The notes below the pieces were generated by a model. It was not told the DNA's origin and did no database searches. It saw only the letters and a program-made list of their open reading frames with translations. A stretch of 64,000 bases of DNA from Deltaproteobacteria bacterium (lineage in GTDB: Bacteria > Desulfobacterota > B13-G15 > RBG-16-54-18): positions 124,001 through 188,000 of the forward strand of contig JAFGNJ010000019.1 of assembly GCA_016927065.1 (NCBI GenBank). Direction: 5' to 3'. Position 1 is the stretch's first letter. Every line of letters starts with the position of its first letter. A program made the translations under genes and the position numbers. Below are positions 1 to 64,000 of this stretch, piece after piece.

Positions 1-2
1 TG

Positions 3-1268
3 AAAGGATTAGAGATTACCCATTTCAATTCAGCACAATACGGTGGAGGAGTCGCAGAAATATTGGATTGGTTAGTCCCCCTCATGAACAGCGTAGGTCT
101 CAAGGCACAGTGGGTAGTAATAAACCCCCAAAATCCTCAGAAGTTTTTTCCGGTTACCAAGACATTCCATAACGCCCTGCAAGGTATGGAGACCAGTCTT
201 ACCCAGGAGATGAAAGATATTTATACAAGAGAATCTGAATATATATATAAACAGTTGTCAAAAGGTTCACAAGTGAGGGGAGACGTTCTCGTGTGCCATG
301 ACCCACAACCCCTCGCCGCCATCTCGTCTGCTGATAAGAAGAAAATATGGAGGGCCCATATTGATCTCTCGTATCCAAACAAAGCGTTCGTAGATTTTCT
401 TCTACCGTTTATTAAAAAATACAATGCCGCTATTTTTCATTTTCAAGACTTCGTCTTAGATAAACTGAAAGGGGAAATCCCCATTTATTTAATTCCCGCG
501 GGGATTAACTTTTTGAGCCCAAAAAATATAGAGTTACCTCCCGGCTTTTGCCCTTACGTTTTCAAAAGCTTCGGTATAGACATGACCAAGCCTATCATCC
601 TGCAGATATCCCGGTTCGATCGCTTCAAAGACCCGAAAGGCGTGGTAGATGCCTTTGAAAGCGCACGACGTGAACTGGTAAGGGAAAATCTGGACGTACA
701 GCTTGTCTACGCCGGTAATATGGCGGGAGACGATCCGGAAGGGGCACAGATCCTATCGAAGTTGATAAAAACTCTTGGAGCCCACGAGCAGCCCCCCATC
801 AAAAAGAAAAAATTCATTCCCGAATCTGTAGTATGGACTGTAGGGGATCCCCCTTCTATCTTCATAATAAATTTGGGTGCAATGCCCATAACAGAAAATG
901 CCTTGGTAGTAAATGCAATGCAACGAGGGGCAACGATAGTCTTGCAAAAATCTTTACGAGAAGGATTAGGGTTGACTATCTTAGAGGCGATGTGCAAAAA
1001 GAAACCTGTCATTGCAGGGAATATAGGTGGGCCAGCACATTTGATCAAAGAAGATGGGTTGTATGGGTATGGGGTTGGACATCGGGATGCAAAGGGGAAT
1101 CTTACGTATACGGCTGAGGAAACGGCAGGTGAAATTTTAAGATGTTTTGAGACACCCCTCGAAACCCTAAAGATGTCTGAGAGGGCTCAACGGCATGTGG
1201 GTACCAATTATTCAGCCATCCGCCATCTCTTGGATTACCTCAAGCTGGTACACGATCTCGTACGATAG
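3..1268 (+). CDS. TreT-like trehalose synthase / GT4 glycosyltransferase, 5' end outside window
   Basis: Frame is open from base 3 (KGLEITHFNSAQYGGGVAEIL...), so the listed 63 start is internal. Motifs PIILQISRFDRFKDPKGV and IVLQKSLREGLGLTILEAM are shared with the adjacent paralog. Confidence 0.8.
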   Translation, partial: KGLEITHFNSAQYGGGVAEILDWLVPLMNSVGLKAQWVVINPQNPQKFFPVTKTFHNALQGMETSLTQEMKDIYTRESEYIYKQLSKGSQVRGDVLVCHDPQPLAAISSADKKKIWRAHIDLSYPNKAFVDFLLPFIKKYNAAIFHFQDFVLDKLKGEIPIYLIPAGINFLSPKNIELPPGFCPYVFKSFGIDMTKPIILQISRFDRFKDPKGVVDAFESARRELVRENLDVQLVYAGNMAGDDPEGAQILSKLIKTLGAHEQPPIKKKKFIPESVVWTVGDPPSIFIINLGAMPITENALVVNAMQRGATIVLQKSLREGLGLTILEAMCKKKPVIAGNIGGPAHLIKEDGLYGYGVGHRDAKGNLTYTAEETAGEILRCFETPLETLKMSERAQRHVGTNYSAIRHLLDYLKLVHDLVR

Positions 1269-1274
1269 CCCAAC

Positions 1275-2513
1275 TTAACTCAATTCGATCCGTTCTTCTA
1301 CATTATAGACCAAGACCACCATCAGGGCGAGGTAATCCCGCAGGTGGCGCGTGATGAGGAAATTATCTCTGGCGAACTCCCGCGCCTTCTCCCCCATCGC
1401 CTCTAGTCTGTCGCGATGGCTCAGGAGATAGCGGATCCGAAGGGCAGCCCCTTCAGGCGAGTTAACGAGAAAACCAGTGTGGTGATCGATAACTTGCAAT
1501 CGGATGCCACCGGTATCGCCTCCGATGACCGGTTTGCCCTTCCACATTGCCTCCGTCACAGTGAGGCCGAACCCTTCCCTGAGCGACTTTTGCAGGACGA
1601 TATCTGCTCCGCGTTGGAGGGCATTGATCGTCCTGTCGGCATTAGGAGGCAAAGCAAGAACATGAATGTCCGAATGATCCGCTGCTGCGACGCGGACCTC
1701 CCCGAGAACAATCTCTCCTTCTGGATCATCGCTCGCCCCACCACCTGCAAGCACAAGCTGTAAGGAAGGGATATATTTTTTTGCCAACTGAAAGGCTTGA
1801 ATTACTCCTAATGGATCCTTGAAGCGATCGAACCGAGATATCTGCAAGATAATGGGGCGTTTAAGGTCTAGACCAAATTCTTTATAGACCGAGGCAACTT
1901 CGTTTTCATCGATATCCATGTTTTTCTCACTCAGGGGATCGATGCTGGGGGGGACCACAAATATATCGTGTGGGAGGGGTTGTGCGAAATCAACGAGCGA
2001 AAAGATACTCGCAGCATAATCTTTTATAAAATTACGCACATATTTCCAGACCGGACGGTGAGGATGCCTAATATCGATGTGACAGCGCCAAATCCATTTA
2101 CCTCTTTTCCCAGGACACAGATTAAAGAGTGGGGCAGGTTGAGGGTCATGAATAAAGACGATATCTGCTGCCTCAAGTTTCTCACGAAGCCGCTCCGCAT
2201 TGTGGGCATTGGTCTCCTCATAGACGTTTAATAATGCTTTGGGAATATCAATGGCATTCCCTTGGAGGGCATTATGCATGCTCTTTGTACACATGAAGAA
2301 ATTCTCGTTGCCATGTATGACCTCCCACGCGGTATCAATTCCCAACTGTTGCATGAGCGGCACCAGTTTTTCCAGTATCTCTGCAACACCACCCCCCTCT
2401 TGAGTTGAATTGACGTGGATGACCCGTTTGCCTTTGAGGAGAGCGGCCAGCTGGCGCAAGTGCTCGATGACATCCAACCCAGCTACATCGGCATAGTGCG
2501 CGAGGTCAATCAT
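1275..2513 (-). CDS. TreT-like trehalose synthase / GT4 glycosyltransferase
   Basis: HVNSTQEGGGVAEILEKLVPLMQQLGIDTAWEVI and PIILQISRFDRFKDPLGV...LREGFGLTVTEAMWKGKPVIGGDTGG. Confidence 0.8.
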   Translation of the reverse strand: MIDLAHYADVAGLDVIEHLRQLAALLKGKRVIHVNSTQEGGGVAEILEKLVPLMQQLGIDTAWEVIHGNENFFMCTKSMHNALQGNAIDIPKALLNVYEETNAHNAERLREKLEAADIVFIHDPQPAPLFNLCPGKRGKWIWRCHIDIRHPHRPVWKYVRNFIKDYAASIFSLVDFAQPLPHDIFVVPPSIDPLSEKNMDIDENEVASVYKEFGLDLKRPIILQISRFDRFKDPLGVIQAFQLAKKYIPSLQLVLAGGGASDDPEGEIVLGEVRVAAADHSDIHVLALPPNADRTINALQRGADIVLQKSLREGFGLTVTEAMWKGKPVIGGDTGGIRLQVIDHHTGFLVNSPEGAALRIRYLLSHRDRLEAMGEKAREFARDNFLITRHLRDYLALMVVLVYNVEERIELS

Positions 2514-3208
2514 ACATCTTGCCTAGGGAAAAGGTGGTGAGTACACAAGTGGACAAGTCTTTCGCGTATCTCCGGCATGGTTGAAAAGTAAAGATCGATA
2601 GACCCTATCTCATCGCGCAAACTGGCATATTTTTCACCGTAGGCATCAAGCCAGGCAGAAAAGTCATCAATACCTTCAGGCGCACGCCTGCGAGCGTCAA
2701 TAAAGTGATAAAAAATGCTGCTGAGCGATAAGGTAGGTAACATCTGTGGCAGCACCATAGGTTCCGTAATGTGATGTTTGGTGTCGAAAACGACTATCTT
2801 GGACCGCTTAAAGTAAAACTGATGATCGGTCCTTGCCCACGGTACTAGTGCACTTTCGTACAGGCGTTCTTCAATAACCTCTATTAATTCTTGGCGCAAG
2901 GCCTCTATGGTGGAAAAATCGGTAGGGTCGACCACTGCAAGCCGTTCGGCCAGTACGGAGTCGTGCAGACCATGGCGTGCCCATGCAGCAAAATCATTAT
3001 TAAACTCAGGCTGATCAAAGCTCGGAGCAAGGCGACGCCCCCAAAAATGATAGTAGATGCTGCTTGGATGGATCGTCTCTAATCTATCTCGCAGCTCCCT
3101 CAAATTCTGAGCTCGGATACCTGTCGCGATGGTAATCAAAGCACAATCTTTGACCAGTAAAGGAAGAGATCCTTGAGTTTTCTTCGCTCTGCTCACAAGA
3201 CCCCTCAT
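2510..3208 (-). CDS. DUF5752-like protein of trehalose cluster
   Basis: IRAQNLRELRDRLETIHPSSIYYHFWG and a second SSIFYHFIDARRR half; sits between treT-like and otsAB genes. Confidence 0.5.
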   Translation of the reverse strand: MRGLVSRAKKTQGSLPLLVKDCALITIATGIRAQNLRELRDRLETIHPSSIYYHFWGRRLAPSFDQPEFNNDFAAWARHGLHDSVLAERLAVVDPTDFSTIEALRQELIEVIEERLYESALVPWARTDHQFYFKRSKIVVFDTKHHITEPMVLPQMLPTLSLSSIFYHFIDARRRAPEGIDDFSAWLDAYGEKYASLRDEIGSIDLYFSTMPEIRERLVHLCTHHLFPRQDV

Positions 3209-5391
3209 CTCCTTTTTATCATTTCCTGTAATAATTCCCTTACCTCGTGTTGTGAGGCGATGTTAAACCGGGCCTTTGACGGACCCAGCCCGACCTTAAT
3301 AGAATAAGCCGTTTCGGGGAGCACGGCAAAGGTATCCTCATCAGTCACATCGTCTCCGATTGCCAGGATGAACTCCCTCTTTTCTTTGGCAAGCCATCGT
3401 TGCGCTGCCCGACCTTTGTTGATCCCGATGTGCCTGATCTCCATAACCTTGCTCCCCTCCAAGACCCCTAGGTCGAGATTGGTGGTAAAGTGCAAGAGCG
3501 CATCCTTCAGCTCCCGTGCGCGTAGCGAGGCCAACGCAGCATCTGCCTTACGGTAGTGCCACACGAGGGAAAACTCCTTTTCCTCTATAAAAGAACCGGG
3601 TGTCCTATCCATGTGCACCTCAAGAATGGACCGTATCTCCTCCTTCCACTCATTTGCAACAGGCTCTAATACCTTCCATCCTCCTTCTTTCAACCACGCG
3701 CCGTGCTCGGCGATCAAACCGAGATTCAAGCTGCCGAACCATTGTTCCAAAGTATCTCTATCTCTCCCGCTGATGATGACTACGTTGTTCCGGGGATCTT
3801 CGGAGAGCCCTTCGAGCAAAGAGAGAAGTTCTTCATTCGGCATTGCCTCTTCGGGTCTCGTAAAAAAGGGTATTAAGGTCCCATCATAATCCAGCAATAG
3901 GAGGCGGCGCGTACTATTGTGATAATCTGCGATGAGTTTCTGTCGCGCCTGTGGGGTTAAGGTTCTCGCCCTCATCTCCTGCTGGTGCTCTTTCGCACTG
4001 ATTAATCGTTCCACGAAATCCTCTGCCCAGCGGGTGACGTTGTAGCGTTGTAGTCTCCTGCGCATGATGCTGTTTCTCTTGATTTGTTCATCTTCCGGCA
4101 TAGCGAGGGCCTCTTCAAGGGCCTCCACTAACTCCTCCTGATGATGGGGATTGACAATGATCGCTTCCCCAAGTTCCTGAGAGGCCCCAGCCATTTCACT
4201 CAGTATCAACACCCCTTTGCCATCGGTTTTACTGGCCAGATATTCTTTTGCAATCAGATTCATCCCGTCCCGCAAGGGGGTAATCAACGCGACATCGGCA
4301 ACGCTATAGAGGGCATTGAGGGTGGGGAAACGTAAAAAACGATAGAGATAGGAGATCGGTGTCCAATCAATGGTACCATGTTCTCCATTAATCTTACCGA
4401 TAAGCTCATCGACCTGTTGCTTAAGCAACTTATAGTGCTCCACTTGTGTGCGCGATGGCACGGCGACGAGGATGAGCGTGACCTTCTCCTTATACTGGGG
4501 ATTTTTCTGCAAAAAGGAATCAAAGGCCTCCAGACGTTGAGGGATGCCCTTTGAGTAATCTAAGCGGTCTATCGAAAGAATGAGCTTCGTGTCTCCAATT
4601 TTTTTTCGCAGTTGTCCCGCCTCTTTTTGCACTTCAGGATTAAGGGGAGCCTTTGCATATCCCTCATAATCTATCCCCATGGGGAATACATCCACTCGAA
4701 TGGTATGATGATCATCACACGTAATGTGCCCTAAAGTATGTTCATAGCCTATGAGATTGCGTATATTACCAAGAAAATGCTGCGCATAGTCATAGGTATG
4801 AAACCCTATCAAATCGGCCCTCAAGAGTCCTTCTAATATCTCTTTTCTCCAGGGAAGCAAATGAAATATTTCATACACAGGAAACGGGATGTGGAGGAAA
4901 AAGCCTATGGTGGCATCCGGCATCCGTTCCCGGATAAGCTTTGGCAGAAGCATCAAATGATAATCGTGGATCCAAATGATGTCATCTTCTTTGGCAACCT
5001 CCAATACGGCATCACAAAAGAGCTTGTTGACGCGTACGTAAGACTTATAAAGCGCCTCATCATATACGACAAACTGGGGAAAGTAATGAAACAAGGGCCA
5101 GATGGTTTTATTGCAAAAACCATGATAGTAATTCTCGACATCGCCTTGTGAGAGAAAGATCGTCTGACAATTGAATTCAGCAAGCAAACGCTTTTCGAGT
5201 ATTTCTTTCTCATTCTCATCTTTTTTTGCTACGGTGATCCCTGGCCAACCAATCCAGAGGCTATTGTATGATTTATAAAAAGATCCCAGCCCGGTCGCCA
5301 CTCCCCCGGCACTGGGCTGAAAATGGAACTGTCCCCTCTTTCTTTCAATACTGACCGGCAATCTATTGGAGACGATTAGTAGTCTGCGCAT
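3205..5391 (-). CDS. Bifunctional trehalose-6-phosphate synthase / trehalose phosphatase
   Basis: N-terminal GT20 (RRLLIVSNRLPVSIERK, IWIHDYHLMLLP, LSIDRLDYSKGIPQRL) fused to HAD phosphatase (LLLLDYDGTLIPF, AIGDDVTDEDTF). Confidence 0.95.
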   Translation of the reverse strand: MRRLLIVSNRLPVSIERKRGQFHFQPSAGGVATGLGSFYKSYNSLWIGWPGITVAKKDENEKEILEKRLLAEFNCQTIFLSQGDVENYYHGFCNKTIWPLFHYFPQFVVYDEALYKSYVRVNKLFCDAVLEVAKEDDIIWIHDYHLMLLPKLIRERMPDATIGFFLHIPFPVYEIFHLLPWRKEILEGLLRADLIGFHTYDYAQHFLGNIRNLIGYEHTLGHITCDDHHTIRVDVFPMGIDYEGYAKAPLNPEVQKEAGQLRKKIGDTKLILSIDRLDYSKGIPQRLEAFDSFLQKNPQYKEKVTLILVAVPSRTQVEHYKLLKQQVDELIGKINGEHGTIDWTPISYLYRFLRFPTLNALYSVADVALITPLRDGMNLIAKEYLASKTDGKGVLILSEMAGASQELGEAIIVNPHHQEELVEALEEALAMPEDEQIKRNSIMRRRLQRYNVTRWAEDFVERLISAKEHQQEMRARTLTPQARQKLIADYHNSTRRLLLLDYDGTLIPFFTRPEEAMPNEELLSLLEGLSEDPRNNVVIISGRDRDTLEQWFGSLNLGLIAEHGAWLKEGGWKVLEPVANEWKEEIRSILEVHMDRTPGSFIEEKEFSLVWHYRKADAALASLRARELKDALLHFTTNLDLGVLEGSKVMEIRHIGINKGRAAQRWLAKEKREFILAIGDDVTDEDTFAVLPETAYSIKVGLGPSKARFNIASQHEVRELLQEMIKRR

Positions 5392-5571
5392 ATAACAACC
5401 TTTTGTGGGTCTATAACCACATTAAAAATGGGAATGATTAAGTGCGTGTGAAGATTTGTTGGAATAGTATACCGTGATTGTCTCTTTAATGCAAGATCAA
5501 GCGAATTCTTTGATTAGCACTTGATAAATGCACTTTGGACGGGGTTTTTAAGTACAATGAGGCGAAATGTG

Positions 5572-6138
5572 TCACCGAGCGAATCTTTTGACACCTTCAT
5601 CATAAAGGTCCTTACCGTAGATATCATTAATCACCACAGCAGGAAAATCCTCTACCTCCAGGCGCCGGATGGCCTCTGGGCCCAGATCAGCGAAGGCGAT
5701 AACTTCGGCTTTCTTAATGCGTTTTGAGAGCAAGGCTCCTGCCCCACCTGTTGCGCCGAAGTAGACGGCCTTGTATTTCTTCATTGAGTCTCTTACTGCT
5801 TGCGACCGCTGCCCCTTGCCGATCATCCCCTTGAGTCCCTGCTCAATCAATCGGTGGGTATAGGCATCCATCCTCCCACTAGTAGTTGGGCCAGCCGAGC
5901 CTATAGGTTGACCCGGCTTGGGTGGTGTTGGCCCCACATAGTAGATAATCTGACCTTGGATATCAAAGGGGAGCTCAGCTCCTTTATCTATAAGCTCGAT
6001 GAGACGTTGGTGGGCAGTATCCCGCGCCGTGTAGATAATACCGGTTATGAGGATATTGTCACCCATACGCAGCCCCCCAACTATCTCATCGGTGAGGGGA
6101 AGGGTAATCCGTTTCGTTATAACGTGTTCCTTTCTCAT
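5572..6138 (-). CDS. Fumarate hydratase C-terminal/beta subunit
   Basis: GPTPPKPGQPIGSAGPTTSGRMDAYTHRLIEQG, KYKAVYFGATGGAGALLSKRIK; adjacent to alpha subunit. Confidence 0.93.
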   Translation of the reverse strand: MRKEHVITKRITLPLTDEIVGGLRMGDNILITGIIYTARDTAHQRLIELIDKGAELPFDIQGQIIYYVGPTPPKPGQPIGSAGPTTSGRMDAYTHRLIEQGLKGMIGKGQRSQAVRDSMKKYKAVYFGATGGAGALLSKRIKKAEVIAFADLGPEAIRRLEVEDFPAVVINDIYGKDLYDEGVKRFAR

Positions 6139-6141
6139 GAA

Positions 6142-6981
6142 CTAGAGCACCTTTTCTTTGTGTCGGTGGGCGTGGCATTGGATGTTGACCGCCACCGGCA
6201 GGCTGGCGATGTGACAGGGGATCATCTCGACGTGCACCGCCAAGGCGGTTGTCCGTCCGCCATATCCCGAGGGTCCAATCCCTAAATCATTGATCCTTGC
6301 CAGGAGGTCGGCCTCCATTGCTGCTAACTCTAGATTGGCATTGGTGCTTCCCACAGGACGCAGAAGCGCCTTCTTTGCTATGAGGGCTGCCTGGTCAAAA
6401 GTACCGCCGATCCCGACTCCAACGATGATGGGTGGACACGGGTTCGCACCTGACTCCTTGACCCGTTGCACTATAAATTCCTTAACACCCTCAAGGCCCG
6501 CAGCCGATGCAAGCATCCTTATCCCGCTCATGTTCTCGCTGCCGCCGCCCTTAGGGAGAACGATAATCTTGACCCTGTCCCCTGGGACAACTTCCAAATG
6601 GATAATGACCGGAGTATTGTCGCCGGTATTCTGACGGGTAAAACAATGGCAGATTGATGGGCGCAGATAACCATCGCGATAACCGTCTCGTACACCCTGA
6701 GTGATCGCCTCAGTAAGGTCTCCCTCCATGAGGTGCACATCCTGTCCAAGCTCGACGAAGACCACCGCCAATCCTGTATCCTGGCAGATAGGCATAACTT
6801 CTTGTTGCGCAATCCGGGCATTCTCGATCAGCTCGGTGAGGACCTCCTTGCCGATCGCAGACTCTTCTTTCTCAAGGGCCTGCTGCAAAGCCAACACTAC
6901 ATCCTCACCAAGGGTGCAGTTTGCATCGATGAAGAGATCTCTCACGGCCTGGGTTATCTCATCGATAGCGACCTCTCTCAT
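6142..6981 (-). CDS. Fumarate hydratase N-terminal/alpha subunit
   Basis: [61 protein letters not shown]. Confidence 0.93.
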
Positions 6982-8195
6982 GTATCCCCCATATTCTTAA
7001 CTACCGCCTCACCAAATTGGGAACAACTCAGAAGGGTTGCCCCTTGCATTTGGCGATGGAGATCATACGTAACGGTCTTAGCCTGAATAGTCTTCTGCAA
7101 TGCCTCTTCAATGAGTCTGGCGGTTTCAATCCATCCGAGGTACTCCAACATCATCGCGCCGGAGAGGATCATGGAGCCGGGGTTAACCTTATCCTGACCT
7201 GCATACTTTGGGGCACTCCCATGGGTGGCCTCGAAAATGGCCACCTCATCACCAACATTGGCACCAGGGGCCATCCCCAACCCACCAACCTGCGCGGCAC
7301 AGGCATCGGATAAATAGTCGCCATTGAGGTTCGGCATCACCAGGACATCGTAATCCTCCGGCCGCACGAGAACTTGCTGGAACATGGCATCAGCAAGGCG
7401 ATCTTTGATGACTACCATCCCATCGGGCACGGCCCCGACTTTCTCTATTTCATCCTCCCTGATTACCTTTCCTGGAAATCTCTCTGCAGCTACTTCGTAC
7501 CCCCAATCTCGAAAGGCCCCCTCCGTGTATTTCATGATGTTCCCCTTATGGACCAGGGTCACACTTCGCCGTCCATGCTCCAGGGCATATTCAATAGCCC
7601 GTCGCACCAGACGCTTGGTGGCAAAAGGACTGATGGGCTTTATTCCAATACCTGAAGCATCCCGCACCTCCGCACCCATTTCTTCGCGCAGAAAGCGTAT
7701 CATCTTCTTGCCCTCATTACTCTCTCCTTGCCACTCTATCCCCGCGTAGACATCCTCCGTGTTCTCACGGAAGATGGCAAAATTTACCTTTCCGGGATTC
7801 TTGAGCGGAGAAGGAGTGCCTTGTATATACCGGATGGGCCTAATACAGGCGTAGAGGTCAAAAAGCTGCCTCAGGGTTACATTGAGACTACGGAATCCGC
7901 CCGCTATTGGCGTTGTTAACGGGCCTTTAATCGCTACCTTGTAGTGACCGATGGCCTCAAGGGTTTCGGGGGGAAGGGGGGTCTGGTAACGTTGTATGGC
8001 CTCCTCGCCTGCCCACGCCTCCTGCCAGGCGATCTTTCGTCTTCCGGCATAGGCACGTTGCACCGCAGCATCTATGACCCCCACCGCCGCGCGCCAGATA
8101 TCCGGTCCCACCCCGTCGCCCTGGATAAAAACGATTGAGGGATTCTCAGGGACCGACGTGACGTTGCCGTCCTCTGTCTCTATGACCCCACCCAT
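6978..8195 (-). CDS. icd: Isocitrate dehydrogenase (NADP-type)
   Basis: [85 protein letters not shown]. Confidence 0.95.
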
Positions 8196-8198
8196 CGC

Positions 8199-10022
8199 TC
8201 AGGTCAAATCTTCCGTCTTGATCAGTTCTTCAAACCTCAGGTCCATCCCCAGGATCCCCACAATCGCCTCGTCCTTATTGCGGATGGGAGCGGAGACGGT
8301 GATGCAGAGGGCGCCGGTGATCACCGAGGTATAGAAATTGGTCACATACACCTTGCCAGTCTTAAAGGGCTCGATAAACCACTCCCGATTGGAGTAGTCA
8401 ACGTCGGAACCGATTTTCTCGTATTTCGCCCGATCTTCGGGACGGGTGATATTCCTGGTGATCTTGTGTCCCTTGTCGTCGGTGACGTAGAGGAATTGGA
8501 TAAAAGGATTTTCGTGCTCGATCTTCTCCAAGAGGGCCTCCTGACGAGGGGGATCCATGGAGCGTATGTCGGGATCGTCCACCACTTCTTCGATGAGGTG
8601 GGCGGCCATCTCATAGGCACGCTGTTTAATCAGGTCGAAATCGGAGATGAAGAGCTCGGGGAGGTACTTGCGGGCCTTTTTTCCCATCTCATCTGATGAG
8701 ATATCGGTAGTCCTCCCCTGGTCATACTCATTTTTGACCCATTTATATATCTTGGCTACGCCGGGATGCCGCTTGTCCAGGCGCTCCCCCTCTTGCAGGG
8801 CGAAGTAGGCATTGATCCACTGGGCGATTCCCGCGGTCCCCGATTTGTCATTTATGGTTATGGTTAAAGGCCTGTTGAGGATCTTTGTGGTGTTGAAGAT
8901 GTTGTAAATCTGTTCATCCTTGAGGATGCCGTCGGCGTGGATGCCCGCTCTGGTGGTATTGAACTCGGCCCCCACAAAGGGGTAGTTTTTGGGGATATGT
9001 TCGCCGATGACCCGCTCATAGTAATTCCTGATCTCGGTGATAACGGTGGGATCGACTCCGTTCTGATCCCCCGTCAGGCTGATATAGTCGATGATCAACC
9101 CCTCAATAGGGGCATTGCCAGTCCTCTCTCCAAACCCGAGCAGACTGCCGTTGATCCCCGAACAGCCGTAGAGCCAGGCGGTCGTGGAGTTTACGAGGAC
9201 CTTGTGGAAGTCATTGTGGCCGTGCCATTCGAGCTCCTCCGAGGGGATTCCGGCATCTTCGACAAGGGCGTGTATGAGCTTCGGCACGCTCCGCGGCAGG
9301 GCCGTACCGGGATAGGGGACCCCCAATCCCAGGGTATCGCACAGCCTGATCTTGACCGTCATCCCCCCTTCCTGAGCCAGACGCATGAGCTCCTGGGCCA
9401 AGGGGACCACAAAGCCGTAGATATCCGCCCTGGTGATGTCCTCGAAGTGACAGCGCGGCTTTACCCCCTCCGCCAGGGCCGCCTCCACGACCCTGAGGTA
9501 GTCGATCATGGCGGTTCTGCGGTTTTTCCCTAGTTTCAAAAAGATATGATAGTCCGATACCGAGGTCAGGATCCCCGTCTCTTTGAGGCCCATCTCCCGG
9601 ACCAGCTTAAAATCATCTTTATTCGCTCTGATCCATCCCGTAACCTCGGGGTACCGATATCCTTTTGCAAAACAGTGCTGCACGGCCTCTTTATCTCTAT
9701 CACTATAGAGAAAGAATTCAGTCTGGCGGATGACACCATTGGGTCCTCCGAGGCGATGGAGCATATCGTAAAGGTCGACTATCTGTTGGACGGTATAGGG
9801 CGGCCGAGCCTGTTGTCCGTCGCGAAAGGTGGTGTCGGTGATAAAAATCTCTTCGGGGGGATCGATCAGCTCGACACGGTGGTCGAATTCAACGCGACAT
9901 ACTTCTTCGTAGGGGAAGACATCACGAAACAAATTGGGCTCACCCACATCCTGCAGCTGAAATCTCTCCCGCTTCTTGAAACGATTGTCGAGAAAGCTCT
10001 TGCTCTTTTTCATAGTAACCAT
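8199..10022 (-). CDS. Re-citrate synthase-like enzyme (HMGL/isopropylmalate-synthase superfamily) with C-terminal Cache/PDC-like domain
   Basis: DTTFRDGQQARPPYT, KPRCHFEDITRADIYGFV, LEWHGHNDFHKVLVNSTTAWLYGCSGINGSLLGFGERTGNAP; C-terminal YSNREWFIEPFKTGKVYVTNFYTSVITGALCITVSAPIRNKDEAIVGILGMDLRFEEL resembles a Cache/PDC sensor. Upstream of icd. Confidence 0.78.
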   Translation of the reverse strand: MVTMKKSKSFLDNRFKKRERFQLQDVGEPNLFRDVFPYEEVCRVEFDHRVELIDPPEEIFITDTTFRDGQQARPPYTVQQIVDLYDMLHRLGGPNGVIRQTEFFLYSDRDKEAVQHCFAKGYRYPEVTGWIRANKDDFKLVREMGLKETGILTSVSDYHIFLKLGKNRRTAMIDYLRVVEAALAEGVKPRCHFEDITRADIYGFVVPLAQELMRLAQEGGMTVKIRLCDTLGLGVPYPGTALPRSVPKLIHALVEDAGIPSEELEWHGHNDFHKVLVNSTTAWLYGCSGINGSLLGFGERTGNAPIEGLIIDYISLTGDQNGVDPTVITEIRNYYERVIGEHIPKNYPFVGAEFNTTRAGIHADGILKDEQIYNIFNTTKILNRPLTITINDKSGTAGIAQWINAYFALQEGERLDKRHPGVAKIYKWVKNEYDQGRTTDISSDEMGKKARKYLPELFISDFDLIKQRAYEMAAHLIEEVVDDPDIRSMDPPRQEALLEKIEHENPFIQFLYVTDDKGHKITRNITRPEDRAKYEKIGSDVDYSNREWFIEPFKTGKVYVTNFYTSVITGALCITVSAPIRNKDEAIVGILGMDLRFEELIKTEDLT

Positions 10023-10140
10023 CGCTTTACTCCTTTATTAAATGATATTCCTTACCTCCGATGGTGTCAATATTTTCACTTCCTGGATCCCACATATCCT
10101 TTCCTCTGTGCCCCCTGTATTAAGATTGAACTAATATTTC

Positions 10141-10391
10141 CAGGAGTTTCCTGAGATTTATGTCTGATGGGGTTTTTCTCCGTTTCTGAGAAAAACCGTT
10201 CTCCCGTAATGGCATCACCGGCAACCCATAAATCCCCCCTTTAGCAAAGGGGGGATGGGGGGATTTGCAACCTATCTTCACCATGATGTTCAAATCGCTA
10301 TCGTGAAACGCAAAAAGGGGGATTCCATATAATTGTATCCTTAACTCGTCAATATTGTTACGCAATAATGATAAACTCAGGAAACTCCTCA
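10141..10391. mobile_element. MITE-like element with terminal inverted repeats and 9-bp flanking direct repeat
   Basis: AGGAGTTTCCTGAG at 10142-10155 and its reverse complement CTCAGGAAACTCCT at 10376-10389; flanked by TAATATTTC at 10132-10140 and 10392-10400; internal hairpins GGTTTTTCTC/GAGAAAAACC and the AAATCCCCCCTTTAGCAAAGGGGGGAT palindrome. Confidence 0.75.
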
Positions 10392-10466
10392 TAATATTTC
10401 TTCTTGCTAAAAATAATATGGTATGCTAGGTTTATGTGATTTTTTTCTCAAAAGGAGGCTGAAAAA

Positions 10467-10607
10467 ATGATACCGTGGGGACAAGCCGTAAAGGTATTCG
10501 TATTTGGGTTCTCAGGGGTTTTCACTACCCTCATCATCCTCGTCATTACCATTCTCGTCTTGGGCAAACTTATTAACCTGTTCAAAAAACCAAAAGCATC
10601 TGTATAG
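10467..10607 (+). CDS. OadG/gamma-like small membrane subunit of Na+-translocating decarboxylase (46 aa)
   Basis: Hand translation: [49 protein letters not shown] aaaggagg; 11 bp before the beta-subunit gene. Missing from the ORF track because of its length. Confidence 0.75.
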
Positions 10608-10618
10608 AGGAGAGCATC

Positions 10619-11758
10619 ATGACCGAGTTTCTAAGCACCATGTTACTGAAGACGGGCTTTATGAGCCTAGAGGTGAAGCATCTCGTTATGTGGCTCATAG
10701 GTTTTTTATTCATCTATCTGGCCATTAAAAAGGAATATGAGCCCCTGCTCCTCCTGCCTATAGGGTTTGCGATTCTAGCCGTCAACCTACCCCTTACCGG
10801 CCTCATGGAGGAAGGCGGCTTATTTCAGATCTTCTATCACTTTGGTCTGGAGTGGGAGGTGATCCCCCCCCTTATCTTTCTCGGCATAGGCGCGATGACC
10901 GATTTCGGCCCTCTCATCGCCAATCCCAAGACCTTGCTTTTAGGAGCAGCCGCTCAGTTCGGGGTGTACGTTGCGTTCTTCGGGGCACTCTTGATCGGAT
11001 ACATATTTCCTAAGATCGGCTTCGGGATTCCTGAGGCCTGCTCCATCGGGATCATCGGCGGGGCAGACGGTCCAACAACCATCTTCACCACCGTAAAGCT
11101 TGCACCTCATCTTTTGGGTGCGACCGCCGTTGCGGCCTACTCCTACATGTCCATGGTCCCTATCATTCAGCCTCCGATTATGAAGCTACTCACCTCCGAA
11201 AAAGAGCGTAAAATCAAGATGCGACAGCTGAGGTCGGTGTCTCATCTCGAGAAAATTCTCTTCCCCCTAGCCGCCACCTTGATCATCTGCCTTATCGTTC
11301 CACCTGCTGCCCCGCTGATGGCCATGTTTATGATCGGTAACCTCTTTAGAGAATCAGGGGTCGTAAAAAGGTTGACCGGCGCTGCCCAGAACGAACTGAT
11401 GAATATCGTCACCATCTTCTTGGGGGTGTCGGTAGGGGCCACTATGTCGGCGGACAGCTTTCTCAGGCCCCAGGCCTTGCTGATATTTGCCCTGGGTTTG
11501 GTGGCCTTTGTCTTCAGCACTGCGGGTGGATTGATGTTGGCAAAACTGATGAATCTCTTTCTCAAGGAGAAGATCAATCCCCTCATCGGATCGGCAGGGG
11601 TCTCCGCAGTCCCCATGGCATCCAGAGTGACGCAAAAGCTTGGCGCCGAAGCAGACCCCCAAAACTTCCTCCTCATGCATGCCATGGGTCCTAATATAGC
11701 CGGGGTCATTGGTACCGTGGTGGCCGCAGGCTTCTTTATCTCCATGGCAGGAGGTTAA
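10619..11758 (+). CDS. Na+-translocating decarboxylase beta subunit (glutaconyl-CoA/methylmalonyl-CoA/oxaloacetate type)
   Basis: [80 protein letters not shown]; polytopic. Confidence 0.95.
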
Positions 11759-12144
11759 TGCCGAGGAAATAAGCTAACCTGATCTCACTAAGCTGGATTC
11801 TAGATCTGCAAAAAGAGGGGGCTTCAGGGAATCGCCGATAAAAATTCTGTTAGATTAGCAGAGGTTTCACGACTGGGAAACCAGAACTGAAATGTCAGTT
11901 TGTAATAGTATAACTTGACAAAATGATCAAAAAAATTATATAAAAGATTAATTTGATGTATCAAAATGTTATGAATTCTGCTTTTTCAAAACTAACGTAA
12001 CAACTGAAAAAATCAATTTTATCTAACCTTCACCCAAATTCTTCTTGACAAACAAGGTAATTTTGGCTAAATTTATTGTCACGTTTCTTCAAAGATTTAT
12101 GCTCAAGGGAAGAAGCCGCAATCATCAAGAGGAGGTTATGTTGT

Positions 12145-12705
12145 ATGGCAGAAACACAGGCGCTAGATATTGGGAGTAAACTTAAGGCCATTAGAGGAGA
12201 AAAAAGAATTTCTCTGCGTACCTTGGCAAAGCTGAGCGGTCTTTCTGTGAATACATTGAGCCTCATTGAGCGTAACATTACCTCGCCGACGGTAAACACT
12301 CTCTATAGCATCAGTAGAGCCCTGGCGGTAAAAATCAATTACTTTTTCGATGAAGAGAGGATAGAAGAGGCGATTTTCACCAAAAAGGAACTCCGCAAGC
12401 AGGTGGAAGCCAAGGATAAGGGGATGAAATTTGAGAGCCTTGGTACCGGCCTCATTCAACAAGGTCTGGAGGCCTATCTGCTAACCGCCACCAAAGGAAC
12501 CAAAAGCGGAAGCAAAGGGATAAGTCATCTCGGAGACGAGCTGATTTTTTGTCTGCAGGGAAAATTGCAATTCGAGGTAAAGAAAGAGAAATACGTCCTT
12601 GAAGAAGGAGATAGTCTTCTCTTTAAAGGAAGTCTTCCCCAACAGTGGGAGAATGTCGGTAATGGAGATTCCACCATCCTGCTAGTAAGGGGGATGGAAA
12701 AGTAA
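12145..12705 (+). CDS. XRE-family transcriptional regulator with cupin domain
   Basis: HTH GSKLKAIRGEKRISLRTLAKLSGLSVNTLSLIERN; C-terminal cupin GDELIFCLQGKLQFEVKKEKYVLEEGDSLLFKGSLPQQWENVG. Start moved to an ATG preceded by aagaggagg. Confidence 0.85.
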   Translation: MAETQALDIGSKLKAIRGEKRISLRTLAKLSGLSVNTLSLIERNITSPTVNTLYSISRALAVKINYFFDEERIEEAIFTKKELRKQVEAKDKGMKFESLGTGLIQQGLEAYLLTATKGTKSGSKGISHLGDELIFCLQGKLQFEVKKEKYVLEEGDSLLFKGSLPQQWENVGNGDSTILLVRGMEK

Positions 12706-12740
12706 ATAGAACGTCTTCCCTGCGTACTTCCTCAAAAATC

Positions 12741-13322
12741 GTGTCAAAAAAGTTGATCCTGGCCTCTTCATCTCCACGAAGAAGGGACCTCCTTTGCACA
12801 CTTGGGCTCACGTTTACGATCATCCCGGCTGCGGTGAAGGAAGTACCAACGCTTCATGAAGCCCCGAGAGATTTTGCCCTGCGGGTGGCAGAAAAAAAGG
12901 CCCTAGCTATTGGGAATCAATATCCTGACGCCTGGGTTATCGGGGCAGATACGGTAGTCGCCGTCGAAGATGAGATTTTAGGGAAACCTCGTGACAGGGA
13001 AGACGCAAAAAGGATGTTGCAGCGCCTGTCCAATAAAGAGCACGTAGTAATCACCGGCTACGTTCTCATGACCGTAGCTGAAGAAAAAACAATACGAGGG
13101 GTTGAGGAAACACGGGTCAAAATAGCTGCTCTTGAGGAGGAAGAGATAGCGTGGTATATCAATACCGGTGAGCCTTTTGATAAGGCAGGAGGATATGCCA
13201 TACAAGGGCAAGGGGCCTTTATGGTAGAATGGATTGATGGATCCTATACCAATGTCGTGGGGCTCCCGCTCTGCCAAATAACCAAACACCTCAAAGAGGC
13301 GAGGATTGCTGATATCTTTTAA
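12741..13322 (+). CDS. maf: Maf-like nucleotide pyrophosphatase
   Basis: LILASSSPRRRDLLCTLGLTF, DAWVIGADTVVAVEDEILGKP, GGYAIQGQGAFMVEWIDGSYTNVVGLPL. Confidence 0.95.
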   Translation: MSKKLILASSSPRRRDLLCTLGLTFTIIPAAVKEVPTLHEAPRDFALRVAEKKALAIGNQYPDAWVIGADTVVAVEDEILGKPRDREDAKRMLQRLSNKEHVVITGYVLMTVAEEKTIRGVEETRVKIAALEEEEIAWYINTGEPFDKAGGYAIQGQGAFMVEWIDGSYTNVVGLPLCQITKHLKEARIADIF

Positions 13323-13352
13323 CTAACTATAATAAAGATAGATTTTACCGTT

Positions 13353-14039
13353 ATGAGCACTATAGAAGAAAACCTCTTGAGAGTGAAAGAAAAAATAGAG
13401 GCGGCGGCAAAAAAAGCGAGAAGGGATCCTTCGAGGATCAAACTCATCGCGGTCACCAAGACGATGGCCGTAGAAAAAATACAAAAGGCCATCCAAGCTG
13501 GGGCTACAATCTTTGGTGAGAACTATATCCAAGAGGCGAGCCAAAAAATAGAGGAGATAGGTCATGCCGGAATTCAATGGCACTTCATCGGACATCTCCA
13601 AACCAATAAGGCCAAATACGCGGTGAAGCTTTTTGACGTAATCCATTCGGTGGACAGTATAAAAGTGGCCGCGGAATTAAATAGCAGGGCCGCTGCAATA
13701 GGGAAGGTCATGAACTGCTTGATCGAAGTGAACCTCTCCCAGGAAGAATCTAAGTTCGGCATAAGCCAAGAAAGGACTCCCGAGCTGGCCAGTGAAATGA
13801 ACGAGCTGAAAAATATCTCTTTACAAGGCCTCATGACCATGCCCCCCTATTTCGACGACCCTGAGTTGGCGAGGCCCTATTTCATCGCCTTGCGCAAGCT
13901 ACAAAAAAAAATAGTACAGGATGGTATCCCCCTGCCGGAACTCTCCATGGGGATGTCAACGGATTTCGAAGTGGCCATCGAAGAGGGGGCCACCATGGTC
14001 AGGGTGGGCAGGGCCATCTTTGGCGAGAGGAGCGAATAG
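13353..14039 (+). CDS. YggS-family PLP-binding protein
   Basis: RIKLIAVTKTMAVEKIQKAIQAGATIFGENYIQEA, WHFIGHLQTNKAKY, LSMGMSTDFEVAIEEGATMVRVGRAIFGER. Confidence 0.95.
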   Translation: MSTIEENLLRVKEKIEAAAKKARRDPSRIKLIAVTKTMAVEKIQKAIQAGATIFGENYIQEASQKIEEIGHAGIQWHFIGHLQTNKAKYAVKLFDVIHSVDSIKVAAELNSRAAAIGKVMNCLIEVNLSQEESKFGISQERTPELASEMNELKNISLQGLMTMPPYFDDPELARPYFIALRKLQKKIVQDGIPLPELSMGMSTDFEVAIEEGATMVRVGRAIFGERSE

Positions 14040-15415
14040 TGTCGAAAAAACCATGGGGTGGCAGGTTTCCTCACGAGACCGACGAGTTGGCAGAGAAGTT
14101 CACTGCGTCCATTGCCTTCGATAAAAGACTGTACCGCTATGATATTGAGGGAAGCATAGCGTACTGTGAGGCGCTGGCAAAGGCGCAGATCATACCCCAT
14201 CATGAAAAAGAAAAGATCATTCAGGCTCTCAAGGAAATTGAGCAGGAAATAGAAGAAGGTAATTTCCCCTTTTCTGCCCAACGGGAAGACATCCACATGC
14301 ACATAGAACAACGGCTTGTGGAGAAGATTGGGGCTATCGGGGGCAAACTCCACACGGGCAGGAGCCGAAACGATCAAATTGCCCTCGACATGCGCCTCTA
14401 CGTAAAAGATGAATTGGCCGATATACTCAATCGTGTCACGGTGCTTCAAACCAGTTTAGTGGTAATGGCGGATAAACATATCGAAGTAATCATGCCCGGG
14501 TACACCCACCTGCGTAAGGCCCAACCCATCCTCCTTGCCCATCACATGATGGCCTATTATGAAATGTTCAAACGCGATAGGGAGCGGTTGGCTGACGCCC
14601 TGAAGCGAATAGATTGCCTCCCGCTCGGCAGTGGCGCCCTGGCCGGTACCCCCTACCCTATCGATCGCGAATATTTGGCCGAACGATTGGGTTTTACAGC
14701 GATCAGCCAGAACAGCATCGACGCCGTAAGCGACAGGGATTTCGTGGTGGAATTCCTCGCCCACTGCGCCCTCCTTATGATGCACCTCAGCCGGCTGTGT
14801 GAAGAACTCATCATCTGGTCCTCACCGGAGTTCGGGTTCCTAAGCCTGCCTCAGGACTTCTGCACCGGCAGCAGCATCATGCCCCAAAAGGCAAACCCCG
14901 ACGTACTGGAACTCATCCGGGCAAAGACGGGACGGGTCTATGGCTCCCTGGTTACGATCTTAACCGTTCTCAAGGCCCTCCCCCTGGCGTATAATAAAGA
15001 TTTACAAGAGGACAAGGAGCCCCTTTTCGATACCGTCGACACGGTGACAAACGCTCTCGAGATCATGGCTCTCTTCCTCACGAAGACAGAAGTGAACGAG
15101 GAGAAGATGGGTACCGCCGCCTCAGAGGAATATACCAACGCCACCGATCTGGCCGATTATCTCACCAAGAAGGGTATTCCCTTTCGAGAGGCCCATCAGA
15201 TCACGGGTAAAGCGGTGCAGTATGCAGAAAAAAAGGGCGAGGGCCTGGGCGATCTATCTCTCGACGAGCTCCGATCCTTTTCACCATCCTTTGCTGAGGA
15301 TGTCTTTGACTATATCCGAATAGAGGCATCGGTGAATCATCGTCAAAGCCTTGGCGGAACGGCCCGCAGCAGGGTGATTGAACAAATAAAAAAGGCCAAA
15401 AAGGAGTTATCATGA
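14039..15415 (+). CDS. argH: Argininosuccinate lyase
   Basis: KKPWGGRFPHETDELAEKFTASIAFDKRLY, GGKLHTGRSRNDQIALDMRLY, TGSSIMPQKANPDVLELIRAKTGRVYG. Confidence 0.97.
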   Translation: MSKKPWGGRFPHETDELAEKFTASIAFDKRLYRYDIEGSIAYCEALAKAQIIPHHEKEKIIQALKEIEQEIEEGNFPFSAQREDIHMHIEQRLVEKIGAIGGKLHTGRSRNDQIALDMRLYVKDELADILNRVTVLQTSLVVMADKHIEVIMPGYTHLRKAQPILLAHHMMAYYEMFKRDRERLADALKRIDCLPLGSGALAGTPYPIDREYLAERLGFTAISQNSIDAVSDRDFVVEFLAHCALLMMHLSRLCEELIIWSSPEFGFLSLPQDFCTGSSIMPQKANPDVLELIRAKTGRVYGSLVTILTVLKALPLAYNKDLQEDKEPLFDTVDTVTNALEIMALFLTKTEVNEEKMGTAASEEYTNATDLADYLTKKGIPFREAHQITGKAVQYAEKKGEGLGDLSLDELRSFSPSFAEDVFDYIRIEASVNHRQSLGGTARSRVIEQIKKAKKELS

Positions 15416-15870
15416 CTATGAAAAAGACGCTTCCCATCTTGATCGTGCTTGCTATATTCGCAGGGGCGTGCGGTGTCAAGGCCCCCCCAGTTCCCCCTGA
15501 TGTGCTGGTACCAACGGCCATTAAGGACCTGCAAGGTACTGTCAAAGAGGAATCATTTTACCTGACGTGGAGCGTCCCACAAAAAAATGTGGATGGTTCT
15601 AAACCGGCCGATCTGGTGCGCTTTCTGGTGCTAAGACGAGATGAAACAAGAGGCTGTCCTGAGTGCCCCGGGGAGTTTACGGTGAAGGCTGAACTAGATC
15701 TTCGCAAACCACAAGGGTACCTCCTTGAAGATGATACCGTTACCTGGAAGGACATCGGCCTCTCGGAGGGGGTCATCTATATGTATAAGATCATCGGCGT
15801 CAACCATTGGGGGTATAAAGGACCACCTTCAAACGAGGTGATGATCACATGGGGGGAGACCAAAGAATAA
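15412..15870 (+). CDS. Small lipoprotein, possible fibronectin-III-like fold
   Basis: Signal with lipobox LAIFAGACGVKAPPVPP; start overlaps argH end. Confidence 0.7.
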   Translation: MTMKKTLPILIVLAIFAGACGVKAPPVPPDVLVPTAIKDLQGTVKEESFYLTWSVPQKNVDGSKPADLVRFLVLRRDETRGCPECPGEFTVKAELDLRKPQGYLLEDDTVTWKDIGLSEGVIYMYKIIGVNHWGYKGPPSNEVMITWGETKE

Positions 15871-15900
15871 TCGCTTGCAACTTGAATTATGCAGATTAAC
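15832..15900 (+). repeat. Direct repeat copy A: 3' end and downstream flank of lipoprotein gene
   Basis: aacgaggtgatgatcacatggggggaga(c)caaagaataatcg..., nearly the same as 18398-18466. Confidence 0.85.
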
Positions 15901-15945
15901 ACCACAGGTGAAACGGCGAGCACTTACCCTAATTGAAACAACAGG

Positions 15946-16392
15946 CTATTCACGCTCGCCTCGATCCGCTTGTTGAACACTATCTTGCCAACTCCATCCG
16001 CATTTCGCGCACGTAGAGTCCCCATTTGCGATCGCGTTGCCGCACTGCAAACAATAGAACTGATCAAAAGGTAATTCCTTAGTCTTTCTTGTGTCCTTAA
16101 CTGACCATTTGGGCAATCCGCAGTGGAGACAACGACCTATAAACGGATTGCCAACAATTAGCGATTTCGCAAGAAACGGTTTTCCGCACCTCGGACAAGG
16201 CCATGTGATAATTCGAATCCCTGCCACTAAAAATGCAAACATCCAAACAAACATCACGATGAAAAACACATTATCAGAATGAAGGAGATTCTCAACCAGC
16301 ACAGAAGCAGGGATAAATGTAGCAAAAATAATTAAAACTATGATACACCGTTTCCGGTATTCACGCCACTGCTGTTCGTATGTTGTCTTCAT
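15946..16392 (-). CDS. Membrane protein with zinc-ribbon-like Cys pairs, unknown function
   Basis: PCPRCGKPF, RCLHCGLPKW, YCLQCGNAIANGDSTCAKCGWSW plus two hydrophobic segments. Confidence 0.6.
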   Translation of the reverse strand: MKTTYEQQWREYRKRCIIVLIIFATFIPASVLVENLLHSDNVFFIVMFVWMFAFLVAGIRIITWPCPRCGKPFLAKSLIVGNPFIGRCLHCGLPKWSVKDTRKTKELPFDQFYCLQCGNAIANGDSTCAKCGWSWQDSVQQADRGERE

Positions 16393-16566
16393 TTCTCATT
16401 CAACCAATAATAAATAATGGTTTCTCTGTAGCACCCTTGGCCCGCAAAGTTGTGGTTCTGTATAAAACGCCTGTCTTCCCTTCACAAGTCGTCCATCGGC
16501 CACCGCACGCCCTCCGGCCCCTGATTCAGCACCTGAGTGTAGACCACAAAGGTTTTTCCGCATACA

Positions 16567-18048
16567 TCACAAATATTTTCCGAAAACCTTTCGATACTGG
16601 TATCCGTACACTGCAAAGACGAGCGCCCACGGGAAAAGTTGTGTTCGTTTGAACAAAGACCAGAAAAAGATCTTCCAGTAATACACCCGTTCTTCGTCTA
16701 TGATCCCCAGGAATACTATGGTTTTAAAGAATGCCCCAAGGTAGTAGAATTGAAACTGAAATGTCTTTTTTTGCATATGCTGAAAGTCTTTTAAAAACAT
16801 CTTCATCCGTTGGTAGTACGGTTCAGAGGAATAAATGCTGTTGATAACCCTTCCATAACCCCTGATGAGTGTTTCGTAGTCCATCCGAGGGGTAAAGTTG
16901 ATCGTGAAGTCCGTATTGTCACCCGTCACATTCTGCAGTATCCTGCCTTCTTTGAGCAGTCGCTGGTAGAGTTTGGAGCCGCGAGGGGCATTTAATAATC
17001 CTACCATGGCAGAGACAATGCCACTTTCCTGAATAAAGGCGGTTAGTCTTTCGAAAATTGAAGGAGGATCATTATCAAACCCGACGATGAATCCCCCCGT
17101 TACAAACAAACCAAACCTCTGGATCTTTTTTACAGAGGCTATTAAGTCACGATTTTTGTTCTGAACCTTATTACATTCTGCCAGGCTTGCCTCGTTCGGT
17201 GTCTCAATACCGACAAATACCGCCGTAAACCCCGCCTGAACCATCAATTGCATCAGCTCTTCATCATCGGCAAGATCTATGGATGCCTCTGTGTTAAAAA
17301 CGAAGGGATATCTTTTTCTTTCCATCCATTCAATCAAAGCAGGCAAAAACTCCTTTTTTAACTTTCTCGTATTTCCTATGAAGTTATCATCAACAAAAAA
17401 TACATCACCTTTCCAGCCATGGGAGTGTAAGCTCTCTAATTCGGCTACTATGCGATCTTTACTCTTTATGCGCACCTTATTCCCATACAGGTATGGGATG
17501 TCACAGAATTCGCAATGATACGGGCAACCCCTGGAATACTGGACACTCATAATCGCATAGTGCTTCATATTGATAAGTTCCCAGAGTGGTATAGGTACCT
17601 CGTCTATATCTGATAATTCTTGAGAGGTATAGAGATGCCGGGCACATCCGTTTTGTAAGTCTTCCAAGAAAGGGGGAAGTGTGATTTCTGCCTCATTAAG
17701 CACAAAATGATCCACATCCTCGAACTCTTCGTATCCAGTGGTAAAGAGGGGGCCACCGGCGACAATCTTGACCCCCAGCCTTTTGCATCGCTCGATCACT
17801 CTTTTTACAGGTTCCGTTTGAATGGACATGGCGCTGATAAAGACATAATCAGCCCATTCGAGGTCTGTATCCCTGAGTGTGGTTACATTCATGTCTACCA
17901 GTCTCTTCTCCCACTCCTTGGGAAGCAACGCCGCTACCGTCAGCAACCCCAACGGCGGGTGCGTTGCTTTTTTCCCAATAAATTTTAAGGCGTACTTGAA
18001 ACTCCAGAAGGTCTCTGGGTAATTTGGATAAACAAGCAGGATTTTCAT
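16567..18048 (-). CDS. B12-binding domain radical SAM protein
   Basis: MKILLVYPNYPETFW N-terminus; radical SAM YSRGCPYHCEFCDIPYLYG; VFFVDDNFIGN. Confidence 0.93.
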   Translation of the reverse strand: MKILLVYPNYPETFWSFKYALKFIGKKATHPPLGLLTVAALLPKEWEKRLVDMNVTTLRDTDLEWADYVFISAMSIQTEPVKRVIERCKRLGVKIVAGGPLFTTGYEEFEDVDHFVLNEAEITLPPFLEDLQNGCARHLYTSQELSDIDEVPIPLWELINMKHYAIMSVQYSRGCPYHCEFCDIPYLYGNKVRIKSKDRIVAELESLHSHGWKGDVFFVDDNFIGNTRKLKKEFLPALIEWMERKRYPFVFNTEASIDLADDEELMQLMVQAGFTAVFVGIETPNEASLAECNKVQNKNRDLIASVKKIQRFGLFVTGGFIVGFDNDPPSIFERLTAFIQESGIVSAMVGLLNAPRGSKLYQRLLKEGRILQNVTGDNTDFTINFTPRMDYETLIRGYGRVINSIYSSEPYYQRMKMFLKDFQHMQKKTFQFQFYYLGAFFKTIVFLGIIDEERVYYWKIFFWSLFKRTQLFPWALVFAVYGYQYRKVFGKYL

Positions 18049-18334
18049 GCTATCTTATTCATCCCCGAGGAGAATTTTGGATATTTGGTTTAGTCTCTCA
18101 CTAAGGCGCTGCGAGGGCAGTGCGGTTTGATTATTCATTTACTTTTTCCTAAGCCAAGAAAGGCTCTTAAGTAATATCACAACTTAATTGTTGAATCGAG
18201 TAAAAAATTAACACAGCAAGCTATAAAGTGTCAATATATGCAACTTAATAGAAAAACGGCCACAGCAGAAAGCTGGCGGGAATAACACGCCACACCTCAG
18301 CCAGATCCGTGGCTCAACGGTGAGAAAGCGGACA

Positions 18335-18436
18335 ATGGCCAATCCAATATCGTATCGGTTTTACGGTGAACGCCTTAAGGAAGCTACCCCTCCCTCCAAC
18401 GAGGTGATGATCACATGGGGGGAGACTAAAGAATAA
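18335..18436 (+). pseudogene. Chimeric mini-ORF ending in duplicated lipoprotein tail
   Basis: Hand translation: MANPISYRFYGERLKEATPPSNEVMITWGETKE*. Confidence 0.5.
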
Positions 18437-18466
18437 TCGACTCTAACTTGAACTAAGCAGGTTAAC
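18398..18466 (+). repeat. Direct repeat copy B: detached lipoprotein-gene tail
   Basis: aacgaggtgatgatcacatggggggaga(t)taaagaataatcg...cttgaactaagcaggttaac; encodes the same SNEVMITWGETKE* tail. Confidence 0.85.
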
Positions 18467-18533
18467 GCTAAAAATAACCAGCCAGCGAGCTTTTCCGACG
18501 GTCTGAGTTAATTTTTTTGTTATGTGTTTCTTT

Positions 18534-19313
18534 TTATAATTTCTCTAATACTCCCTCAATTTTCTGGTTGATTTCCTCTATTTGTGAGTCATATAAGTTT
18601 GTATTCTCCTTAATTGCTTTTCCAATAAGTTGGTATGATTCAATTCGCAGTTTGCAATACTCCCGAAGAACTTGATTTTGGTCTTTAAGCTCCTTGTAAA
18701 GTCCTTCAATATTATCTAATTCGTCTAGTATTTGTAAATTTTTCTGCCAAATCGGTATCCCAGTAGCTAGGATGAAGTCAGTGGCTTGCTGCCCGTCAGC
18801 TGTTTCAAGTAACGCGAAAAGTTCTAATGCCTTTTCCTCATTTTTCTGGAATTCTGCTATTCCATTGTCGTATTTAGCTGTGTTTAAGTTGTCAGGCGAG
18901 AAAAATACATAGCCAAAAATACCCGCAATAATAATTAACATATATATTGCTCCTATTCCTGTAGCCTTCCAACTTGAATAGAATTGTCCTTTATTTTCTT
19001 TATGTTTTTTTAATTCTTTACCTTGCAAGCGATCAACGATTAAGTAGATAATCCCTGTGTATATTGCAGGGATGACGTAATTAGGTATCTTGTCAATTAT
19101 GTGTTCAGGGATTAAGAATAATGCAGGGAATAACAGAATTGTCGAAATGATACCAATGACTAATGCATTTTTCCCATGGTCCTCATTACCTAAATTAATA
19201 AAGTTTCTCCTTATCAGCACTCCTGCAGCTAAAGGACCTCCAAGATATGTAGCAATAGCTATTGATTTTTGAGAGTAAAGCTTTTTAGAGTTGTCAGTTT
19301 GGTTTTCTTGCAT
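18534..19313 (-). CDS. Membrane protein of unknown function
   Basis: Several hydrophobic segments (ALVIGIISTILLFPALFLI; AIYMLIIIAGIFGYVFF) and coiled-coil-like C-terminus. Confidence 0.6.
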   Translation of the reverse strand: MQENQTDNSKKLYSQKSIAIATYLGGPLAAGVLIRRNFINLGNEDHGKNALVIGIISTILLFPALFLIPEHIIDKIPNYVIPAIYTGIIYLIVDRLQGKELKKHKENKGQFYSSWKATGIGAIYMLIIIAGIFGYVFFSPDNLNTAKYDNGIAEFQKNEEKALELFALLETADGQQATDFILATGIPIWQKNLQILDELDNIEGLYKELKDQNQVLREYCKLRIESYQLIGKAIKENTNLYDSQIEEINQKIEGVLEKL

Positions 19314-19780
19314 TGTCGCCTCCAGGAATAACCGCTAACTTCTATATAAATTATCTACTCTTATCACTCTATATTAGCTGAATACACAGTTGAGTTATAT
19401 TTACTATACACACATAACAATGAATATATAGTTTCTCTATAACACCCTTAGTCCATAACGTTGCCGTATAATACCCCACTCCGAAATTGCCATAAGCCTT
19501 GTGAAAACAATGCATTACGGCGGGTGAACTGATAACACGGGGTGTTACATGGTTTCTGTATAACACACCCTAGAAACAAAAGCCTCCAGAAATTATTATG
19601 CTCCTCAGAAACTTTATATCAGCACCTTCTGAATACCGTCTTCCCATAACCCCTCCAGCATAAGGATACCCCAATCAGCCCATGTGTCAATACGTTTCCA
19701 TTGCAATCATCCCCTCTCTTGTTCTATTGACGCCCCCCTCTGGAGATGCTATACGGGAAGAAAAAGGACGGAGCAGGATT

Positions 19781-20635
19781 ATGAAGGTCTTAGGATTGGT
19801 AGGGAGTGTACGAAAGTCCGGCAACACGGAGATCCTCACCAAGGAGGCCCTCATGGGGGCCGAAGCGGAGGGGGCCTCGGTGGAGATCCTCCGCCTCACC
19901 GACTACGAGGTGCGGCCCTGCCGGGGGTGTGCCGCCTGCCTCTTCCGTGAGGAGGGCTGCGTCATCGAGGATGATGCCAACAAGATCTTTGCCGCCATGG
20001 CTGCGAGTGACGGGATCATTCTGGGGGTCCCCTGCTACATATTGGAGGCCACCGCCGTCGTGAAGCAACTCATCGACCGCGGCTTCGCCCCCATGCAGCA
20101 AAACACGGTCAGAGGGAAGGTAGGGGGGGTCATCGTCCCCTACGCCACCCGCGGGTGGACCCAAAACGCCTTCCAGCAGACGAATACGTGGCTCCTCTCC
20201 CTCGGCGTGGAGGTTATTGATCAGCTCCTCATTCATGTCCAGGGGATCAGCGAGGCTCCCTTGTTCCCCCGGGATATAGAGCGGGCCCATACCCTGGGGA
20301 AGCGCGTGGCCCAAGCCATCAAGACCGGCGAGCACACCTATCACGGCGAAGCGGGCATCTGCCCCATCTGCCACGATCGAAACCTCAGGATCCTGCAGGA
20401 CATGGAAACGGTGGAGTGCCCGGTGTGCGCGGTGAGAGGCACCCTAAAGATAGAAGGGAAAAAGATCAAGGTCATGTTTACCGATGAGGCAATCAAGCGC
20501 CACCGGTGGAGTATCGAGAACCTCCAGCGCCACTTTAACTACCACCTCAAACCATCAAAGGATTTCTTTATTAAGACTAAAGAAGAAAGAAAAAAGCTGA
20601 CCGGAAAATATAGAAGCTATCTGGAAGGGCAATAA
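19781..20635 (+). CDS. Flavodoxin / NADPH-dependent FMN reductase family protein
   Basis: MKVLGLVGSVRKSGNTEILTKEAL, CRGCAACLFREEGCVIEDDANKIFAAMAASDGIILGVP; C-terminal Cys-pair region CPICHDRN...ECPVC. Confidence 0.85.
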   Translation: MKVLGLVGSVRKSGNTEILTKEALMGAEAEGASVEILRLTDYEVRPCRGCAACLFREEGCVIEDDANKIFAAMAASDGIILGVPCYILEATAVVKQLIDRGFAPMQQNTVRGKVGGVIVPYATRGWTQNAFQQTNTWLLSLGVEVIDQLLIHVQGISEAPLFPRDIERAHTLGKRVAQAIKTGEHTYHGEAGICPICHDRNLRILQDMETVECPVCAVRGTLKIEGKKIKVMFTDEAIKRHRWSIENLQRHFNYHLKPSKDFFIKTKEERKKLTGKYRSYLEGQ

Positions 20636-20636
20636 G

Positions 20637-20984
20637 ATGCGCTATCTGGTAAAATTCAGATATTATCCGGGTGATCCCCTCCAAGAGATCAGGGAAGCGG
20701 ACCTGCGCGGTATCGCGGAGCAATGGAGCCTGCAGATCGCCTTCGAGCAAGTGCAGGGCGCAATGCAGGATGGGCGAGAGGTAACCCTGGACAAAGACCT
20801 GGAGGAAATCAGCCAATCCGTCATCACTATCGAGGGGGACGAGGAACCTTCTCTACGAGGGGCCTTGCGGGAGATCATCACGAAATATCGCTCCCCGCGC
20901 ACCTGCTATGCCCTCTGGGGGAGCAATCCGGAGGGACAGGCAATCGCCACGGAGATCATCGAAGAACAGGATGGGTGGTGGTGA
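20637..20984 (+). CDS. Conserved-looking small protein, unknown function
   Basis: Complete ORF between flavodoxin and MEMO genes; stop overlaps next GTG start. Confidence 0.6.
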   Translation: MRYLVKFRYYPGDPLQEIREADLRGIAEQWSLQIAFEQVQGAMQDGREVTLDKDLEEISQSVITIEGDEEPSLRGALREIITKYRSPRTCYALWGSNPEGQAIATEIIEEQDGWW

Positions 20985-22234
20985 CGGAGCAACAGGGAGC
21001 ACTGGAGAATCCCAAGATCCGCCCGCTCGAGGCCTTCCCCGTACAGATCGAGGGGAAGGAGATGGTTGGACTCAAGGATCCCGTCGGCATATGCCCGGAT
21101 GTCGTCTTCGTTCCAAAAGAGGCCGTTTTCCTCCTCAGCCTCATGGACGGGTCCAATAGCCTGCGGGACATCCAGGCGGCCTATATGCGCAAATACGGAA
21201 CCATCCTCTTTAGTGAAAAGATTGAGGGCTTCATCGCCCAACTGGATTCTTGTTTTCTTTTAGAAAATAGCCATTTCGCGAACCACCTCCAAAATCTCCG
21301 AGATGAATTCAAAAACGGACCCGTCAGAAAGGCCGCCTTTGCCGGCACGGGGTATGAGGCCGATCCCAAGCAACTGAAAGCTCAAATGGGGGGATACTTC
21401 ACGGGGCAGGATGGCCCAGGCCTCCCTGAAGACGGAAGCGGGAAAAAGGAGATAAAGGGAATCGTAGCCCCGCACATAGACTTCAACCGCGGGGGAACGT
21501 GCTATGCCCACGCCTATAAGGCGCTTGGTGAATCAGTGGGGGTATCCGATAACGCGAAGGTCTACTGCATCCTCGGTACCTGTCACACCCCCATGCAGCA
21601 CCCCTTTGCCTTTACCCGCAAGACGTTCGAGACACCGCTGGGACCGGCGGAGGTCGCGAAGGACCTGGTCGCGGATTGCGCCCAACGCCTCTCCTTCGAC
21701 CCCTTTCACGATGAGTTCTCACACCGTACCGAGCATACCATCGAGTTTCAGGTCATCTTCCTCCAATACCTTTTGGGGGAGAGGAATTTTACGATCTTCC
21801 CTATCCTGTGCGGCTCCTTTCATGAGATGGTCCAACAGGGAATCTCTCCAATGGAGGACCCCATCTATAAAGAGTCTATATCCATACTGAAACAGCAATG
21901 CTCTCAATTCGGCAAGATATGCCTTGTCGCCAGCGCCGACTTGGCCCATGTCGGACCCCTGTTCGGCCATCAGGAGACAGTCACCCCTAGTCTCCTTGCA
22001 GAGGTCAAGACGAAAGATGAAGAAATGCTCGGCCATGTAGCGCACCTGGGCGGGGAGGAATTCTATCGCTTTATCCTCTCTGAGGGGGACCGGAGGAACA
22101 TCTGCGGCCTGCCGCCCGTCTATGCCTTGCTGCATCTCATCGAGGCCCAAGAGGGGGAATTGCTGCACTATCAGCAGTGGCATGACCCCCAGGGCAAAGG
22201 GGCGGTGACCTTCGCCAGCATGACCTTCTGCTGA
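20981..22234 (+). CDS. AmmeMemoRadiSam system protein B (MEMO1 family) with N-terminal PqqD-like extension
   Basis: GIVAPHIDFNRGGTCYAHAYKAL, LGTCHTPMQHPFAFTRKTFETPLG, HRTEHTIEFQVIFLQYLLG. Start at GTG 20981 rather than listed 20723. Confidence 0.88.
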   Translation: MTEQQGALENPKIRPLEAFPVQIEGKEMVGLKDPVGICPDVVFVPKEAVFLLSLMDGSNSLRDIQAAYMRKYGTILFSEKIEGFIAQLDSCFLLENSHFANHLQNLRDEFKNGPVRKAAFAGTGYEADPKQLKAQMGGYFTGQDGPGLPEDGSGKKEIKGIVAPHIDFNRGGTCYAHAYKALGESVGVSDNAKVYCILGTCHTPMQHPFAFTRKTFETPLGPAEVAKDLVADCAQRLSFDPFHDEFSHRTEHTIEFQVIFLQYLLGERNFTIFPILCGSFHEMVQQGISPMEDPIYKESISILKQQCSQFGKICLVASADLAHVGPLFGHQETVTPSLLAEVKTKDEEMLGHVAHLGGEEFYRFILSEGDRRNICGLPPVYALLHLIEAQEGELLHYQQWHDPQGKGAVTFASMTFC

Positions 22235-22253
22235 GATATCTAGGGAAGATACC

Positions 22254-22940
22254 ATGGAAATCAAAGGCGAGCTCTGGGAGGCCGCCGAGGACCTCCGCTT
22301 CCTCCTGGACAGGGGGTATCCCAGGGACGCCTCACTCCAGTTGGTGGGGAATCGATATAACCTCGACCAGGAGCACAGACACCTCCTGCGCCGGGGGGTC
22401 TTCCCCCATGCCGTTGTCGCGGAGAGGAGGAAAAAGCAGGTATCGGCAAAAGACCTCACAGGCAAAGGCCTTGTCATTGACGGGCACAACTGCCTCATCA
22501 CCCTGGAGAGCGCCCTCAAGGGGAAAACCATCTTACTGGCGGACGACGGCTTTATCAGGGACATCTCAGGGGTATCCGGTACATATAAAAAGACCGCAGA
22601 GACGCACGAGGCCCTGCGGCTGATCATGAACCTGCTCGCAAAAGCAGGGCCAAGTGAAATCCGCTTACTCCTCGATGCCCCCATCAGCGGGAGCGGCGAA
22701 CTGGCCTCCCGGATCAGGGGCCTTATGCATGAAAGGGGCATACAGGGGGATGCCGTGGCCGTGAAGGTCCCGGAACGGATCATGGCCGGATATGAGGGGA
22801 TTTGTGCCAGCAGCGACACCGCCGTGATCGACGACGCCGAGCATGTCTTCGACCTGGCAGGTCACCTCATCATAGAATGTCTCAAAACGACTTACATAGA
22901 TATCAAAAAAATGCATACTTCAAAAAGATCCAGTGCCTAA
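22254..22940 (+). CDS. DUF434/DUF5616-like protein
   Basis: AAEDLRFLLDRGYPRDASLQLVGNRYNLDQEHRHLLRRGVFP...GLVIDGHNCLITLESALKGK. Confidence 0.75.
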   Translation: MEIKGELWEAAEDLRFLLDRGYPRDASLQLVGNRYNLDQEHRHLLRRGVFPHAVVAERRKKQVSAKDLTGKGLVIDGHNCLITLESALKGKTILLADDGFIRDISGVSGTYKKTAETHEALRLIMNLLAKAGPSEIRLLLDAPISGSGELASRIRGLMHERGIQGDAVAVKVPERIMAGYEGICASSDTAVIDDAEHVFDLAGHLIIECLKTTYIDIKKMHTSKRSSA

Positions 22941-22999
22941 ATCTTCTGCTTGAAGGTCCACGCCGTCGTTGTTATATTCCCTATAGACTGAGGAACATT

Positions 23000-23647
23000 A
23001 TGTTGTGGCCTTTGGTAGGGATATTTGTGAGCTCTTTTGTGGTGGGACTTTCCGGTGCATTGATGCCCGGTCCGGTTCTCACAGTGACCATCGCCGAAAC
23101 CACACGGAGAGGATTTTGGGCCGGCCCCCTTATTGTCTTGGGCCACGGGATTATCGAGTTCGCTCTCTTTGTCGCATTGGTGCTGGGATTGGGGGCATTC
23201 CTTGAAAACGATCTTGTCTTCGGGATTGTAGGAGTCGGCGGAGCCATTGTCCTCATGGGTATGGGCGCGGGTATGTTATGGGGAACTAAGACAGCCACGT
23301 TGAAACTCGAACTATCGGAGGGGGAGCGGAGCAGACCTGTTATAGCCGGTCTCCTGACCAGTATCTCCAATCCGTACTTTATCATCTGGTGGGCGACCAT
23401 CGGGCTTTCGTTTATCGCCACCTCTCAGCGATTGGGGATCATGGGGCTCGGCTCTTTTTATTCGGGCCACATAATGTCGGATGTCGTCTGGTACTTCGCT
23501 GTCGCCTGGGCCGTGACCATGGGCAAGAGGATCATGAACGACCACGTATATCGATGGATCATCGGCCTGTGCGGGGGATTTCTCGTACTCCTCGGTGTTT
23601 ACTTTGGGTATAGCGGACTGGATAAGCTCCTGAAGACGCTGCTGTAA
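23000..23647 (+). CDS. LysE-family transporter
   Basis: VGLSGALMPGPVLTVTIAETTRRGFWAGPLIVLGHGIIEFAL; SNPYFIIWWATIG. Start moved to ATG 23000. Confidence 0.85.
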   Translation: MLWPLVGIFVSSFVVGLSGALMPGPVLTVTIAETTRRGFWAGPLIVLGHGIIEFALFVALVLGLGAFLENDLVFGIVGVGGAIVLMGMGAGMLWGTKTATLKLELSEGERSRPVIAGLLTSISNPYFIIWWATIGLSFIATSQRLGIMGLGSFYSGHIMSDVVWYFAVAWAVTMGKRIMNDHVYRWIIGLCGGFLVLLGVYFGYSGLDKLLKTLL

Positions 23648-23701
23648 AATCAACTGTCTCGCCAAAGGCGGAATTATTGATAAAGATCAAGGAGGTCAAT
23701 T

Positions 23702-24346
23702 GTGATACTGAAAATGCTGGTAGTGGGACCATTACAGGTCAATTGTTATATAGTCGGCTGTGAGAGGACCAAACAGGCGGCAGTCATCGACCCCGGCGGG
23801 GATGTCGATCAAATCCTCATGGCCCTGGCCAAGGACGAGCTGCGCCTTGTCTATATCATCAACACCCACGGGCATTTCGACCATACCGGCGGGAACAAGG
23901 CCCTTAAGGATGCCACCGGTGCCGAACTGCTCATCCATCGTGCCGATGCCCCCGACATAACCCATCAAGCGGCCAGCGCCGCTGCCATGGGGCTGAGGGG
24001 ACTGGAGGACTCCCCTCCCCCGGATCGGCTGTTGGAGGATGGAGATATCATCACCGTCGGCGATATCTCCCTGAAGGTCCTGCACACACCGGGGCACTCC
24101 TCGGGCGGGATCTCACTCGCCACCGATGGGGTGGTCTTCGTGGGGGATGCCCTCTTTGCCGGCTCCATCGGGAGGACCGATTTCCCCGGAGGGGATTACG
24201 ACGGGCTTATCGAGGGTGTGCGCAAAAAGATCTTCACCCTCGGTGACGATGTGGTGGTCTATCCGGGACATGGACCACAGACCACAGTAGGACAGGAAAA
24301 GCAGTACAACCCCTTCTTTGCAAGCGGCGGCATGCGGTGGGTGTAA
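23702..24346 (+). CDS. MBL-fold metallo-hydrolase (glyoxalase II-like)
   Basis: IINTHGHFDHTGGNKAL, VLHTPGHSSGGISL, VVYPGHGPQTTVGQEKQYNPF. Confidence 0.93.
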   Translation: MILKMLVVGPLQVNCYIVGCERTKQAAVIDPGGDVDQILMALAKDELRLVYIINTHGHFDHTGGNKALKDATGAELLIHRADAPDITHQAASAAAMGLRGLEDSPPPDRLLEDGDIITVGDISLKVLHTPGHSSGGISLATDGVVFVGDALFAGSIGRTDFPGGDYDGLIEGVRKKIFTLGDDVVVYPGHGPQTTVGQEKQYNPFFASGGMRWV

Positions 24347-24373
24347 GGCGCGCGTGAATCATCACCGGATTCG

Positions 24374-25567
24374 TTATTGCGCCCTACCCCTCTCTGTGCT
24401 CCGGTGCAGGAAGAACACAAGCGGAAGGGCGATGACCTGCATCCCCACGGCAAAGGCAATGACCCACGTGATGGAGTGCAAGTACAGCACACCGATCACT
24501 AACCCTCCTGCAAACCACGCGCCCCCGTACGCCGTGTTGAATATGCCGTAGGCAAGACCCCTGCGCCTCATCGGCGTCAGGTCGGCAATGGCGGCGCGCA
24601 TGATGGTCTCATGTATCCCCATCACGGCACCCCAGAGCACAATTCCTCCGACAGCCAAGGCATAGCTATTTGAGAAACCCAGAAACGGTATGGGTATCGT
24701 CAAGAGCGGCAGGGCGATCAACGATATCAGCCCTACCCTGTCGTAGATCTTGCCGATAGCGAGGGCCACCAGGGCATCCACGCCCATGGCACAGGCATAC
24801 AGAAGGGGGATCTGTATTAGCGGCACTATTGATCGGACTGCAAAGTGATAGGCAATGAGCTGGAAATTGGCAAACCCCGCCACGCTCACAAAGGCAAAGA
24901 TCGTATAGAGCCAAAAGGCCTTTGGAAGCCTCCCGTCAAATGCCGGCGATGGTGTGACGTGAGCATGCTCCAAGGCCTCCGGCGCAGGGACCTTCCTCCG
25001 CGCCAAAGCCAGCATGCCTACGGTCATGAGGGCTGGAAATACCATAATACCGAACCCGGTGCGATACCCGCCCTGCAGGAAAAAGACCGCGCTGATTGCC
25101 AGGGGACCGATCACCGCGCCTATCTGATCCATGGCCTCGTGGATACCGAATCCCCATCCCCTCCCCACCTGCTTGGTGGCGTAGGAGAGGATGGTGTCGC
25201 GCGCCGGGGCGCGGATGGCCTTCCCCGTGCGCTCCGCGATGATAAAGACCGCCGCCGCCTGCCATATCCCCGCCAGGGCCAAGAAGGGAATGGCCAGGAT
25301 CAGGCCGTACCCGATAAAGACGAAGACCCAGTAGCGTCCGGTCTTATCCGCCCAGTAACCGGAAAGGAGGCGCAGGGCATAGCCGAGAAACTCACCCAAC
25401 CCCGCTACCAATCCGACAACCGCGGCATTGGCCCCCAGGGTATAGAGAAAGGGGCCGGTCACACTGCGTGCCCCTTCGTAGGTGATGTCCCCAAAGAGGC
25501 TCACCACCCCCATTATGATGATAAACTGATACGCCATCCGGCGGGTGTTTTGATGATCCTTCACCAT
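24374..25567 (-). CDS. MFS transporter
   Basis: About 12 hydrophobic segments; GYWADKTGRYWVFVFIGYG. Confidence 0.88.
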   Translation of the reverse strand: MVKDHQNTRRMAYQFIIIMGVVSLFGDITYEGARSVTGPFLYTLGANAAVVGLVAGLGEFLGYALRLLSGYWADKTGRYWVFVFIGYGLILAIPFLALAGIWQAAAVFIIAERTGKAIRAPARDTILSYATKQVGRGWGFGIHEAMDQIGAVIGPLAISAVFFLQGGYRTGFGIMVFPALMTVGMLALARRKVPAPEALEHAHVTPSPAFDGRLPKAFWLYTIFAFVSVAGFANFQLIAYHFAVRSIVPLIQIPLLYACAMGVDALVALAIGKIYDRVGLISLIALPLLTIPIPFLGFSNSYALAVGGIVLWGAVMGIHETIMRAAIADLTPMRRRGLAYGIFNTAYGGAWFAGGLVIGVLYLHSITWVIAFAVGMQVIALPLVFFLHRSTERGRAQ

Positions 25568-25730
25568 AATTGCATCTTGTCACATAAAAGGAGGAAAGGG
25601 TCAAGGCAGAAATTGCCATCAGAAGCCCTGTGCAGTGTGATGCTTTAATATCTTTGATAAAAGTGGTATAGTGAGCAAAACCTCGTTGCCTTACAGGAAG
25701 GGATGCGAGGATAACGAAATAGGTGAACCC

Positions 25731-26072
25731 ATGAAAACATCATTAGAGTTCTTAAACAAGACGGAAAAAAACGTGGTAACTACCTTCGTCAAGGAGCTCA
25801 AAAAGACAATCGGTGACGATATTATTGATATTCGCTTGTTCGGCTCTAAGGTGAGGGGGGATTTTGAAAGGGATTCCGACGTCGATATCTTCGTTCTCGT
25901 AAAAAGAAAGGAAGAAACGCGGGACAAGATTAGTGATATCGCAGCAGATTACGTGTATGAATACAATATCCCGCTCGCCCCGGTCGTCTACAGCGTATTT
26001 GAATATGAAAAGAACAGGGAATTGGGCTCTTTTTTCTTTGAGCAGGTAGAACGAGAAGGAATTCCCCTATGA
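25731..26072 (+). CDS. MNT-type nucleotidyltransferase
   Basis: IRLFGSKVRGDFERDSDVDIFVLV motif; overlaps HEPN gene by 4 nt. Confidence 0.88.
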   Translation: MKTSLEFLNKTEKNVVTTFVKELKKTIGDDIIDIRLFGSKVRGDFERDSDVDIFVLVKRKEETRDKISDIAADYVYEYNIPLAPVVYSVFEYEKNRELGSFFFEQVEREGIPL

Positions 26073-26473
26073 GTAGAATAAAGCTGGCCACCTATAGAAT
26101 TCAGAAGGCGAAAGAGATCCTCAGTGAAGCCAGCGACTGCTTACAGCATAAACACTATGGCCTATCCGTTACGAGAAGTTATTACGCGATGTTCAGCGCG
26201 ACAAGGGCCCTTTTGGCCTTCAAAGAGATGGATTCAAGCAAACATTCCGGCGTTATTGCGTTATTTAACCAACATATCGTAAAAGCAGACCTGTTTCCGA
26301 AAGATATCGGTAAATTTATAACAAAGGCCAAAGACCTCAGGGAAGAAGCAGATTACGGAGATTTTGTCGAGATCACCGAAAAAGATGCCAAAATACAGCT
26401 TGAGAGGGCACAAACATTTGTTGCGGAAGCGGAGAAGACGGCGGAGAGTTTGGCTCGCACTGAAACCGAATAA
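26069..26473 (+). CDS. HEPN-domain protein
   Basis: LSVTRSYYAMFSATRALLAFKEMDSSKHSGVIALFNQHIVK. Confidence 0.87.
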   Translation: MSRIKLATYRIQKAKEILSEASDCLQHKHYGLSVTRSYYAMFSATRALLAFKEMDSSKHSGVIALFNQHIVKADLFPKDIGKFITKAKDLREEADYGDFVEITEKDAKIQLERAQTFVAEAEKTAESLARTETE

Positions 26474-26536
26474 AATCAAAAACTTATAAAGAAAACAAGC
26501 CCAAACAACGAGGAGTTTACACCCCTTGGCACGTTC

Positions 26537-27451
26537 TTACTCCTCGCAATTCACGATCTTGTGTTTTACTCGATTCTTTCCGGATCGCTTTACCTCATAC
26601 ATGAGGGCGTCAACCTCTTTCATGACGTGGGTGATCTCCGTCGGTGCCGGCGCGCATGTAACCGCCCCTATGCTCAGCGTGATGGGCCATCCGCTGCCCC
26701 TCAACTCGGTTGTGAGGAGCTTATGCAGCCTTTTCACGATTGAGATCGCCTCACTCCTTCCCGCCTCCGGCAGCAGTATAGCGAATTCGTCTCCGCCCAT
26801 CCGGCCGACTACATCTATTGCCCGCAGATAGCGCAACAAAGCGGTACCGATGGCTCGCAAAGCGTTGTCCCCCTCGTTGTGGCCGAATCGATCGTTCAGC
26901 TCTTTGAAATCATCCACATCGATGTAGACGATGCTCAGCGGCCAGTGGTGACGTTGTGCGCGGCGAAACTCGATGTCCGCTTGTTCGTAAAACGATCTGC
27001 TGTTTTTGACCCCGGTGAGATAGTCAGTCCGTGCAAGCGCTCTTTCGCGATCTATAGCGTGATGCAGAGCGATCAATAGCGCGGTGACAACAACAAAGAA
27101 GCCCAGACGCACCCCTGCATTCCAGAGGAGCACGACAATTGGAAACTCTTCGACAGGGAGTGTCAACACACTGGTGACGAACCACATGACGGCACAGGCG
27201 ATGGATACGCCCAATGCGGTGGAGCGATTGATGTACCACGCAGAAATGGTGATGGGGGCCAGGTAAAAGAGGCTCACCGATAGATCAAATCCGGTAATGT
27301 AGTCCACTGCTCCGATCGCAAAGACCAAACCGATAATGAGGAGCGCCAGGAGCGGCCTCGACAAACGGCTTAAAAACCCATGGATAGAGGCAATGATGCG
27401 CCGTTGGGTAAATTTTCTTGCGGACCTGCCTTTGCGCTGCATCTCGGACAT
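26537..27451 (-). CDS. Membrane-bound GGDEF diguanylate cyclase
   Basis: DYLTGVKNSRSFYEQ, GRMGGDEFAILLPEAG; hydrophobic N-terminal region. Confidence 0.92.
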   Translation of the reverse strand: MSEMQRKGRSARKFTQRRIIASIHGFLSRLSRPLLALLIIGLVFAIGAVDYITGFDLSVSLFYLAPITISAWYINRSTALGVSIACAVMWFVTSVLTLPVEEFPIVVLLWNAGVRLGFFVVVTALLIALHHAIDRERALARTDYLTGVKNSRSFYEQADIEFRRAQRHHWPLSIVYIDVDDFKELNDRFGHNEGDNALRAIGTALLRYLRAIDVVGRMGGDEFAILLPEAGRSEAISIVKRLHKLLTTELRGSGWPITLSIGAVTCAPAPTEITHVMKEVDALMYEVKRSGKNRVKHKIVNCEE

Positions 27452-27513
27452 TTATTGCTGCCTTCTGCTATATCGCATCAGTACTGTATCATGGTTCATT
27501 AAAAAAGAGGGGT

Positions 27514-28200
27514 TCATGATCTATCAGGGGCAAAGGTGATTTCGATCACGCAGCGATTGTCCCCCTTGACCAGGCTTTCTTTTATAGTGTGCGAAGGCGT
27601 AAGGCGCAGGGCCTTCATCACGCCGTTACGGATTGCCTGACAGCCGCACTCATACCCTTCGAGCATCCGCGCCTTTTTGACGGCGTCATAGGCGTGACAC
27701 TGGCTCCCGATCCACACGGCGGTGTTGCCTTCATATGAAATCGGATCGGTGATATAGAGGTCGTCGAAAAAAGAGTTCTTCCAGATGACCTTGAAGATGG
27801 ACATCAAATCTTGAATGGAGCGTGGGCGCTCGATAATCCCCTCTCGTAAGAGTTGGTTGGTCATCATGCGGAAGAGCTTTTCTGCTACTTCCAGATTGAT
27901 CTGGTTGGCCCGCTCAAACCCCAGCTCCTTAACCAGGGCCGCATGCCAGAACGAATCATGCAGCCACCAGAGCTTTCGCAAGGTGTCGACTGATGTAAAT
28001 TCCAGTATTACCATGCAATGCCCCCGAATAAAAAATAAGGTGGGGATTATACCATATCTCCTAATCTCTCGCATAACAGCTTTTCCCTTGACTTTTTTCT
28101 TTAAATATTTACAATAAGATACAATATATTGCGACTTGAGCTGAGTTCTCAAGAAACTTCCAAGCATCTCAATGCTGTATTTCATGGGGGATACAGACAT
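27514..28200 (-). CDS. DUF6125-like / L-2-amino-thiazoline-4-carboxylate hydrolase-like protein
   Basis: LWWLHDSFWHAALVKELGFERANQINLEVAEKLFRMM; exact start uncertain. Confidence 0.4.
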   Translation of the reverse strand: MSVSPMKYSIEMLGSFLRTQLKSQYIVSYCKYLKKKVKGKAVMREIRRYGIIPTLFFIRGHCMVILEFTSVDTLRKLWWLHDSFWHAALVKELGFERANQINLEVAEKLFRMMTNQLLREGIIERPRSIQDLMSIFKVIWKNSFFDDLYITDPISYEGNTAVWIGSQCHAYDAVKKARMLEGYECGCQAIRNGVMKALRLTPSHTIKESLVKGDNRCVIEITFAPDRS

Positions 28201-28737
28201 AAAGGGGGGCGGTTCTACTGTGATGGCATGGAAGACCTATGAGGAAAACTGAACTAAACCGACCCCATTGGAAACGCATGGTAAGGTTACAAACGTGAAG
28301 TCGCACAGTGGCAATTCACGGTTACGGCTCAACTGCTACCGGCTCAATCATCAAGAGGCAGCATCTTTGATATCGTACTATGCGATGTCAAAGTGTCTAC
28401 AAGAGGGTTTTTAGAAAGGGAGGCGCGGATAGTTGAGCCCCGCAGGAGAGCGCAACATAGTGGACCTAACGCTGGGCGGGGCGAAATCCCCCACAGAGTT
28501 CATGATTAATGTGGTGGGGGGGAAGGGTCTCCCCAGGCTCTTTTTGTTTGGAGGAAATGAAAAGGTTGGTGAATGAGGGAAAATCATAGGCGGAAGGGCG
28601 AAAGGTAAAGAATTCAACCTCATTCCCTGGTTTTTCTCTAGTCCTTCTACCTGACCAAGAAATTTGTGAAATTTTTGTATTTCGGTGATTCCCGTTTGGG
28701 TGTAGATAGTCTGTAAAGAAGTTCCTCCCTCCCGGAA

Positions 28738-28759
28738 CTGTTGGCAGGGGTGCCAACAG
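28738..28759. promoter_or_regulatory. Perfect 9-bp inverted repeat upstream of cas3 fragment
   Basis: CTGTTGGCA-GGGG-TGCCAACAG. Confidence 0.45.
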
Positions 28760-28807
28760 AAAACCGGCAGCGAACCGGCATTGACTTGTAAGTTGGGGTA
28801 TCCCGCT

Positions 28808-28981
28808 ATGCAAGACGAATACTATGCCCATTCCCTTGATGGTAAGCCACCAAAAGATTGGCAACCCCTTGAAGAACACCTAAAAAACGTTGCAGAAAAG
28901 GCCCGGACGTTTGCCGACGATTTCAACGCCAGCGACTGGGGGTATTTGGCAGTGTTATGGCATGATCTAGGTAAGTATTAA
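28808..28981 (+). pseudogene. Truncated cas3 HD-domain start
   Basis: MQDEYYAHSLDGKPPKDWQPLEEHLKNVAEKARTFADDFNASDWGYLAVLWHDLGKY*; ends right after the HD-GKY motif that intact Cas3 continues through (LLHDFGKYGDLFQ). Confidence 0.8.
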
Positions 28982-28983
28982 AG

Positions 28984-31290
28984 ATGACAAAATATTATGC
29001 GCATAGCGCTAACAAGGTCGGTAAGAAACATGATCTTAAAGATCATCTGTCATCGGTCGATGCAATAATACGCGAATTTCTCACAAATTCTCATATAGCG
29101 GGTGAAGCAAGTTTAGCAGGCTTGCTACACGATTTCGGCAAATATGGCGATTTGTTTCAGGATAGGCTCAAAGGTGAAGCACAAAAAATAGATCATTGGT
29201 CGCTAGGTGCTTGGCTGGCACTCTTTGAGTTTAAAGCCATGGCTGCTTCGCTGGCTATTGAAGGACATCATATTGGACTGCAATATCTCAATAAAAACCA
29301 CCTGAAGGCTCTCGACCCAACACAACTTACAACAAATCATCCGCTACAACTTCGATTAAGCGAAGGCAATCTCGATGTTTTAAAATCTCGACTGACTTCT
29401 GACGGGATAGAACCAAAAATTGTCCAGGCATTGTTAAGCAATGAACTAAAAAGTACTGTAAGTTCAATGCTGGATGTCCGCATGATATTTTCTGCCCTTG
29501 TTGATGCAGATTTTTTGGATACTGAAGCACATTTCAACAGCATAACAGAAGGAAAACAATATCGGCAGCGTGGACCGGAATTACAAGAAGAACGAGCATT
29601 GGAAATACTGCTTGAGCATATAAAGGAATTGCAAGACAAAACCCAGGCTGCGCCGGAGGTGAGAGAAGTACGCAATACATTGCTTAATAACTGTCTAAAA
29701 GTAGCAGATTCGAAAACAGGCTTATTTACCCTTACCGCTCCAACCGGCAGCGGCAAGACATTGGCGATGTTAGCGTTCGCTCTAAAGCATGCCATAGAGA
29801 AGAAATTGAGAAGAGTGGTAATGGTCCTCCCTTACCTTTCCATCATTGAACAAACGGCATCTATTTACCGAGGGATTTTCGAATCTCACTTTGGACGACA
29901 CTATGTTTTAGAACACCATTCGCTTGCGGAAATCGGGGTAGAAAAGGCTAAATCTGATAGCGAGGGCAAATCTGGCGAACAAGAGGCTGCTGAAAGGCAA
30001 AGACGGCTGCTTGCTGAGAATTGGGATGCTCCTCTAATTGTTACGACGAGCGTCCAGATGCTTGAATCACTTTTTTCCAACCGCTCCTCGGCTTGCAGAA
30101 AACTTCACCGTCTAACGCGGTCAGTTATTTTGTTTGATGAAGTACAGACGCTGCCTACAAATCTTGCAGTGCCATCTCTTGCAGCATTATCACACCTTGC
30201 GCACAACTATGGTTCAAGTGTGGTATTCTCCACAGCTACTCAACCTGCATTTGAACATCTGCATGAAAACGTTATGTCTCATTGTGCAACCGGCTGGCAG
30301 CCACACAGAATTGTTTCTGAGCCACAAAACCTTTTTACCAATATGAAACGTGTACATGTTTCATGGGATAACCCGGACAAAAGTAAAAACTGGGATGAGC
30401 TGGCTGATCAGTTGAAGAAACATTTTCAGGTGCTATGCATTGTAAACATTAAGCGTCATGCCAGAATAGTTTGGGATAAAATCGGCGCGGAAGCGTCTCA
30501 TCTTTCCACAAACCTTTGCCCTGCTCATCGTAAGGTTGTTTTAGAAACGGTAGGTAAGCGGCTTCTTGACAAACAGTCAGTGCGACTCATAGCCACCCAA
30601 TGTGTCGAGGCAGGTGTGGATGTTGATTTTCCTGCAGTTTATCGTGCATATGCGCCCCTTGAAGCTATTATTCAGGCGGCGGGCAGATGCAACCGTGAAG
30701 GTCGGCAGGATAAGCTTGGACAAGTTCACGTATTTCAGCCGTTGATTGGAAACAATGAAAACGAATTTCCAGATCCCAGTTATGGGCAGGCAGCGCAGGT
30801 TACAAAGATGCTATTCAGGCGACATGGGGAAGATAAAATGTGCCTTGATAATCCGGATTTTATAACGGCTTATTATCACGAACTTTACGATATCAGTAAG
30901 CCGGAAGCGATGGATAGAACTCAAAGACTATTAGAATATGTCATGGCTGGCAGCTTTCCCGACATAGCGAAAGAATATCGATTAATTAAACAAGATGCCA
31001 TCAACGTCCTCGTACCATACCAGCCGCTCATCGCAGAATTTGACAAGCTATGCGATGAGGGGAATACAATTGGACTAACCTCTGAATGGATCAGGCGTGC
31101 CCGTTCACTAGCTGTAAGTGTTTATCGCCCTAAACATGATGACACTATTTGGGACTCACTCATTACTGTGAAGATTGCTGGGCGAAAGGATAAGGAACAA
31201 AATGATTGGTTTATTTATATCAGGAAAGAAGATTATCATCCAGTGTTGGGGCTGATACCATCAGGTTCGCTCAATATTTGGATTGGATGA
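28984..31290 (+). CDS. cas3: CRISPR-associated helicase/HD nuclease Cas3
   Basis: HD: KYYAHSANKVGKKHDLKDHL...LLHDFGKY; helicase: LTAPTGSGKTLAMLAFAL, SVILFDEVQTLP, ATQCVEAGVDVDFPAVYRAYAPLEAIIQAAGRCNREG. Confidence 0.96.
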   Translation: MTKYYAHSANKVGKKHDLKDHLSSVDAIIREFLTNSHIAGEASLAGLLHDFGKYGDLFQDRLKGEAQKIDHWSLGAWLALFEFKAMAASLAIEGHHIGLQYLNKNHLKALDPTQLTTNHPLQLRLSEGNLDVLKSRLTSDGIEPKIVQALLSNELKSTVSSMLDVRMIFSALVDADFLDTEAHFNSITEGKQYRQRGPELQEERALEILLEHIKELQDKTQAAPEVREVRNTLLNNCLKVADSKTGLFTLTAPTGSGKTLAMLAFALKHAIEKKLRRVVMVLPYLSIIEQTASIYRGIFESHFGRHYVLEHHSLAEIGVEKAKSDSEGKSGEQEAAERQRRLLAENWDAPLIVTTSVQMLESLFSNRSSACRKLHRLTRSVILFDEVQTLPTNLAVPSLAALSHLAHNYGSSVVFSTATQPAFEHLHENVMSHCATGWQPHRIVSEPQNLFTNMKRVHVSWDNPDKSKNWDELADQLKKHFQVLCIVNIKRHARIVWDKIGAEASHLSTNLCPAHRKVVLETVGKRLLDKQSVRLIATQCVEAGVDVDFPAVYRAYAPLEAIIQAAGRCNREGRQDKLGQVHVFQPLIGNNENEFPDPSYGQAAQVTKMLFRRHGEDKMCLDNPDFITAYYHELYDISKPEAMDRTQRLLEYVMAGSFPDIAKEYRLIKQDAINVLVPYQPLIAEFDKLCDEGNTIGLTSEWIRRARSLAVSVYRPKHDDTIWDSLITVKIAGRKDKEQNDWFIYIRKEDYHPVLGLIPSGSLNIWIG

Positions 31291-31304
31291 AAGGAGGGAC
31301 AGTT

Positions 31305-32027
31305 ATGCGAGGTAAAACTTATTGTCTTGAGGTATGGGGCGATTTTGCCTGTTTCACTCGACCTGAAATGAAAGTTGAACGTTTCAGCTATCCTGTCATT
31401 ACACCTTCAGCGGCGCGCGGGATTTTCGATGCAATCTATTGGAAAAGGTCCTACGGTTTCTACTGGCAGGTTGAAAAGGTTGAAATCCTGAAGCCGCCGC
31501 AATATATCGCGCTAAGACGAAATGAAGTAAAAGGGAATGTTGGTGTTCAGGAAGTATTTAAATGGATAAGTGACAGAACTGAAGAAATAGAACAACCATT
31601 TTGCGCTGACGATACGGATAATGATTTAAGGGGACGTACGCAACGCCAGACTATGGCATTGAAGGATGTTCACTATCGTATTTGTGCTCATCTTGCCTTT
31701 CGTGGGAATGAACAAAATACAAAAACCTTTGATGCTCAGTTTGAGCGGCTTGCAAGTCATGGTAAATGTTTCTACCAGCCATTCTTTGGCTGTCGTGAGT
31801 TTCCTGCTTATTTTTTGCTTGTTGAGGAGGGAGACGAAAAAAACAACAGAGCTTTAAGTGATTACTCTACCGAAATCGGGATAATGCTTTATGATACATT
31901 CGATCTCAGGAAAGAAAATGACGAGTATTCTTCGCAATTTATCAGCGTTTTTCATGCTTCGATTCAAAGTGGTATCATGAAAGTGCCGTCATATGAGAGC
32001 GCGGAAGTTCTAAAACCGGAGGGCTGA
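31305..32027 (+). CDS. cas5c: Type I-C CRISPR-associated protein Cas5
   Basis: YCLEVWGDFACFTRPEMKVERFSYPVITPSAARGIFDAIYWK; start at ATG 31305 after aaggaggg. Confidence 0.93.
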   Translation: MRGKTYCLEVWGDFACFTRPEMKVERFSYPVITPSAARGIFDAIYWKRSYGFYWQVEKVEILKPPQYIALRRNEVKGNVGVQEVFKWISDRTEEIEQPFCADDTDNDLRGRTQRQTMALKDVHYRICAHLAFRGNEQNTKTFDAQFERLASHGKCFYQPFFGCREFPAYFLLVEEGDEKNNRALSDYSTEIGIMLYDTFDLRKENDEYSSQFISVFHASIQSGIMKVPSYESAEVLKPEG

Positions 32028-32029
32028 GT

Positions 32030-33805
32030 ATGCTACACCACATTTTAAAATATGCTGAAACTCGGGGTCTTGCTGCAGAGGTAGGATTTAGTGAACGTCC
32101 GTTAAAATGGTTGATTGCTTTTGATGATAGAGGCGAAAACCCGGAGGTAATACCATTGGGAGACGATAAAAAAGGGCAACTCCAAGCTGGTTGTCCTCAT
32201 GCAGGAACAAAAGCTCAGGGAAAAGACGGAGCTCATTTCCTTGTAGATAAACTTTCAACGGTAATTCTCTATCAGGGTACGGAGGTTCCCACATTAATAA
32301 CGCCAAAATTCGAAACTTTTGTTGACTTCCTACAACGTGGAAGTCCCTTCATGCAGACACTGTCAACGGCAGCGAATGCGCTCAGCAGCCCAGCTAATCG
32401 TCTCACTATCTGTAAAAAGCTAAAACACCTGAACGCGAAAAAAGGCGATTTCGCTACGCTTAGAATCGGCCCAGTCAGCTTGGTGGACGCACCTAACTGG
32501 CATGACTGGTGGCGTAATGAATTTCGGATTCAGCGTTCAAGCCCGGTTGACCAGATTGGCAAGAAGAAAAAGGGCAATTCCTTCAAAATGCGGTGCCTGA
32601 TAACGGGTAACCTGGTTACGCCTGTCGAGCGGCATGAAGGCAAGATTCAAGGACTGAAAGGCGTCGGCGGTAGAGGCGGTGACAGCCTTATTTCATTTGA
32701 TAAAGACGCCTACCGTTCCTATGGGCTAGTAAATGCTTTCAATGCAGCAACCTCTCAAGAAACAGCAAAAGTCTATGTGACGGCACTAAATGATCTTCTT
32801 AAAAAACATAGGGTCAGCCTGGGCAACTCCTATATTGTATATTGGTTCAAGCAAGCAATTGAAGGAACAGAAAATGATCCATTGTCATGGATACAGACGT
32901 CAGGAGAGAAAGAGTTTGCTGATGCAATGGATCAGGTAACGAAGATCCTCGAATCCATTTCAACTGGGAGGAGACCTGATCTTTTGACTAACGAATTCTA
33001 TGCCATGCTTGTTTCTGGCGCACCTGGTCGTGTCATGGTACGTGACTGGCATGAAGGCCCACTTAGAGAACTTATTCTGTCTTTGCAGGCATGGTTTGAT
33101 GACTTGGCGATTACTTCAATTAGTGGAGACAAAGTAGCCAAGTGGTCAAGCTTCGAGCGTATTGTAACAGCGTTGCTGCCACTAAAGAAGTTCAGCCAAG
33201 AGTATGCGGACTGGATTAAACCTATTGGCGCTTTCAGCCGTGTTTTCTGGCGGGCAGCGATTTGTCGAGAACCATTTCCTCAAGCAGTGCTTGGACGAAT
33301 TGTTCCTTTATTAGCGTCGCATATGCTTGCCCTTGCAGAAGAAGAAAGAAGACGTCCTTCAGAAAGGTCACAAGACTATCCGGCTTTATTAAATCTGGTT
33401 TATCGGCGTATGGCTTTAATTAAAGCTTATTTCATTAGGAAAGGAGATGACAATATGAAACCGTACTTAAATCCCGAACATCCACATTCAGCATATCACT
33501 GCGGCAGGTTGCTCGCGGTGTTTGCCCGCTTGCAGCGGGCTGCACTCGGCGATGTAGGAGCTGGTGTTGTACAGCGTTACTACACTGCAGCAAGCCAAAC
33601 ACCGGGTCTTATCCTCGGTCGGCTTGCTGCCAACGCCAAGAACCATCTCGGTAAGTTGGAAAGTGGTCAGTTTGACTGGGAGGATCAAATCGCTGAGATA
33701 ATGGGTCGCATTAAGGATGTTGTCCCCCGGACGCTCACATTGGAAGAACAGAGCCTGTTTGCGCTTGGCTATTATCAGCAAATTGCGTCACTTAATGCTG
33801 GCTAA
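32030..33805 (+). CDS. cas8c: Type I-C CRISPR-associated protein Cas8c/Csd1
   Basis: Position between cas5c and cas7c; Csd1-like HSAYHCGRLLAVFARLQRAALGDVGAGVVQRYYTAASQTPG. Confidence 0.93.
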   Translation: MLHHILKYAETRGLAAEVGFSERPLKWLIAFDDRGENPEVIPLGDDKKGQLQAGCPHAGTKAQGKDGAHFLVDKLSTVILYQGTEVPTLITPKFETFVDFLQRGSPFMQTLSTAANALSSPANRLTICKKLKHLNAKKGDFATLRIGPVSLVDAPNWHDWWRNEFRIQRSSPVDQIGKKKKGNSFKMRCLITGNLVTPVERHEGKIQGLKGVGGRGGDSLISFDKDAYRSYGLVNAFNAATSQETAKVYVTALNDLLKKHRVSLGNSYIVYWFKQAIEGTENDPLSWIQTSGEKEFADAMDQVTKILESISTGRRPDLLTNEFYAMLVSGAPGRVMVRDWHEGPLRELILSLQAWFDDLAITSISGDKVAKWSSFERIVTALLPLKKFSQEYADWIKPIGAFSRVFWRAAICREPFPQAVLGRIVPLLASHMLALAEEERRRPSERSQDYPALLNLVYRRMALIKAYFIRKGDDNMKPYLNPEHPHSAYHCGRLLAVFARLQRAALGDVGAGVVQRYYTAASQTPGLILGRLAANAKNHLGKLESGQFDWEDQIAEIMGRIKDVVPRTLTLEEQSLFALGYYQQIASLNAG

Positions 33806-33862
33806 GGGTAAAAACAAAAAGATATCGAGAACAATGATCTCAATGAATAAGGAGGGAAACCA

Positions 33863-34879
33863 ATGAGTATCCAAAACCGTTATGAATTCCTTTATTTGTT
33901 TGATTGTGAAAACGGCAATCCTAATGGCGACCCGGATGCAGGCAATGCGCCACGCATCGACCCAGAAGATATGAGGGGGCTGGTTTCTGATGTTGCGCTG
34001 AAGCGCCGTATTAGAAACTATGTGCAGGCGGCATATGATAATAAAGCGCCAAATGCGATCTTTATAGAGCACTTGACAAATCTAAACAAACCCATTGCGC
34101 TTGCACATGAAAAAGCAAACGGTTCTGTGCCAAAGGATGGAAAGTCTACAAAGGTACAGTCCAAAAAGGCGCGAGACTGGTTGTGTGCAAATTTTTACGA
34201 CATAAGAACATTTGGCGCTGTGCTTAGCACGGGGGCTAATGCTGGCCAGGTTCGCGGCCCGGTTCAGATGTCATTTGCACGATCAATGGATTCAGTCCTT
34301 CCTTTTGATATCGGTATTACGCGCGTCGCAAAAACACCCACGTCTAAGGAAATAAAAAGGGATGCGACATATCAGGAGCATGTAGAATGGGAGGAAAAAC
34401 AGCCGGAAGATGAACTTCGCACTATGGGCCGTAAGAACTTAATTCCCTATGGTCTTTACGTTGCGAAAGGTTTCATCAGTGCAAACCTTGCGGAAAGCAC
34501 CAACTTTTCAGACAACGATCTTGATCTCCTTTGGGAAGCACTCGCTAAGATGTATGACCACGACCGCTCTGCAAGCAAAGGATATATGGCGCGACGAGGG
34601 TTATTTGTATTCAAGCATGTCGGTACTGACACAAAACCGGAACAGCGAGTAAGACAGGCGAAACTTGGCTGCGCTCCTGCGCAGGCACTGCTTGATATCG
34701 GTAAGGTGATAGACATTCAGAACAATAAGGAAGCCATGAAAAATGATAATGAAACAACTCCTCGCAGGTTTGAACATTATACTGTGACTGTAAACAAAAA
34801 AAGAATCCCAAACGGAGTGGAATTGTGGATTTGGGACGATACAACAGGCAGACTGGAAAAGGAACACCCCAATGGCTGA
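33863..34879 (+). CDS. cas7c: Type I-C CRISPR-associated protein Cas7c/Csd2
   Basis: [78 protein letters not shown]. Confidence 0.95.
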
Positions 34880-35525
34880 AATTGTTTCTTGGAGAGAAGC
34901 GGAGGATGAACCTGTTCCGATTTCAGCACTTAACCAATACAGCTACTGTCCTCGCCGCTGTGCCCTGATTCACATCGAGCAACTCTGGGATGAGAACCGG
35001 GCCACTGCCGAGGGCAGGATCATGCACGAGCGGGTCCATGAGCAAGACCGTGAGTCCAGGGGGCATGTGCGGATTGAATACGGCCTGCCGCTGCGAACCT
35101 TGAGGCTTGGTTTAATCGGCAAGGCCGACGTGGTGGAGTTCCATCGTGTCGGCAAGGATATGTGGCAGCCCTTTCCCGTGGAGTATAAGCGAGGCAAGCC
35201 AAAGCATGACCACTGTGATTTGATCCAGCTCTGCGCCCAGGCCCTTTGTCTGGAAGAGATGCTCTCTGTCTCCGTGCCAGAGGGCGCTATCTTTTATGGC
35301 CGCACCCGGCGGCGGCTTGATGTGACGTTCGATAACGCCCTTCGGCTGGAGACCGAAGAAACTGTCGATAAGGTGCGCCAATTGATCAACGCCGGGAAGA
35401 CACCGCCGCCGGTCTATGAAAAGCGCTGTAAAAGCTGTTCACTCGTCGGAGAATGCATGCCAAGAACTATTGAAAAAAAGTCCTCGGTGAAACGGTACTT
35501 AACGCGAATGATTGAATCAGCATGA
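34872..35525 (+). CDS. cas4: CRISPR-associated exonuclease Cas4
   Basis: [62 protein letters not shown]. Confidence 0.95.
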
Positions 35526-36553
35526 AAAAGCATCTCAATACCCTCTTTGTGACTACGCAAGGGACCTACCTTGCCAAGGAAGGAGAGACAGTCGTCGTAA
35601 AAGCGGACGGAGAGGTCCGTCTTCGTGTGCCGGTACATACGCTTGGCGGGATCGTCTGTTTCGGCAATGTCTCTTGCAGCCCTTATCTCATGGGTTTTTG
35701 TGCAGAAAACAGCGTGGCCATAAGCTTCTTGACGGAGCACGGGCGCTTTCTGGCCAAGATTCAAGGACCAGTTTCGGAAAATGTCCTGCTCAGGCGCGAG
35801 CAATACCGGAAGGCAGATGACCTCACGTTCTCCGCGGGGACGGCAAAATTCATCCTGACGGGGAAGATCGCCAACTGCCGCACTGTTTTACAGCGCGCGC
35901 TTCGGGACCATGCCGGCAAGATCGAGGAGCAGAAGGTCAGAAGCGCCTCCATGCGGCTCAACCGGCAGCTTGAACTGTTGGATCAGGATGCACCGTTGGA
36001 TGTTCTGCGCGGTATCGAGGGGGATTCTGCCCATATCTATTTTAATGTGTTCGATCACCTGATTGTCGCGCAAAAAGAGGCCTTTCGATTCGATGAGCGA
36101 AATCGCAGGCCGCCGCTGGACAATGTCAACTGCCTCCTCTCTTTTATCTACACCCTTTTAATGCACGATGTGCGGTCGGCTTTGGAAGCGGTGGGGCTTG
36201 ACCCGGCAGTCGGTTTCCTCCATCGTGACCGTCCGGGGCGGCCTGGGCTCGCGCTTGACCTGATGGAGGAATTCAGGCCGTTTATTGCCGATCGCCTGAC
36301 CCTGTCGTTGATCAATCTTCAACAGGTGCAGGATAAGGGATTCAAAAAGATGGATTCCGGGGCCGTAATCATGGAAAACGATACACGCAAGACGGTTCTC
36401 GTGGCGTATCAGGAGCGAAAACAGGAAGAGATCGTGCACCCCTTTCTTGACGAGAAGGTGCGGATTGGGATTCTGTTCCACGTCCAGGCCATGCTGATGG
36501 CGCGGTATTTGAGAGGAGATTTGGATGGCTATCCCCCGTTCATCTGGAAATAG
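35522..36553 (+). CDS. cas1: CRISPR-associated endonuclease Cas1
   Basis: [61 protein letters not shown]. Confidence 0.97.
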   Translation: MKKHLNTLFVTTQGTYLAKEGETVVVKADGEVRLRVPVHTLGGIVCFGNVSCSPYLMGFCAENSVAISFLTEHGRFLAKIQGPVSENVLLRREQYRKADDLTFSAGTAKFILTGKIANCRTVLQRALRDHAGKIEEQKVRSASMRLNRQLELLDQDAPLDVLRGIEGDSAHIYFNVFDHLIVAQKEAFRFDERNRRPPLDNVNCLLSFIYTLLMHDVRSALEAVGLDPAVGFLHRDRPGRPGLALDLMEEFRPFIADRLTLSLINLQQVQDKGFKKMDSGAVIMENDTRKTVLVAYQERKQEEIVHPFLDEKVRIGILFHVQAMLMARYLRGDLDGYPPFIWK

Positions 36554-36585
36554 CCGAAGGTTGCCCTTCGGTCAGGAGGAAGAGG

Positions 36586-36876
36586 ATGTTTGTGTTGGTC
36601 AGTTATGATGTCTCCACGACAGATCAAAAAGGCCCCCGTCGTTTGCATCGAGTGGCAAAGGCCTGTCAGGACTATGGTCAGCGTGTCCAGTTTTCTGTTT
36701 TTGAGTGCATTGTTGATCCTGCTCAGTGGGCCGTTTTAAAGCAACGGCTCATTGATGAGATAGATCAGAAAGTGGACAGTTTGAGGTTCTATTATCTCGG
36801 CTCTAACTGGCGCAGACGGGTTGAGCATATCGGCGCCAAGAAAGGAATTGACCAGCAGGGGCCATTGATTGTCTAA
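36586..36876 (+). CDS. cas2: CRISPR-associated endoribonuclease Cas2
   Basis: MFVLVSYDVSTTDQKGPRRLHRVAKACQDYGQRVQFSVFEC. Confidence 0.97.
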   Translation: MFVLVSYDVSTTDQKGPRRLHRVAKACQDYGQRVQFSVFECIVDPAQWAVLKQRLIDEIDQKVDSLRFYYLGSNWRRRVEHIGAKKGIDQQGPLIV

Positions 36877-37061
36877 ACGTGAGTTGCGAACCTGAAGCGG
36901 ACATGAATTCCCAGGGGGGTTCGCACCTGATATAACATGCGGACATCAAAAGGTTTCTATCAAGAGCTCTTTGACAACTGAATATGATGGGGATTACAGT
37001 GGGTGGACTGCGCAAAAATAGCTGAAAAAATATTTTGAAATCGTTAGGTTAGTGTTTGTAT
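36877..37061 (+). promoter_or_regulatory. Putative CRISPR leader
   Basis: Noncoding segment between cas2 stop and first repeat; array is co-oriented with cas genes. Confidence 0.7.
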
Positions 37062-37486
37062 GTCGCACCCCGCGCGGGTGCGTGGATTGAAACGAGATCC
37101 TCGATGCTCCAATTCCGGTCGCTCTCCGGTCGCACCCCGCGCGGGTGCGTGGATTGAAACAAGATCATTAATCTATTTTCTCCCGTTTTGCGTCGTCGCA
37201 CCCCGCGCGGGTGCGTGGATTGAAACCTGGAGACCCTATCATATATCCACCATCCAAGGTCGCACCCCGCGCGGGTGCGTGGATTGAAACCTGGAGACCC
37301 TATCATATATCCACCATCCAAGGGCCGTCGCACCCCGCGCGGGTGCGTGGATTGAAACATAAGTTCTAAAATTCTCTGTGGCTCCATATTTGGTCGCACC
37401 CCGCGCGGGTGCGTGGATTGAAACCTTGTGTACATCATCGCTCTCGCCATTTTGCCTCGTCGCACCCCGCGCGGGTGCGTGGATTG
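37062..37486 (+). CRISPR. Type I-C CRISPR array, 7 repeats (last truncated) and 6 spacers
   Basis: Repeat GTCGCACCCCGCGCGGGTGCGTGGATTGAAAC (32 bp) starting at 37062, 37129, 37195, 37259, 37327, 37393, 37459; last repeat diverges after GGATTG. Spacers 35, 34, 32, 36, 34, 34 nt. Confidence 0.98.
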
Positions 37487-37836
37487 GGAAAGGAACGGGG
37501 GGTCGGATCTTCATCCGCGACAAGCGAGGATTAATAACATAGTCTCTCTTTCCAGCGAAGGGCTTATATCCTCTGCCTCCATAAACCTCATCTTTTTCTT
37601 GCCGAAACACACCATTTCTCTGATTGACATTGGCGCGGCATCGTGAGAGAGTATATACAGGATATTGCTATTATTAAGAAATATAATAATCTGTCTTTCG
37701 ACCTTCTGGAGGTAATTATGCAAAAGGAGTTTCCAGAGGGTGCTGTTGCGAGTGCCTCGGAGGGAGTGTTATACTCTTCTGAGGCATTTTATAATCTGAT
37801 CATAAGAACAACAATCCTCTTAAAGGAGTTGTGCTG

Positions 37837-38424
37837 ATGAATCGCATGATAAGTGCGATTTCGATCATTGCGGCGTTGATGATGCTGGCAGGTGGCTGCT
37901 CTACACTAAAAACAAACAAAAACACCGAAAGTGCTTCCACGCTGCTTAACAATCAACCCTACCAAATAAGGGTGCGGAGCGGTCATTTCATAATGGACAG
38001 AGCAATCTATGAGACCACGGCCCCTGAATTTAGCAAGTATATTGCCATATCAGACAAGGGTTCCTACCGGGGCATCATAGAGATAATCTACGCCGGTACG
38101 TCTGACAGTTCCTTTCTTGACGCAACATCAGACTTTACAACAGGTTCCGTTCTTGCGAACTCCTGGTATACCGGAACCGGCTACATAGGACTGAGTGGAG
38201 GCGGTACACCACGGGATACAGATAGTACCGTGACACGTACTGCCATGCCTGAAGACGATACCTTACGCATCACTATCAAGAGCTCTCAAAAAAAACAATT
38301 GTGGACCGCGGACTATAAAAACAAAAGTTTGTCCTCGTCAAGTCACAAACAAAAAGCCCTCAAACGGGCCATAAAAAAAATTGTTGAGCAACTAAAGCAA
38401 GATTTTCCAGCTATCGCACAATGA
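37837..38424 (+). CDS. Lipoprotein, unknown function
   Basis: AALMMLAGGCSTLKTNKN lipobox; aaaggag RBS. Confidence 0.7.
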   Translation: MNRMISAISIIAALMMLAGGCSTLKTNKNTESASTLLNNQPYQIRVRSGHFIMDRAIYETTAPEFSKYIAISDKGSYRGIIEIIYAGTSDSSFLDATSDFTTGSVLANSWYTGTGYIGLSGGGTPRDTDSTVTRTAMPEDDTLRITIKSSQKKQLWTADYKNKSLSSSSHKQKALKRAIKKIVEQLKQDFPAIAQ

Positions 38425-38539
38425 ACCTCGGCTCCTAAACGAAAGGTATACGTTGAGCTCAAACCTGCAATTCCTCATAATGAGGATTCACTATTATTGT
38501 ATTGATGTTATATAATTAAATGGAGGGCGCTTAAAAATC

Positions 38540-38983
38540 ATGAATAAAGCCGATAAGAATTATGAGCAATACAAACAACTCCTTGACCTCTGGTCTAAAG
38601 AAAATCCCATAAAAACCAACAAGTTACAGATATTGTTGCTCGTCAATGCCCTCCTCTTGTCGGCGGTCAACGTCAGCGGGGGGTTCACAGCTGAGAATTG
38701 GCCGATCTACGTGGGCGGGGCCATATTATCCTTTGTGTGGGTGCTCTCGATTGGGAGGACTTCACTGTTTCAAAAAATATGGCAGATCAAGATCAATGAA
38801 CTGGCAAACAATTATCCAAAAGACGAAAGGTTTCAAATCCTGAATAAAGCAAAAATATATCGGAAGACTCCTCTTCTGCTTCGAATCTTTGGCGGGGCAT
38901 CCTCAAAATATTACCTAGTAGGCACACCGTTCATCTTTTGCATAATCTGGTTATGCCTATTAGTGTACTTCCTTTCGCTTTAA
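38540..38983 (+). CDS. RipA-like small membrane protein
   Basis: YEQYKQLLDLWSKENPIKTNKLQILLLVNALLLSAVNVSGG...WVLSIGRTSLFQKIWQIKINELA; two hydrophobic regions. Confidence 0.5.
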   Translation: MNKADKNYEQYKQLLDLWSKENPIKTNKLQILLLVNALLLSAVNVSGGFTAENWPIYVGGAILSFVWVLSIGRTSLFQKIWQIKINELANNYPKDERFQILNKAKIYRKTPLLLRIFGGASSKYYLVGTPFIFCIIWLCLLVYFLSL

Positions 38984-39057
38984 GAATATAATCTTAAGAG
39001 AAGAATGCGGCCGAATGCTCATTCTTTTAACAGGTAATCCTCCGACAAGGTGAAACA

Positions 39058-40260
39058 ATGAAAAAACTAGCATGGGGTATTGTATTGCTTGTGTGGGTTC
39101 TTACTCCAAACCCTCTGATGGCTGCCGAGAAGCAAGACGTATTGGATATCGCCAGCGGCGCGGTGGTTATCTCGGCAACGAGCGAGTACAACGAACAATG
39201 GGCAGCCCTCTTGCTCCTGAACGGGACCCCCGATATCGGCTGGTGCAGCGCCGAAAACAAGGCGTATCCCAATACCATCATAATAGAGTTATCACGCCAA
39301 TTTCAGCTCACGGAGTTTGTTGTAGACAATACCAGGGCCCAGGAAAGCGGTTACCCGGGAATATCGGCTCGGAAGTTTGAACTCTATGCCTCCACGACAT
39401 CCCGTGAGAAGGGTTTCGATCTCGTCTATGCTGGTGAAGCTGCCAAGGGGGAGCGAAAGGCCTTCGCACTGAAAAAGCCGGCCCAGGCACAATGGCTTAA
39501 GCTGGTTGTGCTATCGAACTGGGGACATCCAGCCTATACGGAGATCATGGAGCTTGAGGCCTATGGTGAGCCCGTCGGAGCGGCCCCTCAACAGAGGCTT
39601 ATTAAAGACGTATATGACACAAACTATAGGCTGTTGCGATTGGAACAATATGGCAACACAATAGAGGGCTGCTACGATTGGGGCAATGGCATTCTGTCGG
39701 GGACTACTGACGGCCGGGTCATCAGGTTTCAGTGGACTGAGAGCGGACCAAAGACAGGCACTGCCGTTATGGTGCTGACCGCTGACGGCAGCTTCCTCAA
39801 CGGCATGTGGTACGAAAATGGCACCTATCGAGGGCTCTGGTACGGCACAAAGGTTACTGACGGCAGGCAGCCTCAATGTGAGACGAAGAAGGACGCCATC
39901 GGCACTTCTTTGGACGCGGTGGGCCGCGCCATCGTATACGGAATCTACTTCGACTTCGATTCGGCAACCCTCAAGCCCGAGTCCACGGAAACGCTGGAAC
40001 AAATCTTAAAGGCGGTCCAATCACGCCCCTCACTGAAGTTGACGATCGAAGGGCACACGGATTCGCAAGGGAGTGATGAGTACAACCAAAAGCTCTCGCA
40101 ACAACGCGCTCAGGCTGTCGTTGATTGGCTGGTGCTCAAGGGAGTAGAGGCCTCGCGTCTAGAGGCCAAAGGATACGGTGAGTCTCGACCCGTCGCTGAC
40201 AACAGCAGACCGGATGGACGAGCGCTCAACCGACGGGTAGAAATCGCCGTAGCGAAATGA
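39058..40260 (+). CDS. Discoidin-like (F5/8 C) domain plus OmpA-family C-terminal domain
   Basis: ELSRQFQLTEFVVDNTRAQESGYPGISARKFELYAST...AQWLKLVVLSNWGHPAYTEIMELEAYG; OmpA: IYFDFDSATLKPESTETL, LTIEGHTDSQGSDEYNQKLSQQRAQAVVDWLV. Confidence 0.85.
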   Translation: MKKLAWGIVLLVWVLTPNPLMAAEKQDVLDIASGAVVISATSEYNEQWAALLLLNGTPDIGWCSAENKAYPNTIIIELSRQFQLTEFVVDNTRAQESGYPGISARKFELYASTTSREKGFDLVYAGEAAKGERKAFALKKPAQAQWLKLVVLSNWGHPAYTEIMELEAYGEPVGAAPQQRLIKDVYDTNYRLLRLEQYGNTIEGCYDWGNGILSGTTDGRVIRFQWTESGPKTGTAVMVLTADGSFLNGMWYENGTYRGLWYGTKVTDGRQPQCETKKDAIGTSLDAVGRAIVYGIYFDFDSATLKPESTETLEQILKAVQSRPSLKLTIEGHTDSQGSDEYNQKLSQQRAQAVVDWLVLKGVEASRLEAKGYGESRPVADNSRPDGRALNRRVEIAVAK

Positions 40261-40342
40261 AAGGAAAGTGGGCGAATCATTATTCCCAACCATTGGGATT
40301 TAAAGACATAACTAACGTACTAGAATAAAAAAGGAGGCAACC

Positions 40343-41176
40343 ATGAGTAATAGAGCCGAAAATTATAGCAGAGCATATATCTTGCGCAGAGTAGTGTTCT
40401 TCACCATCCTTTGTCTTGTGCTTGCCGCCTGCGCGACGGTCCCGCTTACCGAGCGCAAGAGCCTGCGCCTTATCCCTTCGTCCGAACTGCTCTCCCTCAG
40501 CGACCAGGAATACACAAAGGTCCTGAAAGAATCCAAGCTCTCAACCGACCGAGGGCAGGTCCAGATGGTCACACGGGTGGGAAGCAGAATTGCCCGAGCG
40601 GCCGAGGACTTTTTGAAGGAGGCCGGGGCGGGAGAAAAAGTAGGAAATTACCGGTGGGAGTTCAACGTCATCAAGGACGATAAAACGGCCAACGCCTGGT
40701 GCATGCCGGGTGGGAAGGTAGCGGTCTATACCGGCATCCTGCCGTTTACCCGCACTGATACCGGCCTGGCGGTGGTGCTTGGACACGAGGTGGCCCACGC
40801 CATAGCCGAACACGGCAATGAGCGGATGAGTGAGGCCCTGTTGGCTCAGCTGGGAGGCGTGGCACTTTCAGTGGCCCTGAACGAGCAGCCGGAGGAAACC
40901 CAAGAACTTTTTATGCTGGCATACGGCGTCACCGCCAATTTGGCCGTTTTATTGCCGTACAGCCGCCTGCATGAAAACGAGGCGGATCGCATCGGTCTGA
41001 CCCTGATGGCCAAGGCAGGATATGATCCTCACGAGGCCGTTCGCTTTTGGGAAGAGATGAACGAGAAAGGCGGTTCACGGCCCCCCGCCTTCTTGTCGAC
41101 GCACCCCGCCCCGGAATCACGCATCGAAAAGATCAAAACCTATATCCCCGAGGCTATGCGATACTATAAAAAGTAA
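40343..41176 (+). CDS. M48-family metallopeptidase lipoprotein
   Basis: LCLVLAACATVPLTERKSLRLIP; GLAVVLGHEVAHAIAEHGNERMSE (HExxH); LHENEADRIGLTLMAKAGYDP. Confidence 0.94.
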   Translation: MSNRAENYSRAYILRRVVFFTILCLVLAACATVPLTERKSLRLIPSSELLSLSDQEYTKVLKESKLSTDRGQVQMVTRVGSRIARAAEDFLKEAGAGEKVGNYRWEFNVIKDDKTANAWCMPGGKVAVYTGILPFTRTDTGLAVVLGHEVAHAIAEHGNERMSEALLAQLGGVALSVALNEQPEETQELFMLAYGVTANLAVLLPYSRLHENEADRIGLTLMAKAGYDPHEAVRFWEEMNEKGGSRPPAFLSTHPAPESRIEKIKTYIPEAMRYYKK

Positions 41177-41370
41177 ATCACTCAACGGTAACAAGCTGAT
41201 ATGAGCCGGATGGCATTCATGAGGTAAAAGGACTAGACACGAATTTTTATACTTGACTTTTTTAATATTTTTATTAATTATTACAATCAGATAGAAAGAG
41301 CGGCAGCTTTTGTATTAATCACGAAGCTATCAATAATCTTATTCTGTGTTGCAGGAGGAAATCCCGAGTA

Positions 41371-41769
41371 ATGTTTGAGCTATTTTACGAATCCCACTTC
41401 CGCGAGATTTTCGGCTCTGAACCGGAGCCAGCAAATGGTCTCGGAGAAGAAGCCGTCCAGGCCAGGCTCGCCCAACGCGGCCTGCAGATCCCTCGGGCCC
41501 TGTTCGACTATTACTCCGTAGCTGGGTATCACTGGGTAAATAAGAAACAAAACCGCCTGAGATCAATCGAGGAGTTGGATTGGTACATGGATTGGTTGGT
41601 CTTTATGGATGATGATCAGGGACTTGTCTCGTGGGGGATCCAAAGGCAAGACCTGAGCAGTTCTGACCCCTTGGTATGGCAGGGTATACTAGGAGAAGAG
41701 ATCGACTGGTTCCAAGAAGACCTCACCCTGAGCGAGTTCCTCATAGAAATGTGCAGAGAGGCAGTCTAG
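41371..41769 (+). CDS. SUKH (SMI1/KNR4)-like protein
   Basis: LQIPRALFDYYSVAGYHWVNKKQNRLRSIEELDWYMDWLVFMDDDQGLVSWGIQRQDLSSSDPLVW. Confidence 0.45.
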   Translation: MFELFYESHFREIFGSEPEPANGLGEEAVQARLAQRGLQIPRALFDYYSVAGYHWVNKKQNRLRSIEELDWYMDWLVFMDDDQGLVSWGIQRQDLSSSDPLVWQGILGEEIDWFQEDLTLSEFLIEMCREAV

Positions 41770-42195
41770 CATACATAACAAATCCTGTTTCATGAGCGTT
41801 TCCACCGTTAATTATATCAATTGTACACATAAGGCTGGATCTATTGGTCATCACACCAAGGTCTATTGTTTACCAAACGACAATATAATATCATCTCCCG
41901 CCCACCTACAACAAACATAAAGATTAACTATACCTTAATGTGGTTAACAAATTTGTTGTAATTGATACTTCTTCTCTTCTCAGGGGGGGGTGATACTGCC
42001 AAGCCAAAAGGAATCTGGGTAACTGACCAGCTCGGAATTCCCGCCGCCGTCGCCCATCAGCTCTTTCCTTTTTTTCTATACGACCGTTTACGTCGTCCGC
42101 GCCTGTCTGTTATAATAAGTCGGCGCGAAAAATATTCTCTTTTTTTATCACCCTCTTTGCAATATTTTTCCCTGTAGTTCGTCTTTAAGAGTGAT

Positions 42196-42738
42196 ATGGA
42201 AATGGCACTGCAATTCGAAATAGCCAAGGTTTATAAAGAAGAAAAAAGCAGACTCCTGGCGTATATCAGAAGCAGGGTCTCAACCCGGGAGGATGCAGAG
42301 GACATCCTCCAAGATGTCTTCTACCATACCTTGCAAGGTATCAGCGTTACGGATCAGATTGATAATGTACTGGGTTGGCTGTATACCGCAGCCCGTAACA
42401 AGATCATCGACTGGTACCGAAAAAAGCGACTACGAACAGTTCCTATTGAAGACGTGGAAAAATGCGGAATAGAAGATCTCATTGCCGATTCCGGTCTTCA
42501 TCCGGAGCATGCGTATTATAGAAACCTGATCACAGAGGCCCTTATCGAAAGTGTCGAGGCGTTGCCCGAGGAACAGCGTATGGTCTTTGTATTGCAGGAA
42601 TTGGAAGAAATGACGTTCAAGGAGATCGCGGAAATGACCGGGGAATCGATCAATACACTTATTTCAAGAAAAAGATACGCGGTTCTTTATTTAAGGAAGC
42701 AATTGCAAGAAATAAAAAATATGCTGGACGAAAAATGA
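42196..42738 (+). CDS. ECF-type RNA polymerase sigma factor
   Basis: VSTREDAEDILQDVFYHTLQ, LGWLYTAARNKIIDWYRKKR, EEMTFKEIAEMTGESINTLISRKRYAVLYLRKQL. Confidence 0.94.
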   Translation: MEMALQFEIAKVYKEEKSRLLAYIRSRVSTREDAEDILQDVFYHTLQGISVTDQIDNVLGWLYTAARNKIIDWYRKKRLRTVPIEDVEKCGIEDLIADSGLHPEHAYYRNLITEALIESVEALPEEQRMVFVLQELEEMTFKEIAEMTGESINTLISRKRYAVLYLRKQLQEIKNMLDEK

Positions 42739-42750
42739 TAGGAGGGTGTC

Positions 42751-43083
42751 ATGGTTAAGAGAATTATTCGAATAATTATGATGGTGCTTGGCGGCGTTGC
42801 CGTCGGGGTATTCATAGCCTTTCTGTTCGGGTGGGTTGTCATGCTGCTGTGGAACTGGCTTATGCCTGCAATTTTCGGGCTCCCCACCATCGGTTTCTGG
42901 AAGGCGTGGGGTCTGTTGATTCTGACACATATTTTATTCAAAGCGGGTCGTCACGGACACGATCACGATGAGCATTTTCACCCCCGTCCCCCATGGGCGA
43001 ACAAGTTCAGGGAAAAAATGAAAAGGCATTTCGGTGAAAAAACGTATAATTCGTCTGCAACCGAAGGGACAGATGCTCGGTAA
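42751..43083 (+). CDS. Small membrane protein with His/Asp-rich segment, paired with sigma factor
   Basis: Hydrophobic MMVLGGVAVGVFIAFLFGWVVMLLWNWL; GRHGHDHDEHFHPRPPW; 12 bp after sigma gene. Confidence 0.65.
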   Translation: MVKRIIRIIMMVLGGVAVGVFIAFLFGWVVMLLWNWLMPAIFGLPTIGFWKAWGLLILTHILFKAGRHGHDHDEHFHPRPPWANKFREKMKRHFGEKTYNSSATEGTDAR

Positions 43084-43138
43084 GCATGTGTGTGTTGAGT
43101 GGTCGTAGATTTTATAAAAAGGGAAACCCTAAATTACT

Positions 43139-43678
43139 ATGGCGGAGAAAAAAATGTTTAATTTCGCATTTACAATGATGGCTCTGGTCGGCATACCGAT
43201 CCGTAATATGTTCATGCCTCCGGATAAGATGTTGGCTGAGGTCAAGATTAAACCTGGTTCGCACGTCCTTGATTTTGGTTGTGGGCCAGGAGTATTTACA
43301 ACAAAGATAGCAGAAAACATAGGCCCATCAGGAAGTGTCTATGCTCTCGATATCAATCCTCTTGCCGTGAGCATGGTCAAGCGAAAGGCTCGAAAAAAGA
43401 ACCTTGAAAATGTGAAAACAATCCACTCAAACTGTTCCACTTCTCTTTCCGACAACTGCCTTGATCATATAATTTTCTTTGATGTCTTTCATGACCTTAA
43501 TAATCATCAAGAAGTACTCATGGAGCTTTACAGAGTGCTGAAAGATCAGGGGATTATGTATTTTAGTGATCATCATATGAAGGAAATCGAAATTGTGCAA
43601 CGATTGACTGCAAATAAGCTTTTTAAATTGAAAGATCAAGGAAGATGGACCTTTAGTTTTAGTAAGGTAGCATCATAA
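43139..43678 (+). CDS. Class I SAM-dependent methyltransferase
   Basis: VKIKPGSHVLDFGCGPGVFTTKIAENIGPSGSVYALDINPLAV. Confidence 0.9.
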   Translation: MAEKKMFNFAFTMMALVGIPIRNMFMPPDKMLAEVKIKPGSHVLDFGCGPGVFTTKIAENIGPSGSVYALDINPLAVSMVKRKARKKNLENVKTIHSNCSTSLSDNCLDHIIFFDVFHDLNNHQEVLMELYRVLKDQGIMYFSDHHMKEIEIVQRLTANKLFKLKDQGRWTFSFSKVAS

Positions 43679-43733
43679 AAGGATAAAGAATCATCCTGTG
43701 ACAGATAAGTTTTTTATGATACCAAAATAATGG

Positions 43734-44402
43734 ATGAAGGCAATTATGCCAAAAGCAAGGATAATTGAAACGGATTCAGGCATCGAAGGAGAATTCACTG
43801 TTGCAATCTACGATACTATGCAAAGGAAATTACGCGACAGGGGATGGATAGAGACGAATGATATCATACAAAGCGGCATAACCGAAGGCCTCGCCTTGGA
43901 AATTGGTCCTGGCCCGGGATATTTGGGTCTCGAGTGGCTGAAAAATACCGAAGGGACAAGGCTCAAGGGATTGGATATCAGCGCAGATATGATAGCCATC
44001 GCCGAGCGTAACGCACAAGAATACGGTTTAACGAGCAGGGTTGAATACGTCCGAAGCAGCGGTAATAAGATGCCTTTTGACAGTACTATGTTTGATGCTG
44101 TTTTTACCAACGGCTCTTTGCATGAGTGGGAAGATCCAAAAAACACAATGAATGAGATATGGAGGGTGCTAAAACCAGGCGGCAGGTTCTTTCTTTCGGA
44201 CCTGCGCAGAGACATGTTCTTTTTGATGAGATGGTTTTTATATGTCGCTACACAACCAAAGGAAATACGTCCGGGACTGATTTCTTCGATCAATGCAGCT
44301 TATACAACTTCTGAGCTGAAAGAGTTAATCAAAGATACAAAATTAGTCAATTGTGCGGTAACGGGGAATATGATAGGATTAAAAATTACCGGAAAAAAAT
44401 AA
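43734..44402 (+). CDS. Class I SAM-dependent methyltransferase
   Basis: GLALEIGPGPGYLGLEWLKNTEGTRLKGLDISADMIAIA; EIWRVLKPGGRFFLSDLRRD. Confidence 0.9.
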   Translation: MKAIMPKARIIETDSGIEGEFTVAIYDTMQRKLRDRGWIETNDIIQSGITEGLALEIGPGPGYLGLEWLKNTEGTRLKGLDISADMIAIAERNAQEYGLTSRVEYVRSSGNKMPFDSTMFDAVFTNGSLHEWEDPKNTMNEIWRVLKPGGRFFLSDLRRDMFFLMRWFLYVATQPKEIRPGLISSINAAYTTSELKELIKDTKLVNCAVTGNMIGLKITGKK

Positions 44403-44583
44403 AATCGATACGTTCTAAAAAGTACATACGCAGTTCAGATGTTGTACAACAACGCTGAATTTAGTGCAGTAACTTCATTCGGCAATTGGTTTGCTTTTAC
44501 CGTCAACTGTGTGCAACCATAGTATATCGTATCAAATCATGTAGTTCACAGCAGAATTGAAGCACGAGAGAGGCGGTGGTCGC

Positions 44584-45204
44584 GTGACAACATACATACT
44601 GCCTGGCATGGGGGCCGACGCCACGATGTATGGCCCGGCGTTTAAAAAATTGCAGGGGGTACAATATCTTAACTGGCCCGCGTATAACAACGAAAAAACG
44701 ATAGAAGATATTTCTTTAAGAATAATCCACGAATATAATATAAATTCATCCGATATAGTCGGTGGTTCATCGCTGGGAGGAATAGTTGCTGCAGAAATAG
44801 CAAAGTATATTAAAGTCAAAAAAATAGTCTTGATTGGCAGTACCTTGACACCTGACCATATCAGCCCTATTTTAAAAAAACTAAGTGTCCTATCTGAAAT
44901 CGCTCCCATAAATCTCATAAAAACCTTTGTAGGCAAAGCAGGCACCATAAGCAAAAATCACTTATTAAAAATATTCGGTAATGTGGATAGCGCGTTTATT
45001 AAAGCTATGTGCAAGGCCGTTTTTGAATGGCGCGGCAATCCTGCACCTCACTGCGATTACTCCCATATTCATGGCGCCAAAGACTTTGTCATCTCATCAC
45101 CTCAAACCGGTGCCACGATAATTCCCGATGCTGGACATCTAATAGCAATAACTCACGAAAAAGAGGTAGCGAACTTTTTAAAGGACAGCATTACACGGTT
45201 ATGA
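44584..45204 (+). CDS. Alpha/beta-hydrolase
   Basis: TTYILPGMGADATMYGPAF, SSDIVGGSSLGGIVAAEIA nucleophile elbow, IIPDAGHLIAI; GTG start. Confidence 0.75.
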   Translation: MTTYILPGMGADATMYGPAFKKLQGVQYLNWPAYNNEKTIEDISLRIIHEYNINSSDIVGGSSLGGIVAAEIAKYIKVKKIVLIGSTLTPDHISPILKKLSVLSEIAPINLIKTFVGKAGTISKNHLLKIFGNVDSAFIKAMCKAVFEWRGNPAPHCDYSHIHGAKDFVISSPQTGATIIPDAGHLIAITHEKEVANFLKDSITRL

Positions 45205-45314
45205 GGAAAAACCTAAGGCCTTTACGATAACCGGGCTTGATTACAGTATATTTTCATTATATCCTACTATATGAGAGAATTCGGTACGCTTCAATCAACA
45301 ATAAGGAGGATACC

Positions 45315-46061
45315 ATGAGAACGGCAAATCCCGCATTGAATGCAAAGACATTCACCGATGTTCCCAGGATAACAGATACTTCACGGGTGATGACCATCCA
45401 AGGGACCGTGAACAAAACCTTCATGATGCTGCTGCTCCTGATGATCCCCGCCGCATGGGTGTGGAACCAATTTTTCACGAGCGGAACTCCCCAGGCGATC
45501 ACGCTCTGGCTGTATGGTGGCCTCATCGGCGGTTTTATTGTTGCCATGATTACCATTTTTAAAAAGCAATGGTCCCCGGTGACAGCGCCCCTTTATGCTG
45601 TCTTGGAAGGTTTTGCCATTGGCGGCATCTCCGCCTTTTTTGAGGCACAGTTTCCAGGAATTGTCATTCAAGCGGTCGCCTTAACCTTTGCCACCTTACT
45701 CTGTCTCCTGCTGGCGTACAAATCGAAAATAATCAAGGCGACGGAAAATTTTAAACTAGGGGTGGTGGCCGCAACAGGAGGAATTGCGGGAATTTACATG
45801 ATCACGATAGTGCTGGGGTTCTTCGGAATACGCATGCCATACATTCACGAAAGCGGGCCTATCGGCATCGGTTTTAGCGTCGTTGTCGTAATTGTCGCAG
45901 CACTCAACTTGGTACTCGATTTTGACTTTATTGAACGAGGGGCCGCATCAAGAGCGCCGAAATTTATGGAGTGGTACGCGGCCTTCGGCCTTATGGTAAC
46001 ATTGATCTGGCTGTACCTTGAAATACTCAGGCTTCTCGCTAAAATCGCAGGCCGCAGGTAG
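45315..46061 (+). CDS. Bax inhibitor-1/YccA-family membrane protein
   Basis: RTANPALNAKTFTDVPR...MTIQGTVNKTFMMLLLLMIPAAWVW; polytopic; LNLVLDFDFIERGAASRAPKFMEWYAAFGLMVTLIWLYLEILRLL. Confidence 0.93.
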   Translation: MRTANPALNAKTFTDVPRITDTSRVMTIQGTVNKTFMMLLLLMIPAAWVWNQFFTSGTPQAITLWLYGGLIGGFIVAMITIFKKQWSPVTAPLYAVLEGFAIGGISAFFEAQFPGIVIQAVALTFATLLCLLLAYKSKIIKATENFKLGVVAATGGIAGIYMITIVLGFFGIRMPYIHESGPIGIGFSVVVVIVAALNLVLDFDFIERGAASRAPKFMEWYAAFGLMVTLIWLYLEILRLLAKIAGRR

Positions 46062-46075
46062 AAAAATAGTAAAAC

Positions 46076-46528
46076 ATGAAAAAGGAAATTCCAAATCCGT
46101 ATCCTGAGCAACAATGTTTTTTCTGCGGCGAGAGGAATCCTGTTGGTCTAAAATTAAAATTCTACCTGAACAAAGAAACCGGAGAAGTTACCACTGAATA
46201 TATACCTTCCCGGCTCTTCGTGGGTTTAGGCAATGTCCTTCATGGCGGTATTCAGTCCGGACTCTTTGATGAAATTATGGGGTGGACAACCCATACGCTG
46301 ACTGAACAGATGGGTGTTACCGCAGAACTTACCATACAATTTCTAAAACCTGCTTACTTAGATAAAAAACTCATGGTTTCCTGTCACATTGTGTCGCAGG
46401 AGGGCCCGAAGGTACACTTGGAAGCCTCGATAGCAACTGTTGAAGGCACGGTCTGCACGCGGGCCACAGGCACATACCATCTGCTGCCACAAGACAAATT
46501 CCACGCATTAGTATATGGTCAAGAATAG
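46076..46528 (+). CDS. PaaI/hotdog-fold thioesterase
   Basis: CFFCGERNPVGLKLKFYL, NVLHGGIQSGLFDEIMGWTTHTL, TAELTIQFLKPAYLDKKL. Confidence 0.88.
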   Translation: MKKEIPNPYPEQQCFFCGERNPVGLKLKFYLNKETGEVTTEYIPSRLFVGLGNVLHGGIQSGLFDEIMGWTTHTLTEQMGVTAELTIQFLKPAYLDKKLMVSCHIVSQEGPKVHLEASIATVEGTVCTRATGTYHLLPQDKFHALVYGQE

Positions 46529-46559
46529 CGCTTGCACTGAACGCTCGCCATTGATATAA

Positions 46560-46588
46560 AAAAGGGCCTTAGAGTATAAGGCCCTTTT
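46560..46588. terminator. Rho-independent-type hairpin
   Basis: AAAAGGGCCTTA-GAGTA-TAAGGCCCTTTT, 12-bp perfect stem. Confidence 0.85.
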
Positions 46589-46813
46589 CCTTCATACAAT
46601 GACGCCAGACAGCACCCATACAGGGTAGCCCGATGAATCATATCGATCACCTTTTACTTGTGATGGCTGGCCTTCTTGCGCATCGCCAGGGTGGGTAACG
46701 AGTTAAAGATATTTTATTGACTATATGGAACTAATAATGTTAGGTTCAGCCGGGATGGGGGTGTGGAGGTCCCGCCCGGCCCTAGAAAAAATGCGAGAGG
46801 TTTGAAATCGCCT

Positions 46814-47962
46814 ATGAGACTGTATGAATATGAAGGGCTGGATATTTTTGAGGGTTTCGGTATACCGGTCCCTAGACGGGGTGTTGCCGACTCTACCGAA
46901 GACGCGCTGTTAATAGCAGGTGAGATTGGATATCCGGTTGTCCTCAAGGCCCAGGTGCTTGTCGGCGGACGAGGTCTGGCAGGGGGGGTAAAAACGGCCG
47001 AAACGCCCGAGGAGCTCGAAGAACTCTCAGCGTCCTTGCTCAATTCTGAAATCAAGGGTCTACCCGTCCATAAGCTCATGGTGTGCGAAAAGGCCGATAT
47101 TTTAAATGAGCTATACATGGGTATCACCGTTGACGGCTTCTCAGGCAAACCGGTCGTGGTGGTCAGTACGGAAGGCGGCGTCAACATAGAAGAGACCGCT
47201 CGCACGTCACCGGATAAGATCACATCGTTCTACTGCGATCCCGCCTTTGGGTTTTTCCCCTATCAGGCTCGGATGCTTTTGAGGCGGTTAGGGTTATCCG
47301 AGCGACTTCTTACCTTATTTGCGGATGTCTTGGTTCGACTCTATCGAGTATTTGCCCAGTTTGAGGCACTTATTGCGGAAATCAACCCATTGGTGGTTCT
47401 TAAAACCGGGTATCAAGGAGGCCTGCTGGCGGTTGACTCCGTGATAGAAGTCGATAATTCAGCCCTTTCCCGCATCAAGCGCCCGATGCCGGAGTTGACG
47501 GAGCGCATTGAAAACCCATTAGAACGCAAAGGGAGGGAAATTGGGGTAACGTATGTGGATCTTGGTGGCGATATCGGGATTATATCCTCGGGCGCTGGAT
47601 TGGGCATGGCGACCATGGATATAATCGGCGAACGGCTAAAGCCGGCAAATTTTCTTGAAACCGGCGGCGGTATCACCGAAGAACTGCTCTATAAATGCAT
47701 GGAACTCGTCATGATGAAGTCCGACCTGCGCGCAATCATCATCAACATCTACGGTGGTATTAACCCCATCCACGAAGGCGCCCGCGGGGTTGTGCGATAT
47801 ATCAAGGAGCATAAAGTGAAATTACCCATAGTGGCTAAGGCGCTCGGAAATCACCAAGAAGAAACCTGGGAGATTTTCCGTGATGGCGGTGTGCATGTTA
47901 TAACAGAAGCGCCTACTGAAAAGGCGGTGGAGCGCCTGTACGAACTGGTTGGGGAAGAGTAA
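46814..47962 (+). CDS. Succinate-CoA ligase-like (ADP-forming acyl-CoA synthetase) beta subunit
   Basis: [65 protein letters not shown]. Confidence 0.9.
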
Positions 47963-48002
47963 CCTACCCTTTCTGAGGCAAACAATACAGAGAGGTGGAA
48001 GA

Positions 48003-48875
48003 ATGAGTATTCTTATTGATGATAATACACGCGTGATTGTCCAAGGCATAACAGGAAAAATCGGAAGCGTCCAGACCCGCTGGATGGTGGAGTATGATAC
48101 AAAGGTTGTGGGGGGCGTTACCCCCGGCAAGGGTGGTTCAACTGTCGAGGGCGTACCGGTCTTTGATAGCGTTGAGGAGGCGGTTGAACAAACTGGGGCG
48201 AACGCCTCGGTATTTTTCGTGCCGGCGGCCTTTGTCTTAGACGCCTTCTATGAAACCGTGGACGCCGGAATAAAGCTTATTGTTGTGGTTCCCGAGCACA
48301 TCCCGGTCCATGATGTCATGAAGATACGGGCCTATGCATTAGAAAAAGGAGTCTTTGCACTCGGCCCCACCACACCGGGTATCCTCGTCCCGGGCAAAGG
48401 CAAGATGGGAATCATGCCGGGATCGCTCTTTTCTCCGGGACGGGTGGGTATCATTTCTCGCAGTGGCACCCTCTCGTATGAGTTTGCGGGTATTCTCTCT
48501 GAAAAAAATATCGGTCAAAGCGCTGTCGTCGGGATGGGCGCAGACCCCGTTGTCCTAAGCAACTTACCGGATATCTTGAAGCTCTTTGAGGATGATGGTG
48601 AAACCGACGCAGTTATTATTGTGGGAGAAGTGGGGGGGATGCAGGAAGAAAAGGCAGCCGAATTCATTGCCAACGGCATGACAAAACCCGTTGCAAGCTA
48701 CATCGCGGGGCGCTTTTCTCCGCAAGGCAAGCGCATGGGGCACGCCGGAGCCATTATTCGAGGTTCCGCAGGCACGGTCAAGGGCAAATGTGAAGCCCTC
48801 GGCACTGCCGGAGCAACAATCCTGAAGTCTCCCATTGAGGTCCTCGATTGGACCGCAGATAAGGATATCCATTAA
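48003..48875 (+). CDS. Succinate-CoA ligase-like alpha subunit
   Basis: [69 protein letters not shown] (phospho-His motif). Confidence 0.93.
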
Positions 48876-48953
48876 TGCATTCTTAATTGTAGGCTGGAAG
48901 CAAGAGAGTGTTCTCGCAGCACAAAACTTCCATCTAACCCACAACGCCAGCGA

Positions 48954-50549
48954 ATGATAATACCTGAAATAAGGGCTAAAGCCGTTACACTGTACGGTAA
49001 AAAAGCAGCCCTGGTGTGCGGTGATCTTCGGCTGACGTATCAGGATTTTGACAGGCGGGTCAATGCACTGTGCAATCTGCTGCGAGAACTAAAAATACAA
49101 AAAGACGGAAAAGTTGCCATCCTGCACCCCAACTGCCATTATTTCATGGAGGCCTATTACGCCGTGGCCCAGCTCGGGGCCGTTGCTGTCCCCATCAACT
49201 ATCGCCTTTCCCCCAAGGACGTCGCTTTTATCTTGAATGATTCCGAAAGCTCCGTACTCATTGCGGACAGGCAGTTCACGCACCTTGTGGCAGGCACCCT
49301 TGAAGAAGAGGGCACGGAGACACAGATGGTGCTCTGGACAGGCGCGGGTGAGCACTGCCCGCTGGCGATCGAGTCCTTAGATTATGAAAAGGAAATACAA
49401 CATGCTTCCACCGCCACCCGCGCGGTGGATGACATACAAGAGGAAACCGTTGCGCAACTCTATTATACCAGCGGGACAACGGGGAGACCCAAGGGGGTAA
49501 TCCTCACCCATAAAAACATCTGTACGCACGCCTTGGGGGCTATTGCCGAGTTACACCTCACTGACCGTGACCGTTGGATACACGTGGCCCCTATGTTTCA
49601 TCTGGCTGACGCCTGGGCTACCTGGGCCATCACGTGGGTGGGAGGAACTCATATCTTCGTCAGGGCTTTTGATCCATCCAATGTCCTGGAGATCATGGAG
49701 CGGGAGAGGGTTTCAATCACAAACATGATTCCCACCATGTTAAACCTCTTAGTCAACCACCCCGACGCAAAGAAGAGGAACTACTCCGGCCTGAGGGTCC
49801 TCCTGAGCGGAGGGGCCCCGATAGCCCCGGAGGTAGTCAAAAAGATCGTGGCGACCTTTCAGTGTGATTACATTCAGACCTACGGGATGACGGAGACCGC
49901 CCCCTATCTCACCATGTCCATACTCAAGGATTACCTTGGAGACCTCCCCGATGATGAGCAACTCAGAATCAAGTCTAAAACTGGGAGGGAATTTATTGGG
50001 GTACAGCTGAAGGTAGTGCGGGAAGATGGCACGGAGGTGAAAAAGAATGAACGGGAGGTCGGTGAAATCATCGTCAAGGGGGATATCGTAACCCCTGGGT
50101 ACTGGCGGCTCCCCGAAGAGACACAGAAGGCCATTAAAGATGGGTGGCTTTACACCGGCGATTTGGCTGTCATGGATGCGGAAGGATACGTGACCATTGT
50201 AGACAGGAAAAAAGACATAATTCTCACCGGCGGGGAAAATGTCTATTCTACTGAGGTGGAAAACATCCTCTACATGCACCCGGCTGTCTTAGAGGCTGCA
50301 GTCATCGGTGTCCCTGACGAAAAGTGGGGAGAGATGGTACAGGCGATCGTGGTCTTAAAACAGGGGACGCAGACCACCGAAGAAGAGATTATCGGCTTTT
50401 GCAAAGAAAGACTGGCCCGGTACAAGGCTCCCAAGGCGGTGGAATTTTGCCCTGAGCTCCCTAAAACAGGCTCAGGTAAGATTGCCAAACGTCAGTTGCG
50501 GGCAAAGTACTGGCCAATCAATAACCAACAAGAGGACACTTCGTCATAG
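48954..50549 (+). CDS. AMP-forming acyl-CoA synthetase / long-chain fatty-acid-CoA ligase
   Basis: QLYYTSGTTGRPKGVILTHKN, TYGMTETAPYLT, GWLYTGDLAVMDAEGYVTIVDRKKDIILTGGENVYSTEVE. Confidence 0.95.
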   Translation: MIIPEIRAKAVTLYGKKAALVCGDLRLTYQDFDRRVNALCNLLRELKIQKDGKVAILHPNCHYFMEAYYAVAQLGAVAVPINYRLSPKDVAFILNDSESSVLIADRQFTHLVAGTLEEEGTETQMVLWTGAGEHCPLAIESLDYEKEIQHASTATRAVDDIQEETVAQLYYTSGTTGRPKGVILTHKNICTHALGAIAELHLTDRDRWIHVAPMFHLADAWATWAITWVGGTHIFVRAFDPSNVLEIMERERVSITNMIPTMLNLLVNHPDAKKRNYSGLRVLLSGGAPIAPEVVKKIVATFQCDYIQTYGMTETAPYLTMSILKDYLGDLPDDEQLRIKSKTGREFIGVQLKVVREDGTEVKKNEREVGEIIVKGDIVTPGYWRLPEETQKAIKDGWLYTGDLAVMDAEGYVTIVDRKKDIILTGGENVYSTEVENILYMHPAVLEAAVIGVPDEKWGEMVQAIVVLKQGTQTTEEEIIGFCKERLARYKAPKAVEFCPELPKTGSGKIAKRQLRAKYWPINNQQEDTSS

Positions 50550-50765
50550 ATGACCTTCCCTCGATTTCACGCCAAACTCCACGGTGAGCGCCACTACCCT
50601 TCCCCAAAAAAAGAAGGCACAGCATGCAGACAGGGTGCCGCATAAATGAAGAGCTACCAGCCATAATACTGAAAAACTTCCATACAAACTCCATAGAGAT
50701 GACTTATACTTGACATAGAGCCATCTTCTCTTTATTATCTTGCGTTATAGAGCTATGGAGGCACC

Positions 50766-52001
50766 ATGGAGAAAAAGGTCCAGGGAAAATTTGTAGACAT
50801 CCTTAAAAATACACTCGCCGAGTTGCCCGAGGGGAAAATAGAATTTCTCGGTCCCACGGATGGGAAAGTGAGCGTGGCGTTTGTCGAAGGCGATATCCTC
50901 ATGATCGAATCAACGTGGGGAACGGGCAATGACGAACTCCAGAAGGTCTACGAGTGGAAGACAGGTACCTGTATCATTAAAGGCCTCACGCCGGAGGAAA
51001 AACGGACCCTCGAAACAAGCTGGCAAAAGCCCGTCATCCTCGATCAGATCAAAAAAGACACACAAGCGGCGATCTCAACGCAGCCGCCTGAAAAGGTATA
51101 TGCGGTGTTTCGAGATCTCAAACGAGAAGCACTCGATCTCCATGCCCTCGTCGCTGAAATCCATGAGCATAAATATTCAGGGGAGCTCAGGGTCACTACA
51201 CCACAGGGGCACAACAGTATACTCTTCTACCAAGGACTTCCACTCACCATGCCGGGGCGCATGAACATCACACGAGAACAAGTTATCGAGCTCATGGATA
51301 ACGCAGGCGCAACGCTGAACTTTTACGTCTTGGGAGAAGAACTCGCGCACGCCATGGTATCCGTCTACCAAGGTGAAAAGGTGTGGAATGGGCTTTCAGT
51401 CACTGTGTTCCACCTCGACAAGATGCTGAATAAACTCATGGAAAAAAAACCCACCGGGCACTTGTGCATACACAAAGAGCAGGGGGGCAAAAATTACTGC
51501 TTTTTCTTTCAGGGTGTTCCGCTGGGTGTGTATGACATTGATAAACATTGGACCCCGGTGGAAATCGCCGCTATGTGGGAAGATGCAAAACACGTCGATT
51601 ATTACCTGTCCGGGCGAATAGAACCCTTAGTCTCTACAGCGTCGGCTTTACGGTCCGTGGAAGATCTCAAACAGTTTATCCCCTTGTGGAATAACCTGGT
51701 GGAAGGAATAGCAAAAAAACTGGGTAAAAAACCCGTGGAAAAATCCATGCAGAAAAACTTCGGAGATCTCGCCTTCTTCATCCCAGAGGGGACCGCGTTG
51801 CAAGCGGTCGGCATGACGGATAGCAACGCCCCCGAGGCCCTCGAGGTCTTCAAGAAAAGGGCTCCGGCCTTCCTGCGCGAGATGGAGACCATCGTCGGGA
51901 GACATTGGCTTGAAGAGCAGTTTGAAGGTTTTCGGAAGAAAAACAGCGCCATGTTGGAACGATTATCTTTGATCGATTTATTCGCACAGAAAGGAGGCTA
52001 A
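50766..52001 (+). CDS. Uncharacterised protein with repeated DUF4388/PatA-like segments
   Basis: Repeated pattern such as HEHKYSGELRVTTPQGHNSILFYQGLPL and MEKKPTGHLCIHKEQGGKNYCFFFQGVPLG. Confidence 0.5.
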   Translation: MEKKVQGKFVDILKNTLAELPEGKIEFLGPTDGKVSVAFVEGDILMIESTWGTGNDELQKVYEWKTGTCIIKGLTPEEKRTLETSWQKPVILDQIKKDTQAAISTQPPEKVYAVFRDLKREALDLHALVAEIHEHKYSGELRVTTPQGHNSILFYQGLPLTMPGRMNITREQVIELMDNAGATLNFYVLGEELAHAMVSVYQGEKVWNGLSVTVFHLDKMLNKLMEKKPTGHLCIHKEQGGKNYCFFFQGVPLGVYDIDKHWTPVEIAAMWEDAKHVDYYLSGRIEPLVSTASALRSVEDLKQFIPLWNNLVEGIAKKLGKKPVEKSMQKNFGDLAFFIPEGTALQAVGMTDSNAPEALEVFKKRAPAFLREMETIVGRHWLEEQFEGFRKKNSAMLERLSLIDLFAQKGG

Positions 52002-52002
52002 C

Positions 52003-52701
52003 ATGAAGCTATTGCGTGTTCTTATAGGGATAATAATGGGACTATCTTTTGCGGGTAGCGTGGTGTTGCTGGCCCTCGCCAATCCCCTCTGGGAATGGGG
52101 CGTGGCAATCATAGCGTTGTGCTTCGCGATAGCAGCGCTGGGAAAGGCCTTGTATTTACGAGTGGACACCCTCAGAGGCAAGTTCCACGTCTTACTCGGC
52201 GCAGGGGCCTTGACCCTCTGTATCGCCATTGTGGTAGGCTTGGTATCCGCAACACCCTGGCATATTTTTGGCGTACACTACCTTGCACGGTTTATACTGA
52301 TACTCTCTGTCCTCATGATGTTCATGGGACTCATGAAACAGGGTTACACCCTCTCCGGCGGGGACTGGAGCCAGGTATTCATAGTCTTTGCCATTTTGGC
52401 CGCAATCGCCCTCTGGCTCTTCTACAGTCTCTACGCCGGCGCAACGGTGTTGATGAGTATTTTGATCTACCTGTCCCTGTTTCTCATGCTTGAGACCATC
52501 TCCGTCATTAGGGTCTATCTGGGAAGTAACCTAGGATGGCGGTGGACCGCAGGGGCATTGAGCGTCATGTGCATCACGGTGGGCGATATGGGAATGGCCT
52601 ATAGCGCTACCTCAGGCCTCGTTGCGTGGGAGATCGTCCAGTACATGGGGTGGGGTATTATGGCGACCATCATGTGTATTATCAGTCTCATGTGGGATTA
52701 A
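52003..52701 (+). CDS. Polytopic membrane protein, unknown function
   Basis: Multiple hydrophobic segments; starts 2 bp after previous stop. Confidence 0.65.
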   Translation: MKLLRVLIGIIMGLSFAGSVVLLALANPLWEWGVAIIALCFAIAALGKALYLRVDTLRGKFHVLLGAGALTLCIAIVVGLVSATPWHIFGVHYLARFILILSVLMMFMGLMKQGYTLSGGDWSQVFIVFAILAAIALWLFYSLYAGATVLMSILIYLSLFLMLETISVIRVYLGSNLGWRWTAGALSVMCITVGDMGMAYSATSGLVAWEIVQYMGWGIMATIMCIISLMWD

Positions 52702-52741
52702 GAAACGCGGTCAAGCATCTCGTAATACCTGATTGTGCAAA

Positions 52742-52771
52742 CGCCCTTTCCCCTAAATTAGGGAAAGGGCG
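52742..52771. terminator. Terminator-like hairpin
   Basis: CGCCCTTTCCC-CTAAATTA-GGGAAAGGGCG. Confidence 0.75.
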
Positions 52772-52810
52772 GTACATTAATTGAACAGCCGATCTTTTTA
52801 ACCGTTCTGG

Positions 52811-53233
52811 TCAAGGTTTCCGCTCCGCCCTCATCCGTACCACGACATGTCCCCAACCGCCGCATCCTGGCCCGGTATCAAAACACCCCGTGGTGTTGAA
52901 CATCACCTCATTGGGGTCACGTCCGTTCATGAGATTTTCGAAGAAGGCGTTGATCAAGACGGTAAGATTGGGCATCAAAAAGGCGCAGATGCGGTCAGGA
53001 TTATCTTTGGTCAAAATATTGCCGGCGTTGTCAAACACCAGCCTCTGCCCGACCACGTGCCCTGAATGACATCCCTTTGACTCGATCACCTCGGCCACCA
53101 GCCGGTAGCGCAACGCCTCACGGGCATTCTGAAAGAGCCTCTGGTATTGAGGGTTGCTCTCAATGAGGGACCACTCGTCCTCATCCAGCTTTAATCTCTT
53201 ACGGATTATAGCGGTAATCTGATCCGTATCCAT
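52811..53233 (-). CDS. TIGR04076-like protein
   Basis: VIESKGCHSGHVVGQRLVFDNAGNIL...NTTGCFDTGPGCGGWGHVVVRMRAE; ATG 53233 preceded by ggaggagat. Confidence 0.5.
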   Translation of the reverse strand: MDTDQITAIIRKRLKLDEDEWSLIESNPQYQRLFQNAREALRYRLVAEVIESKGCHSGHVVGQRLVFDNAGNILTKDNPDRICAFLMPNLTVLINAFFENLMNGRDPNEVMFNTTGCFDTGPGCGGWGHVVVRMRAERKP

Positions 53234-53339
53234 ATCTCCTCCTGAGAATCTCGCACGCCTGCTCATCAAAAAAAAGCACCCTTACCATCACCTGCGCAAG
53301 AGTACCAGCCATTATAGGACATTACCAGTTAAAAACCGA

Positions 53340-53759
53340 TCAATCGGGTAGACCCCTCGTAAACTCCTGCCACCGCCCCCTTTGCTCTGAGCTCATCTCA
53401 GCGAATTGCACCCACGCTTCGAAGGGGAGTGAAGAGCTGTCCGGCGACAACTTGAACCAAAGGACCTTCCCCTTGCCTATCAAAGGGCCGCCTTCCGCCG
53501 GGAGTTCCCACTCAAGATCGAGCCGCCTCCCCTCCTTCATGGCATCAGTAAAGACATGAAAGCCATCAACCATAACACGATCCACCTCAATCACAAAACC
53601 GTCTTCCGCCAGCTCCCGCGTGCTCCCTTCAATCCACGAGGTAAGTCCCTGTCCCTGAACAAGATCAAAGACCCTCATCTTGACCTGCATCGAGACCTTT
53701 GTCTTGAAACACCTCCCCTTCTCTATCAAGTATTTCTTTAGTAACCGCCTCATCACCAT
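53340..53759 (-). CDS. PilZ-like domain protein
   Basis: STRELAEDGFVIEVDRVMVDGFHV...RLDLEWELPAEGGPLIGKGKVLWFK...WVQFAEMSSEQR. Confidence 0.4.
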   Translation of the reverse strand: MVMRRLLKKYLIEKGRCFKTKVSMQVKMRVFDLVQGQGLTSWIEGSTRELAEDGFVIEVDRVMVDGFHVFTDAMKEGRRLDLEWELPAEGGPLIGKGKVLWFKLSPDSSSLPFEAWVQFAEMSSEQRGRWQEFTRGLPD

Positions 53760-53875
53760 TGATTACAACACTAACGCATATCAAAAGGAAAAGTCAATAA
53801 TCTGAATGGATGAAAAAAAGGGTGCATAATGAGGCGGAGAAACGTTGGTATTCCCTCCAAGCCTCACAATTAATC

Positions 53876-54919
53876 TTAACGTGATCCCCCTCTTCCACCT
53901 CTCTGATAAAGCCGTACCGCCTCGTTGTGCTCTCTCAGGGTGGTGGAAAAGTGATGTGACCCGTCGTTACGGGAGACAAAGTAGAGATAGTTGACCGGTG
54001 CAGGATACAGGGCCGCTTCGAGGGATGCCCTGCCGGGATTAGCTATGGGGCCAGGGGGAAGCCCCTGGATGAGATAGGTATTATAGGGCGTGCGCTGTTC
54101 AAGATCCCGCTTTCTCAAATTGCCGTCGAAACCAGCAATACCGTAGATGACCGTGGGATCACTACAGAGGGGCATACCGCGTTTCAGGCGATTGTGGAAG
54201 ACGGCGGAGATAAGGGGGCGTTCTGAGGCGACGCCGGTCTCCTTTTCAATAATTGAGGCAAGGGTGACAACCTCCCTGTCCGTCAATCCCAACTCCGCAG
54301 CCCTCTGTGCAAAAGCAGGACCATAGACCCCCGTAAACTTACCCATCATGGTCTTGATTACCTCCGCAGGGGCAACCCCTTTGGAGAAGAGATAGGTATC
54401 CGGGAAGAGATAACCCTCAATGCCTACCCCTTGTATCCCCATGCTGGCGGCGAAATCAGGTGAAAATGCCTCTGCGAGGAACTCCTCTTGGTCTTGGATA
54501 ATTCCCTTTTCTTCTAAGCGGGCGGCGATCTGCCGGACAGTATAACCTTCAGGGATTGTAATCCGATATTTCACCACATCCCCGGTTACCAGCTTACGCA
54601 GGATGACGGGTGGTATCATGGCGGTGCTCAGTGTATACTCCCCCGCCTGCACCCGCCCGGTAACCCCCAGTATCCGCGCCATGAGGGAGAATTTGGCCGG
54701 GCTACGCAATAACCCCGCTTCATCGAGGGCCTGTACGACCTCTCTAAAGGTGGATCCCTTGCGTATCACGACGCTCTTTTGTTCCCCCCGGAACGCCGGG
54801 GGCAGGGCAAGAAACACCAGGGCATCAACCCCAAGGACAACGACCAGCAACAATGCCGCCAGTGAAACCAGCCTAGTCAGACGGCCCTTCATCCTTTTCG
54901 TGTTTTTCTTTCTCCCCAT
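53876..54919 (-). CDS. mltG: Endolytic transglycosylase MltG
   Basis: YRITIPEGYTVRQIAARLEEKGI, IEGYLFPDTYLFSKG, VTLASIIEKETGVASERPLISAVFHNRLKRGMPLCSDPTVIYG. Confidence 0.96.
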   Translation of the reverse strand: MGRKKNTKRMKGRLTRLVSLAALLLVVVLGVDALVFLALPPAFRGEQKSVVIRKGSTFREVVQALDEAGLLRSPAKFSLMARILGVTGRVQAGEYTLSTAMIPPVILRKLVTGDVVKYRITIPEGYTVRQIAARLEEKGIIQDQEEFLAEAFSPDFAASMGIQGVGIEGYLFPDTYLFSKGVAPAEVIKTMMGKFTGVYGPAFAQRAAELGLTDREVVTLASIIEKETGVASERPLISAVFHNRLKRGMPLCSDPTVIYGIAGFDGNLRKRDLEQRTPYNTYLIQGLPPGPIANPGRASLEAALYPAPVNYLYFVSRNDGSHHFSTTLREHNEAVRLYQRGGRGGSR

Positions 54920-55328
54920 GATCGAGACTATCGAGATAGCCCTGCAGGATAAGAACGGCGGCTACCTTGTCAACCACCTTTTTGCGCTTCTTTCTGGAAA
55001 GATCAGCCTTGAGCAGCACCCTGCTTGCCTCTACCGTTGTCCAGCGTTCATCCCACAGGATGACGGGGACGGACAAGGATTCTTCCATCGTCTTTGCAAA
55101 CGCCATAACCTTCTGGGCCCCAGCCCCTAAAGAGCCATCCATATTCTTGGGAAACCCCACCACCACCTCAGAAACACCGTGTGCGGCCACGAGTCCCTTG
55201 AGTTCACTGAGATCGTCAGCGAGGTCCTTCCTGTGTAAAACCGTAATCCCCTGGGCGGTATATCCCAATTCGTCGCTGACGGCAATACCTATCCTCTTAT
55301 CACCTACATCCAGACCCAGAATCTTCAT
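54873..55328 (-). CDS. ruvX: YqgF/RuvX Holliday junction resolvase
   Basis: MKILGLDVGDKRIGIAVSDELGYTAQGITVL, EVVVGFPKNMDGSLGAGAQKV, ILWDERWTTVEASRVLL. Start shortened to M30 of listed ORF. Confidence 0.94.
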   Translation of the reverse strand: MKILGLDVGDKRIGIAVSDELGYTAQGITVLHRKDLADDLSELKGLVAAHGVSEVVVGFPKNMDGSLGAGAQKVMAFAKTMEESLSVPVILWDERWTTVEASRVLLKADLSRKKRKKVVDKVAAVLILQGYLDSLDHGEKEKHEKDEGPSD

Positions 55329-55539
55329 GCAACCTCGCCTAATATTCTGCATATTTTCCATACCATAGCATCTTTCCTCAAAATTTTCCAGAAGTTTGAT
55401 TTCATGGCTTGACAAAGGGGAGATTTTGTAATAAATTGCACAAAGTCATCAGCGGTAAAAATAAGGGCTTTCAAAAAAAACATAATCCATATAACGTAAT
55501 AAACAAACATTAGCGTATGAGGAGAAAGGAGGATGGTTT

Positions 55540-56703
55540 ATGGACTTCGGGCTTACTGAAGAACAAGCAATGTTACAGGATATGGCGAGGGACTTTGCGC
55601 AAAATGAAATCGCCCCTACTGTAGAGGAGGACGAAAAAAAGGACATATATAATGAAAAAATCGTCAAAAAGATGGCTGAGCTGGGACTCTTCGGGTGTAT
55701 AGCCCCGGAGAAATATGGGGGCAATGAGATGGGGCACCTCGCCGCCACCATTGCCACCATGGAGATCGCCAAGGAGAGTCCTTCCTACGGGGTTTCCTTT
55801 AATATCCAGATGAATGCCATTCAGAGCGTGCTGCTGGCATTTGGGACAGAGGAACAGCAGAAAAAATATATCCCCCCCCTGATTACCGCGGACGCCTACG
55901 GGTGTTTTGCCTTGACCGAGGCGGACACCGGTTCTGACGTCGCCTCCATGCGGACCACGGCTAAAGAAGTGGACGATGGCTTTATCTTAAACGGCAGCAA
56001 GATGTGGATCTCAGGTGTACCGAATGCAACGCTGGGAATCATCTTCGCCATGACCGATCGTGAGAAAAAGCACCGCGGGATGACGGCATTCATGGTTGAC
56101 ATGAAAAGTCCCGGCATTGAACAGCGGGGCATCACAGAAAAACTAGGGCTCCACAGCTCTCCAACCGGCGAGATTATCCTCGAGGACGTAAAGGTACCCA
56201 AAGATACCGTAGTCGGCAACCCGGGCGACGGTTTCAAGATCGCCATGACTATGCTCGACCGAACGCGGCTCTCATGTGCAGCCAGATCTGCCGGTGTGGC
56301 TGAAAAATGTTTTGAACTCGCCAAAAAGTACGCCAATGAACGAATCCAGTTTGGTCAACCCATTATCAATTTCCAGATGATCCAAGATCAACTCGCCAGA
56401 ATGTGGTGTGAACATGAGGCGGCAAAACTCCTGGTCCTCAGGGCTGCCTGGATTGTGGATAATTTGAAGAAGGTAGGGGGGAGACCGACTCTGTATATCT
56501 CCACAGCCAAATACTATGGTGCCGAAGCAGCAGTGATGGCGGCCAATGAAGCGATGAAGGTGTATGCATCGTATGGCTATGGAAACGAATACCCCATAGA
56601 ACGATACTACAGAGACGCCAAATCCTATCAGAGCGTTGAGGGTACCTCTAATATCCAAAAGGTCATCATCGCAAGAAACTTCATAGAAGAGACGAGGGGT
56701 TAA
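55540..56703 (+). CDS. Acyl-CoA dehydrogenase (glutaryl-CoA or alicyclic acyl-CoA dehydrogenase-like)
   Basis: CFALTEADTGSDVASMRTTAKEV, MWISGVPNATLGIIF, YRDAKSYQSVEGTSNIQKVIIARNFIEE; first gene of aromatic operon. Confidence 0.9.
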   Translation: MDFGLTEEQAMLQDMARDFAQNEIAPTVEEDEKKDIYNEKIVKKMAELGLFGCIAPEKYGGNEMGHLAATIATMEIAKESPSYGVSFNIQMNAIQSVLLAFGTEEQQKKYIPPLITADAYGCFALTEADTGSDVASMRTTAKEVDDGFILNGSKMWISGVPNATLGIIFAMTDREKKHRGMTAFMVDMKSPGIEQRGITEKLGLHSSPTGEIILEDVKVPKDTVVGNPGDGFKIAMTMLDRTRLSCAARSAGVAEKCFELAKKYANERIQFGQPIINFQMIQDQLARMWCEHEAAKLLVLRAAWIVDNLKKVGGRPTLYISTAKYYGAEAAVMAANEAMKVYASYGYGNEYPIERYYRDAKSYQSVEGTSNIQKVIIARNFIEETRG

Positions 56704-56705
56704 CC

Positions 56706-56915
56706 ATGAACGTAACAGTACCGATGGTAGGAAAAATAGTAACTGTCTCGGTTCAGGTGGACGACAACATCAAGGAAAACGACCAGGTAGCTACCTTGGA
56801 GGCCATGAAGATGGAGATGCCGGTGGTTGCGCCTACGTCGGGCGTCGTCAAGACCATTAATGTCAAATCAGGCGATGAGGTAACGTCAGATACCGTCCTC
56901 ATGATTATCGAATAG
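56706..56915 (+). CDS. Stand-alone biotinyl carrier domain protein
   Basis: VATLEAMKMEMPVVAPTSGVVKTINVKSGDEVTSDTVLMIIE with AMKM biotinylation motif. Confidence 0.9.
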   Translation: MNVTVPMVGKIVTVSVQVDDNIKENDQVATLEAMKMEMPVVAPTSGVVKTINVKSGDEVTSDTVLMIIE

Positions 56916-56947
56916 CCAGTATTTTTTTAGAAGGGAGGTGAAGTCTG

Positions 56948-57700
56948 ATGATGTTGGAGGGAAAGGCAGCGGTAGTCACCGGCGGCGGAAGAGGGGTCGG
57001 AAGAGCTATATCCCTTACCTACGCCAAGGAAGGTGCCAATGTGGTAGTCAACTATGTCTCTAATCCGAAAACAGCCCAGGAAGTTGTGGAAGAAATAGAG
57101 AAGATCGGCCGTAAAGGAGTAGCAGTCAAGGCTGATGTGGCAACTGATAAGGGGGCGGAAGCGGTTGTTCAAGCAGCGGTAGATAACTTTGGGAAAATAG
57201 ACATCCTCGTCAACAATGCCGGGTTTACACGTCCAGCAATGCTCCATAAGATGACCGAGGAGGACTGGAACGCGGTATTAGATATCCACCTCAAGGGCCC
57301 GTGGCTCTGCATCAAACATGCGAGTAACTATATGATGGAGCAGAAAAAAGGATACATCATCAATGTCACCTCCGTTGCAGGTCTCGTCGGCACGGTCGGT
57401 CAGATCAACTACAGCGCTGCCAAAGGGGGAATCATAACCCTCACTAAATCCGCCGCTCGGGAACTCGCACGGTATGGCATCAACGTCAACTGCATCTCCC
57501 TCGGTATTGTAGCCACCGATATGACAGAAAAAATCAGGACTGATCCCAAGCTTGCAGAGATTTATATGAAACGCATCCTGTTGAACCGCTTCGCCGAAGC
57601 AGAAGATATCGCGCCAGCCTTTGTCTTTTTTGCTTCTGAGGGTGCGCGATACATCTCGGGTCAGATCCTGTGCGTCGACGGCGGATATGGAATGACCTAA
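56948..57700 (+). CDS. SDR-family 3-oxoacyl/3-hydroxyacyl oxidoreductase
   Basis: AAVVTGGGRGVGRAISLTYAKEGANVVVNYV, INYSAAKGGIITLTKSAARELARYGINVNCISLG. Confidence 0.92.
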   Translation: MMLEGKAAVVTGGGRGVGRAISLTYAKEGANVVVNYVSNPKTAQEVVEEIEKIGRKGVAVKADVATDKGAEAVVQAAVDNFGKIDILVNNAGFTRPAMLHKMTEEDWNAVLDIHLKGPWLCIKHASNYMMEQKKGYIINVTSVAGLVGTVGQINYSAAKGGIITLTKSAARELARYGINVNCISLGIVATDMTEKIRTDPKLAEIYMKRILLNRFAEAEDIAPAFVFFASEGARYISGQILCVDGGYGMT

Positions 57701-57732
57701 TAGTCGTATAACCTAAAAGAAGGAGGAATAAA

Positions 57733-58845
57733 ATGCCAGGAGTACCCGATAAGATTCAGACATGGCAGATGGTACAACCATGGAGCAAAGACAAAGAGAC
57801 GGGGAAAGTTACTGAAGGTAAACTCGAAAAAACCGAGATTCCCGTTCCTAAATTGCAGACAGGAGAGGTCTTGGTAGAGGTGGCGGGTTGTGGAGTATGT
57901 CACACTGACCTGGGCTATTTCTTCGATGGGGTCCCTACGGTCTCCAAGCCTCCCCTCACCTTAGGCCATGAAATCAGCGGTGTGGTCGTGGCGGGGGATG
58001 AGAAATGGATCGGGAAAGAGGTGATTATCCCTGCGGTCATGCCCTGCAGACAGTGCCACCTCTGCGAGATCGGCAGGGGGAATCGTTGCCTCGCCCAAAA
58101 GATGCCTGGCAATAGCCTCGGAATCTACGGCGGCAATTCGAGTCACATCCCGGTTCCCTCAATCGATCTGTGTGAGGTAAAGGACCGCGGAGACTTCGAA
58201 CTGGCTCAATTGGCTGTTGTGGCCGATGCAGTCACCACCCCGTATCAGGCCGCCAAGAGGGCTGATCTGCAGAAAGGGGATAATGTAATCGTCATCGGAG
58301 CCACTGGTGGTGTGGGTGTTCATATGGTGCAGACTGCCAAGGCCCTGGGAGCCAAGACCGTCATAGGTATCGCCAGAAACCCCGAGAAACTCAAAAGGGC
58401 CCTCGAGTTTGGTGCCGACTTTGTTATTAGCTCTGTTGATAAAGAACCGCGCGATATTCAGAAAGAATTCAGAGGCCTGTGCAAAGAAAACGGGATCGAA
58501 GCAGGCTATGGCTGGAAGATTTTTGAGGTGTCGGGGACCAAAGCTGGTCAGGATCTTGCCTTGACCCTCCTGTCCTTTACCGGCAAGCTCATCGTGGTAG
58601 GCTTCGGGATGGCCAAGAATGAGTACAGTATTTCTCGTTTGATGGCCTTCGACGCCGAGATCATCGGGACATGGGGCTGTCTCCCTGAATACTATCCCAT
58701 AGTCCTCGATATGGTCTTAAGCGGGAAGATACAGCTCAAGCCCTTTGTCGAGATGAGGCCCATGAGTACCATTAGTGCGGTGTATGATGAGGTACACAAG
58801 GCAGGCTCCCCTGCAAAGAGGATCGTATTAACCCCAGATTTTTAG
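57733..58845 (+). CDS. bamQ: 6-hydroxycyclohex-1-ene-1-carbonyl-CoA dehydrogenase-like zinc alcohol dehydrogenase
   Basis: GEVLVEVAGCGVCHTDLGYFFDGVPTVSKPPLTLGHEISGVVV, VMPCRQCHLCEIGRGNRCLAQKMPGNSLGIYGGNSSH; directly upstream of BamA-like gene. Confidence 0.85.
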   Translation: MPGVPDKIQTWQMVQPWSKDKETGKVTEGKLEKTEIPVPKLQTGEVLVEVAGCGVCHTDLGYFFDGVPTVSKPPLTLGHEISGVVVAGDEKWIGKEVIIPAVMPCRQCHLCEIGRGNRCLAQKMPGNSLGIYGGNSSHIPVPSIDLCEVKDRGDFELAQLAVVADAVTTPYQAAKRADLQKGDNVIVIGATGGVGVHMVQTAKALGAKTVIGIARNPEKLKRALEFGADFVISSVDKEPRDIQKEFRGLCKENGIEAGYGWKIFEVSGTKAGQDLALTLLSFTGKLIVVGFGMAKNEYSISRLMAFDAEIIGTWGCLPEYYPIVLDMVLSGKIQLKPFVEMRPMSTISAVYDEVHKAGSPAKRIVLTPDF

Positions 58846-58886
58846 CGAACTAAAATAAAAATGAAAGAAAAGGAGGTAAACAGGAT

Positions 58887-60038
58887 ATGTCATTAGATTG
58901 GGTGCCTCGAGAAGGCGGAAAGAAAGATCATGATCGGTACGGCAAGGAACACTGGGGGGCCATGGACAAACCCCCATGCGTCGTGTACGAAAAGAGACCC
59001 CTCAAGGATCCTCAGGGCAATGTCATTGACGGTCTCTATGTTTCGTGGGTAATCATGAATAATCCGGCCCAGTACAACTCCTATACCACCGAGATGGTCA
59101 AAGGCGTCATCGCAGGTATGGAGAATTCTTCAACTGATCGCGAGGTGGTGGCCACCATTTTTACCGGCGTCGGCCCCTATTCCTTCTGCACCGGCGGCAA
59201 CACCAAAGAGTACTCAGAGTACTACAGCAGCCGTCCCGACGAGTATGGCCAGTACATGGAACTATTCAACAATATGGTGGATTCTATCCTGATGTGTAAA
59301 AAGCCCGTGATCTGCCGGGTCAATGGAATGCGAGTCGCCGGCGGTCAGGAAATAGGTATGGCATGTGATCTTGCCATTTCTTCGGACCTTGCCATTTACG
59401 GGCAGGCCGGTCCTCGCCACGGTTCATCGCCTGCTGGTGGAAGCTCTGACTTCCTACCCTGGTATTTGGGAATCGAGGACGCCATGTGGAGCTGTGTGAG
59501 CTGTGAGATGTGGAGCGCCTACAAGATGAAGGCAAAGACACTTATCTCTAAATGCGTCCCTGTGCTCAAAGACGACAAAGGGAAGTGGGTACGCAATCCT
59601 CAGGTCATTACCGATAAGTGGGTTGATGACGGTGAGATCGTGTACGGCGAATTTAAGTCCGGCGATGCGTTTAAAGAGGCTCGCGGTTGGGTCAATGAGA
59701 AACTCAAAAATAATGACTTCGATTTCGAACTCCTGGATAAGGAAGTGGATAAGATAGTCTGGACCTTCGCCAATCTCTTCCCGGGCTGTCTGATCAAAGC
59801 CGTCGACGAAGTCCGCGCCAAAAAGAAGTTCTTCTGGGATTATTCCAAGAACTACAACAGGCATTGGCTAGCAGCGAACATGGGCGCTGAGGCATTCCTC
59901 GGGTTCGGAGCCTTCAATACGAAGAAGATCACCGGCACGGATACCATCGACTTCATCAAGTATCGGCAGGGAATTGCTGAGAGCACGATGATGAACGAAG
60001 AGTTCTTTGAGAAAGTGCTGGGAAAACCACAGAAATAA
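58887..60038 (+). CDS. bamA: 6-oxocyclohex-1-ene-1-carbonyl-CoA hydrolase
   Basis: DGLYVSWVIMNNPAQYNSYTTEMVKGVIAG, GVGPYSFCTGGNTKEYSEYYSSRPDEYGQYMELFNNMVDSILMCKKPVICRVNGMRVAGGQEIGMACDLAISSDLAIYGQAGPRHGSSPAGGSSDFLPW. Confidence 0.95.
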   Translation: MSLDWVPREGGKKDHDRYGKEHWGAMDKPPCVVYEKRPLKDPQGNVIDGLYVSWVIMNNPAQYNSYTTEMVKGVIAGMENSSTDREVVATIFTGVGPYSFCTGGNTKEYSEYYSSRPDEYGQYMELFNNMVDSILMCKKPVICRVNGMRVAGGQEIGMACDLAISSDLAIYGQAGPRHGSSPAGGSSDFLPWYLGIEDAMWSCVSCEMWSAYKMKAKTLISKCVPVLKDDKGKWVRNPQVITDKWVDDGEIVYGEFKSGDAFKEARGWVNEKLKNNDFDFELLDKEVDKIVWTFANLFPGCLIKAVDEVRAKKKFFWDYSKNYNRHWLAANMGAEAFLGFGAFNTKKITGTDTIDFIKYRQGIAESTMMNEEFFEKVLGKPQK

Positions 60039-60083
60039 GAACGGTATTGCCTTAAGGTTTATACAATTTCACACAACACATAT

Positions 60084-60119
60084 GAGCCGGGAGCTTCAAA
60101 AAAAGCGAGCTCCCGGCTC
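60084..60119. terminator. Rho-independent-type hairpin after bamA
   Basis: GAGCCGGGAGCT-TCAAAAAAAGCG-AGCTCCCGGCTC, 12-bp perfect stem. Confidence 0.85.
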
Positions 60120-60147
60120 CTTTCATTACGTTTTTTTTCAGCGAGGT

Positions 60148-60594
60148 TTAGACTTTCAGTTCTAATTGTAACATATCACCCTTTTGAAATCCCATCTTGT
60201 CGAAGAAGTACAGTCGATCAAATTCCTTCCATGTAACAAGGGTGTAAATGGTATCCACGCCAACCTTCTTTAAATTGGCAACCATTTCTTTAAATAAGAT
60301 CCTGGCTATCCCCTTGCGTTGGTACTGTGGATGTACCCCCACAATATCGATCCAGCCCACCGTATCAGGGACGCCATACTCCCACCCACTGGCGTCACCC
60401 ATGATAAATCCCACCACCTTACCATTCAGTTCAGCAACCAACGAGGCCATAGGCGACCTGTTTTCAGAGAGCTCTATCTTCATGCTCCAGTATTCAGGCC
60501 GCTCTTTCCCCAAGATCGCCTTATCTATCTCCACGATAGCGTCCAGATCGCCATATGCCAACGCCCTTATCTTGACCGACTCCACAAGATCCAT
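60148..60594 (-). CDS. GNAT-family N-acetyltransferase
   Basis: VGFIMGDASGWEYG...WIDIVGVHPQYQRKGIARILFKEMVANLKKVGVDTIYTLV. Confidence 0.92.
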   Translation of the reverse strand: MDLVESVKIRALAYGDLDAIVEIDKAILGKERPEYWSMKIELSENRSPMASLVAELNGKVVGFIMGDASGWEYGVPDTVGWIDIVGVHPQYQRKGIARILFKEMVANLKKVGVDTIYTLVTWKEFDRLYFFDKMGFQKGDMLQLELKV

Positions 60595-60824
60595 TACTCA
60601 TCCCTCTCTCATGAGGTAAACTCTTATTAAAAGTATAGCGAGGGTTTAAACTCTGTCAAGAAAAGGTACAACATGCAGAGGTATGAACACTCGCCTTCTC
60701 ACAGAGAGAGTAATGACACTTCCCTCAAAAACAAAACAACATCCTCTCCTGAGATGGAGAGCTGGTATGCACCAAGGTCGGTTACCTCACGAGCGATCAA
60801 AAAAGAGGTGCATGGAGAACAACA

Positions 60825-61106
60825 TTATTTCCGTAACCCTTGCTGAAAGATTCTCTCACACTTCTCGGCAGTTCGTTCCGACCGCGCGGCTGCGGCCTCA
60901 GCCCTATCAGCAGCGGCTTCCACTCTCTCTGCTGCGGCCTCAACCCTAGCAGCGGCTGTTTGAGCCGCCTTCATAGCCGCCTCTGCGGCTTCTCTGTGTT
61001 CCCTGATCTGTTGATCACTGACACAGCCTGACCCAATGACCAACATCACTATCAGAGAAATGGTCGACACCCCAATTTTACTCCACAATAATCTCCTTGC
61101 CATCAT
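60825..61106 (-). CDS. Alanine-zipper (Lpp-like) lipoprotein
   Basis: VMLVIGSGCVSDQQIREH lipobox-like; AAARVEAAAERVEAAADRAEAAAARSER heptads. Confidence 0.75.
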   Translation of the reverse strand: MMARRLLWSKIGVSTISLIVMLVIGSGCVSDQQIREHREAAEAAMKAAQTAAARVEAAAERVEAAADRAEAAAARSERTAEKCERIFQQGLRK

Positions 61107-61198
61107 GTATCCCCCCCCTTCATAAAATTTGTGTTATGATCTCACAAACAGCATAGTAACTCTTCACAAACCTATCAGCCTGGAGACTCTAATCGTTT

Positions 61199-62743
61199 TT
61201 ATGACCACATCACCTTTCTTCTGAGTATAACATAGCCTACCAGGCTAATTCCCATCAAAGAGCAGAATATGGCAAAGACATCTCCGTACCGAGTGTAAAA
61301 AGTCAACTCCTTATCTTCACCTCGAAGGCCTATTTCTCCCGTGAGGGCCTCTTGGGTAAAAAGGCCGCTGGCCATAGTAATCCTCCCCAGTGGATCCACA
61401 AATGCGCTGATCCCGGTATTAGCCGCCCGTACCAACCATACTCGATTCTCGATTGCCCTGAACGTCGCCTGTGCAAGGTGTTGGTACGGGGCGGATGTCT
61501 TCCCAAACCAGGCATCATTGGTAATGGTCACCATGAAATCGGCATCCTTTCGAACAAAATCCCTGCATAACTCAGGAAATATTACCTCAAAACAAATCAA
61601 AACGCCAAAGTCCCCGCGGGGCAATTGAAAGATGACCTTCTCTTTTCCTGGAGAAATATTCCCAATTCCCACTAACGAATTAAAAAAAGGGAAAAGAGAG
61701 GAAAAAGGAATATATTCACCAAAAGGGACTAAATGGCTCTTATCGTACCGCCCGATGATGCGACGGCTGGGCGCAAGGAGATAGGCACTGTTGTATGTCT
61801 TACGCTTTTCCCCCTCTTTTTTACACAACAGGCTCCCAAAGAGGAGATAAGTACCTGCTTCCTGAGGAATAGCTAAGACCTTACCATCCAACTCCGTACC
61901 TGAGGGAAAATAGGAAGGCAAGGCTGTTTCAGGCCAAACGATGAGTGCCAATGATTGCCCTTCGAGTTCCCGGGTCAAATTCCGGTATATCGTTAATGTC
62001 TTTCTCTGAAAGCCCTTATCCCACTTAACATCCTGAGCTATATTTCCCTGGACAACCCCAATCTGCAATCTCTTTTCACCCTCCACGGGAACATTGATCC
62101 GCCAATAGCCATAGGCAACGGCCAAGGCTAACAAAACGAAGGTAAAGATAGTGCCTTGTAGAGGCAATCCCTTTCTCCCCTTCCATCGGACGATCCATAG
62201 AAAAAAGAGAGTGTTGATCAAGATCACGAGGAAAGAAACCCCATAGACTCCGGTTATATCAGCTATTTGTACCAAGGGGGTATTCAAATACTGAGAGTAG
62301 CCAACCAGGGCCCACGGGAAGCCACTGAGCAGAAAAGAGCGCAGATACTCCAGCCCCACCCAGAGAGCTGGAAAGGCTAAGAGTACTATCCATCCCCCCT
62401 TCTCTTGAGCGTAAGAGGCAAGAAAGGTGAAGGCACCCCAATAGAGGCTGAGGTACATAACCAAAAGAAGCAAGATGGGAATGGCAAGGGGAAGAAGAAT
62501 ATTGCCATATCTGTGGACGGCCACCACCACCCAGTAGATAAGCCCAAGATAGGCAATCACACCGGCAAAAGCTCCCAAGAAAAAGGCTTCCTTCCCGCTT
62601 TTTCCTCGAATGCACACCAAGAGAGGTACCAAGAAAAACCATGCGGCAGGCCACAGGTTAAAGACAGGAAAACTTATGACCATTAGGACCCCTGAGAAGG
62701 CGGCCCAGAAGTAATCTAACGTGTTCACGCGTGAAGATTTCAT
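61199..62743 (-). CDS. lnt: Apolipoprotein N-acyltransferase
   Basis: GVVQGNIAQDVKWDKGFQRKTL, LALIVWPETALPSYF, VLICFEVIFPELCRDFVRKDADFMVTITNDAWFGKTSAPYQHLAQATFRAIENRVWLVRAANTGISAFVDPLG. Confidence 0.96.
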   Translation of the reverse strand: MKSSRVNTLDYFWAAFSGVLMVISFPVFNLWPAAWFFLVPLLVCIRGKSGKEAFFLGAFAGVIAYLGLIYWVVVAVHRYGNILLPLAIPILLLLVMYLSLYWGAFTFLASYAQEKGGWIVLLAFPALWVGLEYLRSFLLSGFPWALVGYSQYLNTPLVQIADITGVYGVSFLVILINTLFFLWIVRWKGRKGLPLQGTIFTFVLLALAVAYGYWRINVPVEGEKRLQIGVVQGNIAQDVKWDKGFQRKTLTIYRNLTRELEGQSLALIVWPETALPSYFPSGTELDGKVLAIPQEAGTYLLFGSLLCKKEGEKRKTYNSAYLLAPSRRIIGRYDKSHLVPFGEYIPFSSLFPFFNSLVGIGNISPGKEKVIFQLPRGDFGVLICFEVIFPELCRDFVRKDADFMVTITNDAWFGKTSAPYQHLAQATFRAIENRVWLVRAANTGISAFVDPLGRITMASGLFTQEALTGEIGLRGEDKELTFYTRYGDVFAIFCSLMGISLVGYVILRRKVMWS

Positions 62744-63882
62744 GCGATGAAACTGTGGTAGAATTCTCCTATCTTGGCAACCACGTATTCCTGTTGATTC
62801 TTCGTAAGCTCAGGATAGATAGGTAGGGCCAAGGTCTCCCGCGCAGCCTTCTCAGCATTGGGGAAATCACCCTCTTCATATCTCAGGTCACGGTAGCACT
62901 CCTGGAGGTGTAACGGAAGGGGATAATAGACATCGGTCCCTATCCCCTCTTGAGCAAGAAATTTCATCAGCTTGTTTCGTTGAGGAACCCTGATGACATA
63001 CTGGTTATAGATATGTCGGTTGTTGTATTGAACGGTGGGGGTCTCGATGCCGAGGGCTTGAACGGGCATCTCTTCAAAAAGCTGATCGTAATAAATGGCG
63101 TTTTCTCGCCTCTTTCCCGTCCATTCCTCCAGATAGCGAAATTTCACCAGAAGGATGGCGGCTTGCAGGGCATCCAGTCTACTGTTAATCCCGATGCATT
63201 GATAGTGATATTTGGCAGTTGCACCATGTACCCTGAGGAGCTTCAGTTTACGCGCCAGGTCTTCGTCATTGGTAGTCACCATCCCTCCATCACCAAATCC
63301 CCCTAAGTTTTTGGAGGGATAAAAAGAAAAACACCCCACATCGCCAATGCTCCCTACACGCTGGGGGGGGACCGAGTCCTTTATGTAATCGGAACCAATG
63401 GCCTGCGCGGCATCCTCAATGATTCGAAGATTGTTGTCTCGAGCTAGCTCCTTGATCGGCGTCATATCGGCACTTTGACCGAAGAGGTGCACCGGGATAA
63501 TAGCCTTCGTTTGAGGGGTAATGCGCTCCTGTATGCGAGTGGGATCGAGATTATAGGTCCGGGGATCAATATCAACAAAAACAGGCACTGCTCCGACCTT
63601 AGAGATGGAACCAGCCGTTGCGAAGAAGGTAAATGGTGTGGTTATTACCTCGTCTCCTGCGCCAATATCCACCGCCATAAGGGATAAAGTCAGGGCATCA
63701 CTCCCTGAGGCCACGCCTATCCCATAACGGACGGAGGAATAATCGGCAATAGCCTCTTCTAAGGCCTCTACCTTCGGTCCCAAAATAAAGTGTTGATCCG
63801 ACACTACCTCAGAGATGGCCTGATCAATTTCCTCTTTAATCCGCTGATATTGAGCCTTTAAATCAAGAAAAGGTACGTTCAT
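62740..63882 (-). CDS. DegT/DnrJ/EryC1/StrS-family aminotransferase
   Basis: NVPFLDLKAQYQRIKEEID, IGVASGSDALTLSLMAVDIGAGDEVITTPFTFFATAGSI, FSFYPSKNLGGFGDGGMVTTNDEDLA. Confidence 0.95.
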   Translation of the reverse strand: MNVPFLDLKAQYQRIKEEIDQAISEVVSDQHFILGPKVEALEEAIADYSSVRYGIGVASGSDALTLSLMAVDIGAGDEVITTPFTFFATAGSISKVGAVPVFVDIDPRTYNLDPTRIQERITPQTKAIIPVHLFGQSADMTPIKELARDNNLRIIEDAAQAIGSDYIKDSVPPQRVGSIGDVGCFSFYPSKNLGGFGDGGMVTTNDEDLARKLKLLRVHGATAKYHYQCIGINSRLDALQAAILLVKFRYLEEWTGKRRENAIYYDQLFEEMPVQALGIETPTVQYNNRHIYNQYVIRVPQRNKLMKFLAQEGIGTDVYYPLPLHLQECYRDLRYEEGDFPNAEKAARETLALPIYPELTKNQQEYVVAKIGEFYHSFIA

Positions 63883-64000
63883 CTCTTAGTAACCACAGTA
63901 GAGAATAATATATCGGTTTTCTGTGAAAAATCAACTAAAAAAGGTATCAATCTTGGCGGGTATAATCCTCAGTTCTATGACGGATAATAGTGCCCTCCGT

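Follow-up and report, generated by a model that had tools for sequence, protein, structure and literature searches.

Citrate synthase sets the entry into the oxidative branch of the tricarboxylic acid (TCA) cycle, and the regulation of Re-citrate synthases in strict anaerobes is, to our knowledge, little known. Cache domains form the largest superfamily of extracellular sensors in prokaryotes. The 64,000-nucleotide stretch of DNA analysed here (the window) carries a gene in which the two appear to be joined, and so raises the question of what a sensor domain that is usually found outside cells does at the end of an enzyme. A preliminary description, made from the sequence, had proposed an intracellular allosteric sensor that controls carbon entry into the oxidative TCA branch.

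Domain architecture of the protein

The open reading frame claimed at positions 8199-10022 was recovered at exactly these coordinates, and lies on the minus strand. Its N-terminal part, thought to belong to the HMGL/isopropylmalate synthase superfamily, matched the HMGL-like family PF00682 at 96.7 bits against a cut-off of 29. Its C-terminal part, which had been called Cache/PDC-like, matched PF22673 (MCP-like_PDC_1) at 60.5 bits against a cut-off of 27, in agreement with the AlphaFold2 and Foldseek results described below. The dCache_1 profile also aligned with residues 494-600, with a score (41.5 bits) slightly below its cut-off. Sequence searches of the PDB gave citramalate, homocitrate and isopropylmalate synthases as the best matches to the N-terminal part, and chemoreceptor Cache domains as the best matches to the C-terminal part.

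Both PF00682 and PF22673 were matched in all 59 full-length homologues scanned (E ≤ 0.001 for PF22673), so the pairing of the two domains is no chance event. The boundary between them falls at about residue 460, the point at which homologues lacking the Cache domain stop; the Cache domain is therefore a clean C-terminal module. The region weakly resembling HCS_D2 (PF22617), which precedes this boundary, was matched in 11 of the 59 homologues. As had been noted before, the protein is without a membrane anchor: a 19-residue Kyte-Doolittle scan found no hydrophobic or transmembrane segment, with a maximum mean of 1.4. The flanking transmembrane helices of the typical extracytoplasmic setting, which are not defining for Cache domains, are thus not found in this protein. 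The positions of all features are collected in Table 1.

Table 1. Positions in the window of the fusion gene, its domains and predicted functional residues, and the genes that follow it
Feature	Positions	Strand	Basis
Fusion gene: Re-citrate-synthase-like part plus C-terminal Cache domain	8199..10022	-	607 aa, 69.5 kDa, ATG start
HMGL-like (DRE-TIM) catalytic barrel, residues 60-332	9027..9845	-	PF00682, 2e-27; PDB homologues
R67-D68 in FRDGQQ motif; D68 predicted metal ligand	9819..9824	-	Invariant in 59 homologues
H267-G-H269 in EWHGHND motif; predicted metal ligands	9216..9224	-	Invariant
N303 in GERTGN motif; predicted metal ligand	9114..9116	-	Invariant
Post-barrel subdomain region, residues 336-460; weak HCS_D2 likeness	8643..9017	-	PF22617, E 0.002, below cut-off
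C-terminal Cache module, residues 461-604: helix 461-481, then alpha/beta Cache fold	8211..8642	-	AlphaFold2, Foldseek
PF22673 (MCP-like_PDC_1) match, residues 496-600	8223..8537	-	Pfam profile
R546-E-W548-F549 (R546 aligned to R131 of KinD), putative motif for carboxylate binding	8376..8387	-	Profile alignment, conservation
Y564-T-S566; invariant Ser at PctA-type Asp position	8325..8333	-	Profile alignment, conservation
D594, invariant Asp of the Cache pocket	8241..8243	-	Profile alignment, conservation
NADP-type isocitrate dehydrogenase, 3 bases downstream of the synthase	6978..8195	-	TIGR00183, 627 bits, above cut-off
Class I fumarase alpha subunit, 4-base overlap with the isocitrate dehydrogenase gene	6142..6981	-	NCBIfam
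Class I fumarase beta subunit	5572..6138	-	NCBIfam

Isopropylmalate and citramalate synthases are laid out like the window protein, with a barrel followed by subdomains and then a regulatory domain at the C-terminus. In those enzymes the regulatory domain is LeuA_dimer, to which the window protein had no match in the Pfam scan; in its place stands the Cache domain, which has an unrelated fold. The DRE-TIM site itself is intact, with the metal-site residues D68, H267, H269 and N303 invariant in the 59 homologues. The role of D68 as a metal ligand is predicted by analogy with DRE-TIM metallolyases.

Kinship and genome context of the enzyme

No Si-citrate synthase (PF00285) was found in the host genome; one is present in 13 of 14 control genomes. 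The window enzyme is the only citrate synthase found in its genome. Among 198 genomes of the phylum, 87 had the Re type only and 75 the Si type only, while both types occurred together in 14 and were missing from 22 (Fisher p 3e-20, uncorrected for kinship; the Si-type count leaves out partial PF00285 matches of the kind expected from ATP-citrate-lyase-like proteins). The two types of citrate synthase largely substitute for one another across these genomes.

The genes that follow the synthase gene encode further enzymes of the TCA cycle (Table 1), and an aconitase family member is encoded elsewhere in the host genome. Isocitrate dehydrogenase is a recurrent neighbour in Desulfovibrio and other groups: of 126 loci, many with short flanks, 25 have it on the synthase strand at a distance of no more than 3 kb. 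At a locus from the Syntrophorhabdaceae (L054), an aconitase-family gene is located between the synthase and isocitrate dehydrogenase genes. An Rfam scan of the 64-kb window found no riboswitch. A bifunctional trehalose-6-phosphate synthase/phosphatase gene (3205-5391, minus strand) lies downstream of the fumarase genes and is read in their direction. On the other side, a gene for the beta subunit of a Na+-translocating carboxylate decarboxylase (10619-11758, plus strand) is divergent from the citrate synthase gene, and the same divergent pair is present in three relatives from the family (L004, L005 and L008).

Two groups of Re-citrate synthases bear on the identity of the enzyme. In Kuenenia stuttgartiensis, 13C tracing showed that 2-oxoglutarate is made oxidatively although no citrate synthase is annotated, and KSMBR1_RS10820, which is 55.1% identical to the Clostridium kluyveri enzyme and adjoins succinate-CoA ligase, was posited as a Re-citrate synthase (PMC8027424). 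We judged closeness against the corresponding protein of Kuenenia hertensis (L131), the Syntrophales protein L140, the LeuA of the host genome and NCBIfam models; the catalytic part of the window protein was 60% identical to L131. The L131 gene adjoins succinyl-CoA ligase genes, matching the neighbourhood of KSMBR1_RS10820. The anammox proteins differ from the window protein in being about 457-472 amino acids long and in having no Cache domain.

The enzyme of Syntrophus aciditrophicus is among the known, isolated Re-citrate synthases (PMC12016533). The L140 protein (genome G435, order Syntrophales; 4581-6485, minus strand) is a full-length ortholog that runs collinearly with the window protein through both domains (860.8 bits) and itself matches PF22673. 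We take genome G435 to be S. aciditrophicus SB, and L140 to be probably its Re-citrate synthase SYN_02536, a gene once annotated as an isopropylmalate, homocitrate or citramalate synthase. The calculated mass of L140 is 71.8 kDa for the 629-amino-acid form and 73.0 kDa with a Strep-tag. The tagged S. aciditrophicus enzyme purified by Kim et al. in 2013 reportedly had a subunit of 72.9 kDa, and is said to have been a tetramer that was active as purified, with no added effector. The collinearity, the PF22673 match and the fit in mass together make it very probable that the characterised S. aciditrophicus Re-citrate synthase is already a Cache fusion. If G435 is indeed S. aciditrophicus and the reported subunit mass is right, Re-citrate synthase activity has already been demonstrated for an enzyme fused to a Cache domain. 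We know of no report in which its C-terminal domain was recognised as Cache or tested for ligands.

The L140 locus differs from the window in its surroundings: the synthase gene is flanked by AspS and HisS and not by TCA genes, whereas the window has isocitrate dehydrogenase and fumarase. An aspartyl-tRNA synthetase gene is found directly upstream of the Re-citrate synthase gene in several Syntrophales and Syntrophorhabdales, for no obvious reason (L054:849-7414, L060:3926-7830 and L140:4581-9636).

The lack of a Si-type enzyme in the genome, the isocitrate dehydrogenase and fumarase neighbours, the identity to the anammox candidate and the full-length orthology with the probable S. aciditrophicus enzyme strongly support the original assignment of the window protein as a Re-citrate synthase. 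We infer Re stereochemistry for its reaction.

Fold, pocket and proposed role of the Cache domain

An AlphaFold2 model of residues 436-607, made with 65 sequences, had a pLDDT of 83.3 and a pTM of 0.76, with a long N-terminal helix heading the Cache module. Foldseek comparison of this model with the PDB gave 139 matches at E ≤ 0.001. The best was the KinD sensor domain (4jgq, 3.6e-9), and further matches included Tlp3, the cytosolic protein YkuI, DctB, PctA/PctC and Mlp24. The fold check suggested in the preliminary description thus groups the C-terminus with Cache sensors. A location inside the cell has precedent, as the Cache families YkuI_C and Diacid_rec are known to be mainly intracellular (PMC4822843). 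A model of the full-length protein had a pTM of 0.71, and the packing of the Cache domain in the oligomer is not fixed by it.

The KinD sensor domain of Bacillus subtilis (4jgo, 4jgp, 4jgq) serves a histidine kinase from outside the cytoplasm and is 19% identical to the Cache domain of the window protein. The two have a Y-x-S-x-I-T-G segment in common, and R131 of KinD corresponds to R546. This arginine is mutated (R131A) in 4jgq and 4jgr, and the KinD sensor was crystallised with pyruvate in 4jgp. In a profile alignment with PctA, residues R126, W128, Y144 and D173 of that receptor correspond to R546, W548, Y564 and D594. The difference lies at D146 of PctA, where the window Cache clade has the invariant S566. 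The PctA-type amino-acid motif, as we understand it, combines a carboxylate-binding Arg/Trp pair with amine-binding Asp residues at D146 and D173. With D146 replaced by S566, the Cache domain in the window therefore does not have the amino-acid-binding dCache motif.

W548, F549, S566 and D594 are invariant in the 59 homologues, and R546 is conserved in 92% of them. Entropy is lower at the pocket positions than in the remainder of the Cache domain (p 7e-5), a test that is weakened because these positions partly coincide with the generic Cache signature. Values of dN/dS were 0.05-0.07 in the catalytic and 0.06-0.12 in the C-terminal part, so that purifying selection acts on the Cache domain about as strongly as on the enzyme.

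We consider it probable that the protein is a Re-type citrate synthase with a C-terminal Cache domain that senses a small carboxylate and tunes entry into the oxidative branch. The enzyme, a member of the C. kluyveri/Syntrophus clade, would convert acetyl-CoA and oxaloacetate to citrate. The Cache domain, a type that some chemoreceptors carry at their cytosolic C-terminus, sits where the sister enzymes have LeuA_dimer, and would most likely bind a small cytosolic carboxylate through R546 and W548, with Y564, S566 and D594. Candidate ligands are pyruvate, other 2-oxoacids and short organic acids; the resemblance to KinD leads us to guess that the ligand is possibly pyruvate or another small organic acid. 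Binding would be transmitted in cis to the catalytic homo-oligomer and alter its activity, in an allosteric direction that we likewise infer, so that carbon entry to the oxidative branch (citrate, isocitrate, 2-oxoglutarate, glutamate) would be tuned. Of the sensor originally proposed, the cytoplasmic Cache domain is borne out, and control of carbon entry by allosteric sensing would be the best explanation for it, with pocket conservation and purifying selection in support. As the probable Syntrophus ortholog was reportedly active without an effector, the Cache domain would not be needed for basal activity, which argues against strict gating. The wider proposition, that a cytosolic carboxylate-binding Cache domain is the allosteric regulator of the sole citrate synthase across a broad set of anaerobes and replaces a LeuA_dimer-type domain, we regard as evenly poised between true and false.

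The main alternative is that the Cache domain of this Re-citrate synthase is a structural module for oligomerisation or stability, with no physiological ligand. The Syntrophus enzyme, reportedly a tetramer working without effector, would fit such a module. So would the long helix (residues 461-481) that the Cache module adds and the existence of lineages that manage without the domain, and PAS and Cache domains are also described as dimerisation domains (PMC8694187). However, R546, W548, F549, S566 and D594 are among the best conserved positions of the domain, and R546 corresponds to the arginine replaced in the KinD mutant and retained in PctA. Were the module there for dimerisation alone, no such conservation of a pocket would be required, and we find this explanation rather unlikely.

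The relatives of the domain outside enzymes suggest a second alternative, that it docks a partner, or that the citrate synthase itself signals as a reporter of metabolic state, rather than being regulated in its catalysis. A search with the chemoreceptor form as query returned a few chemoreceptors whose cytosolic Cache domain is likewise C-terminal, followed by the C-termini of Re-citrate synthases as the next-best matches. Among proteins that are not enzymes, these chemoreceptors have the Cache domains nearest to those of the Re-citrate synthases. They have the same Cache subtype in the same C-terminal cytosolic position, but their output is an MCP signalling domain and no enzyme. Genomes G065, G089, G106 and G118 carry both the fusion and the chemoreceptor form. 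The host genome, however, has no MCP signalling domain at all, so that the Cache domain in the window is no part of chemotaxis and must act elsewhere, most simply on the fused enzyme. The fusion is also present in many genomes for which the search showed no chemoreceptor of this kind, and docking or signalling seems improbable.

The chemoreceptors themselves (L039:3952-5541, minus strand; L040:3347-4621, plus; L041:3957-5366, minus; L144:649-1962, plus; L153:64-1935, plus) have the MCP signalling domain ahead of the Cache domain, opposite to the usual arrangement, and mostly have no obvious transmembrane segments. A seemingly stand-alone Cache protein (L042) was set aside as probably a truncated chemoreceptor, because its open reading frame is at a contig end.

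That the protein is instead a homocitrate, isopropylmalate or citramalate synthase with a Cache domain, as the common superfamily, weak matches to the nifV_homocitr and LeuA models and the former annotation of the Syntrophus gene might suggest, is highly improbable: all scores with the curated NCBIfam models are far below cut-off (NifV, TIGR02660, 140 against 463 bits; homocitrate synthase, TIGR02146, 105 against 414 bits), the genome holds a separate LeuA, about 30% identical to the window protein, near a LeuC/aconitase-family gene (L002, L135), the neighbouring gene encodes isocitrate dehydrogenase and not LeuB, and the kinship to the anammox candidate and the probable Syntrophus enzyme and the distribution complementary to Si-citrate synthase both disagree with it. 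The grouping with homocitrate and isopropylmalate synthases against which the preliminary description had cautioned was accordingly not seen.

Re-citrate synthases and Cache domains are both known, and their fusion seems to be undescribed. None of the literature searched links Cache or PDC domains to citrate synthase, and the outputs in a survey of Cache architectures are those of signal transduction (PMC4822843). If allosteric sensing is the true role of the domain, the outputs of Cache domains would no longer be confined to signalling proteins but would include a central metabolic enzyme, and the first step of the oxidative half of the Krebs cycle would probably be catalysed by an enzyme that senses a small molecule directly.

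Distribution of the fusion

The survey of homologues that had been suggested earlier showed that the fusion is kept as a rule in the clade and is missing from a few lines, including the anammox bacteria. It is present in about 100 of the 198 sampled genomes of the phylum, which contained two full Cache-less forms, and in 92 of 149 Syntrophales genomes, fragments included. Among named genomes, a sample biased to close relatives of the fused query, it was found in Thermodesulfobacteriota (including Desulfovibrio), Nitrospirota, Spirochaetota, Omnitrophota, Elusimicrobiota, Lentisphaerota, Fibrobacterota and Margulisiibacteriota. With the sensor domain in so many sampled genomes of one phylum and in several phyla, the question of regulation would be directly testable, and on an enzyme that has probably been purified already from Syntrophus.

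Cache-less forms occur in anammox and other Planctomycetota, Firestonebacteria and Auribacterota, and the Cache domain is therefore dispensable for this type of enzyme. No Cache remnants were detected behind the Cache-less homologues past the first 25 or so profile columns, which correspond to the end of the catalytic part. A plasmid collection held no fused homologue, only Cache-less Deinococcus proteins of about 36% identity. A tree taken without clostridial sequences requires at least three changes between fused and Cache-less forms. A single-origin tree was rejected, the LeuA outgroup being far too distant to root it; with an unreliable root and a minimum of three changes, gain and loss of the domain are indistinguishable. 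The two Cache-less forms within the phylum (L032:2945-4312, plus strand, and L033:2352-3734, minus strand) are natural controls for the role of the domain.
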